This document shows positions 1 through 64,000 of a stretch of 64,000 nt of DNA, in pieces (position 1 is the first letter of the stretch; each line of letters opens with the position of its first letter). Source of the stretch: Thysanoteuthis rhombus. Taxonomy: Eukaryota; Mollusca; Cephalopoda; Oegopsida; Thysanoteuthidae. Location of the stretch: positions 7,371,797 through 7,435,796 of the forward strand of contig OY735237.1 in NCBI GenBank assembly GCA_963457665.1. The letters run 5' to 3'. Under the pieces are notes generated by a model. That model saw nothing but the letters and a program-made list of their open reading frames with translations, was not told the origin of the DNA and ran no database searches. The position numbers were made by a program, and so were the translations under genes.

Positions 1-878
1 ACACGTGGCACATTAACCGACGTATAGAGTTTTCAGTTATTGATGAGACAGTCCTATGATGTTGTCTTCTGTTATTCATCGGTTATTTTAGAAATTCAAT
101 ACCACTGAATTCATTATGAAAAACATTCGAAAATCACTGCTATCAAAGTGATCACTGTAGACAGTGGCGATTAAGCTTGAATGACGTTTTAGCAGGTACT
201 AGAGTCTTGTCGAACAAAATATATATTTTATCGGTGAAGGGAGTGACGCCTCTTTGGGGCTTATGGCCTTTAAGTCTAATTTCATTTATCACCCATCGCC
301 AGCACTCGAAAATCCTTCAGAACAGCAACATTTAATATCTGAAGACTGACATCAATAGCAAAACAATTACTCGCCAAATATATGGTCATATAATACTTTG
401 ACATCAGCTTCCAAGGAACTAAGATCGTTAAAATGGAGACGCTAATGTAAACGGACATATACTACTTTGTTCCCTTATTCAAAGATTCAGGATTAATTTA
501 GATAAAACGACAATCATTTCCAAAAAAAAAAAAGAAAAAAAAAGAAAAAAAAAGATAAAAGAACTAGACTACAAAGGATCGGCTCCTCAATTCACAAAAA
601 GAAGTGGACCAAAATATCAATGAAAGCTGCCCAACAAACGATCAATCAAAAGGCAACGCACTGGAGGAAACAGATCAATTATATGTCCACCCGTTGGAGG
701 ACACGATGTGAAAACAATAGAAGAAACGCTTTACCATCAAATGCAGAGATATGAATGTCGTTATTGGGAAGAAAAACAAAGAAATCAAGGAAAGACGAAC
801 CGAAAACAAAGGTGCGTTGAAAAGACCGGCGGACAAGTTATGTGATGTGATGCCTCCGTAGGAATAGCTTTGTTGTAT
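1..878. other. Unassigned AT-rich sequence
   Basis: No gene, RNA or repeat also present elsewhere in the window was recognised. Adenine-rich runs lie near 521-557. The segment from about 640 to 878 precedes an AAT microsatellite and a LINE tail and could be older LINE sequence, but its translations gave no recognisable motif. Confidence 0.5.
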
Positions 879-879
879 C

Positions 880-920
<41 letters not shown>

Positions 921-937
921 TGATAATAATAATAATA
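879..937. repeat. (AAT)n microsatellite
   Basis: About 19 AAT units with two ATG-type interruptions, directly abutting the LINE coding fragment at 938. Isoleucine codons (ATA) run straight into the conserved GALG motif, where related proteins usually carry a short valine/isoleucine run. The array may have grown inside the LINE gene or may be the tail of a different upstream element. Confidence 0.9.
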
Positions 938-1072
938 GGTGCACTAGGAACTGTCCAAGAGACACTGAGGGCAAGACTGGAGGAGCTCGGGATAAAAAGA
1001 AGGATTGAGACTGTACAGATCTCAGTACTGCTAGGAACTGCACGGATACTGAGGAAAGTGCTTGAAATATAA
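938..1072 (+). pseudogene. C-terminal fragment of an R4/Dong/NeSL-like LINE polyprotein
   Basis: Frame 938-1072 encodes 44 residues and a TAA stop. It starts GALGTVQETLRARLEELGIK and ends in the motif LLGTARILRKVLEI. The pairing GALG...LLGTARILRKVL is what I recall from the extreme C terminus of LINE polyproteins whose last domain is a restriction-like endonuclease (R4, Dong and NeSL relatives). Only this tail is present: reverse transcriptase and endonuclease catalytic parts are missing, as expected from 5' truncation on insertion. The family call rests on memory of the motif, not on a search; another LINE clade with a similar tail is possible. Confidence 0.6.
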
Positions 1073-1374
1073 GGACTGGCACATAAGATCTTAGCAGTGG
1101 CTTAACAGAGGAAGGAAAATGAAAGCGATATGAACCACAGCACTGGCGTGATAGTCGAGAGGGAGAAGAGATGTAGGCTGAAGACCTGAGGAGATTTACT
1201 GTCACTCAGCCTACAGCAATGACCACCGGGCAACTGGTGTGAAACTGTAAACCACAATATTACTATGGTCTATGAGAACGAGGAGTGGAGGGCTGGAGAC
1301 TTGAGAAGAATAGCTGTCACTCAACTTGCAGCGATAACCACCGGGCAACTGGTGTGAGATTGTAAATGATGATG

Positions 1375-1405
<31 letters not shown>
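938..1405 (+). mobile_element. R4/Dong-like LINE 3' end, copy 1
   Basis: The coding end at 1072 is followed by an untranslated region with two tandem versions of a roughly 120 bp module, each containing GTCACTCA, then CCACCGGGCAACTGGTGTGA, near 1190-1245 and 1310-1365. The element ends in an AAT/ATG-rich tail (about 1366-1405). The same module pair and an AAT tail recur at 11545-11862, so this is a true 3' end shared by two insertions. Confidence 0.7.
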
Positions 1406-1418
<13 letters not shown>

Positions 1419-1634
1419 GATAATTATGTTTTGATTCATTACTTTCATGTCAGAACATAAACATCCAAAATGACAGGTTTATTCATGTATGAATCGGCCC
1501 TAAAGAGCCTAAAGCTATTGAGTTATCTCTTTTTTAAAAATTCTAATATCTGAATTTTACATTTTCTTTAAAGTCTCAACTCAACTCTGGCTATTTCAAT
1601 GTGTCATCAAACGTTTTAGGTCTTGAGAGTTTTT
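1406..1634. other. Unassigned; SINE-like scrap near 1572-1612
   Basis: A short phrase CTCAACTCAACTCTGGCTAT is close to one at 63690-63720 in a tRNA-type repeat, so a piece of that SINE family may lie here. The rest shows nothing recognisable. Confidence 0.3.
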
Positions 1635-1783
1635 ACGACGTAATCTATGACGTAATTGTTATGTCATAATAGGTTCGTAAATTAACCAATGGGATGCGTC
1701 AATGACAAAGAAATAAACAGATAAATGCATATAAGCTCTTCATATGGTTATACTCAAGAACAAGCTCTGGCAGAAGAGTAAGT
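1635..1783 (+). promoter_or_regulatory. Core-promoter-like cluster (CRE, CCAAT, TATA) with a following splice donor
   Basis: Seen in order on the plus strand: two CRE-like sites (ACGACGTAAT at 1635 and TGACGTAA at 1648-1655), a near-CRE ATGTCATA at 1661, a CCAAT box at 1686-1690, a TATAAG box at 1730-1735 and a good donor GTAAGT at 1778-1783. The spacing suits transcription starting near 1757-1762 and a very short first exon. Chance is a real possibility in 64 kb of AT-rich DNA, and no downstream exon was identified. A relic promoter of a mobile element is another option. Confidence 0.25.
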
Positions 1784-2057
1784 AAACATTTGGTAATTAT
1801 TAATAACGACTAGAGCTCGGATCAAGATTTAGCTTAAGAAAGCTCAACAGAATTTTCTTTCCGAAACATTCTATGTTGACCATAGACTTTGCAAGTAGTA
1901 AATTTGGTTAGTAATGTTTTGTTCAACCCATCATTGCACAAATGAACTTACAACAAATGAAGTTTGTCTCATCGTATAAATATCAATTCATTATTCGTTG
2001 TTGATCCTAGATTCTTGAACATCGTATACGTTAAATGTAATGTTGTTAGACAGTGAT

Positions 2058-2452
2058 TATTTCTCCTTGGCTATCACTTAATAGAAACCGTCACGTGACC
2101 AACGTCTTTTGGTAGTATGACGTGTTGGGGGTGATTAATGAATAAGTCATTTCTCTGGCCATTTTGTTGAGCAGTGATCACTAAAAAAGTCTGGAATATC
2201 GGGAAAAAAAAGTGTGACCAATGTATTTTAGCAGCATGCACGTTCAGTGTGAAAGTAATCAATTTAACAGAAACTTACATCTCAAACTGAATAACTTCCC
2301 AAAAACCTGTTATAGGGAGGGGTTCAAAACCAAAGTAAAAGTTGAAATTTTAATCCGTCTAGCTTCATTGTTTTAGTTTCTACACGTGACCCATACATCT
2401 ATCTAGCCAACCAGACAAACTTAAAAACTGAGGAAACATATGTCAATATTGG
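2058..2452 (+). repeat. Family A interspersed repeat, copy 1
   Basis: Opens with AATAGAAACCGTCACGTGAC and ends with the family's closing block (CCAGACAAACTTAAAAACTG, then a GGAAACATATGTC phrase). The middle has the family's TGATCA-centred phrases and GGTCAATTTAGCATA-like region in worn form. It encodes no protein. Confidence 0.75.
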
Positions 2453-3009
2453 CTGTGCAGATGTTCATATTTTTGGTGATACACATGTTCCGGCAAGAAA
2501 AATAAGGATAAAGTGATCAGCAGTAAACTGTAAACGTTCGTCGTAAGGCTATTCGTTTTAACGGCCGTATATGATTGCACACGCGTTCTAACGGCGCGTT
2601 TGTTCTTATATTATCTCAAGACCATTGTTCGTGATTATACTTTTTCCCGAAGCAAAAAGAGAATAATTTGTTTGTCATATTTTCTAATTTGCATACTATA
2701 TTTTTATGAATCTGCTATAACAGTGAATCAATTGTAACTGGTACCGTTATAACGAGAGTCTACTTGAAATGTGCTGTTGTAACGTAAAAATGGTGTTGAT
2801 TTTTTTCAATCTTACTCTTGTAATCGAGATATGATGGGGATGTGGATTATGGCAGTCATGTTATTTAATCCATCTGTTTTTTATTCTCCTACTTTAAGAA
2901 TCCACATCCGGTTTGCCAGACCCAGAGCTCTGTTAACTGTACATTTCAGTCTCATATTTCTTACTCTCTCCGTTGCCAGCTTCTCTCAACACAGAACAGG
3001 AGGATGGAG
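2453..3009. other. Unassigned sequence
   Basis: No repeat, RNA or coding signal seen. A 99-codon frame at 2831-3130 runs into the SINE at 3010 and is considered spurious. Confidence 0.45.
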
Positions 3010-3290
3010 GTGTCATATATCAATGTTTCCAACTTTTACAATTTCAACATTAACACCCTGTTTCAACATGAATTCGTTGGTGTTAACTCAGTGGCAAAAT
3101 AAATCCCTTTTTACTGAAACTTTGATGTGAAAAGTGACCAAAAAGCATTAATCAAGGTGACCAAAAGCTAAAAAAAATGGAAAAAAAGTATCAATAAGTG
3201 TTGAAAGAATTTGTCTTAGCCGGAGTTTGAACACGGTTCGCCGACTCTATTTTCCCTGCTAACCGTTAGACGTATCTCCATTGATTTTGT
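3010..3290 (-). mobile_element. tRNA-derived SINE (SINE-1), copy 1
   Basis: Read on the minus strand, the head near 3290-3215 has an A-box-like start and a B box GTTCAAACTCC. The body runs toward 3010 and contains CAACTTTTACAATTTCAACA on the plus strand, shared with the copies at 10005 and 50494. A and B boxes are the internal RNA polymerase III promoter. No open frame. Confidence 0.65.
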
Positions 3291-3334
3291 GAACTCGTAA
3301 CCTTTGATACAATTATTAAAAAATCGTCGACTAA

Positions 3335-3722
3335 AACTTTCAACGTAGGTTTCTTCAGTTTTTAAGTCTCTCTGTCTGTTTAACAATGCATGAATGTATC
3401 GCACGTACAGTCAAGTGGGCATACAGTTTAAAGTTTTAGTCTTTATCAGGTCGAGAAAAGACCGTTTCGTTCAATTTCTCCTTGATATTTTTGGTGTGTT
3501 GATCAATTTGTAAAGTTCATGCTAAATTGACCCCTTAGTTTATGCCCAGCAGCATTCACGATTGTTTTTGTCTTAAAAATTCAGACTTTTTTTGGTGATC
3601 ACGAATGGTTAAAAAAGTAACATCCGTTGGTCACACTTTTTTTCTATTTTTGATTGATCACTCCCAACACTGCATTCTGCAGGTCATTCTGTTGGTCATG
3701 TGACAGTTTCTATTGAATGAAT
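3335..3722 (-). repeat. Family A interspersed repeat, copy 2
   Basis: Reverse orientation. The closing block (GTAGGTTTCTTCAGTTTTTA) is at 3344 and the opening block (CAGTTTCTATTGAATGA) at 3705-3722. It lies directly beside SINE-1 copy 1. Confidence 0.75.
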
Positions 3723-3889
3723 AAGCAGAAATTTTATCTGTAAACTTAATTCCAAGAAAGGATCGAAATCAAATCGGGAATTTTTTTCCATTCGAGTGGG
3801 TTGTTGATATTAAATACAGTAAACTTTCGTTGTTAGGGCATTCATTCTACCAGCGATACATAATGACACACACTATTCACAGGCCTTTC

Positions 3890-4483
3890 CCAAGGACACT
3901 AATAATAAGTTGAACTTCTTCAGGAAGGAAGAAAATAAAGGAGAGCAAAGAAAGAGAGAAGAAAGATAAAATTGAATGAAAAATGCCGAGAAAAGTGTGA
4001 TATCTCGCTAGAATTGGAGAGAGGTTAAGCGAGTGAAAAAAACTCTAGTCATTGCAACTCTTTCACGGAAGGAAAGTGAGAGCAAGGAAAGAAAGAAAAG
4101 AGAAAAGAAAGGAAAGCGACGAAAAAAAGGGAGAGGAAGAAAAAGGAGAGCAAGGTAACGAGTGCCCACAGAGAAGAGAGCAAATGATAAAGGAGAGAGA
4201 GTCATGAATAAAAAAAAAAGAGAGCAAGGAAGAAAAGAGAGGGAAATAAAGAAAAGGGAGAGCAAGGATCAAAGAAGAAAAAGGAAAAGAAGAGAGAAAG
4301 AAGAGAGAAAAAAAAGAAAAAGAGCGCCATGGAGAAAAAGTTGAGCAAGAAGAAAAAGAGGGGGAGAAAAAAAGGAAATGAAAAGGACACCGAGCAATAA
4401 AAAAGCGAGCAAGGAATGAACAGGAGAGCAAGGAATAAAAAGGAAAGCAGGAAGAAAAGGAGAACCAGGAAGGAAGAGAAGAA

Positions 4484-4561
<78 letters not shown>

Positions 4562-5160
4562 TTAAAAAGGGAGTAAGAAATAAAAAGGACAGCAAGGAAA
4601 AAGACACAATGAAGGAAAGGGAGAGGGTAGAATAAAAAAGAAAGCAGGAAGAGAAGGAGAGCCAGGAAGGAAGAGAAGAAGTATGGGGGGAGAGAGAGAC
4701 AGAGAGAGACAGAGAAAGAGGTTTAAAAGGGGAGCAAGAAATAAAAAGGACAGCAAGGAAAAAAAACAATGAAGGAAAGGGAGAGGGTAAGGAATAAAAA
4801 AGGATAGCAGGGAGAAAAGGAGAGCAAGGAAGAGAAAAGAAGAGCCAGGTAAAAGAGGAGCTAGGGAGAGAGCGAAGATCAAGGAAGAAAAAAGAGGTTG
4901 TGAAAAAGAAATAAAAAGATCTTTGAAAAAAATGAAAAGTAAGAATAAAAAAAAGCGAGGAGAAACACACAAAAAACAACAAAAAGCGGAATAAACAAAA
5001 AATATATGCGTCAAGTGAACAACAAGTCTGAATTCAAAACCAAAAAGAAAAGCATGATAAAAATCCTCTGCAAACGATAATAAAGAATAAAAAGTGGGAA
5101 AAAAGAATTTGAGAAAAGAAATGATCCGTAAAGAATAAAAAGATGGTAGAAAGTATGAAG
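3890..5160. repeat. 1.2 kb purine-strand minisatellite with an embedded (GA)n array
   Basis: The plus strand is almost pure A and G for more than a kilobase. A loose unit of about 20-25 bp (GGAGAGCAAGGAATAAAAAG and variants) repeats throughout. A pure GA array lies at about 4488-4559. A larger unit of roughly 180 bp is duplicated: 4432-4620 and 4621-4795 match closely, differing mainly in GA array length, and a third partial unit begins near 4796. The long minus-strand frames here encode only Phe, Ser and Leu runs and are artefacts of composition. Such mirror-rich purine tracts can form triplex DNA. Confidence 0.9.
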
Positions 5161-5171
5161 AAACAAAACTG

Positions 5172-5605
5172 GTCTGGTCAGTCGCTAATAGAAACCATTA
5201 AATGACCAACGTCTCTCAGCAAAATTCTGTGTTGAGGGTGATCAACTAAAAAGTCGAAAAAGGGGGGGTCGATGGATAAGTTACTCCGCTCGACTTGTTG
5301 AGTAACGATGATTAAAAAATCTGAATTTTTATAATACAAACGTGGATTCTACTGGACAAAAACTAAGGGATCAATTTGGCATGAACTCATGTTGCAAACT
5401 GAACCCCCACTAAAAAAATAACCCAGGGTCGAAATTTGAAGGAAAAAAAATAACACATTTCCAGACATAGTAAAGAGAAAATGTTGAAAAACTCCACATT
5501 CTATATCCTTTAGTGGGACTTGTACCCGCGATACATACATAAAAAGCCAGCCAGACCAACTAAAAAACTAAAGAAACCTATTTTGACAATTTTGGTGACT
5601 GAATT
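5172..5605 (+). repeat. Family A interspersed repeat, copy 3
   Basis: Near full length: opening CTGGTCTGGTCAGTCGCTAA, central TGATCA phrases, the GGGATCAATTTGGCATGAAC block at 5367, and the closing CCAGCCAGACCAACTAAAAA block near 5545. Confidence 0.8.
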
Positions 5606-6199
5606 GCTTACTGATAAGAATGAAGAGTAGGAATTAGTTGATCAGATAAAAAAAAATGTGATTACTTTCTTATAGATGTTCAGTATTGAATATGTTGATC
5701 AAATACAAAATAGGACAAAGAACCCAGACAACGATTGTGAGGGATAACCTAATTCAGATAAGTCCAAGTGAGTTGTGGTGTACTGAAAACACCGGAGATT
5801 AGACTTAGTCACTGGTGTGGGCTATAGAGTCGTGAGAGATGGATGGGAGTTGGGTTTGGCCCCGCTTATGGCGTGGTTGATCAGATCAAACACGCAGTTA
5901 TAATTTAATCTGGAACCGTCGGTAATACTTTTCTAATTTTGGAAAGCGATCGATTTTTCTGTTTCTGGATCTGGGAAATTAGTTCGTTGGTCTGTTCCTA
6001 AGATATGGCGACTTCTTTCGCCCACGTGTCACTCGGAAAGGAATCAAGTGGCGGTTCGGTATTGAAATGACGGGAGCCAGGGAATGGGGATGGCTAATTA
6101 ATTCTTCGGGATCCTTTACAGCGAGAAATTGGTGGAAATGACTTTTGGGAATCGCTGACTTCACCTTTTCCTAATATCGAACATATTAAGATCACAAAT
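5606..6199. other. Unassigned sequence
   Basis: Somewhat more GC-balanced than its surroundings (5690-5900), but no coding frame longer than about 60 codons and no family shared with the rest of the window. Confidence 0.45.
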
Positions 6200-6202
6200 C
6201 CG

Positions 6203-6428
6203 GTTAGTCACTCGATACAGACCGTCCCATGACCAACGTCTTTTGGCAGCATATTATGTTGGCGGTGATCAATTAAAAAATTAGGAAAAAAAGCGATGAT
6301 TAATGAATAAGTTACTTCTCTTTCCATTTGTTGGACCACTAAAAAGTTTGGATTTACAATAAACACGCATGAACGCTGCCGGATACAAACTGAGGGGTCA
6401 ATTTGGCATGAACTTATATTGTAAATCA
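6203..6428 (+). repeat. Family A interspersed repeat, copy 4 (left half only)
   Basis: Has the opening GGTTAGTCACTCGATACAGA and the central TTTGGCATGAACTTA block, then the family match stops near 6428. The 3' half is absent. Confidence 0.75.
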
Positions 6429-6871
6429 TGTCATCGTAGAAGTCAGTTTCTTAATGATGTCACGTCTTTAGTGACATCAGACCTCTTTTCCCCTTCTTAT
6501 CTCTATTATTTAACGTAACTGGGATAGACCAACCGTCCGATTGACCAAAAAGCGTCCTATTCAGATATGGGGACTCACCTAAATATTTCTGATTCATATG
6601 TCAATGTCAAGCAAATGCGAATTTTTTATCCGATTCAAATTTTCATTTCCCATTATACAGTAGTCTCCAGTTATTACCGTACCATAATTGATTTAAGAAT
6701 GTCGTTAGTATGGATTTGCTGTTATACCAACTTTATTTTTATTCGTTGAGTATTAATAATGGCAAACTATAAATTACAGACAAAAATAAATTTTAATTAC
6801 ACAATCACGGTGTAATTTCCCATGCACGGATTACAGGTCCTCAATAAAATAATTGAACCAAAAAGTCACAG
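6429..6871. other. Unassigned AT-rich sequence
   Basis: A small inverted pair around TCACGTCTTTAGTGACATCA near 6460 is the only structure noticed. No gene or family match. Confidence 0.4.
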
Positions 6872-7303
6872 GACTGGTTAGTCATTCAATAGAAGCCGTT
6901 ATATGACCAACATTTTTGGCGGCATGCTGTGGCGGTGATGATCAATTAAATAATTGCAAAAAAAGGTGATCAATGAATAAACCACCTTCTCTTGGTTGAT
7001 GATGTTTAAAATAGTCTGAATTTTCAAATACCAAATGAAGACATCTGATGGATAAATATAGCTTAAAACTACATTGCAAATTACCCCCCAACTAAAAAAA
7101 AGAACTATTTTAGAGGGATTTAAAAAAAAGAAAAAAAGTTTTTTCTCAAGAAAATAAGAAGTGAATGTTTAAATCTTCAACAATTTAGCTACATTAGTGC
7201 GGTCTGCACGCATGATACATACATAGCCAGTCAGTCAGCAAGACCAGCTTAAAAACTGAGGGAAACTTAAGTTGACAGTTTTGCTGACAGTTTTAGTTGA
7301 CGC
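6872..7303 (+). repeat. Family A interspersed repeat, copy 5
   Basis: Near full length, from GGACTGGTTAGTCATTCAAT to the closing GTTGACAGTTTTGCTGACAG block near 7270-7300. It contains the CAGCCAGACC-like phrase in the form GTCAGCAAGACCAGC. Confidence 0.8.
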
Positions 7304-7685
7304 TTTCTCATCATGATAATCATATTCATGGTAAGATGTAATTGATTGTTTCCATAGGCGTCGGTAAATTCTAGGAAAATACCTTGGACAAGCAAAAATT
7401 TAATGCAAAAAATGAAGGAATTGTTTATCCGACGTAAAAACAATACAAAACTGTTTAGCCGAATCAATGAAGAAAATTGATATTTTACTGATTGCAAAGC
7501 AGTTTTTTTTTACTGACTGAGCCAAGCTTTCAAATCTTACAAATTTGCAAAAACTTGTGTTACAATCATGCAAGGGCTTCATTCTAATAAATACATTTAT
7601 CTTAGGGGAAATACATATTTATATAGATTTCTTAATTTTTTGTACCGTACAAAAGTAGCGACAATCAACTTCAGTCAGAATAGAA
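7304..7685. other. Unassigned AT-rich sequence
   Basis: Nothing recognised. Two overlapping minus-strand frames of 60 and 76 codons show no motif. Confidence 0.4.
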
Positions 7686-7689
7686 ACAC

Positions 7690-8315
7690 GACTGAAGTTT
7701 GACACTGCAGTAAAAATGAAGCACTGAAGAAAGTAGACCACTACATTTACATTGGACAACGAACGTCCACAGAATCCTCAAAAGAAGGAGAATTCAAGCG
7801 AAGAATCGTTCTAGAATGAAAAAGCTTTCGGTAGAGCAAGCTGAATCTTGAAGAAAAAAAAAATTCCATTAATCCTAAATAGAAAGGTACACAACAAATG
7901 CATCTTCCCAATAGTCACCAACAGAACTGAAACACGGAACCCAACCAAAAGACTGAGCCTCAAGCTGAGAACTATGCGACGTGCATTTGAAAGAATCATG
8001 CCTAATATCACATGGATAAATCACAAAACAGCACAATATATTATAAAAAAGACAGGAGTCAGAGATATCATAGAAAACTCAAATAGCAATGCGTTGCCCA
8101 CGCTGAATAAAAGTCAGACAGCCACTGGACATCACAACCTACAACGTGGATCCCAAAAGATCATACGTGAAAACACCACTGGCAAAATATGAGATGGTGT
8201 GACGAGCTAGTCAAGCTCAGAAAATAATGGCACGGCGACGCCCATGATAGAAAGGTCTGGCAAATCTCGGAGAAGGTCAATGTCCAACGACGGACGCTAA
8301 AAGGCTACTGCTGCT
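7690..8315 (+). mobile_element. RTE LINE 3' end, copy 1
   Basis: Reading across frames, the remnant shows the order typical of RTE-type endonuclease-reverse transcriptase C termini: VDHYIYIGQR, a basic RRVYNQ-like stretch, AETWNLTKR-like, RDHKTAQYI-like, then RRDAHDREVWRI-like. It ends with the family phrase for GLCPTTDVKRLL followed by TGCTGCT near 8310. No catalytic reverse-transcriptase domain is included. Several stops and frame changes show it is long dead. Confidence 0.8.
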
Positions 8316-8617
8316 TAATTAAAGAGCAAATATGAATCTGTATGATAGCAGGCTTGTTGGACTTGTTTGGTAACTTGCATACGTTCATGCGTGATATATA
8401 TTCAATTCAGTTTCGTGATGTTGTTGATTCTTCTCTGGAACTTTCAGATTTCAATTTTTCTCATTTCCGATCATTAGTAGTGAACGGGTTTCGATACCAG
8501 GTAAAAACTAAGATTTCCAATATCGATTGTCTAGGTATGGCCTCCACACTTGGTGGACAAGCGCAGTCTAATCTTCCTATTAGGCACCGCCAACCATAAC
8601 TTCCATCCAAACAATCT
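8316..8617. other. Unassigned sequence between a LINE tail and family A
   Basis: An 85-codon plus-strand frame at 8342-8599 has no recognisable motif. Nothing else seen. Confidence 0.4.
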
Positions 8618-9068
8618 TAATAGGTTTCTTCCATTTTCAAATTGGTCTGGCTGGCTGGCTGGCTATGTCTGTATGTATGTATGTGAATGTATGTGGATGT
8701 ATCATGCGTAGAGGCCCTACGAATGGAGCTAGAGGGATGACATTTTCAACACTTACCCTTTATCTTGTCGAGAAAAAAAAAACTTTTTTTTTCGTGATTT
8801 TCCCTCTAGATAAGTTTTTCTTAGGGGGACTTCAATTTTCAATAAAAGTTTTTTGCCAAATTGACCCCTTAGTTTGTGCCTGACTGTATTCACCTTCGTC
8901 TTTCCTGAAATTCAGACTTTTTAGTGATCATCCTACAAAAAAAAAAAAAAGATGGAAAAGCAACGTATTCGTTGATCACCCCTTTTTCCAATTTTTTGAT
9001 TGATCAACCTCAGCACAGCACACTGTAAAAGACGTTGCTCAAGTGACGGTTTCTATTGAGTGATTAAC
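8618..9068 (-). repeat. Family A interspersed repeat, copy 6
   Basis: Reverse orientation, near full length: TTGGTCTGGCTGGCTGGCTG near 8643, a TGTATG run, the ATTGACCCCTTAGTTTGTGC phrase near 8859, and a clean end GACGGTTTCTATTGAGTGAT at 9043-9063. Confidence 0.85.
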
Positions 9069-9490
9069 CGAACCTGTTCTTCTTTTTCTCCATCAGGATA
9101 GCAAACCAGTCGAGAGAAAGAAATCCCTGTTCATTTCTGTAAATGAATCCCAAAGCTTCAATGCATTCTTATTTAAATTCTCATTTAGATAGATCTTCTG
9201 TCTCGATAATGGAATGACACTGGTGACCTCTCCAGGGAGAAAGCCCAGTGATAAGCATATAGAAATCTTGGGATGCCCAATCGTCAGGATCCCTTTTCAG
9301 TTTCGCTGATGTAGTTCACAAGAAAGCGCAGCGCATCTTCTTTGGCATGAGCTTAGTTGCAGGATATACCGGATGTGTGTCTAATTTGGTATCAAATCGC
9401 CTCAAGGTTGCTTTACTTTCCGGTTTGGAATCAGATCCTTGACTGGTTACTTCCTCAAAGGAAGAGAGTCCAGTCTGTCTTGCTTTTTCA
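9069..9490. other. Unassigned; hydrophilic minus-strand frame at 9316-9525
   Basis: The 69-codon minus frame has a mixed, protein-like composition (it includes SSFEEVTSQGSDSKPESKA), unlike the low-complexity frames elsewhere. No family was recognised, no splice sites stand out, and its first codons overlap a SINE fragment. Probably element-derived or chance. Confidence 0.25.
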
Positions 9491-9493
9491 TCC

Positions 9494-9556
9494 ATAACTA
9501 GGGGTAGGAGGAAAGATGGATTCATACCTTTCCCAATGACATTATTGCCGAGGATA
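9494..9556 (-). mobile_element. tRNA-SINE body fragment (SINE-2 type)
   Basis: Shares GATTCATACCT(T/G)TCCCAA and the following ATTATTG phrase with the SINE at 46265-46425. The head is missing and the sequence gives way to the CAT array of the adjacent RTE LINE tail. Confidence 0.55.
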
Positions 9557-9562
9557 TTTATC

Positions 9563-9565
9563 GAC

Positions 9566-9608
<43 letters not shown>

Positions 9609-9955
9609 AGCAGCCTTTTAGCGCCTGCTATTGGACACAGACCTTTCTCAAGATTCGCCATGCCTCTCTATCATAGATACCCCGCGGCCAATACTTTCTA
9701 AACTTGTCTAGTTAGTCACACTATCTCATATTTGACAGTTTTGCATATGATCTCTGAAGATTCGTGTTGATAGCTTTGATGCCCAGCGGTTTTCTGACAT
9801 CTTTGCAACATGACCAGCCCTTTGCTTTCCAAGTTTTCGAATTGTTTCTGATATTTAGGACTCCTTTGTTTTTTTCTAATATACTGTGCTGTCTTGTGAT
9901 CTCTCCACGTGAAATTGAGCATAATTTTCTCCGGTGCAAGTTATCGCTTGTAGGT
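9563..9955 (-). mobile_element. RTE LINE 3' end, copy 2
   Basis: Minus orientation. The 3' tail is (CAT)n then (CAG)n at 9563-9614, followed by the signature GACACAGACCTTTCTCAAGA. The minus-strand frame 9716-9922 reads MLNFTWRDHKTAQYIRKKQR, matching the conserved RTE phrase. Truncated before AETWNLTKR. Confidence 0.85.
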
Positions 9956-10004
9956 CATTTTCACTTTGCTTTTTCAGTCTTCAGTTTAAACTTGTAAGGT
10001 TTTA

Positions 10005-10268
10005 GTGTATTCAACTTTTACAATTTTAACATCAGTAAGCTATTTTAACATGGTTTTACCGATCTTGGTTCTGTTGTATGACTACCTGCTTTTTTACTAA
10101 CCCTTTGATGTCAGAAGTGGCCGAAATATATTGCCTAATGTGACAATAAGTAAAAGGAAAAAGTTATTATAAACGATTTTGACCGGAATTCGAACTCCAC
10201 TCGCCGATTCCTTCGTCCACGCCGTTAACAGCTGCGCCATCCAAGATATATCAGTGGTTAATTAAAGA
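10005..10268 (-). mobile_element. tRNA-derived SINE (SINE-1), copy 2
   Basis: On the minus strand the head reads TGGCGCAGCTGTTAACG (A box) and GAGTTCGAATTCC (B box), about 35 bp apart. The body includes the plus-strand phrase CAACTTTTACAATTTTAACA and ACCCTTTGATGTCAGAAGTG, shared with copies at 3010 and 50494. This is the best preserved SINE-1 head in the window. Confidence 0.8.
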
Positions 10269-10757
10269 CGACAGTCGATTATTCAGAAAAAAAGCTCGCT
10301 AACCACGAACAGGCTTTTAGTTGATCATTTATATGTTTACAATTATTTATCTATCAAATAAAAATGCCTCTACGGAAATCTCTGTAAACGATTCTCATTA
10401 TAAATACGTATTTAACATTAAAAACACTTTAATCCAAGGTATAAAAAAGCATGAAACCTTATGCGAAGAATAAACAAGCTTATCAGTAAAGAGAAACATT
10501 TACCAGGCTCATTTATCTATTTCTTTTTCAGAAATTCTATATATTTCAGCTGATAACTACCAAAATTGACCTATCAATTTATTTTCTCTCCCGGATGATC
10601 TAAATTTATCTGAGCAACTCTTTAAGCTATTTATACATGTACTGTGTTTTACATAAGATGATAAACTTATCATTGGCTTAGTAAAAGATAGGGAAACTAG
10701 ACTCGCTGCTTCAGGGTCAAACTACACTCCGAGTCTACTGGTGCAGCCTGTACACGT
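10269..10757. other. Unassigned AT-rich sequence
   Basis: No coding frame of interest and no match to other parts of the window. Confidence 0.4.
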
Positions 10758-10785
10758 AACTCTCTCTCTCTCTCTCTCTCTCTCT

Positions 10786-10850
<65 letters not shown>
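10758..10850. repeat. Compound (CT)n-(TA)n microsatellite
   Basis: CT repeats at 10758-10786 run into more than 30 TA units, ending at 10850. Confidence 0.95.
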
Positions 10851-10853
<3 letters not shown>

Positions 10854-11460
10854 AACTCTTCCAGCTACTAAGTCGAATTTTCAAAAATTAAATGAACGTT
10901 TTCCCTACTTATTGAGGGAATGAGCGCATAACTTCAAGTTCATACTAGGGACAGTTTGGTTTGTACACCTGGCACATACATACATACATACATACGTACA
11001 TAGAAAAAATGCAACTATTTTAGCCACTATGCTAGGTTTTCGAAAACAAAACCCCAAAATAATTGTTTCCCCAATTTGTTCAGGCAGGGTACGTGTTTCT
11101 GTAGATTTTCAAGTTTCTACAATGGATGGTTCCAATTGTACCAGTGACACATACACAGAAAAATTCGACTATTCCAGTCACTAAGCCCGAATAAAAAAGA
11201 CCCCCAAAAAACAAACTAAAAATATGCTTTCCATTCTAAGTTTTCAGGTTTCTACTATGAACTGTCAGAGATGCCTCTGTGACACACCCATTTATAGAAA
11301 GATGCAACTATTACAGCCATCAGGCCGAATTTTCATAATACAAAGAAAACTTTTCTCTACTCGTTCTATGAACGATTAGAGCTGTAAAAGCTACACATAT
11401 ATTTTCCAGAAAAAAGCAACTATTTTAACCACTATGCTGAGTTTTCATCATAAATCTTGT
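10851..11460. repeat. Five-unit tandem satellite, units about 115-155 bp
   Basis: The phrase GCAACTATTTTAGCCACTAT and variants, followed by a GAATTTTC-like phrase, starts units near 10857, 11010, 11165, 11304 and 11418. Each unit also carries a TTTCTACNATGAA phrase and a CACATACA-type phrase before the next unit. The units are diverged, so the array is old. A lone unit-like stretch is at 38020-38125. Confidence 0.8.
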
Positions 11461-11544
11461 CGTCGGGGTGAAATAAAAAAAAAACCCCAAAACAAACAAA
11501 AATACACCAACCCGCAAAATAGCGATGGAGGTACAAATCACAAC

Positions 11545-11773
11545 GCTGCTACGATAGGTGAGCGAGATATGAGAGGAGAGCTGAAGACCAGAGGAGACTT
11601 ACTGTCACTCAGCCTCCAGCCATGCCCACCAGGTAACTGGTGTGAAACTATAAGCTACAGTACTGCTGTGGACTTTGAAAACGTGGAGAAGAGGGCTGGA
11701 GACTTGAGGCAACTTGCTGTCACTCAACCTCCAGCGGTAACCACCAGGCAACTGGTGTGAAATTGCAAATAAA

Positions 11774-11804
<31 letters not shown>

Positions 11805-11815
11805 TAATAATAATG

Positions 11816-11858
<43 letters not shown>

Positions 11859-11862
11859 TGAT
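11545..11862 (+). mobile_element. R4/Dong-like LINE 3' end, copy 2, with (AAT)n tail
   Basis: Contains the same pair of 3' UTR modules as 938-1405 (GTCACTCAGCCTCCAGC near 11605 and GTCACTCAACCTCCAGC near 11718, each followed by a CAACTGGTGTGA-type phrase). It ends in AAAT then AAT repeats to 11862. Truncated before the coding end, so only untranslated sequence remains. Confidence 0.75.
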
Positions 11863-12455
11863 GATGCCAAAGTTGCCCCCCCCAATTGCCTTGAAGGTTT
11901 CTAATTTTGGTGAGGGTCATTGTTGCTATCATTGTCACTGTTGTTACCAGGGGAAAATAAGTAGTCTGTGATAAGCGTGGGAGTTGGACGGAAAAAGAAT
12001 TGCTTGCCAGGTTGAGTAATGGTAATCGATTACCACTACATGGTGGTAATGTTCGATCATGATTGTTACCAATGGAAAATCAGGTCATCTCCAGAGTCGG
12101 AGTTTGGCACTGAACGTTGCACATGTAGACGTAAATGATTCTCTAGATTTATTGAGAAATAGATTAGTGTCTTTTTTTGGCAAGCCATCTCGCCGGCTTA
12201 GACTTGTAAAGTGGGATTAATCAAGAGATTACTTGATCGATCGGTGGATTGGAAGATTGAATACAATTTCAATTTGTTTCAAGCCGATTAACACATTCAA
12301 TCTTATTGATGTGATAATAAGTAGATATCTAAATCGAAGGCGATGAATCGAGTTTTCATCAGGGTTTGAACTTCAGTGGACAACACTGAATTTTGATTTA
12401 TGACACCGAATATAGAGAATGCTGTGCACAGAGAGCGTGTGGAAATGAACATCCT
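11863..12455. other. Unassigned; perfect palindrome at 12030-12043
   Basis: GGTAATCGATTACC is a 14 bp perfect palindrome within a GGTAAT-rich stretch. No coding or repeat family match. Confidence 0.4.
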
Positions 12456-12457
12456 TT

Positions 12458-12488
<31 letters not shown>

Positions 12489-12503
12489 ATCCCCTACAAC
12501 CAA

Positions 12504-12535
<32 letters not shown>

Positions 12536-12536
12536 A
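12456..12536. repeat. (CAT)n / (CAG)n microsatellite pair
   Basis: Two CAT arrays flank a short CAG run, like the end of a minus-strand RTE LINE tail, but the GGACATAGACCT phrase that should follow is missing. It may be a tail-only relic. Confidence 0.8.
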
Positions 12537-12769
12537 TTACTGAGATAAAAAAAGCAACCAAAAACATCTAGATTTAGAAACACTGACCAAGAGACGTAAC
12601 TAACATTAATACAAGTGTTTATTCCCTTTTGCACTGTTTAGGCCAAATGATGCATTCACCGTGCAATAATGGGAAGCTATTTCAAATAGAGTGTCCAAGT
12701 AATATCACGCATTTATAGTTATTTCTGTTGTATTACACATCAATTTTTAAATATTAATCATGACATATA

Positions 12770-12770
<1 letters not shown>

Positions 12771-12837
<67 letters not shown>

Positions 12838-12855
12838 TAGTTATAGTTATAGTCT
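12771..12855. repeat. (TA)n then (AGTTAT)n microsatellite
   Basis: About 60 bp of TA followed by four AGTTAT units. Confidence 0.95.
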
Positions 12856-13721
12856 TGAAAGCTTTACAGCTTTAAAAACAAGATATTAAGAATAGTTTTT
12901 TGATAGATTTTTTATCAATATCTATCAAGGCAATTTATGTAATCTTCCAAAGTGTTTTTCGCCGATTTACCTATACTCTGTTGTTATGGTACAATATACA
13001 AATTGCCTCTTGTTGGGATCATCCGTTGGTAACCATATCACCGTTACGGAAATTTGAAAAAACTAAACCTTTATACCCCAGCAATATTGATCAAACACCT
13101 ACTCTCTATCTTATATAGTTTATGCCATGCATATAGTCTGACATTTTATATAAGGTTTTATGTGTATTGTATATTGATATTACTTGATAATACACATCAT
13201 TTATTTTTTTAAAAACAAAGCTTACTTGCATTGGTCACTTTGAAAACGTTTTTAGCGATAAGGGATTATTAAGTATAACAACAAGCATGAGTCGCTCGTC
13301 GTGTCATTTCTGTTGATGTTCACTCAGGTGAATATTAAATCCGTCGTGTCGGTTTCAAATTTAGATTGCATGACAGCCAACTCGCGATATCATCTTTAAA
13401 AATACGAATTACTAAGTAAAACTTCTTCGAGTCGATTCTCTACCAACATATTCAACCAAAGAATTTGATGATTATTTTCCACTAACCTTATAGTTCATTT
13501 TCCCATGGATGTCTTCATCATCTTCATTTAGGATTAGATATCATAAATACAGATATACCTTGAGTAGTGTGTTTAATTCGTTCCTAAATTTCCTGTGCTG
13601 TTCAAAACCCCACTGTTCAAAGTCTTTTTATCATTCAATGTAATTCGCTCGGCAATACCTTAACCGCACTCATTAAAACTACTTGATTCAAGATATTCCT
13701 GTAATGTTCACTCAAATCACC
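12856..13721. other. Unassigned AT-rich sequence
   Basis: No recognisable gene, RNA or repeat. A 72-codon frame at 12900-13118 shows no motif. Confidence 0.4.
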
Positions 13722-14028
13722 CAAGGATGGCAAGCTTTCGGCAAAGCAAGCTCAACCTTAAAAAAAAAATCGATCCCAAAAATCATAAAAAGAAGGGTAT
13801 ACAACCAATGTATCCTCCAGATAGTCACCGATGGAGCTGAAACATGGAACTTAAGAGACAAACCCGCAAAATAAAAAGCATGCAACGTGCACATGAGAGA
13901 ATCATACTCAACCTCACATAGAGAGATCATAGGATAGCACCATGTATCAGAGAGAAAACTGGGGTCAGAGAAACTCAAATGGCAATGGGCTGATCATGTT
14001 GCGAAAATGAAAGACAACCAATGTCATG
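13722..14028 (+). mobile_element. RTE LINE fragment, copy 3
   Basis: Starts inside the AF(G/R)KASSTLKKK phrase (13737) and continues through RRVYNQCILQIVTDGAETWN and the MQRAHERIILN-like and KTGVRETQMAMG-like regions, with an internal deletion that removes part of the DIIESIRK phrase. No 3' tail. A short inverted scrap (TAGACCTTTCCCAAGATC) lies at 14140. Confidence 0.8.
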
Positions 14029-14507
14029 AAAATATTAATATCTGAGTAGATTGAGTCGTTTACCGTTCTTGTTGCATTCATCTCTCGTGCACTCTCATAG
14101 TTTCATTCGTCCTTGGATGAATCGTTCATCAGTCTAATGTAGACCTTTCCCAAGATCAATCAGTGCTCTCGCTCTCAAGCTTCACGATGACAAAACCTGA
14201 ACTTATCTAAAAGATTTTCCCCTTTTCAATAATTTAAAAAAAAATCTAAATTTTGATTTTTCAAATTCATTTTTGTATTTATTTGTTTTTTTGTTTGCTG
14301 TCTTCATGTACGAGAGATCAACTTTGTAGCTAGAGTAGCATATGCTACAGGCCTGCATTTTGAAAGACCCTGCGCTAAATGCTTGCAAGCTATCAATCCC
14401 GATTCATTGATTAAATTTACTGTATGACTACGCGTGTTGCCTTGAGCTTTTATGAACGACTGGGTTTTCCAGGTAAGCAATTTTAAGCAATCATCAGCTT
14501 TAATTCG
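14029..14507. other. Unassigned; holds one copy of a short direct repeat
   Basis: The phrase CATATGCTACAGGCCTGCAT at 14339 recurs as CATATGCTACAGGCCTTGCA at 14777. A 70-codon minus frame (14304-14516) looks protein-like in composition but no family was recognised. Confidence 0.35.
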
Positions 14508-14640
14508 AGTTATCATCTTTACACTGTAGTCAATGAGCGTGTGCTATGAATGTGATACATATACCATGCGTAAATACGAAAGTATCTGAAACTGAAGTCA
14601 TAGCTGCTGTGCAAAAATCAAAACCAAAACGAGCTAATCC
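14508..14640 (+). repeat. Dispersed repeat E, copy 1
   Basis: GAGTTATCATCTTTACACTG then CGTAAATACGAAAGTATCTG and AAACTGAAGTCATAGC match 40139-40266 in the same order and spacing. Confidence 0.7.
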
Positions 14641-15018
14641 TATTACTGAAATATCTGTCATATCTGTTGTATTATCTGGTTCTATTGGAAATGAATAAAA
14701 AAAACTACTTTACTATACAAGCAAAAATATATCTATCCTAACATATATATATTTTAAATTTAGGGCCCATCTATAACATATGCTACAGGCCTTGCATTGG
14801 CTTAATCCGACCATGCTTTCATTTGTTACATCAATTTTCAATGGTTTGCTCAAACTGAATTCTCCTCATTCAGAAGAGCCTAGTGAGGAATGGATCACCC
14901 TAATAGAATCTTTCTATCTCAAGAAATCCCTAGAAAATTCTACTTGAAGAAGGAATGATTGTTTTCCCCCAGTCAATGACTGTAAGTCACATACTGTTGC
15001 AAGTGTTATAATAAATAA
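14641..15018. other. Unassigned sequence
   Basis: Contains the second copy of the CATATGCTACAGGCC direct repeat (14777). Nothing else recognised. Confidence 0.4.
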
Positions 15019-15382
15019 TTTCACGTCACCTTCGGAGCTGAAATATGGAACCTTAGCAGAAGATTGACCAGCGAACTGAGAACGATGCAATGTGTAGTAC
15101 AGAAGACAGAGATCAACATCATATGTAAAGATCACAAGACAGCACAGTATATTGGGAAAAATCATAGAACTCGATAGAGGACTCAACTGGCAATGGGCAG
15201 GCCGTGTTGCAAGAATATCAGACAATCGCTGAACATCACAACGTGGATCCGAAGAGATCATATGTGAAATTGACACCAGCTGAAAATAAGATGGCGTGAC
15301 GACTTGGACAGGTTCTGGAAGTATTAGGGCCGCGACGCTCACGGTCGATGGGTCTGGCGAATATTGTGCAACGTTAATGGCG
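15019..15382 (+). mobile_element. RTE LINE fragment, copy 4
   Basis: Carries the AEIWNLSRRLTSELRTMQ-like region, a DHKTAQYIG-like phrase, LNWQWAGRVARISDNR and RWRDDLDRFWKY-like phrases in order. Ends in a short GATGATGAG stretch in place of the usual CAG/CAT tail. Confidence 0.8.
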
Positions 15383-15433
15383 ATGATGAGGAAATTAGAA
15401 AACTGCCGACCGTCTTGTAACGATCATATAGGA

Positions 15434-15560
15434 CAGTGATTCCAAAAGGATGCGCCGTAGCTTGCTGGGGTCCTGCAGTTGGTTCCCAGGGGCGCCGTTT
15501 GATATTCCAAATTCCGAATACAATCAGGTATTTGTGATTATTCATGGTGGCAATCGTAAG
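15434..15560. mobile_element. Possible hAT-type transposon end
   Basis: CAGTGATTCCAAAAGGATGC followed by GCGCCG resembles hAT (Charlie/Ac group) termini of the type CAGTGGTTCCCAA. A second such end in the opposite sense is at 16866-16898. The 8 bp flanks of the two do not clearly match, so they may not belong to one element. Confidence 0.35.
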
Positions 15561-15671
15561 AGGCTGCAACTAGCACATTGCAAATCTCTATGTCTCTCTA
15601 GTGTTGTCGCTAGGTCGATAGATTAGGTTTACATCCTGGATTGTCCAAAACTGTGTCGAACATCATCGGTA

Positions 15672-16288
15672 CATAATCATCATCATCAGTCTTTCAACAT
15701 CCGTCGTTAGACATAAACCTTTCTCAGGATTCGCAACACTTCTCTATCATGGGCATCGCAGGGTCAGTACTTTCTGAATTTGTCTAGCTTGTCTCTCCAT
15801 CTAATATTCTACTGGCCTCGGTTCAGCATGCGATCTCGGGGGATTCATGTCGTGAGTCGCGATGTCCATCGGTTATACACCATTCTTGCAACATGGCCAG
15901 CCCACTGCCATTTGAGATTTCTAATGGATTCTATGATGCCCCTGACTCCTGTCTTTTCCCGGGTGCACTTTGCTATTTTGTGATCTCTCTAGGTGAGGCT
16001 TAGTATAATTTTCTCGTGTGCACGTTGCATAGTTCTCAATTTGCAGATTTGCCTCTTGGTCAGGTTCCATGTTTCAGCTCCATAAGTGACTATTGGAAGG
16101 ATGCATTGGTTATACACCCTTCTTTTTAGGATTAATGGGATCTTCTTATTTTTGAAGGTTGAGCTTGCTCTGGAAAAGGCTTGCAATCATAATGTAATTC
16201 TTTGCTTGATTTCTTCTTTTGAGGGTCTCATGGAGATTCGTTGTCCTAGGTAGATATAGTGATCTACTTTCTTTGCATGTAAACATAT
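15672..16288 (-). mobile_element. RTE LINE 3' end, copy 5 (best preserved)
   Basis: Minus orientation, from a short CAT tail at 15672 to the KVDHYIYLGQR region near 16255. All the conserved C-terminal RTE phrases are present in order with few breaks, including WKWQWAGHVARM-like text near 15900 and DHKIAKC-like near 15980. It lies between two hAT-like ends (15434 and 16898). Confidence 0.88.
15989..16186 (-). pseudogene. RTE LINE polyprotein fragment (C-terminal region)
   Basis: A 65-codon intact stretch beginning MQAFSRASSTFKNKKIPLIL and running through RRVYNQCILPIVTYGAETWN and LRTMQRAHEKIILSLT. This region follows the reverse transcriptase in RTE-type proteins; the catalytic domain itself is not present. 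It is broken on both sides. It gives the clearest protein-level identification of the family in this window. Confidence 0.8.
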
Positions 16289-16542
16289 CTCCTCGGTTTC
16301 ATTGAAGATGAAATCACTTGAATGGTAGTGTGATCAAATAATTGAGTTAAATTGATTATTCAAATGAAACAATTTTTATTCTCAACGAGTATTAAAAAAA
16401 TGAATGCATCATTTTTTAATGAATTCAAATCACTTGATTACTCTAAATAGAATATAATTTGCTTTCCTCTGTTGTCATATTTTAAGTTTTTTTTCTCCGG
16501 GTAATGCCAGGTATCCCAGGTTGTATATTTGAGTGTATGTAT
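16289..16542. other. Unassigned AT-rich sequence
   Basis: No feature recognised. Confidence 0.4.
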
Positions 16543-16549
16543 ATGTATA

Positions 16550-16585
<36 letters not shown>
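16543..16585. repeat. (TG)n microsatellite
   Basis: About 15 TG units preceded by TATG repeats. Confidence 0.95.
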
Positions 16586-16587
<2 letters not shown>

Positions 16588-16865
16588 AGTGCATCAGTTA
16601 GTCTGCAGCCGAATCCTAAAAGAAGCATCATCTCTTTCGTTGTCAATTCTCTTAATCCAATGCCAAATTGTAATCACATAGATCGAACATTACATGGTGA
16701 GAACTTTAAATCAAAATTTAGTCGATAACTATATGTCAGAGAAGGGACTTATATATCCACCCTAACATAATTACCTAACTAACCAAATCCCATGAATGTA
16801 AATGCAGTTGTTTAGCATTTTCTAACTTGGGAGGCTATGAAAAAAATCTTTATATGCAAACGGCG

Positions 16866-16898
16866 CCGTGATTCGGCAAAGTTTGAGAACTGCTATAC
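16866..16898. mobile_element. hAT-type terminal sequence (inverted)
   Basis: Read on the minus strand, CAGTTCTCAAACTTTGCCGA then ATCACGGCGCC is very like the CAGTGGTTCTCAAACT ends of hAT Charlie-type elements, flanked by CTATACTA which has the shape of a hAT target site. Confidence 0.5.
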
Positions 16899-17126
16899 TA
16901 GATCGTTGCTTCAAAGGCCTCTACGCTGTTCGCTGTTTCGTTTATCACCCCTCACATCAAAGGGAGACAATAACAATTAAGATATCGGCGAGAAAGTGGA
17001 TGGAATTCGAGACATCAGTGAAAAGATACGGAAAGCAAAGGAACTTGATTACATGATCGATGAAGAGATCAATGGGAAGTGAATGCGTGAATGGGCTAAG
17101 AACTATGCTCTCAAGACTATCCCCCG

Positions 17127-17340
17127 TACACACACACACACACACACTCAGGGTGAGGAACCAAAGAGCAGACAGCGGATACGATGGGGGTCAGGATATG
17201 AGGATTCACTCCCTTTCAAGTCTTGTTCATCTTCTCAACAGGTCAAACACGTACACACACACTCCCCACACGTACATAGATATACACATAAAAGCATGGG
17301 TACTCATAAAACACACATGCATACATGCACACTCACACAT
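17127..17340. repeat. (CA)n-rich stretch
   Basis: CA arrays at 17129-17148 and 17250-17262 with interspersed ACAT and ACTC repeats. It precedes the fold-back element at 17341. Confidence 0.85.
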
Positions 17341-17625
17341 ATTGAGAAATGGATGTATATGATCCGACAGAATGATTATAAACTGCGTTATATAATATAG
17401 AAACTTATTTGAAATGATCTCCCGTCATTACAATGTTAATGTATCATTCGCCCTAGACAACGTGAAGAAAATTAAAGAGCTTCACTTCATCGGAGCGGCT
17501 ACCCTATCGGTTGCTGGTTCTATACCCGTAACAGCCCTATTTTCTTTGATTGTTTATATATTTATGTTGTCTAAAGCGAGTGATACATCAACTGTGTAAT
17601 GACGGGAGATCATTTCAAATTTATA

Positions 17626-17626
<1 letters not shown>
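17341..17626 (+). mobile_element. Fold-back element FB with tRNA-like core, copy 1
   Basis: The left arm TTTGAAATGATCTCCCGTCA (17408) continues through a GTATCATTCGCCCTAGACAACG phrase. Its reverse complement ends the element: ATGTTGTCTAAAGCGAGTGA (17563) to TGACGGGAGATCATTTCAAA (17599-17618). The arms pair over about 90 bp. Between them the core reads GCGGCTACCCTATCGGTTGC, then a B-box-like GGTTCTATACC. The outer left flank (AGAAATGGATGTATATGATC) is shared with copy 2, and the right flank is a TA array. No open frame. Confidence 0.8.

Positions 17627-17669
<43 letters not shown>
17627..17669. repeat. (TA)n microsatellite beside FB copy 1
   Basis: About 20 TA units begin a few bases after the right inverted repeat of the fold-back element. 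Confidence 0.95.
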
Positions 17670-17671
<2 letters not shown>

Positions 17672-17674
17672 AAA

Positions 17675-18066
17675 GCGTTTCTGGCTGGCTGACCATGTAT
17701 ACATCGAACGTGCAGACCACGCCTATTGAATCAGATCGCTGATAATCTAAACAATTACTCATGTCAGGAGGAAATTTTTTTACAGCCTTTTCCAAAATCC
17801 AACCCGAAATTGAAAAATAAGTTCTTACCGAGAGGTCCAATTTACAATGTAAGTTTATACTAAATTGGTGCGTCAGTTTGTGTCTTGTTGCATTCATACT
17901 TATCTAAAAATATAAACTTTCCTTCAGAGTTCGCAGCCCGGCAAAAGGCGAGAGAAGTAAATTATTCATTGATCACCCTTTGGTCTAATTTTTGATTGAT
18001 CACTCCTAACCCGGCATGTCGCCCAAGGACGATGGTCACATGAGAGTTTTTATTGGGTGAGTAACT
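17675..18066 (-). repeat. Family A interspersed repeat, copy 7
   Basis: Reverse orientation: TCTGGCTGGCTGACCATGTA near 17679, GTGCGTCAGTTTGTGTCTTG near 17869, ATTCATTGATCACCC at 17964, and the end GAGAGTTTTTATTGGGTGAG near 18044-18062. Confidence 0.8.
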
Positions 18067-18207
18067 GGATTTGCTTTTGGAAACGTCTTGACGGATTCCT
18101 GGATACGTCTGATCAAAGAGTAGTGAAGAGTTTTTGTGTACATTATACATAGAGCTATGAAAAAGTAAAAAGAAACAAACTTCATCTGTCTTCAGCTTTT
18201 ATTGAAT

Positions 18208-18575
18208 GTTACTTCAGTTTTTAAGTAGGTCTGGCTGTCTGGCTATCTTCTTCTCCACTGTCCTCTCCTTTCCCCTTTCCCTCTATATACACACACATAT
18301 ATGTGTGTGTATCTTTTGGACGCACCAATTTAGCTAGAGGGCTGAAATTTCAAACACTTACTCCTTATTTTGTCTAGAAAAAACACATTTTATTGTTTAG
18401 TTATTGAGATTTCCCTCTCCCAAAAGTTTTCGGAGAGAGTTCAATTTACAACTTAAGTGTATGCTAGATTGGTCCCTCAGTTTGAGTCCGAATACTTTCA
18501 CACTTGTTTTACGAAAATTTTGATCTCTGATCCAACAAAAAGCAAGAGAAGTATCTTTTTCATTGATCACCCCAA
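18208..18575 (-). repeat. Family A interspersed repeat, copy 8, with a perfect palindrome
   Basis: A second reverse copy 140 bp after copy 7, ending early within the CATTGATCACCCC phrase. Where other copies carry TACATACATA, this one holds a 26 bp perfect palindrome at 18287-18312 (ATACACACACAT paired with ATGTGTGTGTAT). Confidence 0.75.
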
Positions 18576-18890
18576 TGCATGTCTTTAGAAAAATCCAAGA
18601 AGACAGACTCTATTAAAAACATTCGACGATGTTTATGCAATTTTTATCTACATTTGGCAACATTTGTTTCTGTAGTGAAAAAGTTTTAATTTCTAATTAG
18701 GTTTTCAAGCAAAATAAACGAAGAATATCGTCCAAAATGAAACATAATTCATATAAGTATATATGTGAAGTGTACAGGTTAGTTACAAACACTGTATATT
18801 CTGCTTTTTTTTTCTTTCTCTTCCTTTATCATACTTTTTTTATCTCGAGAATTTTTTAGTGAGATAACAGCTTTCTTTACTGTTAGGAAC
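18576..18890. other. Unassigned AT-rich sequence
   Basis: No recognisable feature. Confidence 0.4.
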
Positions 18891-18891
18891 G

Positions 18892-18937
<46 letters not shown>
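18891..18937. repeat. (CT)n microsatellite
   Basis: About 20 CT units. Confidence 0.95.
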
Positions 18938-18939
<2 letters not shown>

Positions 18940-18964
18940 CCCTCTCTCTTTGAAAACTCTCTCT

Positions 18965-19298
18965 TCATCATCTGTTTTTTATCGTCCATCGTTGGACATA
19001 GACCTTCCCTAGGATTCGCCACATCTCTCAATCATGGGCATTGCAGAGCCAATATCTTCTGAACCTATCCGGTCTGTTTTGCTATCTCATATTCTGCTGG
19101 TCTTGGTTCCACACTTGATCCTTGGGGATCCATGTGACGTGTCTCGATGACCATCGATTGTGTGCTATTTTTGCAATATGACCAGCCTATTGCCATTTGC
19201 GTTTCGGAATTCAGTTTTTCCCCCCTAATATACTTTGCTGTTTTGTGGTCTGTCCATGTGATGTTGAGCATGATTCACTCATGTACACGTTTGGGTCG
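18965..19298 (-). mobile_element. RTE LINE 3' end, copy 6
   Basis: Minus orientation: short TCATCATC tail, then CATCGTTGGACATAGACCTT at 18988. The frame 19065-19271 reads MLNITWTDHKTAKYIRGEK, the conserved RTE phrase. Truncated just beyond it. Confidence 0.85.
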
Positions 19299-20460
19299 CT
19301 TAATTCATCACAAACGCTGTTAACCAATTTGAATTCAGTCTTGAGAATATTTTTTTTGCCATTCATAAAACTGCAGACTTACATCGAAGTTGAAAGGTAG
19401 AGGAACTTTCAAATAAATGCATAACGATTATTTAGTGCAGGAAATTCGGTAAAGTGTACGTATGCTTTCCTGGTCTGTTACAGCTGCAATCTTCAAATCA
19501 TGTATTTTTACGAATAAGTGGTTCCTTTTATAATTGGTGCTGCCGCTGCTCCGTTTGGGTGATTCTATTCTGAAGCTTAATTAATCGGTATCGAAAACCT
19601 ACCTTATTGCTCTGTTGCACCCATTGAACCTGAAGTCAAGCATCTTGTTCGGGCATTTCTTGTTCTATCGACCTCATTTCAATGGACCGATTGGCGCCAA
19701 AATCTCTGACTGACTGCCAATTCGTCGGTTCAAGGTTACATGAAAGAATTTGATCGTATGGATTTTTTCTCCAGACTAATACTACATATATATAATTTGA
19801 AACTTTGTACGCTAAAAAAAGAATTTTCTTTTATAAATTTCATCAATTTTGTACGGTCCCCAATCATTTCTTGACGTAATGCAAATCAGTTATTTTCTTA
19901 ACGCTGTTAACGTACTGCGTTTAGAGTTTTCTGTATTTTATGATTCTTCACTGATTATTGCAATTCAAAATTTGATCTTGATGTCATACGCTTGATTTTG
20001 TTGTGGGGATCATCAGATGTCTTACCATGGAAGTGTTTCAGGATTTCGAAAAACACAAAAACAAAAAAAAAAACGAACAAAAACGGTTCAGACATTTTTA
20101 CCATGACATTCTCTATCTGTGCTGATCAAACACACCCTCCGTGCATGAATGTTACTTAAATATTTATAGATTTTGTTTCATTTCAATTTTCTTTTTTTTT
20201 GTCATTTCCATTGATAAGTTATTTTATTTTATTATTTAGACCAAGTGTATTGTTGTATTATATGCTGAATGTATATTGTTTACAGTGTCGATTAGATATC
20301 ATGTTATTTGCAGTGCATTTTTCTGTTGTACAAGTAATCTGAATTTTCTAAAGATGGATTTAATTTCGTGGGTCAACTGATATTTAAATTGACCATTTAT
20401 AGATTAACATATAAACTCAATAGAAATGATTTTTCTTTACGTTTTGTTTTACTCTTACTT
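19299..20460. other. Unassigned AT-rich sequence
   Basis: About 1.1 kb without a recognisable gene, RNA or repeat shared within the window. T-rich and A-rich runs only. Confidence 0.4.
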
Positions 20461-20517
20461 ATCTCTCTCTCTCTCGTTACACACACATACACGCACACAC
20501 AAACATGTATGTATATG
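20461..20517. repeat. (CT)n then (CA)n microsatellite
   Basis: Short CT array followed by ACACACATACACGCACACAC. It directly precedes FB copy 2, as a CA-rich stretch precedes copy 1. Confidence 0.9.
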
Positions 20518-20818
20518 TTATTAGGAAATGGATATATGATCCGAACGAATGATTTTGAATTGCGTTATATTATATAGAAACTTTTTGAAATGATGTGTTT
20601 TCAAAAGATGAATATATCATTTGATCTAAACTGCGTAAATAGAATAAACAATTACAGAGAATGGGGCTACGAAGTTGAAGCGACTACCCTATCGGTCGCA
20701 GATTCGATTCTTGCTGCAGCCCCATTTACGTTGTCTAGGCCAAATTATATATTCACTGTATAATAACAGGGTAATAATTTCAAATAGAGTTTCAATATAA
20801 TATAACACAATTTATCAT

Positions 20819-20820
<2 letters not shown>
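20518..20820 (+). mobile_element. Fold-back element FB with tRNA-like core, copy 2 (most complete arms)
   Basis: The left arm runs from AATTGCGTTATATTATATAG (20558) to ATGGGGCT (20661-20668). The right arm, from AGCCCCATTTACG (20718) to TATAATATAACACAATTTAT (20796-20815), is its inverted complement over roughly 100 bp, with a 20 bp stretch (AGAATAAACAATTACAGAGA) missing from the right arm. The core between them is tRNA-like: GCGACTACCCTATCGGTCGC then the B box AGATTCGATTC. Outer left flank GAAATGGATATATGATCCGA is shared with copy 1. The right side enters a 190 bp TA tract. Confidence 0.85.
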
Positions 20821-20892
<72 letters not shown>

Positions 20893-21013
20893 TATATATA
20901 TATATGTACTTATATATATATAAATATATGTAATTATATATATATATGTATATATATATGTACACAATATATATTATATATATATGTATATATATAATTA
21001 TAAATATATATAC
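20821..21013. repeat. TA-rich tract with TATATG variants
   Basis: Long TA array broken by ATGTAC and ATAATTA phrases, immediately after FB copy 2. Confidence 0.95.
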
Positions 21014-21039
21014 GCAGAGTAAATATAGTACGAATCACG

Positions 21040-21120
21040 TTTGCAAAAACAGAATAATATAACGCAATGTCTGATATGTGATGGATTTATTTCATAGTGC
21101 GCTCGAGATACATTCAACTT
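21040..21120 (+). repeat. Dispersed repeat H, copy 1
   Basis: ATGTGATGGATTTATTTCAT then AGTGCGCTCGAGATACATTC resembles 25662-25745. An AATATAACGCAA phrase upstream looks like the outer end of the FB element. Both H copies sit beside TA arrays. Confidence 0.5.
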
Positions 21121-21160
21121 GAAAATATAAGTGTTAGGTTGGTTTGGAGTTGATCTAGAA

Positions 21161-21212
21161 ATACACACACGCACACACACACACATGCACACACACACAC
21201 ACACACACATAT
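21161..21212. repeat. (CA)n microsatellite
   Basis: About 24 CA-type units with two interruptions. Confidence 0.95.
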
Positions 21213-21523
21213 TTACAGAGAGTACTTTGGGGAGCTTCAAGAGTCGTTTTATCCACCAAAATATACGATATATATTTGTACGTGTGTGTACTGTTCAGTT
21301 AGCTACTGTCCTATCTCTCTTGAGCCCTGTTCATACCTACGTGTAAATGCAGAAAGGATCGAGAACGGTAACTTCTGACTGATACAATAAAACCCTGAAA
21401 AATCAATTTGCAGAAATCTAAATATAATCAAAGAGAAAAATTGATGAAAATCGAATCGATAGAGACAGAAAGGTGAGTGAGTTGATGGATCCAAGTATTG
21501 CAAATGTCTGGTCAAACTATAGG
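21213..21523. other. Unassigned sequence
   Basis: Nothing recognised. Confidence 0.4.
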
Positions 21524-21600
21524 TCAGGGGTCAGCAACATTTGTTGCCCCTATGAACCTGATCGCAAATCAATAACTAGACAGTGAGTCAGATAAAAGCT
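21524..21600. mobile_element. hAT Charlie-like terminus
   Basis: CAGGGGTCAGCAACATTTGT then TGCCCC is close to the CAGGGGTCGGCAAAC ends of hAT Charlie/MER5-type elements. No opposite end was found within 2 kb, so this is a scrap or a chance match. Confidence 0.4.
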
Positions 21601-21659
21601 ATAAAAAGCTTAGAATATGAGAATTATCCATTAAATACTGTTATCCCTTGACATTCTAG

Positions 21660-22160
21660 GCTAAAAGGATTTAAATAGAATAAAACAACCTGTTAGCATA
21701 TATATTTTGGCAAGTATCATATTTTTCACTTATCTGGATTTTTCTTGTTTGCTTCAATAAAATTTCCGGTCTTCATTGTTTGCATTGTAGATGTTGAAGA
21801 AAAATTCAATACATTGAAACCACCTTTAGTGGCAAAAATGTATGGCTAAGAAGACAGGAATTCAATCAGAGTTGGGAGGTGTGTATACACTATGTTAAAA
21901 GACTTCAAAGGGACGGTGTTTGTTTTGTTTTTTCATTTTTCTTGGAGTAGATACCTACAAATGATTTGAAATAATTGGACGTACACAAAGTACAGAGCTG
22001 TAAGTAATTCAGAAATGAGTTGACCAAAAGATAGATTTCTACATTAAAAATAAATAAAGCAACCAGTTAGCATACACATTTTAGTATGTATATTTTTTTC
22101 TCTTATCTGTATATTATCTTGTTCAGCTGTAATTGAATTTCTTGTCTTTACTGCCTGGTG
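21660..22160 (+). repeat. Diverged tandem duplication, period about 374 bp
   Basis: The phrase CAACCTGTTAGCATATATAT at 21686 and CAACCAGTTAGCATACACAT at 22060, followed in both by a CTTATCTG phrase, TTTTCTTGTT-like text and a TTTC(C)GGTCTT / TTTCTTGTCTT phrase, shows two copies of one segment. Non-coding. Confidence 0.6.
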
Positions 22161-22740
22161 TAGGGGCGCTGGGTTGACACAAGTGCACTAAAATCCTGTA
22201 TTGATTTTCGATGACCCCCACTTTTTGATAAACAAGTACTTGACCATTCCCGAATTGAAAATGTACGAATAAACATAAGGATACAGTATAGGATACCATA
22301 AAAGGATACACAGTTAATAACGTTGAACAATACATTTAATATGATTACATTACAGTGAATAGGAAAAAAGTTATGTTTCAAATACCGTTCAATTGACCGA
22401 TTTACGAGTGTAACAAAATTTCAAGTATAATTATCTCCAGGTTTCCATTGTCTCCAAAAATAATTTTTAGTTGATAATCTTCAACTATCTCTTTCCTTTT
22501 CAATGATACAAAGATTATTACAATAAAATTAACGGATCACTGGTTTCAGTCAATTTTATCAGCACATGTCACTTTTTGTTAAAAATCCGTGGTAGCTGCT
22601 ATATTCTTAATATATATGCATTTATGATTTCCTAAACTTTTACGCTTTGTTTATACGATGCTGAATATTTTCTATGGTGCACTTTTTAGCATCTAGTTAC
22701 ATTTTGCCATTTTAGGAAGAGAATCTCCCGATACTCCTGA
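22161..22740. other. Unassigned sequence
   Basis: No gene or shared repeat seen. Two overlapping minus frames of 70 and 77 codons have no motif. Confidence 0.4.
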
Positions 22741-23640
22741 CCCCCTCTCTTTTGACCTCAAAGATGGGGAAGGGGTCTCCCTACATTTTTGACCTCTCAA
22801 AGGCCTGGACTTCTAACATCTTCAAGTCGGTAAAAAGGCCCCCTGTTCATTTTTACCCTTTACACAGAGGAAGTATCTCCCTTCACGTTTAATCCTTAAA
22901 GGGGGGGGGAGGGAATTTCCCTTCAATTCAAACCCCTTAAAAATAACATAAAATGTGTATATTAGACCAAAAGTAAGATTTCACTTTAGAACCCCCCCCT
23001 CTAACAGCCTTAGTGAAAGTATTCATCTACACTGGATACCATTTGAAGAGCAAAAAAAAAAAAAAAAAAGGACTGAATCTTTCAGATATTTATAAAGGAA
23101 AACCCTCCACTTCTGACCTCTTAAAGGTGGAAAATGTTTCGCCTCCACTTTTGACCCCTTAAAGAAAAGGAGGAAGTCTCTTTCGCTCTTGATCCTTTTA
23201 TATAAGGGCAAGTCTCTAACTAATATTGAAGCGTTGAGGGGGAGGAAAAATGCTCCCTTCAAATAGAACCCCTTTTTTGACGCCTCGAAGGGGAAAATGT
23301 CTCTTTCCCCCCCTCCTATTAACTAAGGAAAATACTCCTGTTCATCTTCTGATTCCAAGCTGAAAAATGTCTCCCTTCACTTGATCCCTTACAGAAGAAA
23401 AAAAAAACCCTAGTTCAATTTTGAGTTGTTACAAGATGGGGGGGGGGGGCTCTGCTTTTGGTCCCTTGCAAGGATGAAAAGTATCTTTTTGATCCTTTAG
23501 AAGGATGACGCCTAACTCTTTACTAATGACACCCTAAGGCGTAAAAAGTTCCCGTCACTTTTGACCCTTTACAAGGATGAAAAAGTCTCCCCCCACTATT
23601 AACCCCTAGAAGAGGACGTTCTTCTTACTTAAGACCCTTT
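22741..23640. repeat. Degenerate minisatellite, unit about 51 bp (MS51), array 1
   Basis: Repeated phrases of the type CTTTTGACCCCTTAAAG, GGGGAAAA, GTCTCCCTTC recur every 50-60 bp through this 900 bp stretch. On the minus strand the unit is a multiple of three long, so a frame at 23023-23262 shows a repeating protein-like pattern (KGSKVEAKHFPPLRGQKW). The same family forms 51860-52545. Pronounced G/C-run phrases (seven to ten Gs or Cs) are embedded. Coding is doubted because both arrays have breaks in every frame. Confidence 0.7.
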
Positions 23641-23880
23641 GAAAAATTACATGTAAAATTACAGAATAAGATGTGTATATGGACGAAGGTCTCATTTCGG
23701 CATTATTGTTATATTGTAAATAGACACATTTTTAAAAGGCTTACATTTTTCTCAAAATTTAAAATTATATATCGAGGTTGCATGCCAAATTCGGTTGGGT
23801 TGTTGCCATGTTCCGGTTGTTTTTTATAGCGTGACAGACAGACAGACACACGGACAACACTCGCTTATATATAAGAGATA
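23641..23880. repeat. Repeat end with GACAGACAGAC motif
   Basis: CATGCCAAATTCGGTTGGGT and GACAGACAGACACACGGACA, then CTCGCTTATATATAAGAGA. Dispersed repeats in many invertebrates end in a sentence of this shape (a protein-like phrase, a GACAGACAGACA run, then TATATA), so this is probably the end of an unclassified element. Confidence 0.4.
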
Positions 23881-23981
23881 CTAGTAAAAATTGATAAAGA
23901 AAAGAAGCGGTGTTGTCGAGACTTGTTTACTCTATTCCCTATTCTCATTCAGCCAGTTGATTTCTATTCTCTCTCACTCCC

Positions 23982-24012
<31 letters not shown>

Positions 24013-24431
24013 CATATCTAATAGCTGGACGAGAGAGCACAAGGAATTGTTGTTCTTCCAGAGATAACAATGGCTCCTAATGTATTGTATGTAGACACTG
24101 TCCTAGAACACATTAGTTAGACAGATTCTCCCAATTACAAGCCTTTGAAGGCAGAATTTCAAAGGGGATGTATTCTGATTTATATTTAGACCGGTATTTC
24201 TGAAACTGGTGAATGATTCACCAAACGATGAATGAAATTATATTTACATCTCTTTCCTATACTAAAAAAAATAATTTTATATAATACACATACACAAAAA
24301 GGAAATATTATCTCCAAGGGTCTAGTTATAAGACTGGGGTTTACTCGTTGTACCTCATGTAAACTAAAGATATCCGAATAATGTTCAGTTTTTCAGTTGT
24401 GTCTAAACATCTCCATGAGACGCTTTAAGGG
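23881..24431. other. Unassigned, with a (CT)n array at 23966-24013
   Basis: Apart from the CT array, no recognisable feature. Confidence 0.45.
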
Positions 24432-24465
24432 CGGTCGGTCGGTCGGTCGGTCGGTCGGTCGGTCG
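24432..24465. repeat. (CGGT)n microsatellite
   Basis: Eight to nine perfect tetranucleotide units, the only GC-rich microsatellite in the window. Confidence 0.95.
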
Positions 24466-24489
24466 AAGTTATGTTAATCAACGAAAATA

Positions 24490-24800
24490 TGAAGGAAGGA
24501 AGAAGTCTAATGTGATTAAAAGTATGGCATCATTAAAAAACCAACTGTTATGATGCCATGAATATATCAGGTCGGCAATTTTGTCTTAGAAAGGCAAAAA
24601 ATGACCGGAAAAACTTCACCGAGAATGGCCATTTACGATTTTCATTGAAAGTAATACTCTCGGAATACTTCAACATCGCAGTATTTTACAAGTACGAGAA
24701 TCAATTGAGTCAAAGAAGGAATATCTACGCATCTTCCCCCTCTTGCTACTTCTACCACTGATGTTGGGCGCATCGACGAAATTATGATTCTTGTTTCCTG
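24490..24800 (+). repeat. Dispersed repeat B, copy 1 (coding-like)
   Basis: The plus frame includes NGHLRFSLKVILSEYFNIAV then FYKYENQLSQRRN. The copy at 49140-49530 has GHLRLSLKLILLEHFHTER and FYKYENQLSQRQT. Agreement is higher in protein than in the flanks, which suggests a once-coding element. I do not recognise the protein. Copy 1 has a stop soon after and a shift relative to copy 2. Confidence 0.55.
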
Positions 24801-25037
24801 TTAATCTAAACGACCGAGACTTATTTCATATTTTGTTTTTATTCAAGATACGAAAATAAATACTGTATACCACACAAGGAGGAAAAAGACAATAGAAATC
24901 TAAAACAAAAAGATCCCTTTTATGTTACTACACCAATGTGAATTATCAATTAGTTTCTAGTATTTCTCTCGTCTAGATTCCAGTCAAGATACTCCAAAGA
25001 CCTCATTGATCAATTGGCCTAATCTGGTCCTAGTCTC

Positions 25038-25275
<238 letters not shown>

Positions 25276-25605
25276 TCTACGTAAGTAAGCACTGTTTCAA
25301 AAAATAAATGATATGCAGATAAATTAATATACTTCAAGTATGCAAAAAATTATATAATGCAGGGAGGTGGTGTTTGATAAACACTGATGCATTGATAAGT
25401 TGTTATAACGGTTCTGTTTGTAAAATCCCCAAAACAGTTACATCTGTACTATAACAAAGTATAGGGAAACGGGGAAAAACTCGGACGAAAATTTAATAAA
25501 TTGCACTGACAGATATTGGGAAATCAGTAACTGAACTGACACAAACAACGTTTTTGAAAGAGTTTTTTTTTTAATGATTAGTGTTCAAAGTTGTGAAGCT
25601 TTCTA
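25276..25605. other. Unassigned AT-rich sequence
   Basis: No recognisable feature. Confidence 0.4.
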
Positions 25606-25661
<56 letters not shown>

Positions 25662-25823
25662 ATAAAAGTACAAATCAGTAATTCAATAACAGATACGAGG
25701 TGGATTTATTTTATTAAGTGCTCTATACATTCAGTATTAATTCAAGTAAGAGTGGAAGGTTTACCTGAAAAAGCCACAAAATGAAAAACATAAATGTGCT
25801 GGTGTGGTGATTCCATTATTCTA

Positions 25824-25884
<61 letters not shown>
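25606..25884. repeat. Two (TA)n arrays flanking dispersed repeat H, copy 2
   Basis: TA arrays at 25606-25659 and 25825-25884. Between them, ACGAGGTGGATTTATTTTAT and AGTGCTCTATACATTCAGTA match the H repeat at 21040-21120. Confidence 0.8.
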
Positions 25885-25885
<1 letters not shown>

Positions 25886-26209
25886 GTATATTTATCAAGT
25901 CTCGGGTCTTTAAAACCTCTACTTGTTTTTTTTTACTTTAATTTGAGATGTTTCCCTGATATTCGATTCCACTTCAGAATCTCTACCACCCACATCCTCC
26001 TCCCATATACGTTTCCTGCGTCCTTTTTGTCTTCCAATTTACTATTTTTTCGTTGGACGTCCTCCCCTACACCGTCTGACCCACACCACTCAACCTTATT
26101 TCCTGTCTGCTCCTAACGCCTTTCTCTCTCTCTCTTTTTGCATAGCACTTGGCTAGTCTCTCTCACGGCAAGAGCTGCCGGTCGTTGAGCCTCCTAGCTC
26201 GGCCGCTTC
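25885..26209. other. Unassigned, pyrimidine-rich
   Basis: C/T-rich plus strand with some short CT runs. GC content rises toward 26200, where the protein-like minus frame begins. Confidence 0.4.
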
Positions 26210-26212
26210 TCA

Positions 26213-26400
26213 ACTCGACTTGTTGTTCGAAATGTAATCACGTTCTTGGCACGTCGTCAAGTATTGATAAAGCCTCTCGTTGATCACGGCCTTTTTTTTT
26301 TCTTCTTGTAATCCGAGCTCTGTCATTAAGGACACAAAATTGACTTCAGCGCGGCTCTTTTCCCCGTCAAATATCACTTCCGGGTAAAAATGACACCTGT
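26213..26400 (-). pseudogene. Protein-like segment of unknown family
   Basis: The minus frame reads VDRCHFYPEVIFDGEKSRAE, then VNFVSLMTELGLQEEKKKAV, INERLYQYLTTCQERDYISN and NKSS before a stop. Composition is balanced and the last 40 residues look helical and charged; the DNA is clearly more GC-rich than its surroundings. I do not recognise the family. It could be an exon, a processed-gene scrap or part of an element. After the stop the same frame continues with RVEKRPS, also protein-like, so the stop may be a decay mutation. Upstream the frame dissolves into sequence without a clear start or acceptor. Confidence 0.35.
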
Positions 26401-26476
26401 CTACAAGAATGGTTGAGAACAGTGGCAGAAAAATAGACACAATAAGGGGGCAGTGAAACAAACTGCACACAGGATC

Positions 26477-26540
26477 ATGATGATGATGATGATGATGATG
26501 ATCGTCATCGTCTTGATCATGATCATGATCATGATCATCA
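26477..26540. repeat. (ATG)n and (ATGATC)n microsatellite
   Basis: ATG repeats then palindromic GATCAT repeats, forming the 3' tail of the adjacent minus-strand RTE LINE. Confidence 0.9.
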
Positions 26541-26938
26541 TCATCCTTTTAACGTTCGTACTTGGACATAGACCTTCTCCAAAATTCACCAGGTCTCTCT
26601 GATGTGAGCGCCGTGGCACCAATATTTTCTGATCATCTCTAAATCGGTCTGCAATCTTCTTTTTTCTACCAGGCATAATTTCGCCCACGATCTCTTGGGA
26701 TCCAGGTTGTGAGTCGTAACGTCAAGCTGTTGTCTGACATTATTGCCATGTGACCAGCCCATTGCTATCTTAGTTGTCTAATGGATATCATGATATCTCA
26801 GACCCCAGTTTTTCTTTTCAATATAATGTGTTTTCTCGAGATCTCTCTTAAGCATGATCCTTTCTTGGGCACGTTGGATGGTTCTTAGTTTGAGAGCCGA
26901 ACTTTTCGCTAGATTCCAGGTCTCAGCTCCGTCGTGAA
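26540..26938 (-). mobile_element. RTE LINE 3' end, copy 7
   Basis: Minus orientation, from TTTTAACGTTCGTACTTGGACATAGACC near 26548 (the family 3' phrase, broken into shorter parts) to the AETWN-like region near 26930. Includes the DIMTSIRQLRWQWAGHMA-like stretch near 26760. Confidence 0.85.
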
Positions 26939-27081
26939 ATGAAGTTCTGTGATCAATTGGCTTTCTTTTGGAGAATATAACTTACAAATAATTGAGCCTT
27001 AAGCTATCAACGTATCAGATTTTTCTAGACAATTGACGGAATGTACAGTTTATTATGAGATCAAACATAACTTGCCATCAA

Positions 27082-27545
27082 TATTTGAACAACCGTAGCG
27101 TCAAAATTTGAAGTCACGTAGGAAAAGAATCTTTCGAAGAATAAATAATGTCAGAATAATTTTCTATTTATGACATCACGAGCGCTTTCCATTGGAAAAT
27201 TTCTAAAATAGAATATTAAAAAAACATATCTGGAAACTGGATGATCAAGATGTTATTAATAAACCTGTGACAATAAGGCCAAAAAAGTGCAAAAGGGTTT
27301 TTTTTCAAAAATAAAAAATTACAAAAAATCTTTTCTAGAAGGGGATCTAGTGGAAAACTGATGCCAATTTCCAGATCTGTTGATAAAATGGTGTGACCTG
27401 GAGCGCTGGAACAAAAAACCAAAATAACCCAAAAAACAATTCAAAACAGAAAACACATAAGCAAACATATTAATAGAACGCACACACATATATAGAAAAA
27501 AGAAAGAACACTTTGCCATCTTTGATGGCTACGATTGTTCAATCA
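27082..27545. mobile_element. MITE-C, copy 1
   Basis: Left end ATTTGAACAACCGTAGCGTC (27083); right end GATGGCTACGATTGTTCAAT (27524-27543) is its near-perfect inverted complement, so the 464 bp segment is bounded by inverted repeats of about 18 bp. No coding capacity. Matches 47264-47705 throughout and 40287-40597 in part. Named here as a MITE from architecture only; the transposase family is unknown. Confidence 0.75.
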
Positions 27546-28005
27546 AAGTTACAAGCAAGTTTATACTTGTTGCTTTGGAACTAAATCATTGAGGTGATCC
27601 AGTGGTATAGTGCTAAAACAACAAGTGAGGGAACACAGGACTTCCTGTTTTCGGAAGAGGATTGATCATCCCTCTCTGTACCGAGAAAAAACTTTGAAAT
27701 TTCTTTTAGGCCATATGGGATGAGTTCATATAATGATTAATTTTTCTTTTGGGTGGATTGTTTGAATGGATAATTCTAGTAGAACAGAAACAGTGATAGA
27801 AAACCGCCTAAAAAGTAGAGGAAAGCCGTTTTCAAGCCTCCCTATAGCGCACCACCATTATGATTAATAAATTAAAGGCATTTTCTCCGATTCAGTGTAC
27901 GTGAGCTTAGGTTTTCTTCGAACTGGCAAAATATCCCATCTTTGCCAAATGTATACCTAGGGGTTGAAATCTAAAACTCTGTAGTGTATGAAAAATAATA
28001 TCTAT
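27546..28005. other. Unassigned sequence
   Basis: No recognisable feature. Confidence 0.4.
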
Positions 28006-28436
28006 AAAGTTTTAACGCCATTATTACACGATCACTTGACAAAAAGAAGAAAATAATTTCAGGTAAAAAGCATTTCACCAAGGAAAATCTTTCTGTATTA
28101 AGTTTCAAGTAAATCGGACATTAAACAACTGAGAAAAGTGATTTTGGAAATGAAGTTTAAACGCCATTATTGACAGATCAGGAGATCCTGAGTGGAAGAT
28201 ATTTTTAGATGAGAAGTATCCTATCCAGGGATTCTTTCTTTCTGCCAGTTCGAGTAAATCTGACCAGAAACAGCCGAGAAAATCGATTTTAAAACAAAGT
28301 TTACATACCATTTCTATCTGATCACGTGACCCTGAGTGAAATATCTTTCTAGGTAAGAATCATCTTATCACGGGATACCTTTCTACGAAGTTCCAAGTAA
28401 ATATGACTCAAAACAGCTGACAAACAATATGGGGAT
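28006..28436. repeat. Three-unit tandem satellite, unit about 145 bp
   Basis: Units begin near 28006 (AAAGTTTTAACGCCATTATT), 28153 (AAGTTTAAACGCCATTATTG) and 28296 (AAAGTTTACATACCATTTCT). Each contains a GATCA-type phrase, an AAATNTTTCTNGGT phrase and a TTCNAAGTAAAT phrase. Ends at a GGATGGATGGACAGACAG run, which is common at repeat ends in this window. Confidence 0.8.
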
Positions 28437-28791
28437 GACGGATGGATGGACAGACAGAACCTCTTTTTTGGAGGCGATGACACCTCTGAGAATCATTGGA
28501 ACTGTCTAAAGTGACCATCCATAGCACTTGACAGTATATACTGCCCAAATATCATCGAAAACTAGTTCAATTCCTCCTCATTTTGCAATTTCGTCTTTCT
28601 CTTTTTGCTCATGACAGAGTTCAGCCATTCTACTTTACGATTGTCTTCTTGTTCCACGATCGACCTTTTTATGTACCCCGACCCTGCTTCTCTCTTTCCT
28701 TCTTTCCAACCTCATCTCAATTTTGTGCTGTGACTCCATTCTCAGAACCTTTCCTCTACCTCCAACCCTTTCAATGTATTTTTTTATAAGT
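28437..28791. other. Unassigned sequence
   Basis: A 68-codon plus frame at 28583-28789 has no motif. Confidence 0.4.
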
Positions 28792-28845
28792 GTGACGGGC
28801 AGAAGTGTGACGGACGGAAGTGTGACATACGGAAGTGTCCGGACA
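28792..28845. repeat. 15 bp tandem repeat, about 3.5 copies
   Basis: AGTGTGACGGGCAGA, AGTGTGACGGACGGA and AGTGTGACATACGGA in direct succession, then a partial AGTGTCCGGA. Confidence 0.85.
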
Positions 28846-29515
28846 CGTTGCTCATTATGATATTGACTTGTTTATCAGTACCGTCAGAAATGATGTCATA
28901 TATGGAATATGTGGATACACATTGCATTTTACATACAAAGATAATAGAGATTGGCATTGTAGTCAGCTTGGGGAGTAATGTTCTGTCGGCCACAAATGGA
29001 TTTTCATATTTTTTGCTTTTGTTTTCATTATTTAAAATCCTTTTTCCATGCTTCAAATTAAAAATTTTTGTTACGTCATTACAACATGAATGAAATTCTA
29101 TCTTACTACTTCAGTTCTATGAAAGAAATTCTATCAGTAGCGTTCCTTTGTTTGATAGACGACATCTGCATATTGGTAATTCTTATGAGTGAATTATAGT
29201 TTTTCCGTTTAATTGTTGTTTAATTGTATGCGGTTAATTATGTTTTGGAAATCAATTTCAATTCCTCCAATTATAAGTTAGTTATTTACTTAAATAATTC
29301 AATTAGAGACTATCGATAAAAAAATAATCTTAGATATTGTATTTTCTTGTGTTACTTTAGGTTGAAAAATATTGTTAGCAGCGTACTGGTTCGATCTTGA
29401 TGAGTTGTTAAAACTGTTGTTAGTAATCAGTAAAAAGCAAAACAATTTAGAGCTATATGTTTACCTGAAAGATAGATTTAAGTGAGTTATTTGGACTTCT
29501 GTGTTCTGTTGGAGT
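28846..29515. other. Unassigned AT-rich sequence
   Basis: No recognisable feature. Two opposite-strand frames of 81-90 codons overlap each other and show no motif. Confidence 0.4.
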
Positions 29516-29640
29516 CTTGGTGGCTTAATTGGTAAAGAGGGTTGGGCTAAACGGTGTTTCCTCAGGCTAGAGTGATATTGGTTTGAATCCCACCCAAGGC
29601 TCATTCTTCATTTTCTGTGAAATGTTATTTACTCATTGCC
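29516..29640 (+). mobile_element. tRNA-derived SINE (SINE-3), copy 1
   Basis: A-box-like TGGCTTAATTGGTAAAGAGG (29521) and B box GGTTTGAATCCC (29580), about 45 bp apart, followed by a CTCATTCTTCATTTTCTG tail like the CTTATTCTCTATTTTACG tail of the copy at 46988. The stems of a functional tRNA are not maintained. Confidence 0.6.
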
Positions 29641-30600
29641 GGAGTAGAAAAAAAGTTGCGATAAGAAGTGAATGATAAAATAAAGGTGATGGTTGAAAGT
29701 TTAAAAATAATAAGGATTCATTATACTTCATCATATTAAAAAAAGGCGGAAAATGAATTTAAAAATGATATCCAAAGTTAAATCAACGAGCCTGAAGATC
29801 AGACCATAGATGCGCTAGTTCCTTTCTTGTGTGAAGATTTAGCGAGGCTACAAGCACACTCTTGATTTTGAAGTTTACATCTAAAATCGAGTAAAAAAAC
29901 CCTCTTAACCCTCCTGGAAACATCTATACGCTTAAAATCTTGGAAATGTATTACGTATTATAGATAAATTGAATGCTACTCCAACAATTATTCGATTGAA
30001 ATATTGCTTAATGAATTAAAGATGGATAACTTTTTTTTTTACAATAAATTATAAACAAATATTACTTATCTTATAAAAAAAAACCATGTAAATAGCTATT
30101 TCTAACATCTATACACAACCCCAAAAATCTAAGATTAGATAGAAAACATCTTGATTGGCAACAAGTAACGTAACTCGGCAACATCTAAATTGACAACTCA
30201 GAGCGAGGGACATTACTCTGCAAAATCTACTTTGGCTGCATTTTGCTAGGGTCGTAACTGGGCAACATCTAAATTTGCTACACTGGGCAAATTACGTAAT
30301 TAATACTTCAGTATGTCAGTCAATGACGGCAATCGGTGTTAGGGGTGCCGGCACATCTAAAAAGAAAAAGAAATGATGAAGATCTGTGTTTATGTACATT
30401 TTTCATTATATGCATTTCACAGATGAAGATTAATGCAAAAATAATGCAAATTCTGGCAGCCCAATATTAAATTCCCGCCTGTTATCGAATGAAAATTCTA
30501 TTGACTGATGATATGCTTCACGGGATGAGAGCGATGGTACGAAGGGGAGACGTTAACAGCTGAAGAAATCATGCAAAAGAAATAAGAAGAAATAAAAGCA
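29641..30600. other. Unassigned, with a small tandem motif at 30165-30300
   Basis: The phrase GTAACT(C/G)GGCAACATCTAAAT occurs at 30171 and 30254, with a weaker third version between. Otherwise featureless AT-rich DNA. Confidence 0.4.
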
Positions 30601-31088
30601 GGTCTGGTTATTCAATCAATAGAAACCGTCATCTGACCAACATCGATTGGCAGTGTACTGTGTTGGGATGATCGATTAAAATATCTATTGAAAGTGCTGA
30701 TCAATGACTGAATTACTTCTTTTGCCCCATTTTTATTAAAGGGGGGAGTCATTGAAAAGATCTGACTTGAGAAGTACAAAAACCCCAAAAAACAAACGTG
30801 AACGTTATCAGACACAAACTCAGCGACAATTTAGCATACACCTACATTGTAAATTGAATCACCGATTAAAAAACATGTTTAGGGTGGAATTTTCCCGAAA
30901 GACAAAGAAAAAGAATACGTTCTTTTTTGGCATAGGTGTAAAATGTTTATCATTTCAGCCCTCTAGCTCAATTGGTGTGGCCTATGCGCGCAATACATAC
31001 TTACATAAGGCCAGCCAGCCAGACGAACATGACAGAAAGTAACAAAAAAAAAAAAATGAAGTTGACGTTAACAGTTTTTGGTTGACAG
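30601..31088 (+). repeat. Family A interspersed repeat, copy 9
   Basis: Near full length: GGTCTGGTTATTCAATCAAT at 30601 through CCCTCTAGCTCAATTGGTGT (30959), the CCAGCCAGCCAGACGAACAT phrase (31010) and GTTAACAGTTTTTGGTTGAC near 31068. Confidence 0.85.
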
Positions 31089-31494
31089 ATCCTAAGAAAA
31101 TTGATCTCAGATCAATTCAACGTCACTGCTGGCAGCAACGTGAGAGGACAACGAGTTGAGCGCAGTTTGAGTTTTCAATTACCAAATAGAGTGCTCCGTG
31201 TGACTCGGTGTATTGTTTAAATAGAGACGTCGGCTCAGAGAGCAGACAGGAACGGATCAGTTACACCCACCCGCAGCTTATTTTAAATGCTCCAGCTGAT
31301 CTTTTATATTAAGTGCGTGTATTCATTCATTTGTTGCGTAATATCTTTTGTTGATAGCAATATGATGAGATGAGAACAGATTGAACGACCAAGATCGATT
31401 TATCTTCATTGACACACGCATGCGTACAAGTACACACATACATTTTAATTAATTTTTTGTAGATGAGTATCAGTCTAACATCAGCAGAGTGAAC
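31089..31494 (+). promoter_or_regulatory. Promoter-like block of uncertain origin
   Basis: A GC-richer stretch with GTTTAAATAGAGACGTCGGC near 31214 (a TATA-like TTTAAATAG followed after about 25 bp by CAGAGAGCAGACAGG). This shape is common in start regions of genes and in terminal repeats of old LTR-type elements; no partner repeat was found, so neither origin can be chosen. Otherwise unassigned. Confidence 0.2.
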
Positions 31495-31985
31495 ACGTAT
31501 ATATTTATATATATATATATATACAAATCTATACATATACATTCAAATATATTCATATACATATACATTCAAATATATTCATATACACACATATATATAC
31601 ATATATATTCAAATATATTCATATATATACATATATTTTCAAATATATTCATGTACAAATATATTCAAATATATTCAGATATATTCATATACACACACAT
31701 ATATATGTATACATATATATTAAAATATATTCATATACATACACACACACACATATATATATATATATTAAAATATATTCATATACACACATATATATAT
31801 ATACACATATGTATTCAAATATATTCATATACATATATATATATATATACACATATCTATTCAAATATATTCATATACACACACATATATATGTATACAT
31901 ATATATTAAAATATATTCATATATACATATATATATTTGTAAATATATATTCATATATCTATATTCATAATATGTAAATGCTTAT
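31495..31985. repeat. AT-rich minisatellite, unit about 40-80 bp
   Basis: The phrase TATTCAAATATATTCATATA, followed by CACACATATATATACATA or variants, repeats about ten times. The single long plus-strand frame through it encodes only Tyr, Ile, His, Thr and Ser, an artefact of the repeat. Confidence 0.9.
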
Positions 31986-32097
31986 ATATGTATTTTGTAT
32001 TATTAAGAAATGGAGAAATCTATGTATGCATAATGAAGACTAACGGGAGATCATTTCAAATAGAGTTTCGTGATAATATAACGGGTTTATCATTATC

Positions 32098-32150
<53 letters not shown>
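31986..32150. mobile_element. Fold-back element FB relic (internal deletion) and (TA)n
   Basis: The left flank ATTAAGAAATGGAGAAATCT is joined after a few bases to the right arm AACGGGAGATCATTTCAAAT and a GATAATATAACGGGTTTATC end, then TA repeats at 32100-32147. The core and left arm are lost. Confidence 0.65.
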
Positions 32151-32365
32151 TTTACTATTTTTTATCATTCAATATTCAATGACTGAAGAGTACTGCTTAT
32201 CAGGGATAAAGCATATGTAGATAGATATATATTGGCAAATCGGTGCTTCATGATTGATAAGATCACACCTACGTAAAACTCGGAGTCACCACGAAGCACT
32301 GATTCATTTGTCTGCCCGTCTGTGTTTCTCTTTTCATGTCTGCCAGTCAGTCCACCCATCTTTCT

Positions 32366-32598
32366 TTTCTCTCTCTCTCTCTCTCTCTCTTGCGCTCTCT
32401 CTTTCTCTTTATACATATGTATTATCAAAAAATTGATATATGATCCAATGGAATGATATTTAATTAAGAAAGATACGCATATTCAACACTTATCAATGGA
32501 ATGACACACACACATACACACACACATATATATTTATACAGATATGTGTGTGTATGTTTTTGTGAGAAGAGTTTTAACATAATATAACGCAACTTATG

Positions 32599-32661
<63 letters not shown>
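32366..32661. mobile_element. Second FB relic among CT, CA and TA microsatellites
   Basis: After a CT array (32366-32412), ATTGATATATGATCCAATGG and AATGATATTT match the FB left flank. AGAGTTTTAACATAATATAA and CGCAACTTATGC near 32568-32597 match the right end, followed by TA repeats to 32661. Between them lies a CA-rich stretch with an imperfect CACACATATAT palindrome. Confidence 0.6.
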
Positions 32662-32665
<4 letters not shown>

Positions 32666-32813
32666 ACTTTCTTCCTACTTTCTTTCTAAATGTTTGAAAG
32701 GAAAACGTAAACCCAAAAGATAGTAATGTTGAATACATATAAAATATTTCAAGTGCTCAATATTACCTACATAACATCTAGATCGAGTAGTATGATAATG
32801 TTAGAAAGATTCT

Positions 32814-33172
32814 AAAAAAAATGATCAATGAATACGTCACTTTTCGTGTGTTTTGTTGGGTCATCAAAAAATCTGAATTTTTGATGACCATACATGAATG
32901 CAGCCAGCCATCAAGTGTACCATCGATTTAGTATGAGCTTGAATTGTAAATTGTCCCCAATACGAACCTATATTTTTTTTGGGGGGGGGGGTGGATTTCG
33001 AAGAAACAAAAAAACTGTTTTTAGACATAATAAAGGATGGATGTTTAAATTTTCATCCCTCTAGCCCTGGTGGCACGGCCACATACATAGATAGCCAGCC
33101 AGTCACACTGCCAGTCATACCAATATCAAAACTTACTAAACCTGTTATTGACTGTTTGGTTGACGATTCAAA
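32814..33172 (+). repeat. Family A interspersed repeat, copy 10 (5' truncated)
   Basis: Starts within AATGATCAATGAATACGTCA and continues through CCATCGATTTAGTATGAGCT (32922), a ten-G run at 32979-32990, and CAGCCAGTCACACTGCCAGT to TTTGGTTGACGATTC near 33170. A gain of Gs gave the spurious frame MGGGVDFEETKKLF. Confidence 0.75.
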
Positions 33173-33599
33173 ATTGTTTCGTTGGTGCCTCAGATAAACT
33201 GTCAGCCCTTGGAGTTACAGTCCGTTTTCGATACAATGTACTTAACACACTGAGTCAACTTATGGAAGGACCGTAAATTTTCCAAGAAATTTGGTTGTAT
33301 ATTGGGAGTATGTATGTATATAGATCAAAGTTTTCTTTCATCTTTGCATACGATTATTATCATTACGTACATAGAGCTACCCTCTGGAAAAATTGTACCA
33401 ACAATCATTTAATATATATGATGCCATTGCTGAGCCTCAACAAGATGGAATAGATTCGTGCTGTGTATTTGATCGAGTGGCTACTTCTCGCAGCTGGAGA
33501 AATATCTCTAAGTAAACGATATGTTTCGCTATCTAATGAATTCTTCTGTATGTTTACTGCATGTGTAGTTGTATGGTCTCATCCTCATATACATATTAT
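33173..33599. other. Unassigned sequence
   Basis: No recognisable feature. A 91-codon frame from 33463 becomes LINE sequence only after 33600. Confidence 0.4.
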
Positions 33600-34165
33600 A
33601 GAAATTGTACAGAGTACGGTTGAGGACAAAGACACTAAGATCAAAATCGAAAAAGCAGAGCTGAAGAAAGTAGACCACTACCTCTACCTGGGACAGAGAA
33701 TTCCCATAAAATCGTCAAAAGAAGAAATAATCATATAAAGAATTACCTTAGGTTAGCAGACTTTTGGTAGAGCAAGCCAAACGTAAAGATTTCAATAGTT
33801 TTGAAAAGAAACGTCTACAATTAATGCGTCCTCCTGATAGGCACCTATGAAGCTGAAAAATTGAAACTAACCAAAAGATCGACTCTCGAACTAAGAACCA
33901 TGATCCTCACAGAGAGATCACAAGACAGCACTGTATATTAGAGAAAGACGATCCAGTTATATCATAGAATCCATTTGAAAACTCAGAACATAGATAAAAA
34001 AAATCAAATGCGAAATCGTGGCCCACAGAAAATGAGACGGCGTGACAAATTAAACAGTCCCTGGAGACATTGGTGCCGTGACCCTGCGATAGAGAAATCT
34101 AGCGAATCTTTGGGAAGGTTTTTGCTCAACAACAGACGTTAAAAGGCTGCTGTTATTTGGGACAC
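33600..34165 (+). mobile_element. RTE LINE 3' end, copy 8
   Basis: Extends further 5' than most copies: it shows VEDKDTKIKIEKAELKKVDH followed by YLYLGQRIPIKSSKEE, a region just upstream of the conserved C-terminal block. Then RNVYN-like, AEKLKLTKR-like, ITRQHCIL-like and RRHWCRDPAI-like phrases, ending with GACGTTAAAAGGCTGCTG near 34140. Heavily broken. Confidence 0.8.
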
Positions 34166-36245
34166 TGTCCATGATGTTATCTTTCATTATTCATCTCGGA
34201 ATTTTGTCATGACTAAATTTACTTCGAAAGATATTTGAAAAGGAGCTATCCAAGTGATTCAACGACAAACACGTTAGCCTTAAATGGGGTAATAGTATGT
34301 TTAATATTTGTATAACAAACATGGTCCAGATATTCAACTCTACTGACATGTATCTGAACCAACTGCTTCGAATATTGGAAAATCAATGTAAACCTATAAA
34401 AATTTGCAGATATCCATTAAACGGACATTAAAATTATCTCAAATAACAATGTGAAATACGATTTTTGTTCCTGGGTAGTGAGTGTTATTTTGCGATTGAT
34501 TATGTATGAAAGTATAAACAAACATTAACAAACCTGTTTATCTAAGACAGCATCGTAATTGTTTGGAATAGGTACATCAAAATGCTTTTGTTATATTTCG
34601 CAGGAGGGGCAACTTCTTAGTAGGCACGATTAACAGTCTGTTGTCATAACAACGAGTGTAACGTAAAAATTTTCCTGTGTCAAAGAAACGTAGTGTGAGC
34701 GTGTACGATAAAGAGATCGGAATCATTTTCTCCTCAGTGTATGTAATAACCAGACGGTGATAAGATTACATTTTTTACATAGTTAGAGACGTTACTGGTT
34801 AAAAACTCTCAAAAATAGTCAAAAGTGGTCAACTGCAAAAATAATAGCAATGATTGTTCGTAGTCAAAATGGCTGAAAACTTGACTATTGCCAAACCAAA
34901 CAGTTCATGACTAGATGCTTCTTTTTTTTTAAAAAAAAAAAAAAGAAAAGCCAGATTTGTTAAATTTAGCCGTATTTTCGCTTTTCACAGAACTTGGAAA
35001 TTTTCACACATTATCGTATCACTTTCTTTCGAGAAAAATTCGAACACAAATACAAATTCAATTTTTGTAATTAATTAAAAAGTCCTATGAATATCAGTGA
35101 AATTCGAAGGGAATTTAATGATTATTTATTAAAATAAAATCAATTTAAATAGTCGTAAAATTTGAATAAATGACTAAAACTCCAATATAAACAAAACGAT
35201 TATCGGGCTCTTCGGCGGAAGACGTTCAACTTTTCCTTTTTTAACAAGTGGTTTTTCTTTCATGATAATTTTTATTTTCTTAAACGACTTGCAATCTTAT
35301 TATTTCTACTTTATTTTTTGACTAATTTTTATCTTTAGAAAAAATTCCAAGAAAACATAAACTGATATCATGTAAAACAAAAATTCATATACTTATTGTC
35401 TAGTTTAGGAATATGTTATATGAGTCTTTTCCTACTTAAACATAACCATTGAACTTTTTTTCATAATTGAATGCAAATCACTTTTGACATTTTATTGCCG
35501 GTCCATACATAAATAACATCGTCAATCTCGACAGGTAGATTCTAGTATTTGTACAAAATCTTTAATATTATTTTGCTTGTTCCTGTCTTCGTTCGAATGT
35601 TAGGTTTTAAGGAATAACATAAGGGAAAATTACTTCCGTGACGTATTCATGACGTCAACTTTTGCTAAGCAATCAATATGATGAGAATCGTTGCCAGGCA
35701 AGAACAATTTAACAACGGGAACAACAATATTTTTTGTGTGTCATAATTTTCAATAGTGTGGACAGATACTAAACTCTGATTAGGGAGCGATACTTTAATC
35801 CAAGGTAGAAGTATCGATCAGTTCATAAATCATTCCGTCATTCTTGACGTAGTTTGTCATATACTAATATCTCTTTCAGGAAATTTGGAATTGAAACTCC
35901 GGTGAATTGTTATATGTATGAGGCAGTGCTATCTTTATGATAAATACGGGAAGTTTCCACATTACGAATGTTCAACCTACGATCAACTCATGCTTACGAA
36001 GAAGTGCCATTATTTTATTTTTCAATTGAGTTATAGAATGCAGTTCTTCAGTAAACATTGCGAGTCGTCAGCGGTAAAGATTAAAAATCTGTATGCATTT
36101 TGGGCTAAAATTAAACTTTTGACAAACTGTTACTAGATATGCACCGTACGGAACTATTCCGATCTACGTATAGATCTGATTAACGAACAAACTTTGGAGC
36201 AGAACTGGGGACTCTCTGTGTAATAATTATCGTATATAAGTATTC
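34166..36245. other. Unassigned 2 kb; dispersed repeat D at 34795-34915
   Basis: The only shared sequence is a phrase set like AAAAATAGTCAAAAGTGGTC and CAAAATGGCTGAAAAC, similar to 59775-59905 and weakly to 63195-63245. A good acceptor-like TACTAATATCTCTTTCAG lies at 35862-35879, upstream of a 72-codon frame (35918-36136), but no protein family was recognised. Confidence 0.4.
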
Positions 36246-36735
36246 CCTCAGCTGCTGCTTGGACTGCTTCTTGTTCTTCTTCTTGTTCTTCTTCTTGTTC
36301 TTCTTGTTCTTCTTCTTCTTCATTTTCTTCTTCTTCTTCTTCTTCTTCTTCTTCTTCGTCTTCTTCTTCTTTGTCTTCGTCTTCGTCTTTCTCTTCCTCT
36401 TCTTAATTCTTCTTCGTCTTCTTAATTTTTTATCTTCCTCTTTGTCTTCTTCTTCTTCCTCTTCCTCTTCTGCTTCTTCTTCTTCATTCTATGTCTTCCT
36501 CTTCCTCCTCCTCTTCTTCTTCTTAATTCTATGTCTTCCTCTTCTTCGTCTTCTTAATTCTTCGTCTTCTTAATTCTTCGTCTTCTTAATTCTTTGTCTT
36601 CTTCTTCCTCTCCTTCTTCTTCTTCTTCTTCTTCTTCTTCATAATTCTTCGTCTTCTTAATTCTTCCTTTTCCTCCTCTTCTTGTTCTTGTTCTTCTTGT
36701 TCTTGTTCTTCTTGTTCTTGTTCTTCTTCTTCCTT
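36246..36735. repeat. 490 bp (CTT)n-type array with a higher-order unit
   Basis: CTT/GTT/CTC triplets fill the region. Within it the phrase TTCTTCGTCTTCTTAATTC recurs six or more times, a 16-20 bp higher-order unit. The plus frame 36259-36573 is a Phe/Ser/Leu artefact. The DNA is a polypyrimidine tract on the plus strand, the complement in type of the polypurine block at 3890-5160. Confidence 0.9.
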
Positions 36736-36995
36736 AGGGAATGTGACTCGGTTCATCCATCAGCATATTCTCTCTCCATAAATATGCTTTCATAACAGAT
36801 GAGCAGAAAATATAATTAATCATTTGATGTTGGCTGTTTATACTTGCTGGTGCTAAGTGTCCCTGCGGCGAGGCATCCCTAACCGCAGACCACACCCCCT
36901 GGGGGTGAGTCCCACATGCTCTGAGGGAGACTTGAAGAAAGTGAATGATACTGCTCGCCTATGGATACACCAATCGCACTACAATATAAGATGAT

Positions 36996-37372
36996 GTTGA
37001 CTGGTCTGGTTAATCACTTTATAGCAACCGTCACCTGACCAACGTTTGTTGGCAGCATGCCATGTTGAGGGAGATCAATTAAAAATTGGGAAAGATGGGT
37101 GATTAATGAAAAAGTTATTTCCCTCATTTTTTGTTGTATCAGTGAAAACTAGGGAGCATTTTAGTGGAAACTTAAATTGTAAATTGGACTCCACTATAGC
37201 CTATTTCAGAGAGGAGAAGGCAAAAAAAGAATTTCCTCTCTAGACGTAATAAGGAGTAAATTAAAAAATTTTCAGCCTTTTAGCTCCCTCGGTGAAGCCT
37301 GTACGCCTGATACATACATACTTAGTCAACCAGTCGGCCAAACTAGCTTAAAATTGAAGTAGCATTCTAAGG
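36996..37372 (+). repeat. Family A interspersed repeat, copy 11
   Basis: From GACTGGTCTGGTTAATCACT through CATGCCATGTTGAGGGAGAT to the CAACCAGTCGGCCAAACTAG block near 37328. Near full length. Confidence 0.8.
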
Positions 37373-37384
37373 GAAATTTTGAAT

Positions 37385-37564
37385 CACCATGACTCGTGTA
37401 TGCTGTGCTGGGGGTGATAGATTAAAAAGTTGGAAAAAAGGGTAATCAATAAATAATTTATTTCTCTTGCATTTGTTGAACTAGGATCATTAAAAAAGGT
37501 ATGAATTTTCGAAAAACAAGCGGGCACAAACTAGGGACTAATTTAGCATAGACATGCATTACAT

Positions 37565-37612
<48 letters not shown>

Positions 37613-38010
37613 AGCAGGAGCATTTTAGAGTCCGTCGCTGGACATAGACCTTCACCCTCAGTCTGTTTCTTCACACCATCTGATACTTTGCCGGTCACAA
37701 TTTCGCATATGATCCCTGGGGATCCATGTTGTGTGTCGTGATGTCCAGCGGTTTTCTGAAATTCTTGCAACATGACCAACCCATCGCTATTCGAGTTGGT
37801 AGATGCAGTAGTCTACTTTTTTCTGGTCTGGGTTTTTCCGATTTGGATTTTTGTGTCTCTGTCCTCAAAATGTTTGTTGTACATGTCATTTGTTCCACTG
37901 AAGTTCATGTGAAGACCAACTTTCTTGCTCTCTAAAATTTAGTTCGTCTAGCAGATTACCTTCCACTAAAAACCTATTTTGGAGGGGAATTTAAAAGAAA
38001 AAAAAAACAA
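37385..38010 (+). repeat. Family A interspersed repeat, copy 12, split by an RTE LINE
   Basis: The left part 37385-37563 ends in the TTTAGCATAGACATGCATTA phrase, which in other copies is followed by a CCACTAAAAACCTATTT phrase. Here that phrase appears at 37958 (CCACTAAAAACCTATTTTGG), after the LINE tail 37564-37932. So the LINE inserted into an existing family A copy. Confidence 0.75.
37564..37932 (-). mobile_element. RTE LINE 3' end, copy 9 (nested in family A, internally deleted)
   Basis: Tail (CAT)n(CAG)n at 37564-37616, then GTCGCTGGACATAGACCTTC. Going 5', the QEFQKTAGHHDTQHGSPGII region joins directly to an RDTKIQIGKTQ-like region (37820-37900), which in copy 8 lies several hundred bases further 5'. 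So about 300 bp of the middle are missing. Confidence 0.85.
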
Positions 38011-38019
38011 AGACAAAAA

Positions 38020-38125
38020 CATTTTCTCTACTCATTGAGAGGAGTGTGTGTGTGGGGGGGGTTGTGTGTGTGTGTGTGTTTACAAAATTGCAAGTTTCAA
38101 CTATGAACGGTAAGGCCTTGGCGAA
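38020..38125 (+). repeat. Lone unit of the 10851-11460 satellite
   Basis: CATTTTCTCTACTCATTGAG (38019), a TG-rich stretch, then AAATTGCAAGTTTCAACTAT and GAACGG match phrases of the 10851-11460 array. Confidence 0.5.
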
Positions 38126-38128
38126 ATT

Positions 38129-38130
38129 TG

Positions 38131-38165
<35 letters not shown>

Positions 38166-38166
38166 C
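38129..38166. repeat. (GATA)n microsatellite
   Basis: About nine GATA units next to a LINE 3' tail. Confidence 0.95.
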
Positions 38167-38352
38167 ATCATCATCAGCAGCAGCAGCAGCATCAGCAGCA
38201 TCAGCGTCATCATCATCAATCTTTTAACGTCCGTCGTTGGACATAGACCTTCCACGGGATCCGCCATATTTATCTATCATAGACGTCGCGGAGCAAGTAT
38301 TTTCTGAATTTGTCTAGTTTATCTCTCTATCTTGTATTTTGTCGGCCTCGCT
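38167..38352 (-). mobile_element. RTE LINE 3' end, copy 10
   Basis: Short insertion containing only the CAT/CAG tail, GTCCGTCGTTGGACATAGAC (38228), and the RRDAYDR/KFRKYL-like end of the reading frame, to 38352. Confidence 0.85.
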
Positions 38353-38354
38353 AT

Positions 38355-38450
38355 CTATCTGTGTATCTCTCTCTCTCTCTCTCTCTCCCTCTCTCTCTAT
38401 CTATCTATCTATCTATCTATCTATCACTCCCTATGATAGATAGATAGATG
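38355..38450. repeat. (TCTA)n and (CT)n microsatellites
   Basis: CT at 38368-38398 between TCTA arrays, ending in an inverted GATA run at 38433-38448, so the TCTA and GATA runs can pair as a hairpin. Confidence 0.9.
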
Positions 38451-38494
38451 TCAGAGCACAGTTGCTTAGAAGAATAATAAAAATCTTTCGGAAA

Positions 38495-38760
38495 AAGTGC
38501 CAGAGACGAGCAGCTAAGTTAGTTCTAGAATTAAAATGTACGAGTTATGAGGATAGGATTGACATTGTTAGAAAAAAAAGGCGAGATTGGGGAGACTTGA
38601 TAGAGGTGTAACACTAGTAATTCCTAGTGTATCTTTTACCAAAAAGGAGTAAAAGGGACTGAGAGGCCTTGCATACACGCTGGAGGTGAATATGATTCTT
38701 TTTTAGCAATAGAATGGTTGAACTATGGAATAGATTATCGAAATATATCGCGCTATAAAC
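38495..38760 (+). pseudogene. CR1/jockey-type LINE reverse-transcriptase C-terminal fragment
   Basis: The frame 38495-38611 reads KCQRRAAKLVLELKCTSYED then RIDIVRKKRRDWGDLIEV and a stop. About 85 bp later (38697-38760), in a different frame, comes FFSNRMVELWNRLSKYI. The order QRRA(T/A)KL..L...SYE.R...L...RRR.GDLIE...FF..R(V)...WN.L is the usual C terminus of CR1/L2/jockey-type LINE proteins and differs from the RTE family above. The polymerase core is missing. It is broken by a stop and at least one frame change. Confidence 0.7.
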
Positions 38761-39125
38761 AGAAGAATTATGATGTTCATTACACTTCTGCTAATGCGAA
38801 TGTCTACAACTGAGGTATTGCATAAATATGATTATTTGGTGGGTAATTTCATATAGACATTGAATACTTTTCTTCACACTATAATAAATATTTCAAATTC
38901 TCCAATGTTTACATAAATAACCTAGACCCAGCAAAAGTGATTAAACCGGTCTGTTTGGGGTAGCGGTGATTATGAAATACTTTTTGAAAGTTTTTGCTAT
39001 AGTTTTGGTTGACTGTTTCTAATGGAACAAAAATAGCCATTGACATATATTGTATTTCGTATTTACCCTTTTGTAGCTGAACGACTCACTTCTTCTCTCC
39101 TCCTCTGGGAACGTGACTCAGTACA
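38761..39125. other. Unassigned; scrap of family A end at 38985-39030
   Basis: TTTTTGCTATAGTTTTGGTT and GACTGTTTCTAATGG match the closing block of family A. The rest is unassigned. Confidence 0.45.
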
Positions 39126-39720
39126 TTAGGTTGTTGCAGAAATAATTGCAGTTTTTCACCATCAACTTTAAAGCAGTATATATCAGCTTGGAATAAAAGT
39201 AATTAATTGAAATAAGAACCTTCGGAATCTACATATTTTTGCCAGCCAGAGACAAGTCCATTTTCCCCGGAAGAATAGCATTCTGTGGTCTTAGGAACCA
39301 AAGAATTCTTCGAAGACGTTTAGAGTTGCTGCTTTGTGTTTTGTAGACCTTCCCTTGCTGGAAATAGATGAAATGCTTGAAAGATAGGTCTTCGGTCGGA
39401 GAGAGGTGTGGTGAGTAAGCTGGGTGAAGTAGAGTTTCGTAGCCTAGTTCGTTCAATGTTTGAAGAGTCATTCGTGCGATACATCGAACGTTTTTTGCTT
39501 TTCCAATTTGGTGCAAATGTCGAACAACTGTTGAATGGTAAACGTTTAGTTCCTCTGTGATATCTTCAGTTGTTTACTGTGGTTGCACCTCTATAACAGC
39601 CCCTGATTGGATGTCGTCAATCACAGAAGGGTGTCCACAAATTCAAAGCCCTTGTCTGCATTTTGAAAATTTGGAGACCAATGTTGAGCTGAACATCCGT
39701 TGATCCCCCCCTGGTCAAAT
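39126..39720 (-). mobile_element. mariner transposon remnant, one end and part of the transposase
   Basis: The left boundary TTAGGTTGTTGCAGAAATAA then TTGCAGTTTTT is very close to the terminal inverted repeat of the Hsmar1/cecropia group of mariners (TTAGGTTGGTGCAAAAGTAA). The minus-strand coding remnant ends about 100 bp inside it, as in intact members. No matching end was found on the right, so the other terminus is lost or beyond recognition. Confidence 0.85.
39229..39630 (-). pseudogene. mariner transposase, internally deleted
   Basis: Reading 5' to 3' on the minus strand: SVIDDIQSGAVIEV, a stop, TTEDITEELNVYHSTVVRHL and HQIGKAKN (the helix-turn-helix region with its RHLHQIGK signature). 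The reading then passes directly to ARMTLQTLNELGYETLLHPA and YSPHLSPTE, the C-terminal catalytic region. The block between, which holds the first two catalytic aspartates in intact mariners (about 345 residues long), is deleted. The third catalytic Asp of YSPDLSPTD is His here. Not functional. Confidence 0.85.
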
Positions 39721-40138
39721 ACTTGGTTGTTATTGTGATCAGTTTCAACAAAATCCTATTTTGAACTCCTAGAACAGAATTGCCCATTTTTTAACGTCTT
39801 TGATATGATAGCCTCAAATAAGCTAGAAATAATAATAAAAAGAAAACGTTCAATTTAGATTAATAGAACGAAATTCATACTTTGAAACAGTATATTTCAT
39901 GAGCATAGTTGAATAATGCTTCCTTTCTGAAATAAGCATCAAATTTTGAAAAAAACAAAACAAAACAAAAGCGATTATTTTGGCACTGAGCTAAATAAAA
40001 AAAAAGTAATGTATGCTATGGGTTAAATGCGTTAAATGATAGAAACTTGTCAGTTCAAATTCAGTGATTTTGCACTCACTCTGGTACTAAACTTTTATGA
40101 ACAACTTTAATTTATTCAGTTTATTAACACCATTTTTT
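39721..40138. other. Unassigned AT-rich sequence
   Basis: No recognisable feature. Confidence 0.4.
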
Positions 40139-40266
40139 GGAGTTATCATTTTTATACGGTAAATAATGAGTGCGTTTTCTTTCAATATTCATATAAGACG
40201 CATAAATACGAAGGTATTTGAAACTGAAGTCATAGCCACAGCATAGAGATCAGAACAAAAACGAAG
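40139..40266 (+). repeat. Dispersed repeat E, copy 2
   Basis: GAGTTATCATTTTTATACGG then CATAAATACGAAGGTATTTG and AAACTGAAGTCATAGC, matching 14508-14640. Confidence 0.7.
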
Positions 40267-40286
40267 GAATAGTCGCCATCACAGTC

Positions 40287-40597
40287 AATAATTGAACAAG
40301 TGTAGCGTCAAAATTTGAAATCGTCAAGAAAAATTCCATTGAAGGATAAATATGGTCAGAATAAAATCGATTCAAGACTTCAATGGTGTTTTCCACCTCT
40401 AAAAAAGTGTAAAATAAAACATCTAGAAACATCTAGATTTTGGGGAATACCTGTCAGAATATAGCCCAAAATTGTCAGAAAAGTTTTTTTTTCACCCAAA
40501 TCAAAAGCAGATATTTTAGAAAGAGCCAAGTGGAGTACTGATGCCTATTTTCAAGTCAGTAGATATGATGGTATGGTCAGGGAAGTTGGAACAAACT
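40287..40597. mobile_element. MITE-C, copy 2 (right end missing)
   Basis: The left end AATTGAACAAGTGTAGCGTC near 40290 and phrases such as AGTACTGATGCCTATTTTCA (40534) match MITE-C copies 1 and 3. The match stops near 40597, before the right inverted repeat. Confidence 0.7.
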
Positions 40598-40601
40598 TCA
40601 A

Positions 40602-40800
40602 CGTGGGGAGACTGCAAGAAATCTGCGTTGCCCTCTTGTATTTTGATGCCCTAAACGGGTGCGTATCTTGCTTAATGATTTATCCAGAGACTCCTGCACC
40701 CGAAGTAGCTCCAATTTGAACGAAGAAAGAGTCGTGGCAAAACTGTTGGACGTCGCGGGTACTGAGGCACTAGTATCAAACCAATCACTAACCCGGTTAG
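40602..40800 (-). pseudogene. Protein-like segment of unknown family
   Basis: The minus frame reads SNRVSDWFDTSASVPATSNS, FATTLSSFKLELLRVQESLD and KSLSKIRTRLGHQNTRGQRR then FLAVSPR and a stop. The middle could form a coiled coil. GC content is higher than the flanks. No family was recognised. It abuts the truncated MITE-C copy at its end and a CA-rich array at its start, so both borders look like rearrangement points. Confidence 0.3.
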
Positions 40801-40859
40801 AGGGAACCAAAAAATAACAAGGGATATATATCCGTCTTATGATGGGTTTTTCCATACGG

Positions 40860-41160
40860 CTTACACACATACACACACACACACACACAGATACACAGAG
40901 AGATAGATAGAGGGAGCGAGAGAGAAAGAAAGAGAGAAAGAAAGAGAGACGCACTTACAAACACTCACGCACATATTCATACACACTCGCACACTCATAC
41001 AAGTTCACATACACTCACACAATTGTATACACACTAGCTAAGATCCACATATTCACACATACAAACATTGCCACTAATCACATACACATGCATACGTACA
41101 CCTTCACACACATACTTTCACTTACCCACACTCTTACATACACATACATACGTACATTCT
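40860..41160. repeat. Degenerate (CA)n-rich minisatellite
   Basis: Pure CA at 40865-40890, a GA-rich run at 40897-40948, then 200 bp of ACACTCAC, CATACACA-type phrases. Confidence 0.9.
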
Positions 41161-41319
41161 TTTTTTTTTCATTGTTAAAGTTTCTTGTTTCTCTGAGTTT
41201 TCTGACAATCCGGACCGGAGACGGCATTGAAAGAATATATCGCAAAGTTTCAAACACACAAAAGTAGATAACATTGTCACCAAAAACTAAAAGAAAATCA
41301 GTTGGCAAGTAGTTACGAT

Positions 41320-41700
41320 GCAGGAGAGGTAACAGTGAAAAAAAGTCCTTGGATTCTCCATTCCTCAAAACATCCTTGGAATTCATTGAGAACTTTTGGT
41401 GGTATCGTATGGGCAAACATGATTAAATATGAAGATGTATTAGGAGAAAAAATATGAAAAAAAAAAATTCCTGAATCCTTACCCAAATTCAACCGCCTCT
41501 TCCAGAGATATTGTATGGTGAGGATATATAGCTACGATACAGGGGAGAACTAATTCCTCAATCCACCCCTGAATTTAATCACTTCATCCGTGCCCACCCT
41601 TTCGTAAACTTTAATTGAAATTAATTGAGAACTTTTGGAGATATTTTGTGGAAAAACAGACGGACAGACACGAGTGTATGCATACCCTTCTTCCAGCTTT
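41320..41700 (+). repeat. Dispersed repeat F, two tandem copies
   Basis: ATTCATTGAGAACTTTTGGT at 41381 and ATTAATTGAGAACTTTTGGA at 41618 each follow a CTTCATCC- or CTCCATTCC-like phrase. The second copy ends AAACAGACGGACAGACACGA. A reverse copy is at 43555-43760. Ends of this kind are common in unclassified invertebrate repeats. Confidence 0.6.
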
Positions 41701-42104
41701 GTTTGTAGAGTTAGATAACATGGATGCTATACATGAAAAAGTAATCAAATCGTGTTTCGATTGGGAATTTTTATCTCTACAGTAGTTTTTTTTTGGTTGA
41801 TAATGGCAGCTGCTGTCACTAACTGACATATTGAAATGTTGGATACGCCCCTTGCTCAATTTTGCCTATTCAGTTGCTGTCGAGACACACCCCTTGTTCA
41901 GTGTTGCCAAATTAGATCATTTCCGTGTAAGACTAGAAATTGATATTTAGATGATTTTTGGTAAAATAAGAAATATGTACATTTGATTTTTTATAATGAA
42001 ATAAGTAAAACTTGAAAAACAATATCAGTAATTTTCAATTGAGAAAAAAGTTTAAAGAATAAAGTCACATTTAATATATTAATAATAGGTAATATATACC
42101 CAAC

Positions 42105-42105
<1 letters not shown>
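41701..42105. other. Unassigned; small direct repeat near 41843 and 41884
   Basis: GATACGCCCCTTGCTCAATT and GACACACCCCTTGTTCAGTG, each followed by TTGCC, lie about 42 bp apart. Nothing else recognised. Confidence 0.4.

Positions 42106-42183
<78 letters not shown>
42106..42183. repeat. (TA)n microsatellite
   Basis: About 38 uninterrupted TA units, the longest pure run in the window. Confidence 0.97.
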
Positions 42184-42185
<2 letters not shown>

Positions 42186-42600
42186 GAAGAATATACATGT
42201 TTCAAGATTTTTTGTAGACTCGACTTCGGATGAAAATTTGAAAATAAACTTGGCAACACGCGAGAAAAGAATTAGTGGATCTATGATCTGACTTTCAGGC
42301 TTGTCCAGAAACTAATCACCCCTTACAAAAATAACATGAAGAAAAGCAATATTTAACAGTTTCCTTAAAGCCAAAACGACCTCAAGCACGTGGATGAGAT
42401 TCTCTTTTTACTCAAGTGAATAATATGTATACTTCTCTCTATTCATATTAGTATAGTGAAAAGCATTAAAGAAATGAAACCGCTGAGTTGCCCGCTAAGG
42501 ATATTCCACCTTCGACTTGAACCAACACGAAGCGCCCGAGGAAAATATTGATAAAGGTGAAAAAAGAAATATTCTTATCTACCAATATTATTAAAGTGTG
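42184..42600. other. Unassigned sequence
   Basis: No recognisable feature. Confidence 0.4.
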
Positions 42601-42668
42601 TAACTGCATCTTTAATTACTTTTGTATCACATTGTAACTGCATCTTTAATTACTTTTGTATCACATTG
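42601..42668. repeat. Perfect 34 bp tandem duplication
   Basis: TAACTGCATCTTTAATTACT followed by TTTGTATCACATTG occurs twice in succession without a mismatch, so the duplication is recent compared with the worn repeats around it. Confidence 0.95.
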
Positions 42669-42889
42669 TAAAAAGAGCGGAAAGAGGGATTTTGACATGT
42701 AAGCATTGACAAAATTACAACCCTCTCCTAGCACGACAGTAACTGCCAACCCACTATAACAAGTGATCATTTTGCTGGAAAGTAAAATGTTAAATCTAAA
42801 AGTACGTACTTACAAAAATTGAAGTGAATATAGGAGAAGGGGGAGAAACGTAATCCGAAATCACAATCAAGGGATTGTTTTGCTGTTCT

Positions 42890-43375
42890 CTTACCGACTG
42901 AACTGAACCGACAAGTCTTACATATCTACGAAAATTTATGCAGCAAATTCATAGTGAATCATTTCAATGAAATAAATAAACACGTTTATTCTAAAAATAA
43001 TCGAAATATCTTTTTTTATTTACCATAACCGATTCACCCACCATTTTATTTATTGTAACCGATTGAGCCAAATTGACAAGACCAACAAAATATATTTTAA
43101 AGATACGTTACGGTTCATTCCATTCGAATAAACAAATATACTTATATTAAAAATTTAGAAAAGAAAATGTATCATGACTGAGACAAACTGACTCGTCTTA
43201 AATATCTACAAAATTTATCTTCCATTTATGTAACGGCTTCTTTAATATAATTTCATAAACAAATACATTTATACTAAAAAATATTGTTATAATTTTTTAT
43301 ACACGATTTAACAACTTAGCCAAACTGTCAAGTCTTGCATATCTACGAAAATTTATGTTATTTATCTATGAAGTA
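42890..43375. repeat. Four-unit AT-rich tandem satellite, unit about 115-160 bp
   Basis: Each unit holds GAGCCAAACTGACAAGTCTT-like text, CATATCTACGAAAATTTAT-like text and ATAAACAAATACATTTATA-like text. Starts are near 42897, 43058, 43168 and 43311. Strongly diverged. Confidence 0.75.
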
Positions 43376-43554
43376 TATATACAATACAAAAGTTCTGGTA
43401 ATCATCTTCAGCTAGAAAAGAGAAAGATTAGAGTCTGACCCTAAACTAGCTGAATGTGTTCCAAGTGTTGTGTCACATGTAAGAATCTTGTTTAGAATGT
43501 ATGTGTCAATCGCTTGTTGAAATGCATATTTCCCTTGAGTTATGGTTCGAAGTG

Positions 43555-43760
43555 AGGTGCATTAAAACGCGGTTTTATATTGTATATATATTCACTGTGA
43601 CTGTTTGTCCACCTGTCTGTTTGTGTTTTTGGACACGATATCTCCATAAGTTCCCAATGAATTTCATTGAATCTTAATGGAAAGGTAGACCTTGTGCTAT
43701 GGAAGAGTGGATTGAGTCTTGGAACTAATCTGGAATCTGTTTTCGATTGAGAGATATTAT
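43555..43760 (-). repeat. Dispersed repeat F, reverse copy
   Basis: CACTGTGACTGTTTGTCCAC and TTTGTGTTTTTGGACACGAT, then TCCCAATGAATTTCATTGAA, correspond to the reverse complement of the F end at 41618-41670. Confidence 0.6.
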
Positions 43761-45209
43761 CATTATTGTTCGGTAGGAAAAGAGGTACAAAAAACGAATA
43801 TTTTATAAAGAAGGAAAAAAATCTAAATTTCAAGGGGAGTAACACAATATTTGTACATCTAAAGTTTTCTACGTGTTTTTTTTTTAATTTTTCATATCGT
43901 CGTTCAGTTTGTGAGAACACAAGGATGCTCTGTCTTTATCAATCATCTCCCTTGACTTACGCACTTCAAAGTACATTTTGCATCGATCGTTACTTACTGG
44001 TAATTGCTACTTACTAAAAATGTTTACACGCAAGTATTTCATTCAGAATTATTCTACGTGACAATTATGAGAGACTGATCAGCACACCATAAAGTCTGGC
44101 TCCTTCCAAATATGCACCTCTAGGTCGGATACTCCCCTGTTGAATAGAAGTCACGTCTTACACCTATAGCATCAGCAGAATCTATTAACCCTCTCCCTTC
44201 CTACCCTCTTATCAAATACGTGACTTTTTTCTCCCCTCTCCCTTCTTACACTCACTTCAAACAATCCTTTTTCTTTCCTTGTATTAAACTACGCCACTTT
44301 CTTTTCTCTCCGATTCTTACCTACCGTATCTGTAACATTTGTAATAACAGTAGTAGCCTCTAGCCAGTCCTTTTGTTATACACTCACGATAACCGTCAGC
44401 GAAGCGACGGGTCACGGACTAGTAATAATAGATATTCCTTTCAATATTGGTTGGCCTAGATCTGTTGTTTTCTAAGGAACATTCCTTTTCGAGGATTCAG
44501 CGCTCTATGACGTCACGTATATTCAGGCACATTTTTTTTTCGGTCTACGTAAATGTTTCCTACAAGAAAACTAACCATCAGTTGATCGATAAAAATCAAT
44601 CAAGTAGACAGACCTGATCCCTGCCAGGAATAGAAGCATAACTAATAGATACCGAAAAAGATGAGGAAGAAAACCGTGCGTATTTCAGTGGGGGGTGTCT
44701 GCGATTTGGCCATTCAGCAAAAAGTTCGCTTCTTGTGTTTTCTGGAAGAAAATAGACGATTCCATTCATGTGGAGAAGAACGAGAATGCACGGCCTGAGC
44801 TTAAATAAACCACAAAAAGCCTTATTCATATTGAACAAGCCTGATTGATGCTGGATCAAAATCTCTTCCAACCTTTATTCCTATTGAAGATGATTACTGC
44901 AACTTTTGTATCTAATCACATTATGGGTTTATATGCTATTTTTTCTGTTCGTTTGCGTTCAAATGGAGTAATATCATTGGTTGATTTATCTTATTATTAT
45001 GACAATAAAGATTGCGTCATAGAAACACTTAACACTTCATGTTTTATTACTCATGAGAACAGCTTGAGTAAAGAATTGTAAAAAACATAAAATTTGGATA
45101 AATTACCTAATAAAACAGCTTTAGGCTCCTCTGTTCTGATCCATACATAACACCATTTTGGACGGGTATATTATAGCTGTATTATGATAAATTAAAAATA
45201 TATTAAAAA
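43761..45209. other. Unassigned 1.4 kb
   Basis: The stretch 44150-44420 is pyrimidine-rich and ends with GCGAAGCGACGGGTCACGGA, a palindrome-containing phrase of repeat-like character. Two opposing frames at 44596-44871 and 44845-45081 show no motif. No gene recognised. Confidence 0.4.
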
Positions 45210-45690
45210 AAAGGTCTGGTTAGTCACTCAATAGAAACTATCACACGACTAACGTCTTTTGGCAACATGCTATGTAGGGGATGATCAATAAGAAAAAAGT
45301 AAAAAATGCTGATCAATGAGAAAGCTACTGCTCACGCCTTTCGTTGGTCGGTGATCATTGAAAAAGTATGAATTTTCAAAAAGTAATCGTGACACAAACG
45401 AAGAGATCAATTTAGCATAAGCTTATATCATAAATTGAACCTACATTAAAAACTTATTTGGAGAGGGAATTAAAAAAACAAACAATAATCCAAAATCCGT
45501 TTTTTTAGACGTAATTTGGTGTAAATGTTTTTGATGTTCAGTCATCTAACTCCATCGGTTCAGCCTGTACGCGTGATAAATACATACATACATAGCCAGA
45601 CAGCAAAGTAGTAGGCCAGATCGGCTCGAAAACTGAAAGAAATCCATGTTAACAGTTTTTGTGACAGTATTAGTTGACGGTTTCCAATAC
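45210..45690 (+). repeat. Family A interspersed repeat, copy 13 (full length)
   Basis: From GGTCTGGTTAGTCACTCAAT (45212) to TATTAGTTGACGGTTTCCAA (45668-45687). It shows the whole order: opening block, three TGATCA phrases, GATCAATTTAGCATAAGCTT, a CTATT..GGAGAGGGAATT phrase, the CATCGGTTCAGCCTGTACGC phrase, TACATACATACATAGCCAGA and the closing block. Preceded by an A run. Confidence 0.85.
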
Positions 45691-45764
45691 TTGAAAAAAT
45701 ATGAATTTATTTATTCATTTATTTAAATGAAACAAGCCATCGAGTATATTTAAGACAAATTTTG

Positions 45765-46005
45765 TAGGTATGTTAGACTTGTCATTTTGGCTCAGTCGGT
45801 AAGAGAGCCGGCTACCGCTGACTTTTCGTGATTTCAAATCACCGTTGGGAAATAGTGATTTTGTAGATATATTTATTTATTAGAAATAAATTTTGTAGAT
45901 ATGTAAGTTTGGTTGGTTTGGCTCAGTCGATAAAAATGTCGCCTGCTGATCACTTGGTGATGATTTCAAATCACAGGGGAAACTGCTAATTTTTTTTTAC
46001 ATCAA
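45765..46005 (+). mobile_element. Two tandem tRNA-like SINE heads (SINE-4)
   Basis: Copy one: TTTGGCTCAGTCGGTAAGAG (45785) with B-box-like GATTTCAAATC (45830). Copy two: TTTGGCTCAGTCGATAAAAA (45918) with GATTTCAAATC (45962). Each is preceded by AATTTTGTAG(A/G)TATGT, so the unit of about 132 bp is tandemly duplicated. Confidence 0.65.
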
Positions 46006-46264
46006 TTTGGTTTAACGTGACGCAATTGACAAATAGTGATGAGTTTACTCACTTAGATTAGGCGAGGATTGTTGCTGTTGTTGTTACGGTGAAAAAGTCA
46101 ATTCTAGTTTAGATAGGAGTCTGACAATAAAATAAGGGAGAGGTACCCTAAGACTCACTACGGTTTCTGTTGTCATTACCCAGTTTCTTGGATATGTGAA
46201 ATGGACAAAGAGACAACAAGATCCCGAAGTGATGTCATTCACATCAATCGTTAGTTCATCTGTA

Positions 46265-46425
46265 ATGATCGGAGGGGGAGAAGGGATTGATTCATACCTG
46301 TCCCAAGTATATTATTGAAAAGTGAAAGCAAAGTAAACACATATATAAGTCGAAGTTTGAACTCAGGTAGCCAATCCAAATGTCTTAGCCGTTAACTGCT
46401 GTTTCACAAAGCTAATCTATAAGGT
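46265..46425 (-). mobile_element. tRNA-derived SINE (SINE-2), copy
   Basis: Minus orientation: head near 46420-46350 with an A-box-like CAGTTAACGGCTAAGAC and B-box-like GAGTTCAAACTTC (worn). The body has the GATTCATACCTGTCCCAAGT phrase also found at 9517 and in worn form at 56850 and 61835. Confidence 0.6.
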
Positions 46426-46987
46426 ACTATCAGCGGATTGATTATACAAATTTATATTCTAGTATAAGAATATCTATTGTAAACTAGAATGAATACCCCG
46501 AACGAAATTTATCGTTTCTGCGATTTTCTACAACTCATCATTTGTTATTTTCTGAAAGTAATTTCGAAACAATAAGGCAAGTGAGTTACGCGAAAAACGT
46601 TTCTGATATGAGAGAAAAACAAACAAAAAACCCAAACATCTGTTTCAATCTCGAAAAATCAGAGATGCTTATATTTGTATTTATCCTACTTTGAAGACAT
46701 CATCCTCATCACCAACATCCTCAATAGTAGAAGTAGTAGACAACAAATACCCTGACGAACACTGCTGCTTGTTGGAGCGTATACGAAAACATATATAAGT
46801 ATGCTCTATTACATTCCTTTCCCTATGTTTGCTTTAGCGTGACAGAAGCCAGCAAACTAAAAAAACAAACAAGAAGATTCGTTTTGCAAGGCATTGCCAG
46901 CAAATGAAAAAGAAAAAAAAAAACAAAGCTATATGAGAGAAGATAGATTCGACCGAATTACTATGAGCTACCGATGTGTTTTCGAAT
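46426..46987. other. Unassigned AT-rich sequence
   Basis: No recognisable feature. Confidence 0.4.
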
Positions 46988-47130
46988 TATTTGAAATCCA
47001 CTAAGTTCCCGTAGCTCAGTGGTAAGAGCGTTCGCTCGTCAAGTGAACAACCTTCCGTCATAGAGGGTCATGTATTCAATTCTCACCTGAAGCTTATTCT
47101 CTATTTTACGCCGTTGGTATTGAATGGAAA
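46988..47130 (+). mobile_element. tRNA-derived SINE (SINE-3), copy 2
   Basis: CCCGTAGCTCAGTGGTAAGA (47007) is a canonical A box and D arm. A B-box-like TATTCAATTCTC follows about 55 bp later. The tail CTTATTCTCTATTTTACGCC matches the SINE-3 copy at 29516. Anticodon and acceptor stems do not pair, so it is not a working tRNA gene. Confidence 0.65.
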
Positions 47131-47263
47131 CCCACTTTAGTTTACGTGCGATGAAACGCAGCAACAATAACGATGATGGTAAAAAAAAGCACAAAATTAA
47201 TAATAATGGTTTACTATTCTTCATCTATTAGGATAAAAATTTAGATATCGCCATCACAGTTAA

Positions 47264-47705
47264 TAATTGAACAACCGCGGCATCAAATTTGAAGTCATAT
47301 TCAATTGAAGAATAAAAATGGTTTGAATAAATTTCATTTATAGCATCATCGGTGTTCTCCACCGGCAAATATATAAATAAAATAAAAACATCTAAAAATA
47401 ATGTTGAAGAATGTATATATTATTAATAAACGCGTCAAAAAAGATCCCCAAAGATCCAATAATTTTTTTCATAAAATCCGCAAAAAACGTCGAGAATGGG
47501 TCTTTTTTCCCCAAATCCACAAAGGACGTGGAGAATGGGTCTAAAGGAATAATGATTCCTATTTTTGAGTCTGTAGACAAAACGGTGTGGCCAGTAGCAC
47601 TGGTACACACAAACGAAAACATAAACGAACAGACAAACATGCACATATGAAAAAAAAAATAGGAGAGAACACTTAGCCATTTTTGTTGGCTACGCTTGTC
47701 CGATA
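47264..47705. mobile_element. MITE-C, copy 3
   Basis: Left end AATTGAACAACCGCGGCATC (47264) and right end GTTGGCTACGCTTGTCCGAT (47685-47704) are inverted complements of each other with a few mismatches. The interior matches copy 1, including ATGATTCCTATTTTTGAGTC and ACAAAACGGTGTGGCCAGTA. Confidence 0.75.
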
Positions 47706-47823
47706 AATTATCAAAAACAATGATGGTTTGTTCGTCATCAGCTTCAATAATACTTTCTCCCAATCTCAGACCCAGTCTTCCCTCCTCTTCATCTATTTGG
47801 GTCACTGGGACACTCTCACTCAA
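47692..47823 (-). pseudogene. Acidic protein-like segment beside MITE-C
   Basis: The minus frame reads LSESVPVTQIDEEEGRLGLR, LGESIIEADDEQTIIVFDNL and SDKRS before passing into MITE-C. The plus strand is also open here and ends at a good donor, CAAG|GTAAGT (47821-47828). Composition is unlike the surrounding AT-rich DNA. No family recognised; the coding strand cannot be chosen. Confidence 0.3.
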
Positions 47824-48125
47824 GGTAAGTCCGAACTGATTATATTTTCAGCTTGAACAGATGCAACCAATATCTTTTTATTTAATGCAAATCGATTGTT
47901 TCTGGTCAATTAAAAATTAATAATCCGTCAAACAGAATTAACATTAAACGATAAAGGTTTATCGCTAATCGTTCTCTTATTATCATCCATTGGTAACAAA
48001 GAAGTTTGAATACGAAGAATGAGGTTTCAGAACGTGACAAGCACCATCTGAAAAATATATTTGTTTATCAAATTAAAATCTAAATTCTTGATCTCAAATT
48101 TTCATCTTTTCAAAACCTTATAAAC

Positions 48126-48127
48126 TG

Positions 48128-48206
<79 letters not shown>
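48126..48206. repeat. Compound (CT)n-(CA)n-(TA)n microsatellite
   Basis: CT 48127-48148, CA 48149-48162, TA to 48206. Confidence 0.95.
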
Positions 48207-49139
48207 TCAAAAAAGTTGTTATAACATTAGGTCATCCAAATCTAGAATTTGATTTTCAAATTAATTAAAGAGATTTGTTTATTTTAATGGCGCTTATCAC
48301 GTTTTGGAACTGTGTCTCCGAATTTAACAGTAAAAGTATGTCGTAGCGTTCGTACACTAGATACCAGTATTAATTGTTAAATTCATATAAGGAAATTTTA
48401 ATCTTAAATCAAAGGGAATGGTTATTGAATAATGTCACTTCACTTACACTTTTTTGAGCTTGAATGTAATTGAAATAAGATTTCTTGACAGCAGTCTCCT
48501 GCATCATTAGGCCAGTTGCAGTTTAGTAGGAGAAGTGATCAAAAAAATTGGTAGTTAAATTTGGTATGAGCGAAATCAGAATAAAAGCTATTAAAAAAAA
48601 ATTTGATATTCTCGGATGTAACCGTCTTATTACCCAGGCTGTTCTATGCGTCACTCTTACTGAGAAGATTTTTTTCTAACACCGGTTGAGGTCTGAATTG
48701 GTAGTTAATCGCTTTCTCTTCTGCTTTTATTTCAGATATATGAAGTTAACATTTTCTTATCAGGGCATTTCGAACAGTGAACGTCGGTATCAACTCCATC
48801 TATGTTGTTCTGGATATATAGACTTCAATAGATCTGCACGTTTTTCTCTGTGTTCAGGATTGTCTAGTTAATTTATTTCAATCTTTCAGGGTCAAATATA
48901 TCATGTAGCCTCAGAATGATCTCAGTGACGCTCCTCTGTAATCTCTTTATGGCATATGAGTCATAAATCAGATAAGGGGCCATATGCAAGAAGCAGACCC
49001 AAAATCTGGATGTATATAAGGCTTTGGGGTAATTTTTACTATTTTCTTGAATTCAATTTATGAAAAAATTCAATGTATTGAAAAGTCTCGTTATAGTTTC
49101 AAGCGGTTCATGAATCTAAGAGTTAAATATCACACATAT
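48207..49139. other. Unassigned sequence
   Basis: No recognisable gene or repeat. An acceptor-like TTCTGCTTTTATTTCAG lies at 48718-48734 before a short frame without motif. Confidence 0.4.
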
Positions 49140-49530
49140 CATAAAAGATGCTTTCTGGTTTTCAGTCGGTCCTAGTAATGTTAAACAACAGAAATCGAAA
49201 TGAAGTTAAAGTTGTGATGTCATTGAAGGTATATCATCATCAAGAAACTGATTATATCATTACAGAATGTGCGAGTTCGGCATTTTCGTATTTAAAGAAA
49301 AAACACAAAATGGGCCCAAGTACCAAACATGGGCATTTAAGATTATCATTGAAATTAATACTCTTGGAACATTTCCATACTGAAAGATTTTACAAGTATG
49401 AGAACCAGTTGAGTCAAAGACAGACTACGCGATCTTTTTCTTCCAACCTATTACTACCACACATGTTTGGACGCATTGATGAACTCAGAGTTTTCGTTAA
49501 TTTGTAAGACATTGATTGTGTAAAATTTTT
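49140..49530 (+). repeat. Dispersed repeat B, copy 2 (open reading frame kept)
   Basis: A 119-codon frame (49148-49507) contains ECASSAFSYLKKKHKMGPST, KHGHLRLSLKLILLEHFHTE, RFYKYENQLSQRQT and LLPHMFGRIDELRVFVNL. The second half matches the translated copy at 24490-24800. I do not recognise the protein. Since both copies share coding-like text but not flanks, this is more likely an unknown element's protein than a host exon. Confidence 0.5.
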
Positions 49531-49699
49531 TAGATGAAGTCTTTTAATCTTTGCACATGGTTGATTTAGAGTTGTTCCCTCATCTTTATTTTGTTATTTC
49601 AGTAATTATTCCAATAAATCAATCGTTATCATTATCCGATGAAGTATTATAACACATTATTTCTCATCGAATTTTGACCTCGAGAATTTTTCTCTCATC

Positions 49700-49870
49700 T
49701 TATTTTCAGTTGTTTTCATACAGCCTTCAATTCGGGCCATTGTTTCAATGGCATCGAATAACAGCGCATAAAGAAGTAAAGAGTAAACCTCCAGTGAGAA
49801 TCGAACCGAGAACCTCATTAACAGAGGAAGTACAGGTTACAGACATCATCTTTGTTAGGATTGTTCTTTG
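49700..49870 (-). mobile_element. tRNA-derived SINE (SINE-5), copy 1
   Basis: On the minus strand GGTTCTCGGTTCGATTCTCA holds a good B box (GGTTCGATTC). The body phrase CAATGGCATCGAATAACAGC resembles the phrase near 63715-63730 in the second copy. Confidence 0.55.
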
Positions 49871-49994
49871 TTACGGTAAGAAAGCTAAGTCAACTCCAGA
49901 CTTGGTACCGGAGTTGGACAATTTTTTTTTATTGTAAAAGTATCTTGTAGCGTTCTTATGATAGATTGTAGCATTAGATATTTTCTAGCTTAAA

Positions 49995-50380
49995 AAAGCC
50001 TTTTACAGTACGTTGATGGACACCAGCCTTCCCAAAGTATGTGTATGTATGGGGGAGGGAGTGATGGGCCTGCCACGCTGGCCCATGAAATACTGGATGG
50101 GTGGAGATGGATATATGCTATTACCGTCGTAATGTTGCAAATTGGAACTTTACTATCGTTGTTTCCACGGAAAGTGTTCAGACGAACTACATTCCATTGT
50201 CCCTCCTGTCCGGGAATTTTCAGGTAAAACTCAGTAAGCAATTGAGGTAACCCCATACTTTTTAGATAAATCAAGGACTCAGTGCAAGTTCCACGCAAAT
50301 ACCATCTCCTGGAGAACATATGCAATGTGGAATAAATTCTCCTCTGAATATTTCCCGACGAGTACAATCTCGTGTTACAA
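49995..50380 (-). mobile_element. Probable LINE tail of a second RTE-like subfamily
   Basis: The start on the plus strand, CCTTTTACAGTACGTTGATG then GACACCAGCCTTCCC, parallels the RTE family 3' phrase (CCTTTTAACGTCCGTCGTTG, GACATAGACCTTCCC). The minus frame 49990-50367 stays open for 125 codons (RWYLRGTCTESLIYLKSMGL, PQLLTEFYLKIPGQEGQWNV and so on). Beyond the tail the protein does not match the main RTE family, so this may be a different subfamily or a fusion. Confidence 0.4.
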
Positions 50381-50493
50381 AACGTAAGTCTTTCTTCTAA
50401 AAATTTTCTTGTTGCTCTATATCTATAGTGATTCTAACTCTTACTAATAATTTTAACATTCTTCTTTTGTTAGTCTTCATTTTAGACATGTCA

Positions 50494-50945
50494 TGTTTTA
50501 AAGTTTCCAACTCCACAATTTTAATATCAACACCTTATTCTAACATTTTACTGGTCTTAATTCTGTGTTATAATAAATCCCTTAATAATAATCCTTTGAT
50601 GTTAAAAGTGACTGAAATACCTTGCTTGGGTAACGGAAAGTTTTTAGATATATCAAGGACTCAGTGCAATAAGAAAAAAGTGGTCGGGCTTATGTGGAGG
50701 TTAATATTAATCATAAGGAGACACGAACTAATAAACGAGCGTTAATACAAGAGATGGGAATTGAGCTCATCTCCAAGAAGAAGAGGGCTAATATAAAAAA
50801 AAAAATGAGTAACGGAAAGTTAACCCCTCCACACACACACACACACTCTCTGAATTGTTTAGTGCGAAGTGAATACAAACTGCCACAGCCTGAGTTTGAA
50901 CTCAGTTCGTCGATCCCATTCAAAGAGCGATTAACTACTCGGCCA
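50494..50945 (-). mobile_element. tRNA-derived SINE (SINE-1), copy 3, interrupted
   Basis: Minus orientation: head near 50945-50880 with a B-box-like GAGTTTGAACTCA-type phrase on the plus strand, body with ATCCTTTGATGTTAAAAGTG (50591) and CCAACTCCACAATTTTAATA (50507). The SINE is split by the insertion at 50643-50808. Confidence 0.7.
50643..50808 (+). mobile_element. TSD-flanked retroposon-like insertion inside SINE-1
   Basis: The 166 bp insert lies between two perfect copies of GTAACGGAAAGTT (50630-50642 and 50809-50821) and ends in an A run (50795-50805), the standard signature of LINE-driven retroposition. Its interior (GGTCGGGCTTATGTGGAGGT and on) matches 51880-52010, next to the MS51 minisatellite. 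Its first 28 bp (TTTTTAGATATATCAAGGAC...) match 50260-50287. Confidence 0.75.
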
Positions 50946-50977
50946 CCCACGCCTTCTCTCTTATCTTTCATTATTTG

Positions 50978-51596
50978 AGGATTCATGGATGATTAAGAAA
51001 AGGAAAATCTTCGACACAATTTTCCTTTTCTGGCTAAGAGCAAAACGTGTTGAACTTAGAAAGTATTAGAAACCGTCAACAAAACTGTCAACATAGGATT
51101 CTTCAGTTTTCAAGTTGGTCTGGCTGGTTATGTAAGCATGTACATATATATGTATCAATCACGCGTACAAAGCTAGAGGGCTGAAATTCTAAACGTTTAC
51201 TCCTTAAATCTATAAAAAAATTTTTTTTTAGATTCTTCCCCTAAATAGTTTTTTCAATCGAGATTTAATTCGTAATTTCAGTTGCTATATTGTTCCCTTC
51301 GTTTGTATTTGCTTGTTTTCCTGAAAATTCAGACTTTATTTTCGTGATCACTGCCCAACAAAATGCAAGAGAAGTAATTTATTCATTGATCACCCTTTTT
51401 TTCCGAATTTTCAATTGATCACCCCTAATAAGGCATGCTTCCAAAAGACACTGGTAACGTGATGGTTTTTACAGAGGAATCATGAATCATCAAAAAAGTG
51501 GAAAACCCTTTATAACGCATTTTTTTATCATCTGGCCAAGAGCAAAACGTGATTCGCGTGTGTAAAGCGTGTTGAACATAGTTAGTATTAGTTCTT
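50978..51596. repeat. Diverged direct repeats flanking a family A copy
   Basis: 50978-51070 and 51471-51596 align: GAGGATTCATGGATGATTAA with GAGGAATCATGAATCATCAA, CTGGCTAAGAGCAAAACGTG with CTGGCCAAGAGCAAAACGTG, and TTGAACTTAGAAAGTATTAG with TTGAACATAGTTAGTATTAG. The family A copy occupies exactly the space between. Confidence 0.75.
51071..51470 (-). repeat. Family A interspersed repeat, copy 14
   Basis: Reverse orientation, full length: AAACCGTCAACAAAACTGTC (51071), TCAAGTTGGTCTGGCTGGTT, ATTTATTCATTGATCACCC and the end near GTGATGGTTTTTACAGAGGA. Its ends coincide with the borders of the flanking direct repeats. Confidence 0.85.
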
Positions 51597-51859
51597 ATGT
51601 TGCTTAAATACTTCAAACCTAACTTAATACTGTCGTCTGGATTTCCAAAATGAATAGACTAAAAACCCACCCGAATAGGCGGTGTAAATTGCAGTCCAAA
51701 AATGGAATAGAAAGATAAATAAATGAAAAGCAGATAGCCTTTAAGCGAATTTGTTTTTTTGTTGTTTTTTTTCTAATTGATTTATTCCCACTTTTGACTC
51801 TGTTATAAAAGAGAGGATTAACATTAGAGAAGTGGGATACTAACGTGAAAAATGATTTT

Positions 51860-52545
51860 TGGCAAATGTGAAAGAAGGGTCGGGCTAATGTTGAAAGGGG
51901 GTAATATTAATCGAAAGTAGACATGATGACGAACTAAAAAAACGAGCGTTGATACTACAGAAGAGAGTTGGGCTAACCTCCAAAAAAGAGGAGGGCTGAT
52001 ATAAAAAAATGTCAAGAAATGACACAGGGTTCAAAGAACAATTATAATGTTAAGACTAGAGGCCTAATTTTCAGGAAAAGGGGAGTAATGTAGAGGAAAA
52101 AAAAGAAGCATTATCAAAAGGGGGTAATCTTAAAAGGGGAAGCAATGCCAAAAAAATTGGCTAAATACTACAAAAAAGTATTGGGAGATGATGTTAAAAA
52201 GAGGTGGGGGTTAATGTTAAGAAAGGGGAAGGGTTCCCTCTCTGATTTGACCCTTCCAGGTAAGAAAAAATCACCCTGCAAGTTTAAAATTTCTTGATTA
52301 ATTGATGAACGTTTCCTCTTGATTGTCGTTTAATCCTCGATTTTGATCCCTAAGGGTAAAACGAAATTTTCCACCGCGATTTTGAGCCCTGAAGTAGAGG
52401 AAATTTCCTAAGATTCTGTCTTCTAAAAGCAAAAAAAATATTCCCCCTCGATTTTGACCTTTGAAAGTGGAGAAGAAATCTAATCTCAATTTCGACCCCT
52501 TCAATTGAGTAAAAAGAAAAGGAAACCCCCAAATTTCTTATTGGC
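51860..52545. repeat. MS51-type minisatellite, array 2
   Basis: The first part (51870-52240) has GGGCTAATGTTGAAAGGGGG-type units, the second (52240-52545) has CGATTTTGACCCTTNAAAG-type units with GGAAAATTTCCC-like links. The minus frame 52298-52504 shows a repeating pattern (KGSKLRLDFFSTFKGQNRGG) like that of array 1 at 22741-23640. Non-coding is more likely, since breaks occur in every frame. Confidence 0.7.
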
Positions 52546-52639
52546 CAACTAAATTCGCGATTGAAAAAAAAATGATTTAAATTCATCATCACTAGCAACA
52601 CTTAATGAATCATGGTTGACGTGAGAAATATAATCTGTC

Positions 52640-52711
52640 TGCGTCTCTTTCTCCGTCTCTCTCTTTCTCTTCTCTCTTCGCTTTCTTTCTTTCTTTCCAT
52701 TTCTCTTTCTC

Positions 52712-52746
<35 letters not shown>

Positions 52747-52766
52747 ATCACTCTCTTTCTATCTCT
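52640..52766. repeat. (CTTT)n and (CT)n array
   Basis: Pyrimidine-rich run with about nine perfect CTTT units at 52710-52747. MS51-like phrases resume at 52770-52870. Confidence 0.9.
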
Positions 52767-52900
52767 ACCGCCTTTTGACCCCCCCAGGAGTGAAACAAAT
52801 TTCCCTCGAAAAAGAGAAAAAAGAAGAGAAAAATCCCCCAAATTTCGCCCCTGTAAAAGTGAAAAGTATAAATTCTCACCACCCGATCGAAATAACCTAT

Positions 52901-53589
52901 GATGCCCAAATTTTATGTCTCGGTAATTGCATCTTAACTGGACTCCATCAACACATTCACTGATGAAAACATCTCTATTCAAGGTATCCATGTGCGGCCA
53001 ATAAACATTGCGATATGAGGTGTGTTAAAAAATGTTTTTGCTTCTTCTTAATAGAAAACGCGTTTTTATCTCCGAGGATTGAGACGAGAATAGAGAATAA
53101 AAAGTATACCTTTATTACGTCATCTGAAAGTATTTTTTTCTCATTGATAAATGATTATATAAATAGCCTCTCCCCTGCCCCATTATTTGAAACCCCATCA
53201 AAACGTTTTTCTAGGGGAAGGGTTGAAGAACAAATTAGCTAAAAACACTTCCTGGGGATCAAATCTGTACACGTAGTAGATTTCGCTGATTTATATCAAG
53301 TAGTTTTTGTGGTTGGCGAGTACATACATGCATACATATGAACAGACGGACAGACTTTCGGTGAATTATAATAAAACCATAAATGAGTTTGTATCAAAAC
53401 TGACTCAAAATCCGTAGCACCATTGAAATTAGTCCATACTTTTATTTGAGCAACATGATAAGTGCCCAGAAAAATCATTTTTTTAGTTGGTATTTTCGTT
53501 ATAAACAGAGCTACAGTGATCAGACCTATTTTATTTTAAAATTTGAACAGTCGGCATTGTTCACATCTATAAAAAAAGAAGATAGTACT
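52901..53589. other. Unassigned, with an ACAGACGGACAGAC repeat-end motif at 53340
   Basis: GAACAGACGGACAGACTTTC resembles the F repeat end at 41650. No gene recognised. Confidence 0.4.
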
Positions 53590-53965
53590 ATAGCATTGAA
53601 AATGACAAAAAATTCAACTTTTTAAAAATGTTTTGTTGGACACTAATCATCCGCAGCCACTCATTTTAGGCGGCCACTTATTTCATCGTGAATTCAATCA
53701 AGGAATCAGACCTCAAAATTTATTCTAGTTAAAAGTACACCGGAATCAAAACTTTTAATCAAAATTAAATCTAAACAAGGATGAAATGTAATATTCAGAC
53801 CTCTTTACCAACACAAAAGAAACATTTGGGCCTGAATTCTTCATTATTTCATCTTCGTCTTCAAAATATCGAGCAATGTAGCTGTAAAAAAAACCAAAAA
53901 AACCAAAAGTATCAACTTTTTGAAAAAACAGTTTGTTGGGCACTTATCATGGACGGCCATCCAGA
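53590..53965. repeat. Diverged tandem duplication, period about 298 bp
   Basis: TTCAACTTTTTAAAAATGTT then TTGTTGGACACTAATCATCC (53613) and ATCAACTTTTTGAAAAAACA then TTTGTTGGGCACTTATCATG (53911). Both are preceded by ACAAAAAA/CCAAAAG phrases. Confidence 0.6.
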
Positions 53966-54604
53966 TACAAAATAAATGCCAATTGCTCTGATTCCATTTG
54001 ATCCTTCATCGTTTCAAACATTTTTATTGGTAAAAAAAGTCATGAGTTTGCCATTAGAAGAGAGAATTCCGATGAAAAAATACGTAATGCACTAATGACT
54101 TTGAAAAAAGCACGAATCCCCTTCTTACCCATCCTGCCATATGTCAGCGAGGCTGGGTTAAGTTTCATTTATTACGATGGGCCTGGCAAGCTGGAAATCG
54201 ATTGTGGTAGATTAAAAGGAGAGTGCAAGTAATACGAACGCTGTCTCCAACCCCCCCCCCCCATCGTCACCCCGAGTAAAAATGGGAGATTTATAATGAA
54301 GCGATGAGGGTGGTAAGTCAGTATTGTTTGATAGATCGGCTGAGCTACGTATGTTTCGATGGTAACACTTCATGACGAAAAATATGAAAGGTGCGAATGG
54401 TGAAAAAAATATTTTTAAAGACACAAAACAAATTGAAAATCGATATTGTACCGAATGTTTTATGGCTTACATTTAAAGCACGTTTTGCTTGCAGTAGAGA
54501 ATATAGTTTACTCGGCTTTGGTTTTTGAGAGATTTCTATTCAAACAATTAAAAAGACTTTGCTCTGCAACATCAACGTATGTGTTGGAAGCCATCAACCA
54601 GAAC
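53966..54604. other. Unassigned; C12 run at 54251-54262
   Basis: Nothing recognised apart from the C run. Confidence 0.4.
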
Positions 54605-55020
54605 TGTCACCCAAAGTGTCAACATAGGTTTCTTCAGTTGTAGAGTGAATCGGGTTGGCTTGCTGACTGGCAGTCTGGGTATATCGCATCAGTGGTGCTA
54701 TACGACTGAAAACTAAACAATTTTCATAGAAAAAACGTTATTTTTGTTTTTTGAAAACCTCTCCACCCCAAAATAGGATTTTAGAGAAGGGATCGATTTA
54801 CAGTGTAATTTTATGCTAGATAGGCCCCAAGGTTTGTGTCTGGCGGCGTTTACACTTGTTATTAGAATTTGGCCGTTTTCAGTGAACAACAGACGAGAGA
54901 AGTAATCTATTGATCATCCCTCTGTAGTGAACAAAAGGCCAGAGAAGTAATTTATTGATCACCCTTCCTTCCACTTTTTCAATTGATCACCCCTTCAACA
55001 CAGCATGCTGCCGAAAGGCA
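54605..55020 (-). repeat. Family A interspersed repeat, copy 15, with a small internal duplication
   Basis: Reverse orientation from ACATAGGTTTCTTCAGTTGT (54623) to CACAGCATGCTGCCGAAAGG. The phrase GTGAACAACAGACGAGAGAA (54879) recurs as GTGAACAAAAGGCCAGAGAA (54928), a local duplication of about 49 bp. Confidence 0.8.
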
Positions 55021-55198
55021 TTTGTATCCATTTATTCTTCATTTAAATATTTATTGAGTAACCGTCATAAAACTGAGACAATTGACGGAAACGTTTAAGA
55101 TAATCTAATTTCACTGGAAGCTTCTTATTTTAGAACATAAATTCATGAATAAAAAAAATATATTTCGGAAGCAAACACTGGGTATCATAAATGATTCT

Positions 55199-55400
55199 TG
55201 GACAATTTCACCCTGGACAATTGCCATCTGATAATTGCCCCTCCCCAAACAATACCATAGCAACTGTAAAGCCCAAGTCAAAGTTTGTGGGAAGAAAGTG
55301 ATCAGCCGTGTAGATGATCACAACCATTTAGGGTCAATTATCTGTGGGGCAGTTATCAAGGGGACGGTTGTCTAATAATTGTTCCGGGGGTTGTTGTCCT
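55199..55400. mobile_element. Short MITE-like inverted element
   Basis: The left end TGGACAATTTCACCCTGGAC, AATTGCC and GATAATTGCCCC is mirrored by the right end, which read in reverse gives AGGACAACAACCCCCGGAAC, AATTATTAGACAA and GATAACTGCCCC. About 200 bp in total, GC-richer than its surroundings, non-coding. The GGACAATTGCC-type terminus is seen in many invertebrate repeats. Confidence 0.6.
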
Positions 55401-55644
55401 GATAGCATTATGACTATAACTCAGAAAAGAATGGGGGTGTAGTTGGTCCACGAGGTAGTTGCAAGGAAAAATGAAATTGGCGGACCGAGTTCAAGCTCCA
55501 TCTTATACAGTTCGCGTCAGTTAATGGTTATTTAATTCTTTCATCCTAATTTCAGTTGGGTGAAAGGGACACTATTCAAGAGGTAATAAGCCAGCAGATA
55601 TATACAACTCCAACTTCTGTTCTCCAGGATGACGCAATAATTTT

Positions 55645-56110
55645 TATCACATGTTGGAACCTAACCAAAAGATAGACCTTCCAAATGAAGAGCATGCAAC
55701 GTGCACATGAAAAAGTCATGCTCAACCGCACATGGGGAGATCACAAGATAGCACTATATATTAGGGATAAAAAAACAAAACAGGAGCCCAAGACATTATA
55801 GAATCCATAAGAAAACTCAAATGGCAATGGGCTGGTTGTATTGCAAGAATGGCAAACAAATGATGAACATCATAACTCACTACATGGATCTCCAGTGATC
55901 AAATGCCTAACCGAATTTGGTAAAATACAAGATGGAGAGACGAACGAGACAACCTTAGTATTGGCTCAACGACGCCCATGATAGAGAAGTGTGGCGAATC
56001 TTGAGGAAAGTGTCTGTCAAACGATCAACAACAAAAGAAGAAGAAGAAGAAGAAGAAGAAGAAGAAGAAGAAGAAGAAGAAGAAGAAGAAGAAGAAGAAG
56101 AAGAAGATGA
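55645..56110 (+). mobile_element. RTE LINE 3' end, copy 11, with (GAA)n tail
   Basis: From the CWNLTKR-like phrase through KSMQRAHEKVMLNRTWGDHK, SIRKLKWQWAGCIARMANK and the WRDERDN..YWLNDAHDREVWR-like region, then GAGGAAAGTGTCTGTC. Instead of CAG/CAT the tail is about 25 GAA units (56032-56106), which end in GATGATGAC. Confidence 0.85.
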
Positions 56111-56189
56111 TGATGACAATGATGATGTGAAAAAAAAACTAATTTCAAACATAATAATTGCTCAATAAGTATCCACCAGCACAAAGATT

Positions 56190-56640
56190 CTACGTTTCGG
56201 CTTGGTAGTTATGTAGAATATGTCTGAGGCCCAAACGTTCGTTACTTTCCTTTTCTACGCATATTTGTGAATATTCACATTATCTGCTCTAATAATCAAC
56301 ATTGTGAGCTTCTTAGTTCACTTTTAGAGATAAAGATTTTCCAGATAGAAACATTTCCTACTCACACTATAAAACTATTGGCTCTCTAACTTAAACAGAC
56401 TTGCAATCGTTTTTCCCAGAAAATCATTTCATAGAAATTCACATATATCCGTGAATAATGAACAATGTGCTCTTTTCGTTTTCCAGACCGTAACATTGGG
56501 CTCTCCCACGAAAGCGTAACATTTACGAATAACTCCTACCCATATTTTGAAACTATTGACTCTTCAACTAAATCAATTTTTTAAATCATTTTTCTTAGAA
56601 AACCCTGTCATAGAAATTCAAATGTACCCGGAAATGTTTT
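56190..56640. repeat. Tandem satellite, unit about 180 bp, two and a half copies
   Basis: Units share TTCCTACTCACACTATAAAA / CTCCTACCCATATTTTGAAA, CTATTGGCTCTCTAACTTAA / CTATTGACTCTTCAACTAAA, and TTTCATAGAAATTCACATAT / TGTCATAGAAATTCAAATGT. An older partial unit (ACGCATATTTGTGAATATTC) lies at 56257. Confidence 0.75.
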
Positions 56641-56744
56641 CACGAGATTTAACTGGTATCCATGCATTAAATGCTGCACCTATTAACACTTTCAATGCAA
56701 CTCTTTTTTTTTTTACAGTTATTCTTTCGATCATGTTGAGAATG

Positions 56745-56895
56745 CTGGTGGTGGATCGGTTAATAGCACGGAAAATGGTGGTGGGCAAGCTGAGTTCAAA
56801 CTGAGACTGATACTAATGCTCTTGGGAAAGGCATGAATCCGACTTTTCCTTCCCGCTATGGGTAAAATAGCGTATGGTGAAGTGAATGACGCCAT
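56745..56895 (+). mobile_element. tRNA-derived SINE (SINE-2 like), plus copy
   Basis: Worn head with GGTGGATCGGTTAATAGCAC and B-box-like GAGTTCAAACTGA, then CTTGGGAAAGGCATGAATCC and GGTGAAGTGAATGACG. The last phrases are the reverse complement of the SINE-2 body at 46265. Confidence 0.6.
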
Positions 56896-56904
56896 TTCGG
56901 ACGT

Positions 56905-57000
56905 TTGTCTTCTTCACGTCGCCAAAACCTCGATGAAACCCAAGATGAGGAGGAACTTGAGATTCGTGAAGCCCAGACAGAGATGGGTGTTGCCGTTGCC
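56905..57000 (+). pseudogene. Protein-like segment of unknown family, downstream of SINE-2
   Basis: The plus frame reads MSSSRRQNLDETQDEEELEI then REAQTEMGVAVAS. GTAAGG (57004-57009) just after GCCAGC could be a splice donor. The segment is GC-richer than its flanks. No family recognised. The open frame continues into family A sequence after 57170, which cannot be coding, so only the first 32 residues or so are considered. Confidence 0.25.
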
Positions 57001-57172
57001 AGCGTAAGGGTACTCACTTACTTTACTCTCAGTTGTGCCATATGTTCCCTTCACACCAACGATGAGACAAGTCGTTCAGGGGATTATAGGGAGTTTTTCA
57101 CAATTAGAAATTGTCAAGTTGGGAGGGCCATTCATAAATATCTGAAGGTGTCGAAATGGCCACTAAAAAAAC

Positions 57173-57785
57173 AGGTCTGGTTAGTCACTCAATAGATACT
57201 GTCACAAGATCAACGCTACTTGTTGTATTGAGGGTGATCAATTAAAAAATTTGGAAAAAGGGTGTTCAATATATTGGTTAGTTATGTCGCCTTTTGTTGC
57301 ACATTGATCACTAAAAGATTTTTCAAAAAAAAAAAATAAACAAAACTGAGGGATTATTTTAGCGTATAGTTACATTGCTAATTGAACCTCAACTATAAAA
57401 AAAAATAACGAACAAAAAAACTATACACGGGATGATTTTCCCAAAATCAAAATGAAGGGTTTTTTTTTCTAGATAATAATGTGTGAATATTCAAAATTTC
57501 AACCCGATATCTTCATTGGTGCAGTCTGTACGCATAATCAATGCTGCTGGACACATACTAAGGGATCAATTTAGCAAAGACTTGAATCGCACATTCAATC
57601 CCCGTAGGGAACCTATTTGGAGATATGAGATTCCTAAAAAGTAAAGACAAAAACGTTTTCTAATCATAATAAGGAGTAAATTTCGAAAAATTCATCCCTC
57701 TAACTCTATCTGTGCAACCTGTATGATAAACAGAGGCCAGTCAGACAAACTTGAAAACCATAAAACTTATGTTGAAAGTTTTTTT
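57173..57785 (+). repeat. Family A interspersed repeat, copies 16 and 17 in tandem overlap
   Basis: GGTCTGGTTAGTCACTCAAT (57174) starts a copy that reaches GGTGCAGTCTGTACGCATAA (57518). A second copy then picks up in mid-family at AATGCTGCTGGACACATACT and runs to ACTTATGTTGAAAGTTTTTT (57766). Confidence 0.8.
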
Positions 57786-57984
57786 TCTCTCTTTTCGATT
57801 AGCCTTTCCTATACTCTTGTCGTATTATGGTGAAATGCTTCTCTGTGTTGCTAAGGAGAGCAAGATCGAAGATCCAAACTTTCTCTCCAGTTTAATTTAA
57901 CAGTCTGTTGCTTCTATAGCCAATGATATCTATGATATGTACATCATGAAGATCAATATACTATTTTTAGTTGCGCGAGCATCT

Positions 57985-58256
57985 CTAGTACCAATCACCG
58001 TCACTAGCTGTTTGAATAATAAGCTGACATACCGAAAGACTCCCATCACCTCTTGTTTCTTCCTCCCCCCTTCTATACAAGAGGTGCTGAAAATCACTTG
58101 GCTCGGAAAACGATGTCAGTTCTGCCACTGGAAAGGTTGTTCTTTTATATTGTAAAGTGGCAATTTGTAGGATTCCTGTGTCTGATTTCAAATAGGTTTC
58201 TAGGATACCCTTTTTTTTGTTAGACCAAGATATTTCCAGCAGCCTTTCATATACGT
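57985..58256 (-). pseudogene. Candidate terminal exon or protein relic, family unknown
   Basis: Minus strand: a textbook acceptor TTCTTTTTCTTCTTTTAG (AG at 58258-58257) opens a frame reading VYERLLEISWSNKKKGILET, YLKSDTGILQIATLQYKRTT, FPVAELTSFSEPSDFQHLLY, RRGEEETRGDGSLSVCQLII and QTASDGDWY before TAG: 90 residues of balanced composition. A second acceptor-like CTATTTTTCAG lies about 150 bp upstream (58413) before another protein-like stretch (SVNQTIDALVRSQLDEIRRR), but the two could not be joined by a clean donor in a consistent frame. No AATAAA was seen just downstream. I do not recognise the protein. Confidence 0.35.
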
Positions 58257-58573
58257 CTAAAAGAAGAAAAAGAATTATACGGGTCAAATGTGTTTTTTGA
58301 GAGTTGTGTCCCTTCTTCGAATTTCATCCAATTGAGATCGAACTAGTGCGTCTATGGTCTGATTTACAGACATGCTTTTTCTCCTCCTCCCACTGTATGT
58401 CTTTGGTCCTCCTGAAAAATAGCAGTGACATAGCTCTTGTGGTTGATCCCTTCTACCATTGATATACAAGCCAAAATCAAGTTAGTTCTTTTGAGATCTA
58501 AAATCCGATTGTCTTTTAACTCCAACTTCAGTTTACTTGCATTTGAATATCTAAGCTTCAGGTTCAATATCAC
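58257..58573 (-). other. Protein-like stretch upstream of the candidate exon
   Basis: Two overlapping minus frames, one with SMSVNQTIDALVRSQLDEIR and RRDTTLKKH, the other with KLKLELKDNRILDLKRTNLI and LACISMVEGINH. Mixed composition suggests decayed coding DNA. The sequence meets the SINE-like phrase at 58560. Confidence 0.25.
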
Positions 58574-58650
58574 CCCAAAGTGGATGGAGGTTTAGCTAGA
58601 GTGTAGGGTGCAAATAGATTGTCATAAATGGATTTTTCTCCAATAAAATA
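58560..58650 (+). repeat. Dispersed short repeat, copy 1
   Basis: GGTTCAATATCACCCCAAAG and GGAGGTTTAGCTAGAGTGTA, then AGATTGTCATAAATGG, match 60865-60945 in the same order. Confidence 0.65.
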
Positions 58651-58727
58651 TCTTGGCCGTAAAGTTAAAAGTGAGGTTAAGCTAAACCTACTTGATGAAT
58701 TACAAAATACTTCTTACGTTGTAGAAA

Positions 58728-58895
58728 TCATATGCAAAAAAGTTACGAACAGAAAATGATATGACGTGATGATTTAGAATGGTTCTGCAGATATTAGCGC
58801 CGCGACGCCCAGGATAAAAATCTTGTGAAGGTCTGTGTCCAACGACGGAGTTGAAAAGTTGCTGTTGCTACTGCTGCTGCTGATGATGACGAATA
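58728..58895 (+). mobile_element. RTE LINE 3' end, copy 12
   Basis: Short insertion: ATCATATGCAAAAAAGTTAC, the DDLEWFCRY-like and RRDAQD-like region, GTCTGTGTCCAACGACGGAG, then TGCTGCTGCTGATGATGACG. Confidence 0.85.
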
Positions 58896-58911
58896 CGTCA
58901 AGTCACATTGA

Positions 58912-59745
58912 TGTGCATAATTTATTAAAGGCCTGCTGTTTTAAAATTCTTTAACAGGCCAAATACATTTTCGTCACTTCTGGGCAGCACCAAATTACCT
59001 TGCTAGTCAATATCAAGACAGGCACCATATCACGGTGCATTACTTATTTAAGACTAGCCATCTTTATAAATGCTTTAACAGGTCAAGGAAAATGTCTCTA
59101 CTCCCAAGGAGCATTGAGTTACAAAGACAAACCACATAGAAATACATTACTAATTCAAGATGCTGAGTTACTTTGATAATCCACATCGTGGATTACTTAT
59201 TCAAGATGTCCTTTTATAAACGCTTTAACAGGTCAAGGACAATTCATCTATTTCCGACAAGAAGCACTTATTCCGATAATCATTCGTTACCATAGATGCA
59301 TGGGAACTTTTTGGTCAATAGGACAGAGAGCTCGATTTGCCCGAAATTTCCAAGGTCTGAATTAACACTGATTTTTAATTTTGATTTTTTTCTACACTGT
59401 TTTTGCCCAAATCTAGTTATTACCCCCTACCCCCTGGCTCGTACCCCTCTGTCCATTACGTATTCAAAATTGTCCTTTTTCTAAATGCTTCAATGGGTCC
59501 TGAAAATTTTCCAATTTCTGGGGCAGCAGCGAGTTTACTTACAAGACTATTCTTAAGAAGACCACTTTAATCCGTACGACTTGTTCAAGGCTAGCTGTTG
59601 CATAAATGCTTTACAGGCTCAAATATCATTTCTCATACTCCTGAGGAAAACAGAGTTACCAAGATAAAACACAAGATGCATTATTCATTCAAGGCTTGTC
59701 ATTATATAAATGCTTTATTGGGTCAAAGATAATTTCTTCAACAGT
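58912..59745. repeat. Six-unit tandem satellite, unit about 100-150 bp
   Basis: The phrase AAATGCTTTAACAGGTCAAG and variants occurs near 58946, 59069, 59219, 59484, 59606 and 59709. Between occurrences are shared phrases GAG(C/T)TAC(C/A)AAGACAAACCACA, GCATTA(C/T)TCATTCAAG and a CATCTCTACTCC-like phrase. The larger gap between the third and fourth units holds 59280-59460, which is unrelated. Confidence 0.8.
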
Positions 59746-59774
59746 GTAGTCGACGTTGCTATCTCAAAAATATT

Positions 59775-59905
59775 TTCGCGATAGTTGGACTGCTAAAAAG
59801 TGCTAAATTCAAAATAGCCAAAGAATGTCAAAAATAGCCAAAATACGCAAAAAAAAGGTGCTCAAAATGGCCGATAACAGGCCAAACATGGCCAAGACGT
59901 TCAAG
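59775..59905. repeat. Dispersed repeat D, copy
   Basis: GCTAAATTCAAAATAGCCAA, AAAATAGCCAAAATACGC, CAAAATGGCCGATAACAGGC and CAAACATGGCCAA. Related phrases are at 34795-34915 and 63195-63245. Confidence 0.5.
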
Positions 59906-60179
59906 TACATTGGCGCTAATTTAAAGTTTTTTTGCAATGCTATAACAAAGTATATCGGCGGTAGCTTTGTGGTGGGCACGTAGGAAGTTAGTTGTGATGA
60001 GGAAAAGTTGTCTGCTTGTCAAAATATTTGTTAACAAACCCAAATCATATCTAACTTACGTTGGCGTCAATGTTTTCTTTGTATCAGATCTAAATTCCGC
60101 TGTTATCTAGTGTCACTCTGCCTACATTTTCTGTTGAGATAAAATGTCAAGTTTATAAATAAATATGAAAGCAAGTACT

Positions 60180-60630
60180 ATCCCTACGCTGGCAACGGCT
60201 TCAACTGCCCCTCTTTGAACTCCCTATATCACAGACTTGACTAGCATTTCTAGCGGCTTCGCGTCTGGAGGCGGCGAAGCCCGTCCGGGACACCCAACCT
60301 TCTCCTGATCGGCTTGAAACGAGCAAGTACCCCAATAAGGTAAATGAATGAAGCCCCCAAACCATCGCTCAACCACCAATCCCAGCAATTTCCATGCCCC
60401 AAAGTCCCAGTTCCCACATCAGTAACGAACAACCACTGATTTCTGGCACAAGAGAGTGAGGTTGTCGCACTTCCCATAAATCAAGGACCAACTTCCCTCC
60501 AGGTTTTTTTTATAACCCACCTTCTATCATTTTCATCGGCATACGTCACCCACTAACTTCACTTGTAAAAATCTCACTTGTGGTGGGGGAATTAGGCCCT
60601 CCAGAGCGAGGGGACTACAAGAGCTGACGG
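60180..60630. other. GC-richer block of unknown nature
   Basis: This 450 bp block is near 50% GC in an otherwise AT-rich window. The minus frame 60250-60477 (GSATTSLSCARNQWLFVTDV, GTGTLGHGNCWDWWLSDGLG, PIRRRLGVPDGLRRLQTRSR) is open but has no motif I recognise. GGCGGCGAAGCCCGTCCGGG near 60268 is the most GC-rich point. It may be part of an unclassified element or transferred DNA. Flanks 59906-60179 and 60631-60850 hold nothing recognised. Confidence 0.35.
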
Positions 60631-60854
60631 ATGAATGAACCGGCACGGAATAGAATTAATCATATATGACAAGACCGGACTAATTTCCTCGTCTCAGCAA
60701 AACACAGATTACCCAATGCAAGGGAGGAAACTCAGAAGTACCTCAACAACACAACCCGGATATACCAAAAAACGAACAAAACAAAAAAAAAAAAAAAGAA
60801 ACAACAGATATGACGAGTCCAATCCAACCGAGCATTCACTCCTAGTTTGAATGT

Positions 60855-60960
60855 CTAAGTCACGGGTTCAATATTGCCCCAAAATGCATGGAAGTTTAGC
60901 TAGAGTGTGTGAAGGTATACTAACAGATAGTCACAAATATGTTTTTCTTTCGTAAAATAT
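60855..60960 (+). repeat. Dispersed short repeat, copy 2
   Basis: GGTTCAATATTGCCCCAAAA and GGAAGTTTAGCTAGAGTGTG, then ACAGATAGTCACAAATATG, match 58560-58650. Confidence 0.65.
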
Positions 60961-61317
60961 CTTTCTTCAGTTTCACGACGGTAAAATCGAAATGTGATGT
61001 CCAGCTGTTGGCTGTCATTCTAAAACTATGCAACATTCGACAAAGGCCGATGGGTTCATAGCCGAAACATTGTGAATAGATGGACGCATTGACGAGGAAA
61101 GTAGTCCGGCCGAAGGCATTATGAATTCGGTACTCAGTCAAACAAAATTCACTCAAGAGTGAAACAGCGTTGCCAAGTGAGTGGCTTGTGAATTCGAAAA
61201 AAATGACCAAAAGCCCCGAATTCGTCTCGCATTCACGTCCTACATTTGCCCTGCAGTTTTGATCGCTGTGTTTGTCATTTTATCTTCGTGTTCTACTTTC
61301 ATTTCCTGTACACAGTG
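60961..61317. other. Unassigned sequence
   Basis: A 96-codon minus frame at 60920-61210 shows no motif. Nothing else recognised. Confidence 0.4.
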
Positions 61318-61775
61318 GATGTAGATCTTCCCTAAGATTCACCAGATCTCGTCATAGAGCCAATACCTTCTGGACTTTCTGTCAAGTTTGTCACGCCATC
61401 TTATATTCTGTTGGCCAAGGTTTCGCATACGATCTTTAGCGAATCATGATATCTAGCTATTGTCCGTCATTCACGCTCGATAACTAGCCCAACTCTATTT
61501 GAGATTTTTTCTGCTATTTAAAAAAATCTCACATACTGTGCTGTGTTGCAATATTCCCATGGGATGTTGAGCATGATTCTCTCTAGTGCACGTTGTATGG
61601 TTCTCAGTTTGAGGGTTAATCTTTTGGTTAGGTTCCATGCAACTGCTCTACAGTTGATTATCAGGAGGATGCGTTGGTTTTATACCCTTTCTTTTAGGAC
61701 TAATGATATTTTCTTCTTCTTGAAGATTCAGGTACCTCTACCGAAAGCTTGCCAACCGGCTTGGATTCCACATAT
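61318..61775 (-). mobile_element. RTE LINE fragment, copy 13
   Basis: Minus orientation, from ATGTAGATCTTCCCTAAGAT (tail phrase) to the AFGRGT/KKKISLVLK-like region near 61740. The usual CAT tail is absent. Contains the NPKD/LRTIQRALERIMLNIP-like phrase near 61590. Confidence 0.8.
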
Positions 61776-61794
61776 TACATAACTAGTATTTTAC

Positions 61795-61945
61795 CCTTCA
61801 CTATTTTAACCATGACTAGACAGAGACATACATTCATGCCCTTCCCGAGGGCATTGGTGCAAAATGAAGATAGAATGTCTTGACTGGAGTTTGAACTAGG
61901 CCCGTCGACTCCAAAGTCGTTGTTACCTTCTCAGGAAACCTATGC
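61795..61945 (-). mobile_element. tRNA-derived SINE (SINE-2), further copy
   Basis: ATTCATGCCCTTCCCGAGGG (body) and, on the minus strand, a B-box-like TAGTTCAAACTCC and a worn A box. It directly follows the RTE fragment, as another SINE-2 piece borders the RTE copy at 9563. Confidence 0.6.
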
Positions 61946-62162
61946 CCCCAAGTTTGTAACGACTACAATATAAATTTTGGAAGGAAAATATTTGCAAGAT
62001 TCATAACAGCTGTGATATTATGAAAATTTAAGGAATAAATAACAATGTTTGCCGCCAAAACAACATTTTTTAGAGGAAAAAGTCGACACTTTTTTGTTAT
62101 CTATACACCACTCATATTCAGGGGTTATCTCCCCTGTTAATCATGATAAAAAAACATGAATA

Positions 62163-62470
62163 GTTAGTCATTCAAGAGAAACCGACTCGTGGCCAACGTC
62201 TTTCGGCAGCATGTGATCATTTAAGAAAAAAAACTGGAAATAAGGGGTGATCAAAGAATAAATCACTTCTTTCACCTTTTGTTGGGCAGTGACCACTAAA
62301 ATAAAGTTTTGATTTAAAAAAAAAACCCCAAAACAAAAACAAGTTTGAACACAGCCGATCACAAACTAAAATGTCGATTTAGCATAAACTTGCATTTTTA
62401 ATTGAACCTTCCGTCCGTACACTAAATATCCATTTAGATGGGGGTTTTAAAAAACATAATAAGAGTGAGA
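62163..62470 (+). repeat. Family A interspersed repeat, copy 18 (3' truncated)
   Basis: AGTTAGTCATTCAAGAGAAA (62163), AAATCACTTCTTTCACCTTT, then AAATGTCGATTTAGCATAAA (62369), ending near 62470 where the FB element begins. Confidence 0.8.
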
Positions 62471-62474
62471 TCCG

Positions 62475-62645
62475 TACAACAAACGTAAATAGAATAAACA
62501 ATTAGAGAAAATTGGGCTGCTGCAGGAATCGAACCTGCCACCGATAGGGTAGCTGTTTCAATGTAGCAATGCTCTTACCATTGAGCTAAACAGCTGCTGG
62601 TAATGCAAAGGTTAAATATTGTCTAAATTCAATGATATATAAACC
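62475..62645 (-). mobile_element. Fold-back element FB, copy 3, with the full tRNA-like core
   Basis: One arm is AACGTAAATAGAATAAACAA then TTAGAGAAAATTGGGCTGC (62482-62521); the opposite arm survives as TTAAATATTGTCTAAATTCA (62611). Outer arms are lost. On the minus strand the core reads TTTAGCTCAATGGTAAGAGC (A box and D arm, 62592-62573) and GGCAGGTTCGATTCCTGC (T arm with B box, 62538-62521), about 35 bp apart, like a tRNA whose acceptor stem is not maintained. Confidence 0.75.
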
Positions 62646-62667
62646 GCGTGATCTGTTCACTTACCAC

Positions 62668-62755
62668 CCTATCATCCAATTTTTAATGATATCCCCCAAC
62701 ATAATGTGCCGTCAAAAGACGTTGGTTGCATGACGTTTTCTTTTGAGTGATCAAC
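62668..62755 (-). repeat. Family A left-end fragment, copy 19
   Basis: CATCCAATTTTTAATGATAT, AAAAGACGTTGGTTGCATGA and CTTTTGAGTGATCAACTAAT are the opening block of family A in reverse. The rest of the copy is missing. Confidence 0.7.
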
Positions 62756-63317
62756 TAATGATGAATTATCAATAAATAATTCCTGCCACTTCACTATTGC
62801 AGCTGTTCACTGGCTTTTGAGAGAAAATTAGAGGAAATATTGGTCTCAAGCCACAATGAATAAAATAAATATTAATCTTGGTTCATTTCTCATTTTAAAA
62901 CAATTTGGTCTCTAATTGATTTGAACTTTATAAATTGTTTTAATCGATCGACTTTTATTGCCTTTAATTTGAAATTTCTACGCTTCATAAGTTGACCAAC
63001 GATTCGCTTAATCACCAGTAATTAGTTTCTCTTTATCTTTTGTAATTATTGTAATTAAGGCACAATTAGAATTCCACAATGTCGAACCAGAGGATCTTCA
63101 TATTCTTTCAAATTGAATGTCTGTTAACAGTAACATTTACATCAGTGAAAATGTCAGTACCAAAAAACAATTAATATTTTCGTATCAAGTACCACCATTT
63201 TGAATTTGGCTATTTCTAATGGCTAAAAAGTGGCTTAATTAAAAAAAAAACTTTTGGGTTGATTTAATATCAAAGTAACTAAATAACACCGATAAACAAA
63301 TGGGATGTTAGAAACAG
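62756..63317. other. Unassigned AT-rich sequence, weak D-like phrase near 63200
   Basis: TTTGAATTTGGCTATTTCTA and GGCTAAAAAGTGGC recall repeat D. Otherwise nothing recognised. Confidence 0.4.
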
Positions 63318-63435
63318 TAACCCTAAACTTATCTACCAATCATGAACTTACTTACTAAACCTAACCTTAATCTTATGTACTAACCCTGACTGTAAACTTA
63401 CATACCAACCGTAACTCTAAATCCTGGCCCTAGCT
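63318..63435. repeat. Degenerate CCTAAC/CTTACTAAC-type tandem phrase
   Basis: AACCCTAAACTTATCTACCA, CTTACTAAACCTAACCTTAA and TACTAACCCTGACTGTAAAC form a loose tandem of about 20-30 bp units with ACCCTAA cores. It recalls the telomere-like degenerate arrays often found inside chromosomes. Confidence 0.5.
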
Positions 63436-63689
63436 ACTTGCAGTATTGAATCTAAAGCAAACGGCATTTTTAGATCGAGAAAAAACTTTATTTGAACAAC
63501 GATAAAAATCAAACCACTTTCAGCCATTCAAAATGGCCAAATTCAAAATCTGATGTTTTAATGCTAAGATTGTCTTAGTTTTTTTTATTAATTTACTAAA
63601 TAAATCATGGGTGTATTCAAATTTTATCCATTACTAAATTATCATAATCAAATTTTGATAATCATTCAACTTCATTTTATTTTATTCTA

Positions 63690-63790
63690 TCTCAACTCAA
63701 CTCAGGCTATCGTTCTATGGCATTGAGTAAACAGTCCTGACCAGAAATAAAGAAATAAGCCCCTTGTGAGACTCAAACTCACGTATTTTT
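63690..63790 (-). mobile_element. tRNA-derived SINE (SINE-5), copy 2
   Basis: CTCAACTCAACTCAGGCTAT and ATGGCATTGAGTAAACAGTC resemble the body at 49700-49870. On the minus strand a B-box-like GAGTTTGAGTCTC lies near 63775. Confidence 0.5.
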
Positions 63791-64000
63791 TAGCACAGGA
63801 AAGCTTGGTTTAATAAATAATAGAAAGGAAAAAAACCCAAAAAACTACCAATGTCTCCTCACTGGAAGAGTCCTTTATTTCAAATTGTGAGTAGGTGATA
63901 TTATCAGCGAAATGCTTACGTTTGAGTGGGGGAGTCTATGGTTATGGAGAGATAACCACGAAAATCACTATAGGAAAATTAGGTGAGCATATTTTTGTCT
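63791..64000. other. Unassigned sequence to the window end
   Basis: Nothing recognised. Confidence 0.4.

What the first reader, a model, noticed from the sequence alone, without database searches (positions are those of the whole stretch)
17341..20820. Fold-back element with roughly 100 bp inverted arms around a tRNA-like Pol III core (FB family)
Two copies 3 kb apart (17341-17626, 20518-20820) and a third at 62475-62645 share one plan: long inverted arms enclosing a tRNA-like A/B-box core. DNA-transposon MITEs have inverted arms and no Pol III promoter; SINEs have the promoter and no inverted arms. FB has both. The third copy keeps the complete core with a canonical A box, D arm and T arm. 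The arms can pair over most of their length in copies 1 and 2, with one arm having lost a 20 bp segment in copy 2. Seen in sequence: arms, core, shared outer flanks. Inference: a composite element, either a MITE that captured a SINE head or a SINE pair that became a palindrome.
Basis: partly seen in the sequence, partly recalled or inferred. Interest (0 to 1): 0.75.

Follow-up and report, generated by a model that had tools for sequence, protein, structure and literature searches.

The report
tRNA-headed repeat inserted Penelope-style
The fold-backs do not look like a hairpin element with a captured promoter: they look like pairs of a very abundant tRNA-headed mobile repeat, joined head to head by an insertion mechanism resembling that of Penelope retroelements, which would make it a new kind of short interspersed element.

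Summary
Copies 1 and 2 are real inverted structures and copy 3 holds a full tRNA-like sequence, but the plan is not "arms around a core". All belong to one 327-337 bp unit: leader, 83-nt tRNA-like head, body, 3' end. In 90 loci of the window's own 2.73-Gb genome, units closer than 60 bp are head-to-head 63 times, direct 30, tail-to-tail 4; farther neighbours show no such excess (5 and 9). Junctions nearly all differ, so the tRNA is complete in 18 of 63 pairs, broken in 34, absent in 11. Outer ends fall on two sites 35-36 bp apart, at the same place in three subfamilies. Of 28 pairs with both ends classified, 26 have one end of each kind. Tandem units, head-to-head copies, 5' truncation and an optional 30-40 bp "tail" on one inverted arm are the published marks of Penelope-like elements (PMC11167929, PMC3846280). 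Best reading: a non-autonomous, tRNA-headed Penelope-like element whose RNA is copied onto both broken target ends, so each fold-back is made at insertion. Not shown: autonomous partner, target-site duplication, hammerhead, Pol III transcription.

The parts
17340..17475 (-). Copy 1, left arm: unit positions 322 to 187 (subfamily A); outer end 4 positions short of the tail end (T)
   Evidence: blastn to consensus A, 92%
17475..17639 (+). Copy 1, right arm: unit 109 to 273 in the alignment; by eye about 24 bp are missing and the arm ends near the no-tail (N) site, then (TA)n; includes a 5'-truncated tRNA (no A box)
   Evidence: blastn to consensus A, 83%; the rest by eye
20514..20668 (-). Copy 2, left arm: unit 336 to 178 (subfamily B); ends exactly at the tail (T) site
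   Evidence: (85%)
20674..20821 (+). Copy 2, right arm: unit 134 to 301 (subfamily B); ends exactly at the no-tail (N) site, then (TA)n; about 20 bp deleted after the tRNA remnant (by eye)
   Evidence: (77%)
62482..62618 (-). Copy 3, main piece: unit 202 to 66 (subfamily C) with complete tRNA-like head
   Evidence: 96%; ARAGORN; Rfam
62514..62595 (-). tRNA-like sequence (called tRNA-Asn, att) in copy 3
62619..62649 (+). Copy 3, short second piece: unit 201 to 231, head to head with the main piece
   Evidence: 87%
12613..12753 (+). Single 5'-truncated unit (subfamily B, 193 to 331)
   Evidence: 77%
32001..32130 (.). Degraded head-to-head pair: minus piece (C 260-322) and plus piece from unit about 237 running into (TA)n; the two alignments overlap
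   Evidence: 68% and 76%
32422..32636 (.). Degraded head-to-head pair: minus piece B 256-332 and plus piece A 257 onward, 65 bp apart with a (CA)n stretch between; right end in (TA)n
   Evidence: 71% and 70%

Best explanation
A non-autonomous retroelement with a tRNA-derived head, inserted in the manner of Penelope-like elements (PLEs). Inferred mechanism: a transcript spanning one or more tandem units is bound near its 3' end by a PLE-type reverse transcriptase/endonuclease, probably a dimer. Reverse transcription starts inside the RNA at two fixed sites that flank a 35-36 nt tail with a small hairpin, and runs a variable distance toward the 5' end (5' truncation). Both strands of the broken, often (TA)n-rich target serve as primers, one cDNA starting at the tail site (T) and the other at the no-tail site (N). 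The two cDNAs grow toward each other and are joined head to head, sometimes with a template jump that leaves filler. Each fold-back is therefore a by-product of one insertion, with its own junction, and not an element copied as a hairpin. Shown here: the unit, the tandem order, the head-to-head excess, two exact 3' ends, the one-N-one-T rule, variable junctions, a tRNA-like head in all three consensuses. Inferred: the PLE machinery, priming from both strands, a dimeric enzyme, Pol III transcription of source copies.
For: Neighbours within 60 bp in 90 loci: 63 head-to-head, 30 direct, 4 tail-to-tail; in the 30 loci found with the tRNA-rich copy 3 as query 18: 12: 1 (18 against 1, p = 8e-5). Neighbours farther apart serve as control: 5 head-to-head, 9 tail-to-tail, 7 direct (near against far p = 4e-6). 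Two exact 3' ends: N in 52, T in 75, reading through into a next tandem unit in 31, other 40 (8 of them between N and T) of 198 fragments, at homologous positions in subfamilies A, B, C. Strict end classes of the 63 pairs: N+T 26, T+T 1, N+N 1; the other 35 have an arm that reads on into another unit or ends elsewhere; 26 of 28, p = 3e-6. 21 of 30 direct joints run from unit 318-327 to 1-9. All 31 fragments that reach the unit start are preceded by at least 15 bp alignable to a unit 3' end (in L072 this is mostly (TA)n and doubtful). Junction coordinates differ in nearly all pairs. Both arms of one subfamily in 51 of 57 pairs. PLE literature: tandem pLTRs, an inverted pLTR, head-to-head the most frequent inverted arrangement, a 31-bp tail optionally at one of the inverted pLTRs (PMC3846280, passages); an anole PLE protein cleaves and extends both DNA strands, starts at two adjacent internal sites whose interval is the tail, prefers AT-rich DNA and is modelled as a dimer (PMC11167929, parts 1-2 of 4). 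PLE-type GIY-YIG frames are numerous in this genome (150 matches listed, 2439 first-look candidates). (TA)4 lies within 8 bp of 27 of 75 T ends and 24 of 54 N ends, against 2.1% of 13,736 background positions.
Against: No autonomous partner found: three PLE 3' regions (L092-L094) share nothing significant with the unit apart from unit copies lying upstream of the endonuclease in L092. No target-site duplication shown: 3 of 49 pairs, control 3; 14 pairs without simple-sequence flanks, p = 0.097. No hammerhead, which PLEs usually carry (Rfam at E up to 10 on 5 loci; core-motif search of three consensuses). Junction overlap does not exceed artificial junctions (p = 0.51). The anole enzyme in vitro showed no difference in start site between top and bottom strands, so the one-N-one-T rule is not directly predicted by it. 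Two of three sets of loci were fetched with fold-back queries. (TA)n could have grown from the element's own ends after insertion. Copies are about 11-13% from consensus (medians), which blurs ends.
Confidence: 0.75

Rival explanations
1. Ordinary tRNA-derived SINE mobilised by a LINE; the fold-backs are independent insertions beside each other or later rearrangements.
For: tRNA-like head in all three consensuses; fixed 3' ends and frequent microsatellite next to them.
Against: Independent neighbours should be tail-to-tail as often as head-to-head; they are at more than 60 bp (9 and 5) but not within 60 bp (4 and 63). Two exact 3' ends with one of each per pair (26 of 28), frequent 5' truncation and tandem units are not usual for LINE-driven SINEs (general knowledge).
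Confidence: 0.12
2. MITE-like DNA transposon with long terminal inverted repeats that captured a tRNA or SINE head; the variable centre comes from deletions in the palindrome.
For: Copies 1 and 2 look like long inverted repeats; outer ends are sharp.
Against: Two different ends in 26 of 28 classified pairs, direct tandems with a constant end-to-start joint and single 5'-truncated units, junctions nearly all different. A TA duplication cannot be excluded in (TA)n flanks.
Confidence: 0.05
3. PLE-type element as in the best explanation, but the second arm is made by self-priming (the cDNA or an antisense template folds back), as proposed for rotifer Penelope in PMC3846280.
For: That paper proposes self-priming for inverted repeats with palindromic junctions (passages). 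In subfamily A the two arms share somewhat more non-consensus bases than arms of different loci (2.58% against 1.46%); less so in B (1.67, 1.44) and C (1.31, 0.98).
Against: A simple snap-back copy should end where the first arm ends, but 26 of 28 classified pairs have one tail and one no-tail arm; 6 of 57 pairs mix subfamilies; no excess overlap at junctions.
Confidence: 0.14
4. LTR-type TRIM with a tRNA in its LTR (Helenus): the unit is a solo or tandem LTR.
For: Helenus has tRNA-like sequence in its LTRs, occurs in animals, and tandem arrays are reported for LTR-11_DR (PMC10886601, passages).
Against: 21 of 30 direct joints within 60 bp are end-to-start with no room for an internal region; inverted pairs, two 3' ends and 5' truncation do not fit LTR integration. 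Seven direct neighbours more than 60 bp apart were not examined for a primer-binding site.
Confidence: 0.02

Closest known systems
Penelope-like elements (Penelope/Poseidon clade, endonuclease-containing)
   Same: Direct tandem or partial-tandem repeats, head-to-head inverted copy, optional 30-40 bp tail on one inverted arm, 5' truncation, AT-rich sites (PMC3846280 passages; PMC11167929 parts 1-2)
   Different: No coding region seen in the unit, a tRNA-like head in the repeat, no hammerhead detected, no sequence shared with the three PLE 3' regions looked at
tRNA-derived SINEs
   Same: Short, numerous, tRNA-like head with A and B boxes
   Different: Head-to-head and tandem organisation, two fixed 3' ends, frequent 5' truncation; no LINE partner was sought or found
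Metazoan retrozymes
   Same: Short non-coding units of a few hundred bp in tandem (PMC7761336, passages)
   Different: No hammerhead found; a tRNA-like sequence is present
Cassandra / Helenus / Ajax (TRIMs with Pol III-type genes in their LTRs)
   Same: Small-RNA-gene sequence inside the repeated end of a non-autonomous retroelement (PMC10886601, passages)
   Different: Those are LTR elements; this one shows PLE-like ends

Membership tests
Penelope-like elements | Direct tandem or partial-tandem repeats (pLTRs) | tested here: met
   30 direct joints within 60 bp, 21 of them 318-327 to 1-9; unit start preceded by a unit end in 31 of 31 fragments, one doubtful
Penelope-like elements | Inverted copy, head-to-head | tested here: met
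   63 head-to-head against 4 tail-to-tail within 60 bp, 5 against 9 beyond. Ten clusters not chosen by a query: 5 head-to-head (gaps up to 65 bp) and 1 possible tail-to-tail (L008, a 24-bp piece 75 bp away)
Penelope-like elements | Optional 30-40 bp tail, at one of the inverted repeats | tested here: met
   52 N and 75 T ends of 198 fragments, 35-36 bp apart in three subfamilies; one of each in 26 of 28 classified pairs
Penelope-like elements | Frequent 5' truncation | tested here: met
   Wide spread of 5' starts over 208 fragments
Penelope-like elements | RT and GIY-YIG endonuclease, in the element or in a partner sharing cis sequence | tested here: inconclusive
   PLE-type GIY-YIG frames numerous, but only three 3' regions were examined and they share no end with the unit
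Penelope-like elements | Hammerhead motif in the pLTR | tested here: not met
   No match (5 loci, E up to 10, three consensuses). The element is therefore filed as working like a PLE, not as a proven member
Penelope-like elements | Target-site duplication of variable length | tested here: inconclusive
   3 of 49 against control 3; n = 14, p = 0.097
tRNA-derived SINE | tRNA-like head with Pol III A and B boxes | tested here: met
   ARAGORN tRNA in all three consensuses; Rfam tRNA in copy 3. Box consensus recalled
tRNA-derived SINE | 3' end shared with a LINE partner | not tested
   No LINE 3' end was compared
tRNA-derived SINE | Transcribed by Pol III | not testable with these tools
   No expression data; TTTT follows the tRNA closely in all three consensuses
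MITE / fold-back DNA transposon | Fixed terminal inverted repeats and constant internal sequence | tested here: not met
   Unlike ends in 26 of 28 pairs, junctions nearly all different
MITE / fold-back DNA transposon | Fixed-length target-site duplication | tested here: inconclusive
   (TA)n flanks hide a TA duplication; no other duplication above control
Retrozyme | Hammerhead ribozyme | tested here: not met
Helenus / TRIMp3 | Two LTRs with PBS and PPT between them | tested here: inconclusive
   21 of 30 close direct joints are end-to-start; seven wider direct neighbours were not examined for PBS or PPT

The most novel reading that the evidence does not exclude
A SINE-like parasite of Penelope-like elements: a tRNA-headed, non-coding element with on the order of 100,000 insertion clusters that uses the third class of retroelement machinery. 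Its head-to-head inserts follow a one-tail rule (26 of 28), as if a dimeric enzyme on one RNA starts at the tail site for one DNA strand and at the no-tail site for the other. The tRNA may also stand in for the hammerhead of PLEs and retrozymes, with RNase P and RNase Z cutting multimeric transcripts into units.
Probability: 0.45. Interest if true: 0.8.

Novelty: new variant of a known kind. Interest (0 to 1): 0.64.

Why it matters
SINEs are taken to depend on LINEs, and small-RNA-gene heads are also reported in miniature LTR elements. A tRNA-headed element with PLE-type ends would add the third retroelement class to that list. It also offers many independent natural insertions from which the poorly understood PLE integration steps (two start sites, priming on both strands, joining of two cDNAs) can be read; the one-tail rule already says that the two start sites are used as a pair. 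And it warns that fold-back repeats in such genomes may be insertion products and not MITEs.

Tried and rejected
Hammerhead/retrozyme: no motif. Junction microhomology: not above artificial junctions. Target-site duplication: not shown. Partner search: Pfam GIY-YIG (7 matches; L091 looks like the host SLX1 gene, by recall), then a PLE-type endonuclease stretch from L092; L092-L094 gave no shared end. A preference for breakpoints near 100 and 185 in the first set: dropped as an effect of the query's own junction. RNase P/Z processing: no clear 5'-end peak at the tRNA borders. (arm-only query) could not be used to count architectures, because second arms known from earlier loci were not listed; a padded version did not complete. 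Because of that recount I raised the best explanation from 0.72 to 0.75 and lowered self-priming from 0.20 to 0.14 and the LINE-driven SINE from 0.14 to 0.12. Papers: PMC11167929 (parts 1 and 2 of 4, and passages), PMC3846280 (passages and section 9), PMC7761336, PMC10886601, PMC6685494, PMC13282606, PMC6962438 (passages only); all others only in listings. PMC8557442 is not held. That no tRNA-headed PLE was found in print rests on searches.
Full report
Where it is. The window is G000:C42:7371797-7435796, strand +, of a 2.73-Gb assembly in 514 contigs.

What is in the window. Copies 1 and 2 are inverted structures and copy 3 holds a complete tRNA-like sequence. Against consensuses built here, copy 1 is unit 322-187 (minus) joined to 109 onward (plus); copy 2 is 336-178 (minus) joined to 134-301 (plus); copy 3 is 202-66 (minus) joined to 201-231 (plus). 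So copies 1 and 2 have lost the A box, and copy 3 has practically no inverted arms. Twenty letter-shuffled consensuses gave no hits in the window.

The unit. Three searches of the own genome gave 9349, 5294 and 4477 first-look candidates, 40 scored each; 30 loci were fetched from each, 90 in all, three of which are the window's own copies. The unit is 327 bp (subfamilies A and C) or 337 bp (B): a leader of about 89 bp (about 100 bp in B), an 83-nt tRNA-like head with a long variable arm and an Asn-type anticodon (ARAGORN, all three consensuses), a 35-bp spacer without a difference between subfamilies, a body and a tail. Between subfamilies the head differs at 1-5 of 83 positions and the leader at 9-26 of 100 aligned columns, insertions counted. 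Copies are 87-89% identical to their consensus (medians). Seven clusters lay by chance in 176 kb of flanks, one per 25 kb, which extrapolates to roughly 100,000 in the genome, with a wide margin.

Architecture. Units within 60 bp of each other are head-to-head 63 times, direct 30, tail-to-tail 4; 20 of 90 loci have no such pair. Because the queries of the first two sets are fold-backs, the third set is the better guide: 18, 12 and 1. Neighbours more than 60 bp apart serve as a control and show no head-to-head excess: 5 head-to-head, 9 tail-to-tail, 7 direct (near against far, Fisher p = 4e-6). Ten clusters not chosen by any query (seven in flanks, three in the window) include five head-to-head pairs, one of them with a 65-bp gap, and one possible tail-to-tail (L008, a 24-bp piece 75 bp away) (my reading of the table). 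Of the 30 direct joints 21 run from unit 318-327 to 1-9, and all 31 fragments that reach the unit start have at least 15 bp alignable to a unit end before them, though in L072 this is mostly (TA)n.

Two exact 3' ends. With strict alignment, 198 fragments of 70 bp or more end at the N site (52), at the T site (75), read on into a following unit (31) or end elsewhere (40, of which 8 between N and T). N falls directly after TTTATAAT(T)CAT and T after ACATA in all three subfamilies, 35-36 bp apart. The tail holds a short hairpin whose one variable pair changes on both sides between A/B and C (GGAU-AUCC to GGAC-GUCC; consensuses; one event only, so weak support for the structure).

One of each. In the 63 head-to-head pairs the strict end classes are N+T 26, T+T 1, N+N 1; the remaining 35 have at least one arm that reads into a further unit (19) or ends elsewhere (16 more). 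Of the 28 pairs with both ends classified, 26 have one end of each kind (p = 3e-6 against free choice; 25 of 27 without the window's copy 2). A looser first count (25 N+T, 19 T+T) had let arms run through (TA)n and is withdrawn. The N arm is the longer one in 17 and the T arm in 9 of the 26.

Junctions. Breakpoints of the 63 pairs are nearly all different. Four coordinate pairs recur or nearly recur (97/193, 132/157, 140/170, 155-156/182), mostly with different joint sequences, so most pairs arose independently. Some joints carry filler that by eye derives from other parts of the unit (L002, L032), like template jumps. Overlap at joints is not above artificial joints (p = 0.51). A complete tRNA is present in at least one arm in 18 of 63, a broken one in 34, none in 11.

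Mechanism. In print, typical Penelope copies have direct pLTRs plus an inverted pLTR, most often head-to-head, and a 31-bp tail optionally at one of the inverted pLTRs (PMC3846280, passages). An anole PLE protein cuts and extends both strands, prefers AT-rich DNA, is modelled as a dimer and starts reverse transcription at two internal sites whose interval is the tail, 30-40 bp long (PMC11167929, parts 1-2). The anatomical marks found here match. I therefore infer insertion by PLE-type machinery, two cDNAs primed on the two broken strands being joined head to head. The one-of-each rule argues against a simple snap-back copy and against independent choice of start site on the two strands; a dimer using one start site per strand would explain it, although in vitro the anole enzyme showed no difference in start site between strands. 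A common subfamily in 51 of 57 pairs fits templates from one source family. (TA)4 lies within 8 bp of 27 of 75 T ends and 24 of 54 N ends, against 2.1% of 13,736 background positions: a target preference or later growth of a microsatellite.

What is missing. No autonomous partner: PLE-type GIY-YIG frames are numerous, but the three 3' regions that could be fetched (L092-L094) share no end with the unit. No target duplication. No hammerhead. No expression data. TTTT follows the tRNA closely in all three consensuses, so Pol III might stop there; a multimeric template would then need read-through or Pol II.

Verdict. The element works like a non-autonomous Penelope-like element; membership is not proven, since no partner was found and the usual hammerhead is absent. 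A tRNA-headed PLE was not found in six literature searches, which cover only the openly licensed library.

Noticed in passing
window 47004-47095: A second tRNA-like sequence (ARAGORN tRNA-Asp, gtc, 92 nt) on the plus strand, not listed by Rfam at the gathering score; not part of the unit described here, perhaps another tRNA-derived repeat or a pseudogene.
   Followed up: partly
L092 (G000:C35:24967800-24971800), minus strand about 1305-999: A PLE-type GIY-YIG endonuclease stretch of 102 residues without stops; relatives are numerous in this genome (150 matches listed). Unit pieces in head-to-head order lie about 150 bp upstream of it.
   Followed up: partly
L092, reverse strand about 1350-1825: A repeat of about 450 bp, pieces of which match at least ten of the fetched loci; an open frame beside it looks like the C-terminal end of an RTE-type LINE (by recall).
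   Followed up: no
unit positions 173-207, all subfamilies: A 35-bp spacer directly after the tRNA is identical in the three subfamily consensuses, more conserved than the tRNA itself; its role is unknown.
   Followed up: no
L010, L014, L025: A few arms end near unit 199-205, short of both 3' ends (7 fragments in the 198-206 bins); possibly a third start site or later truncation.
   Followed up: no
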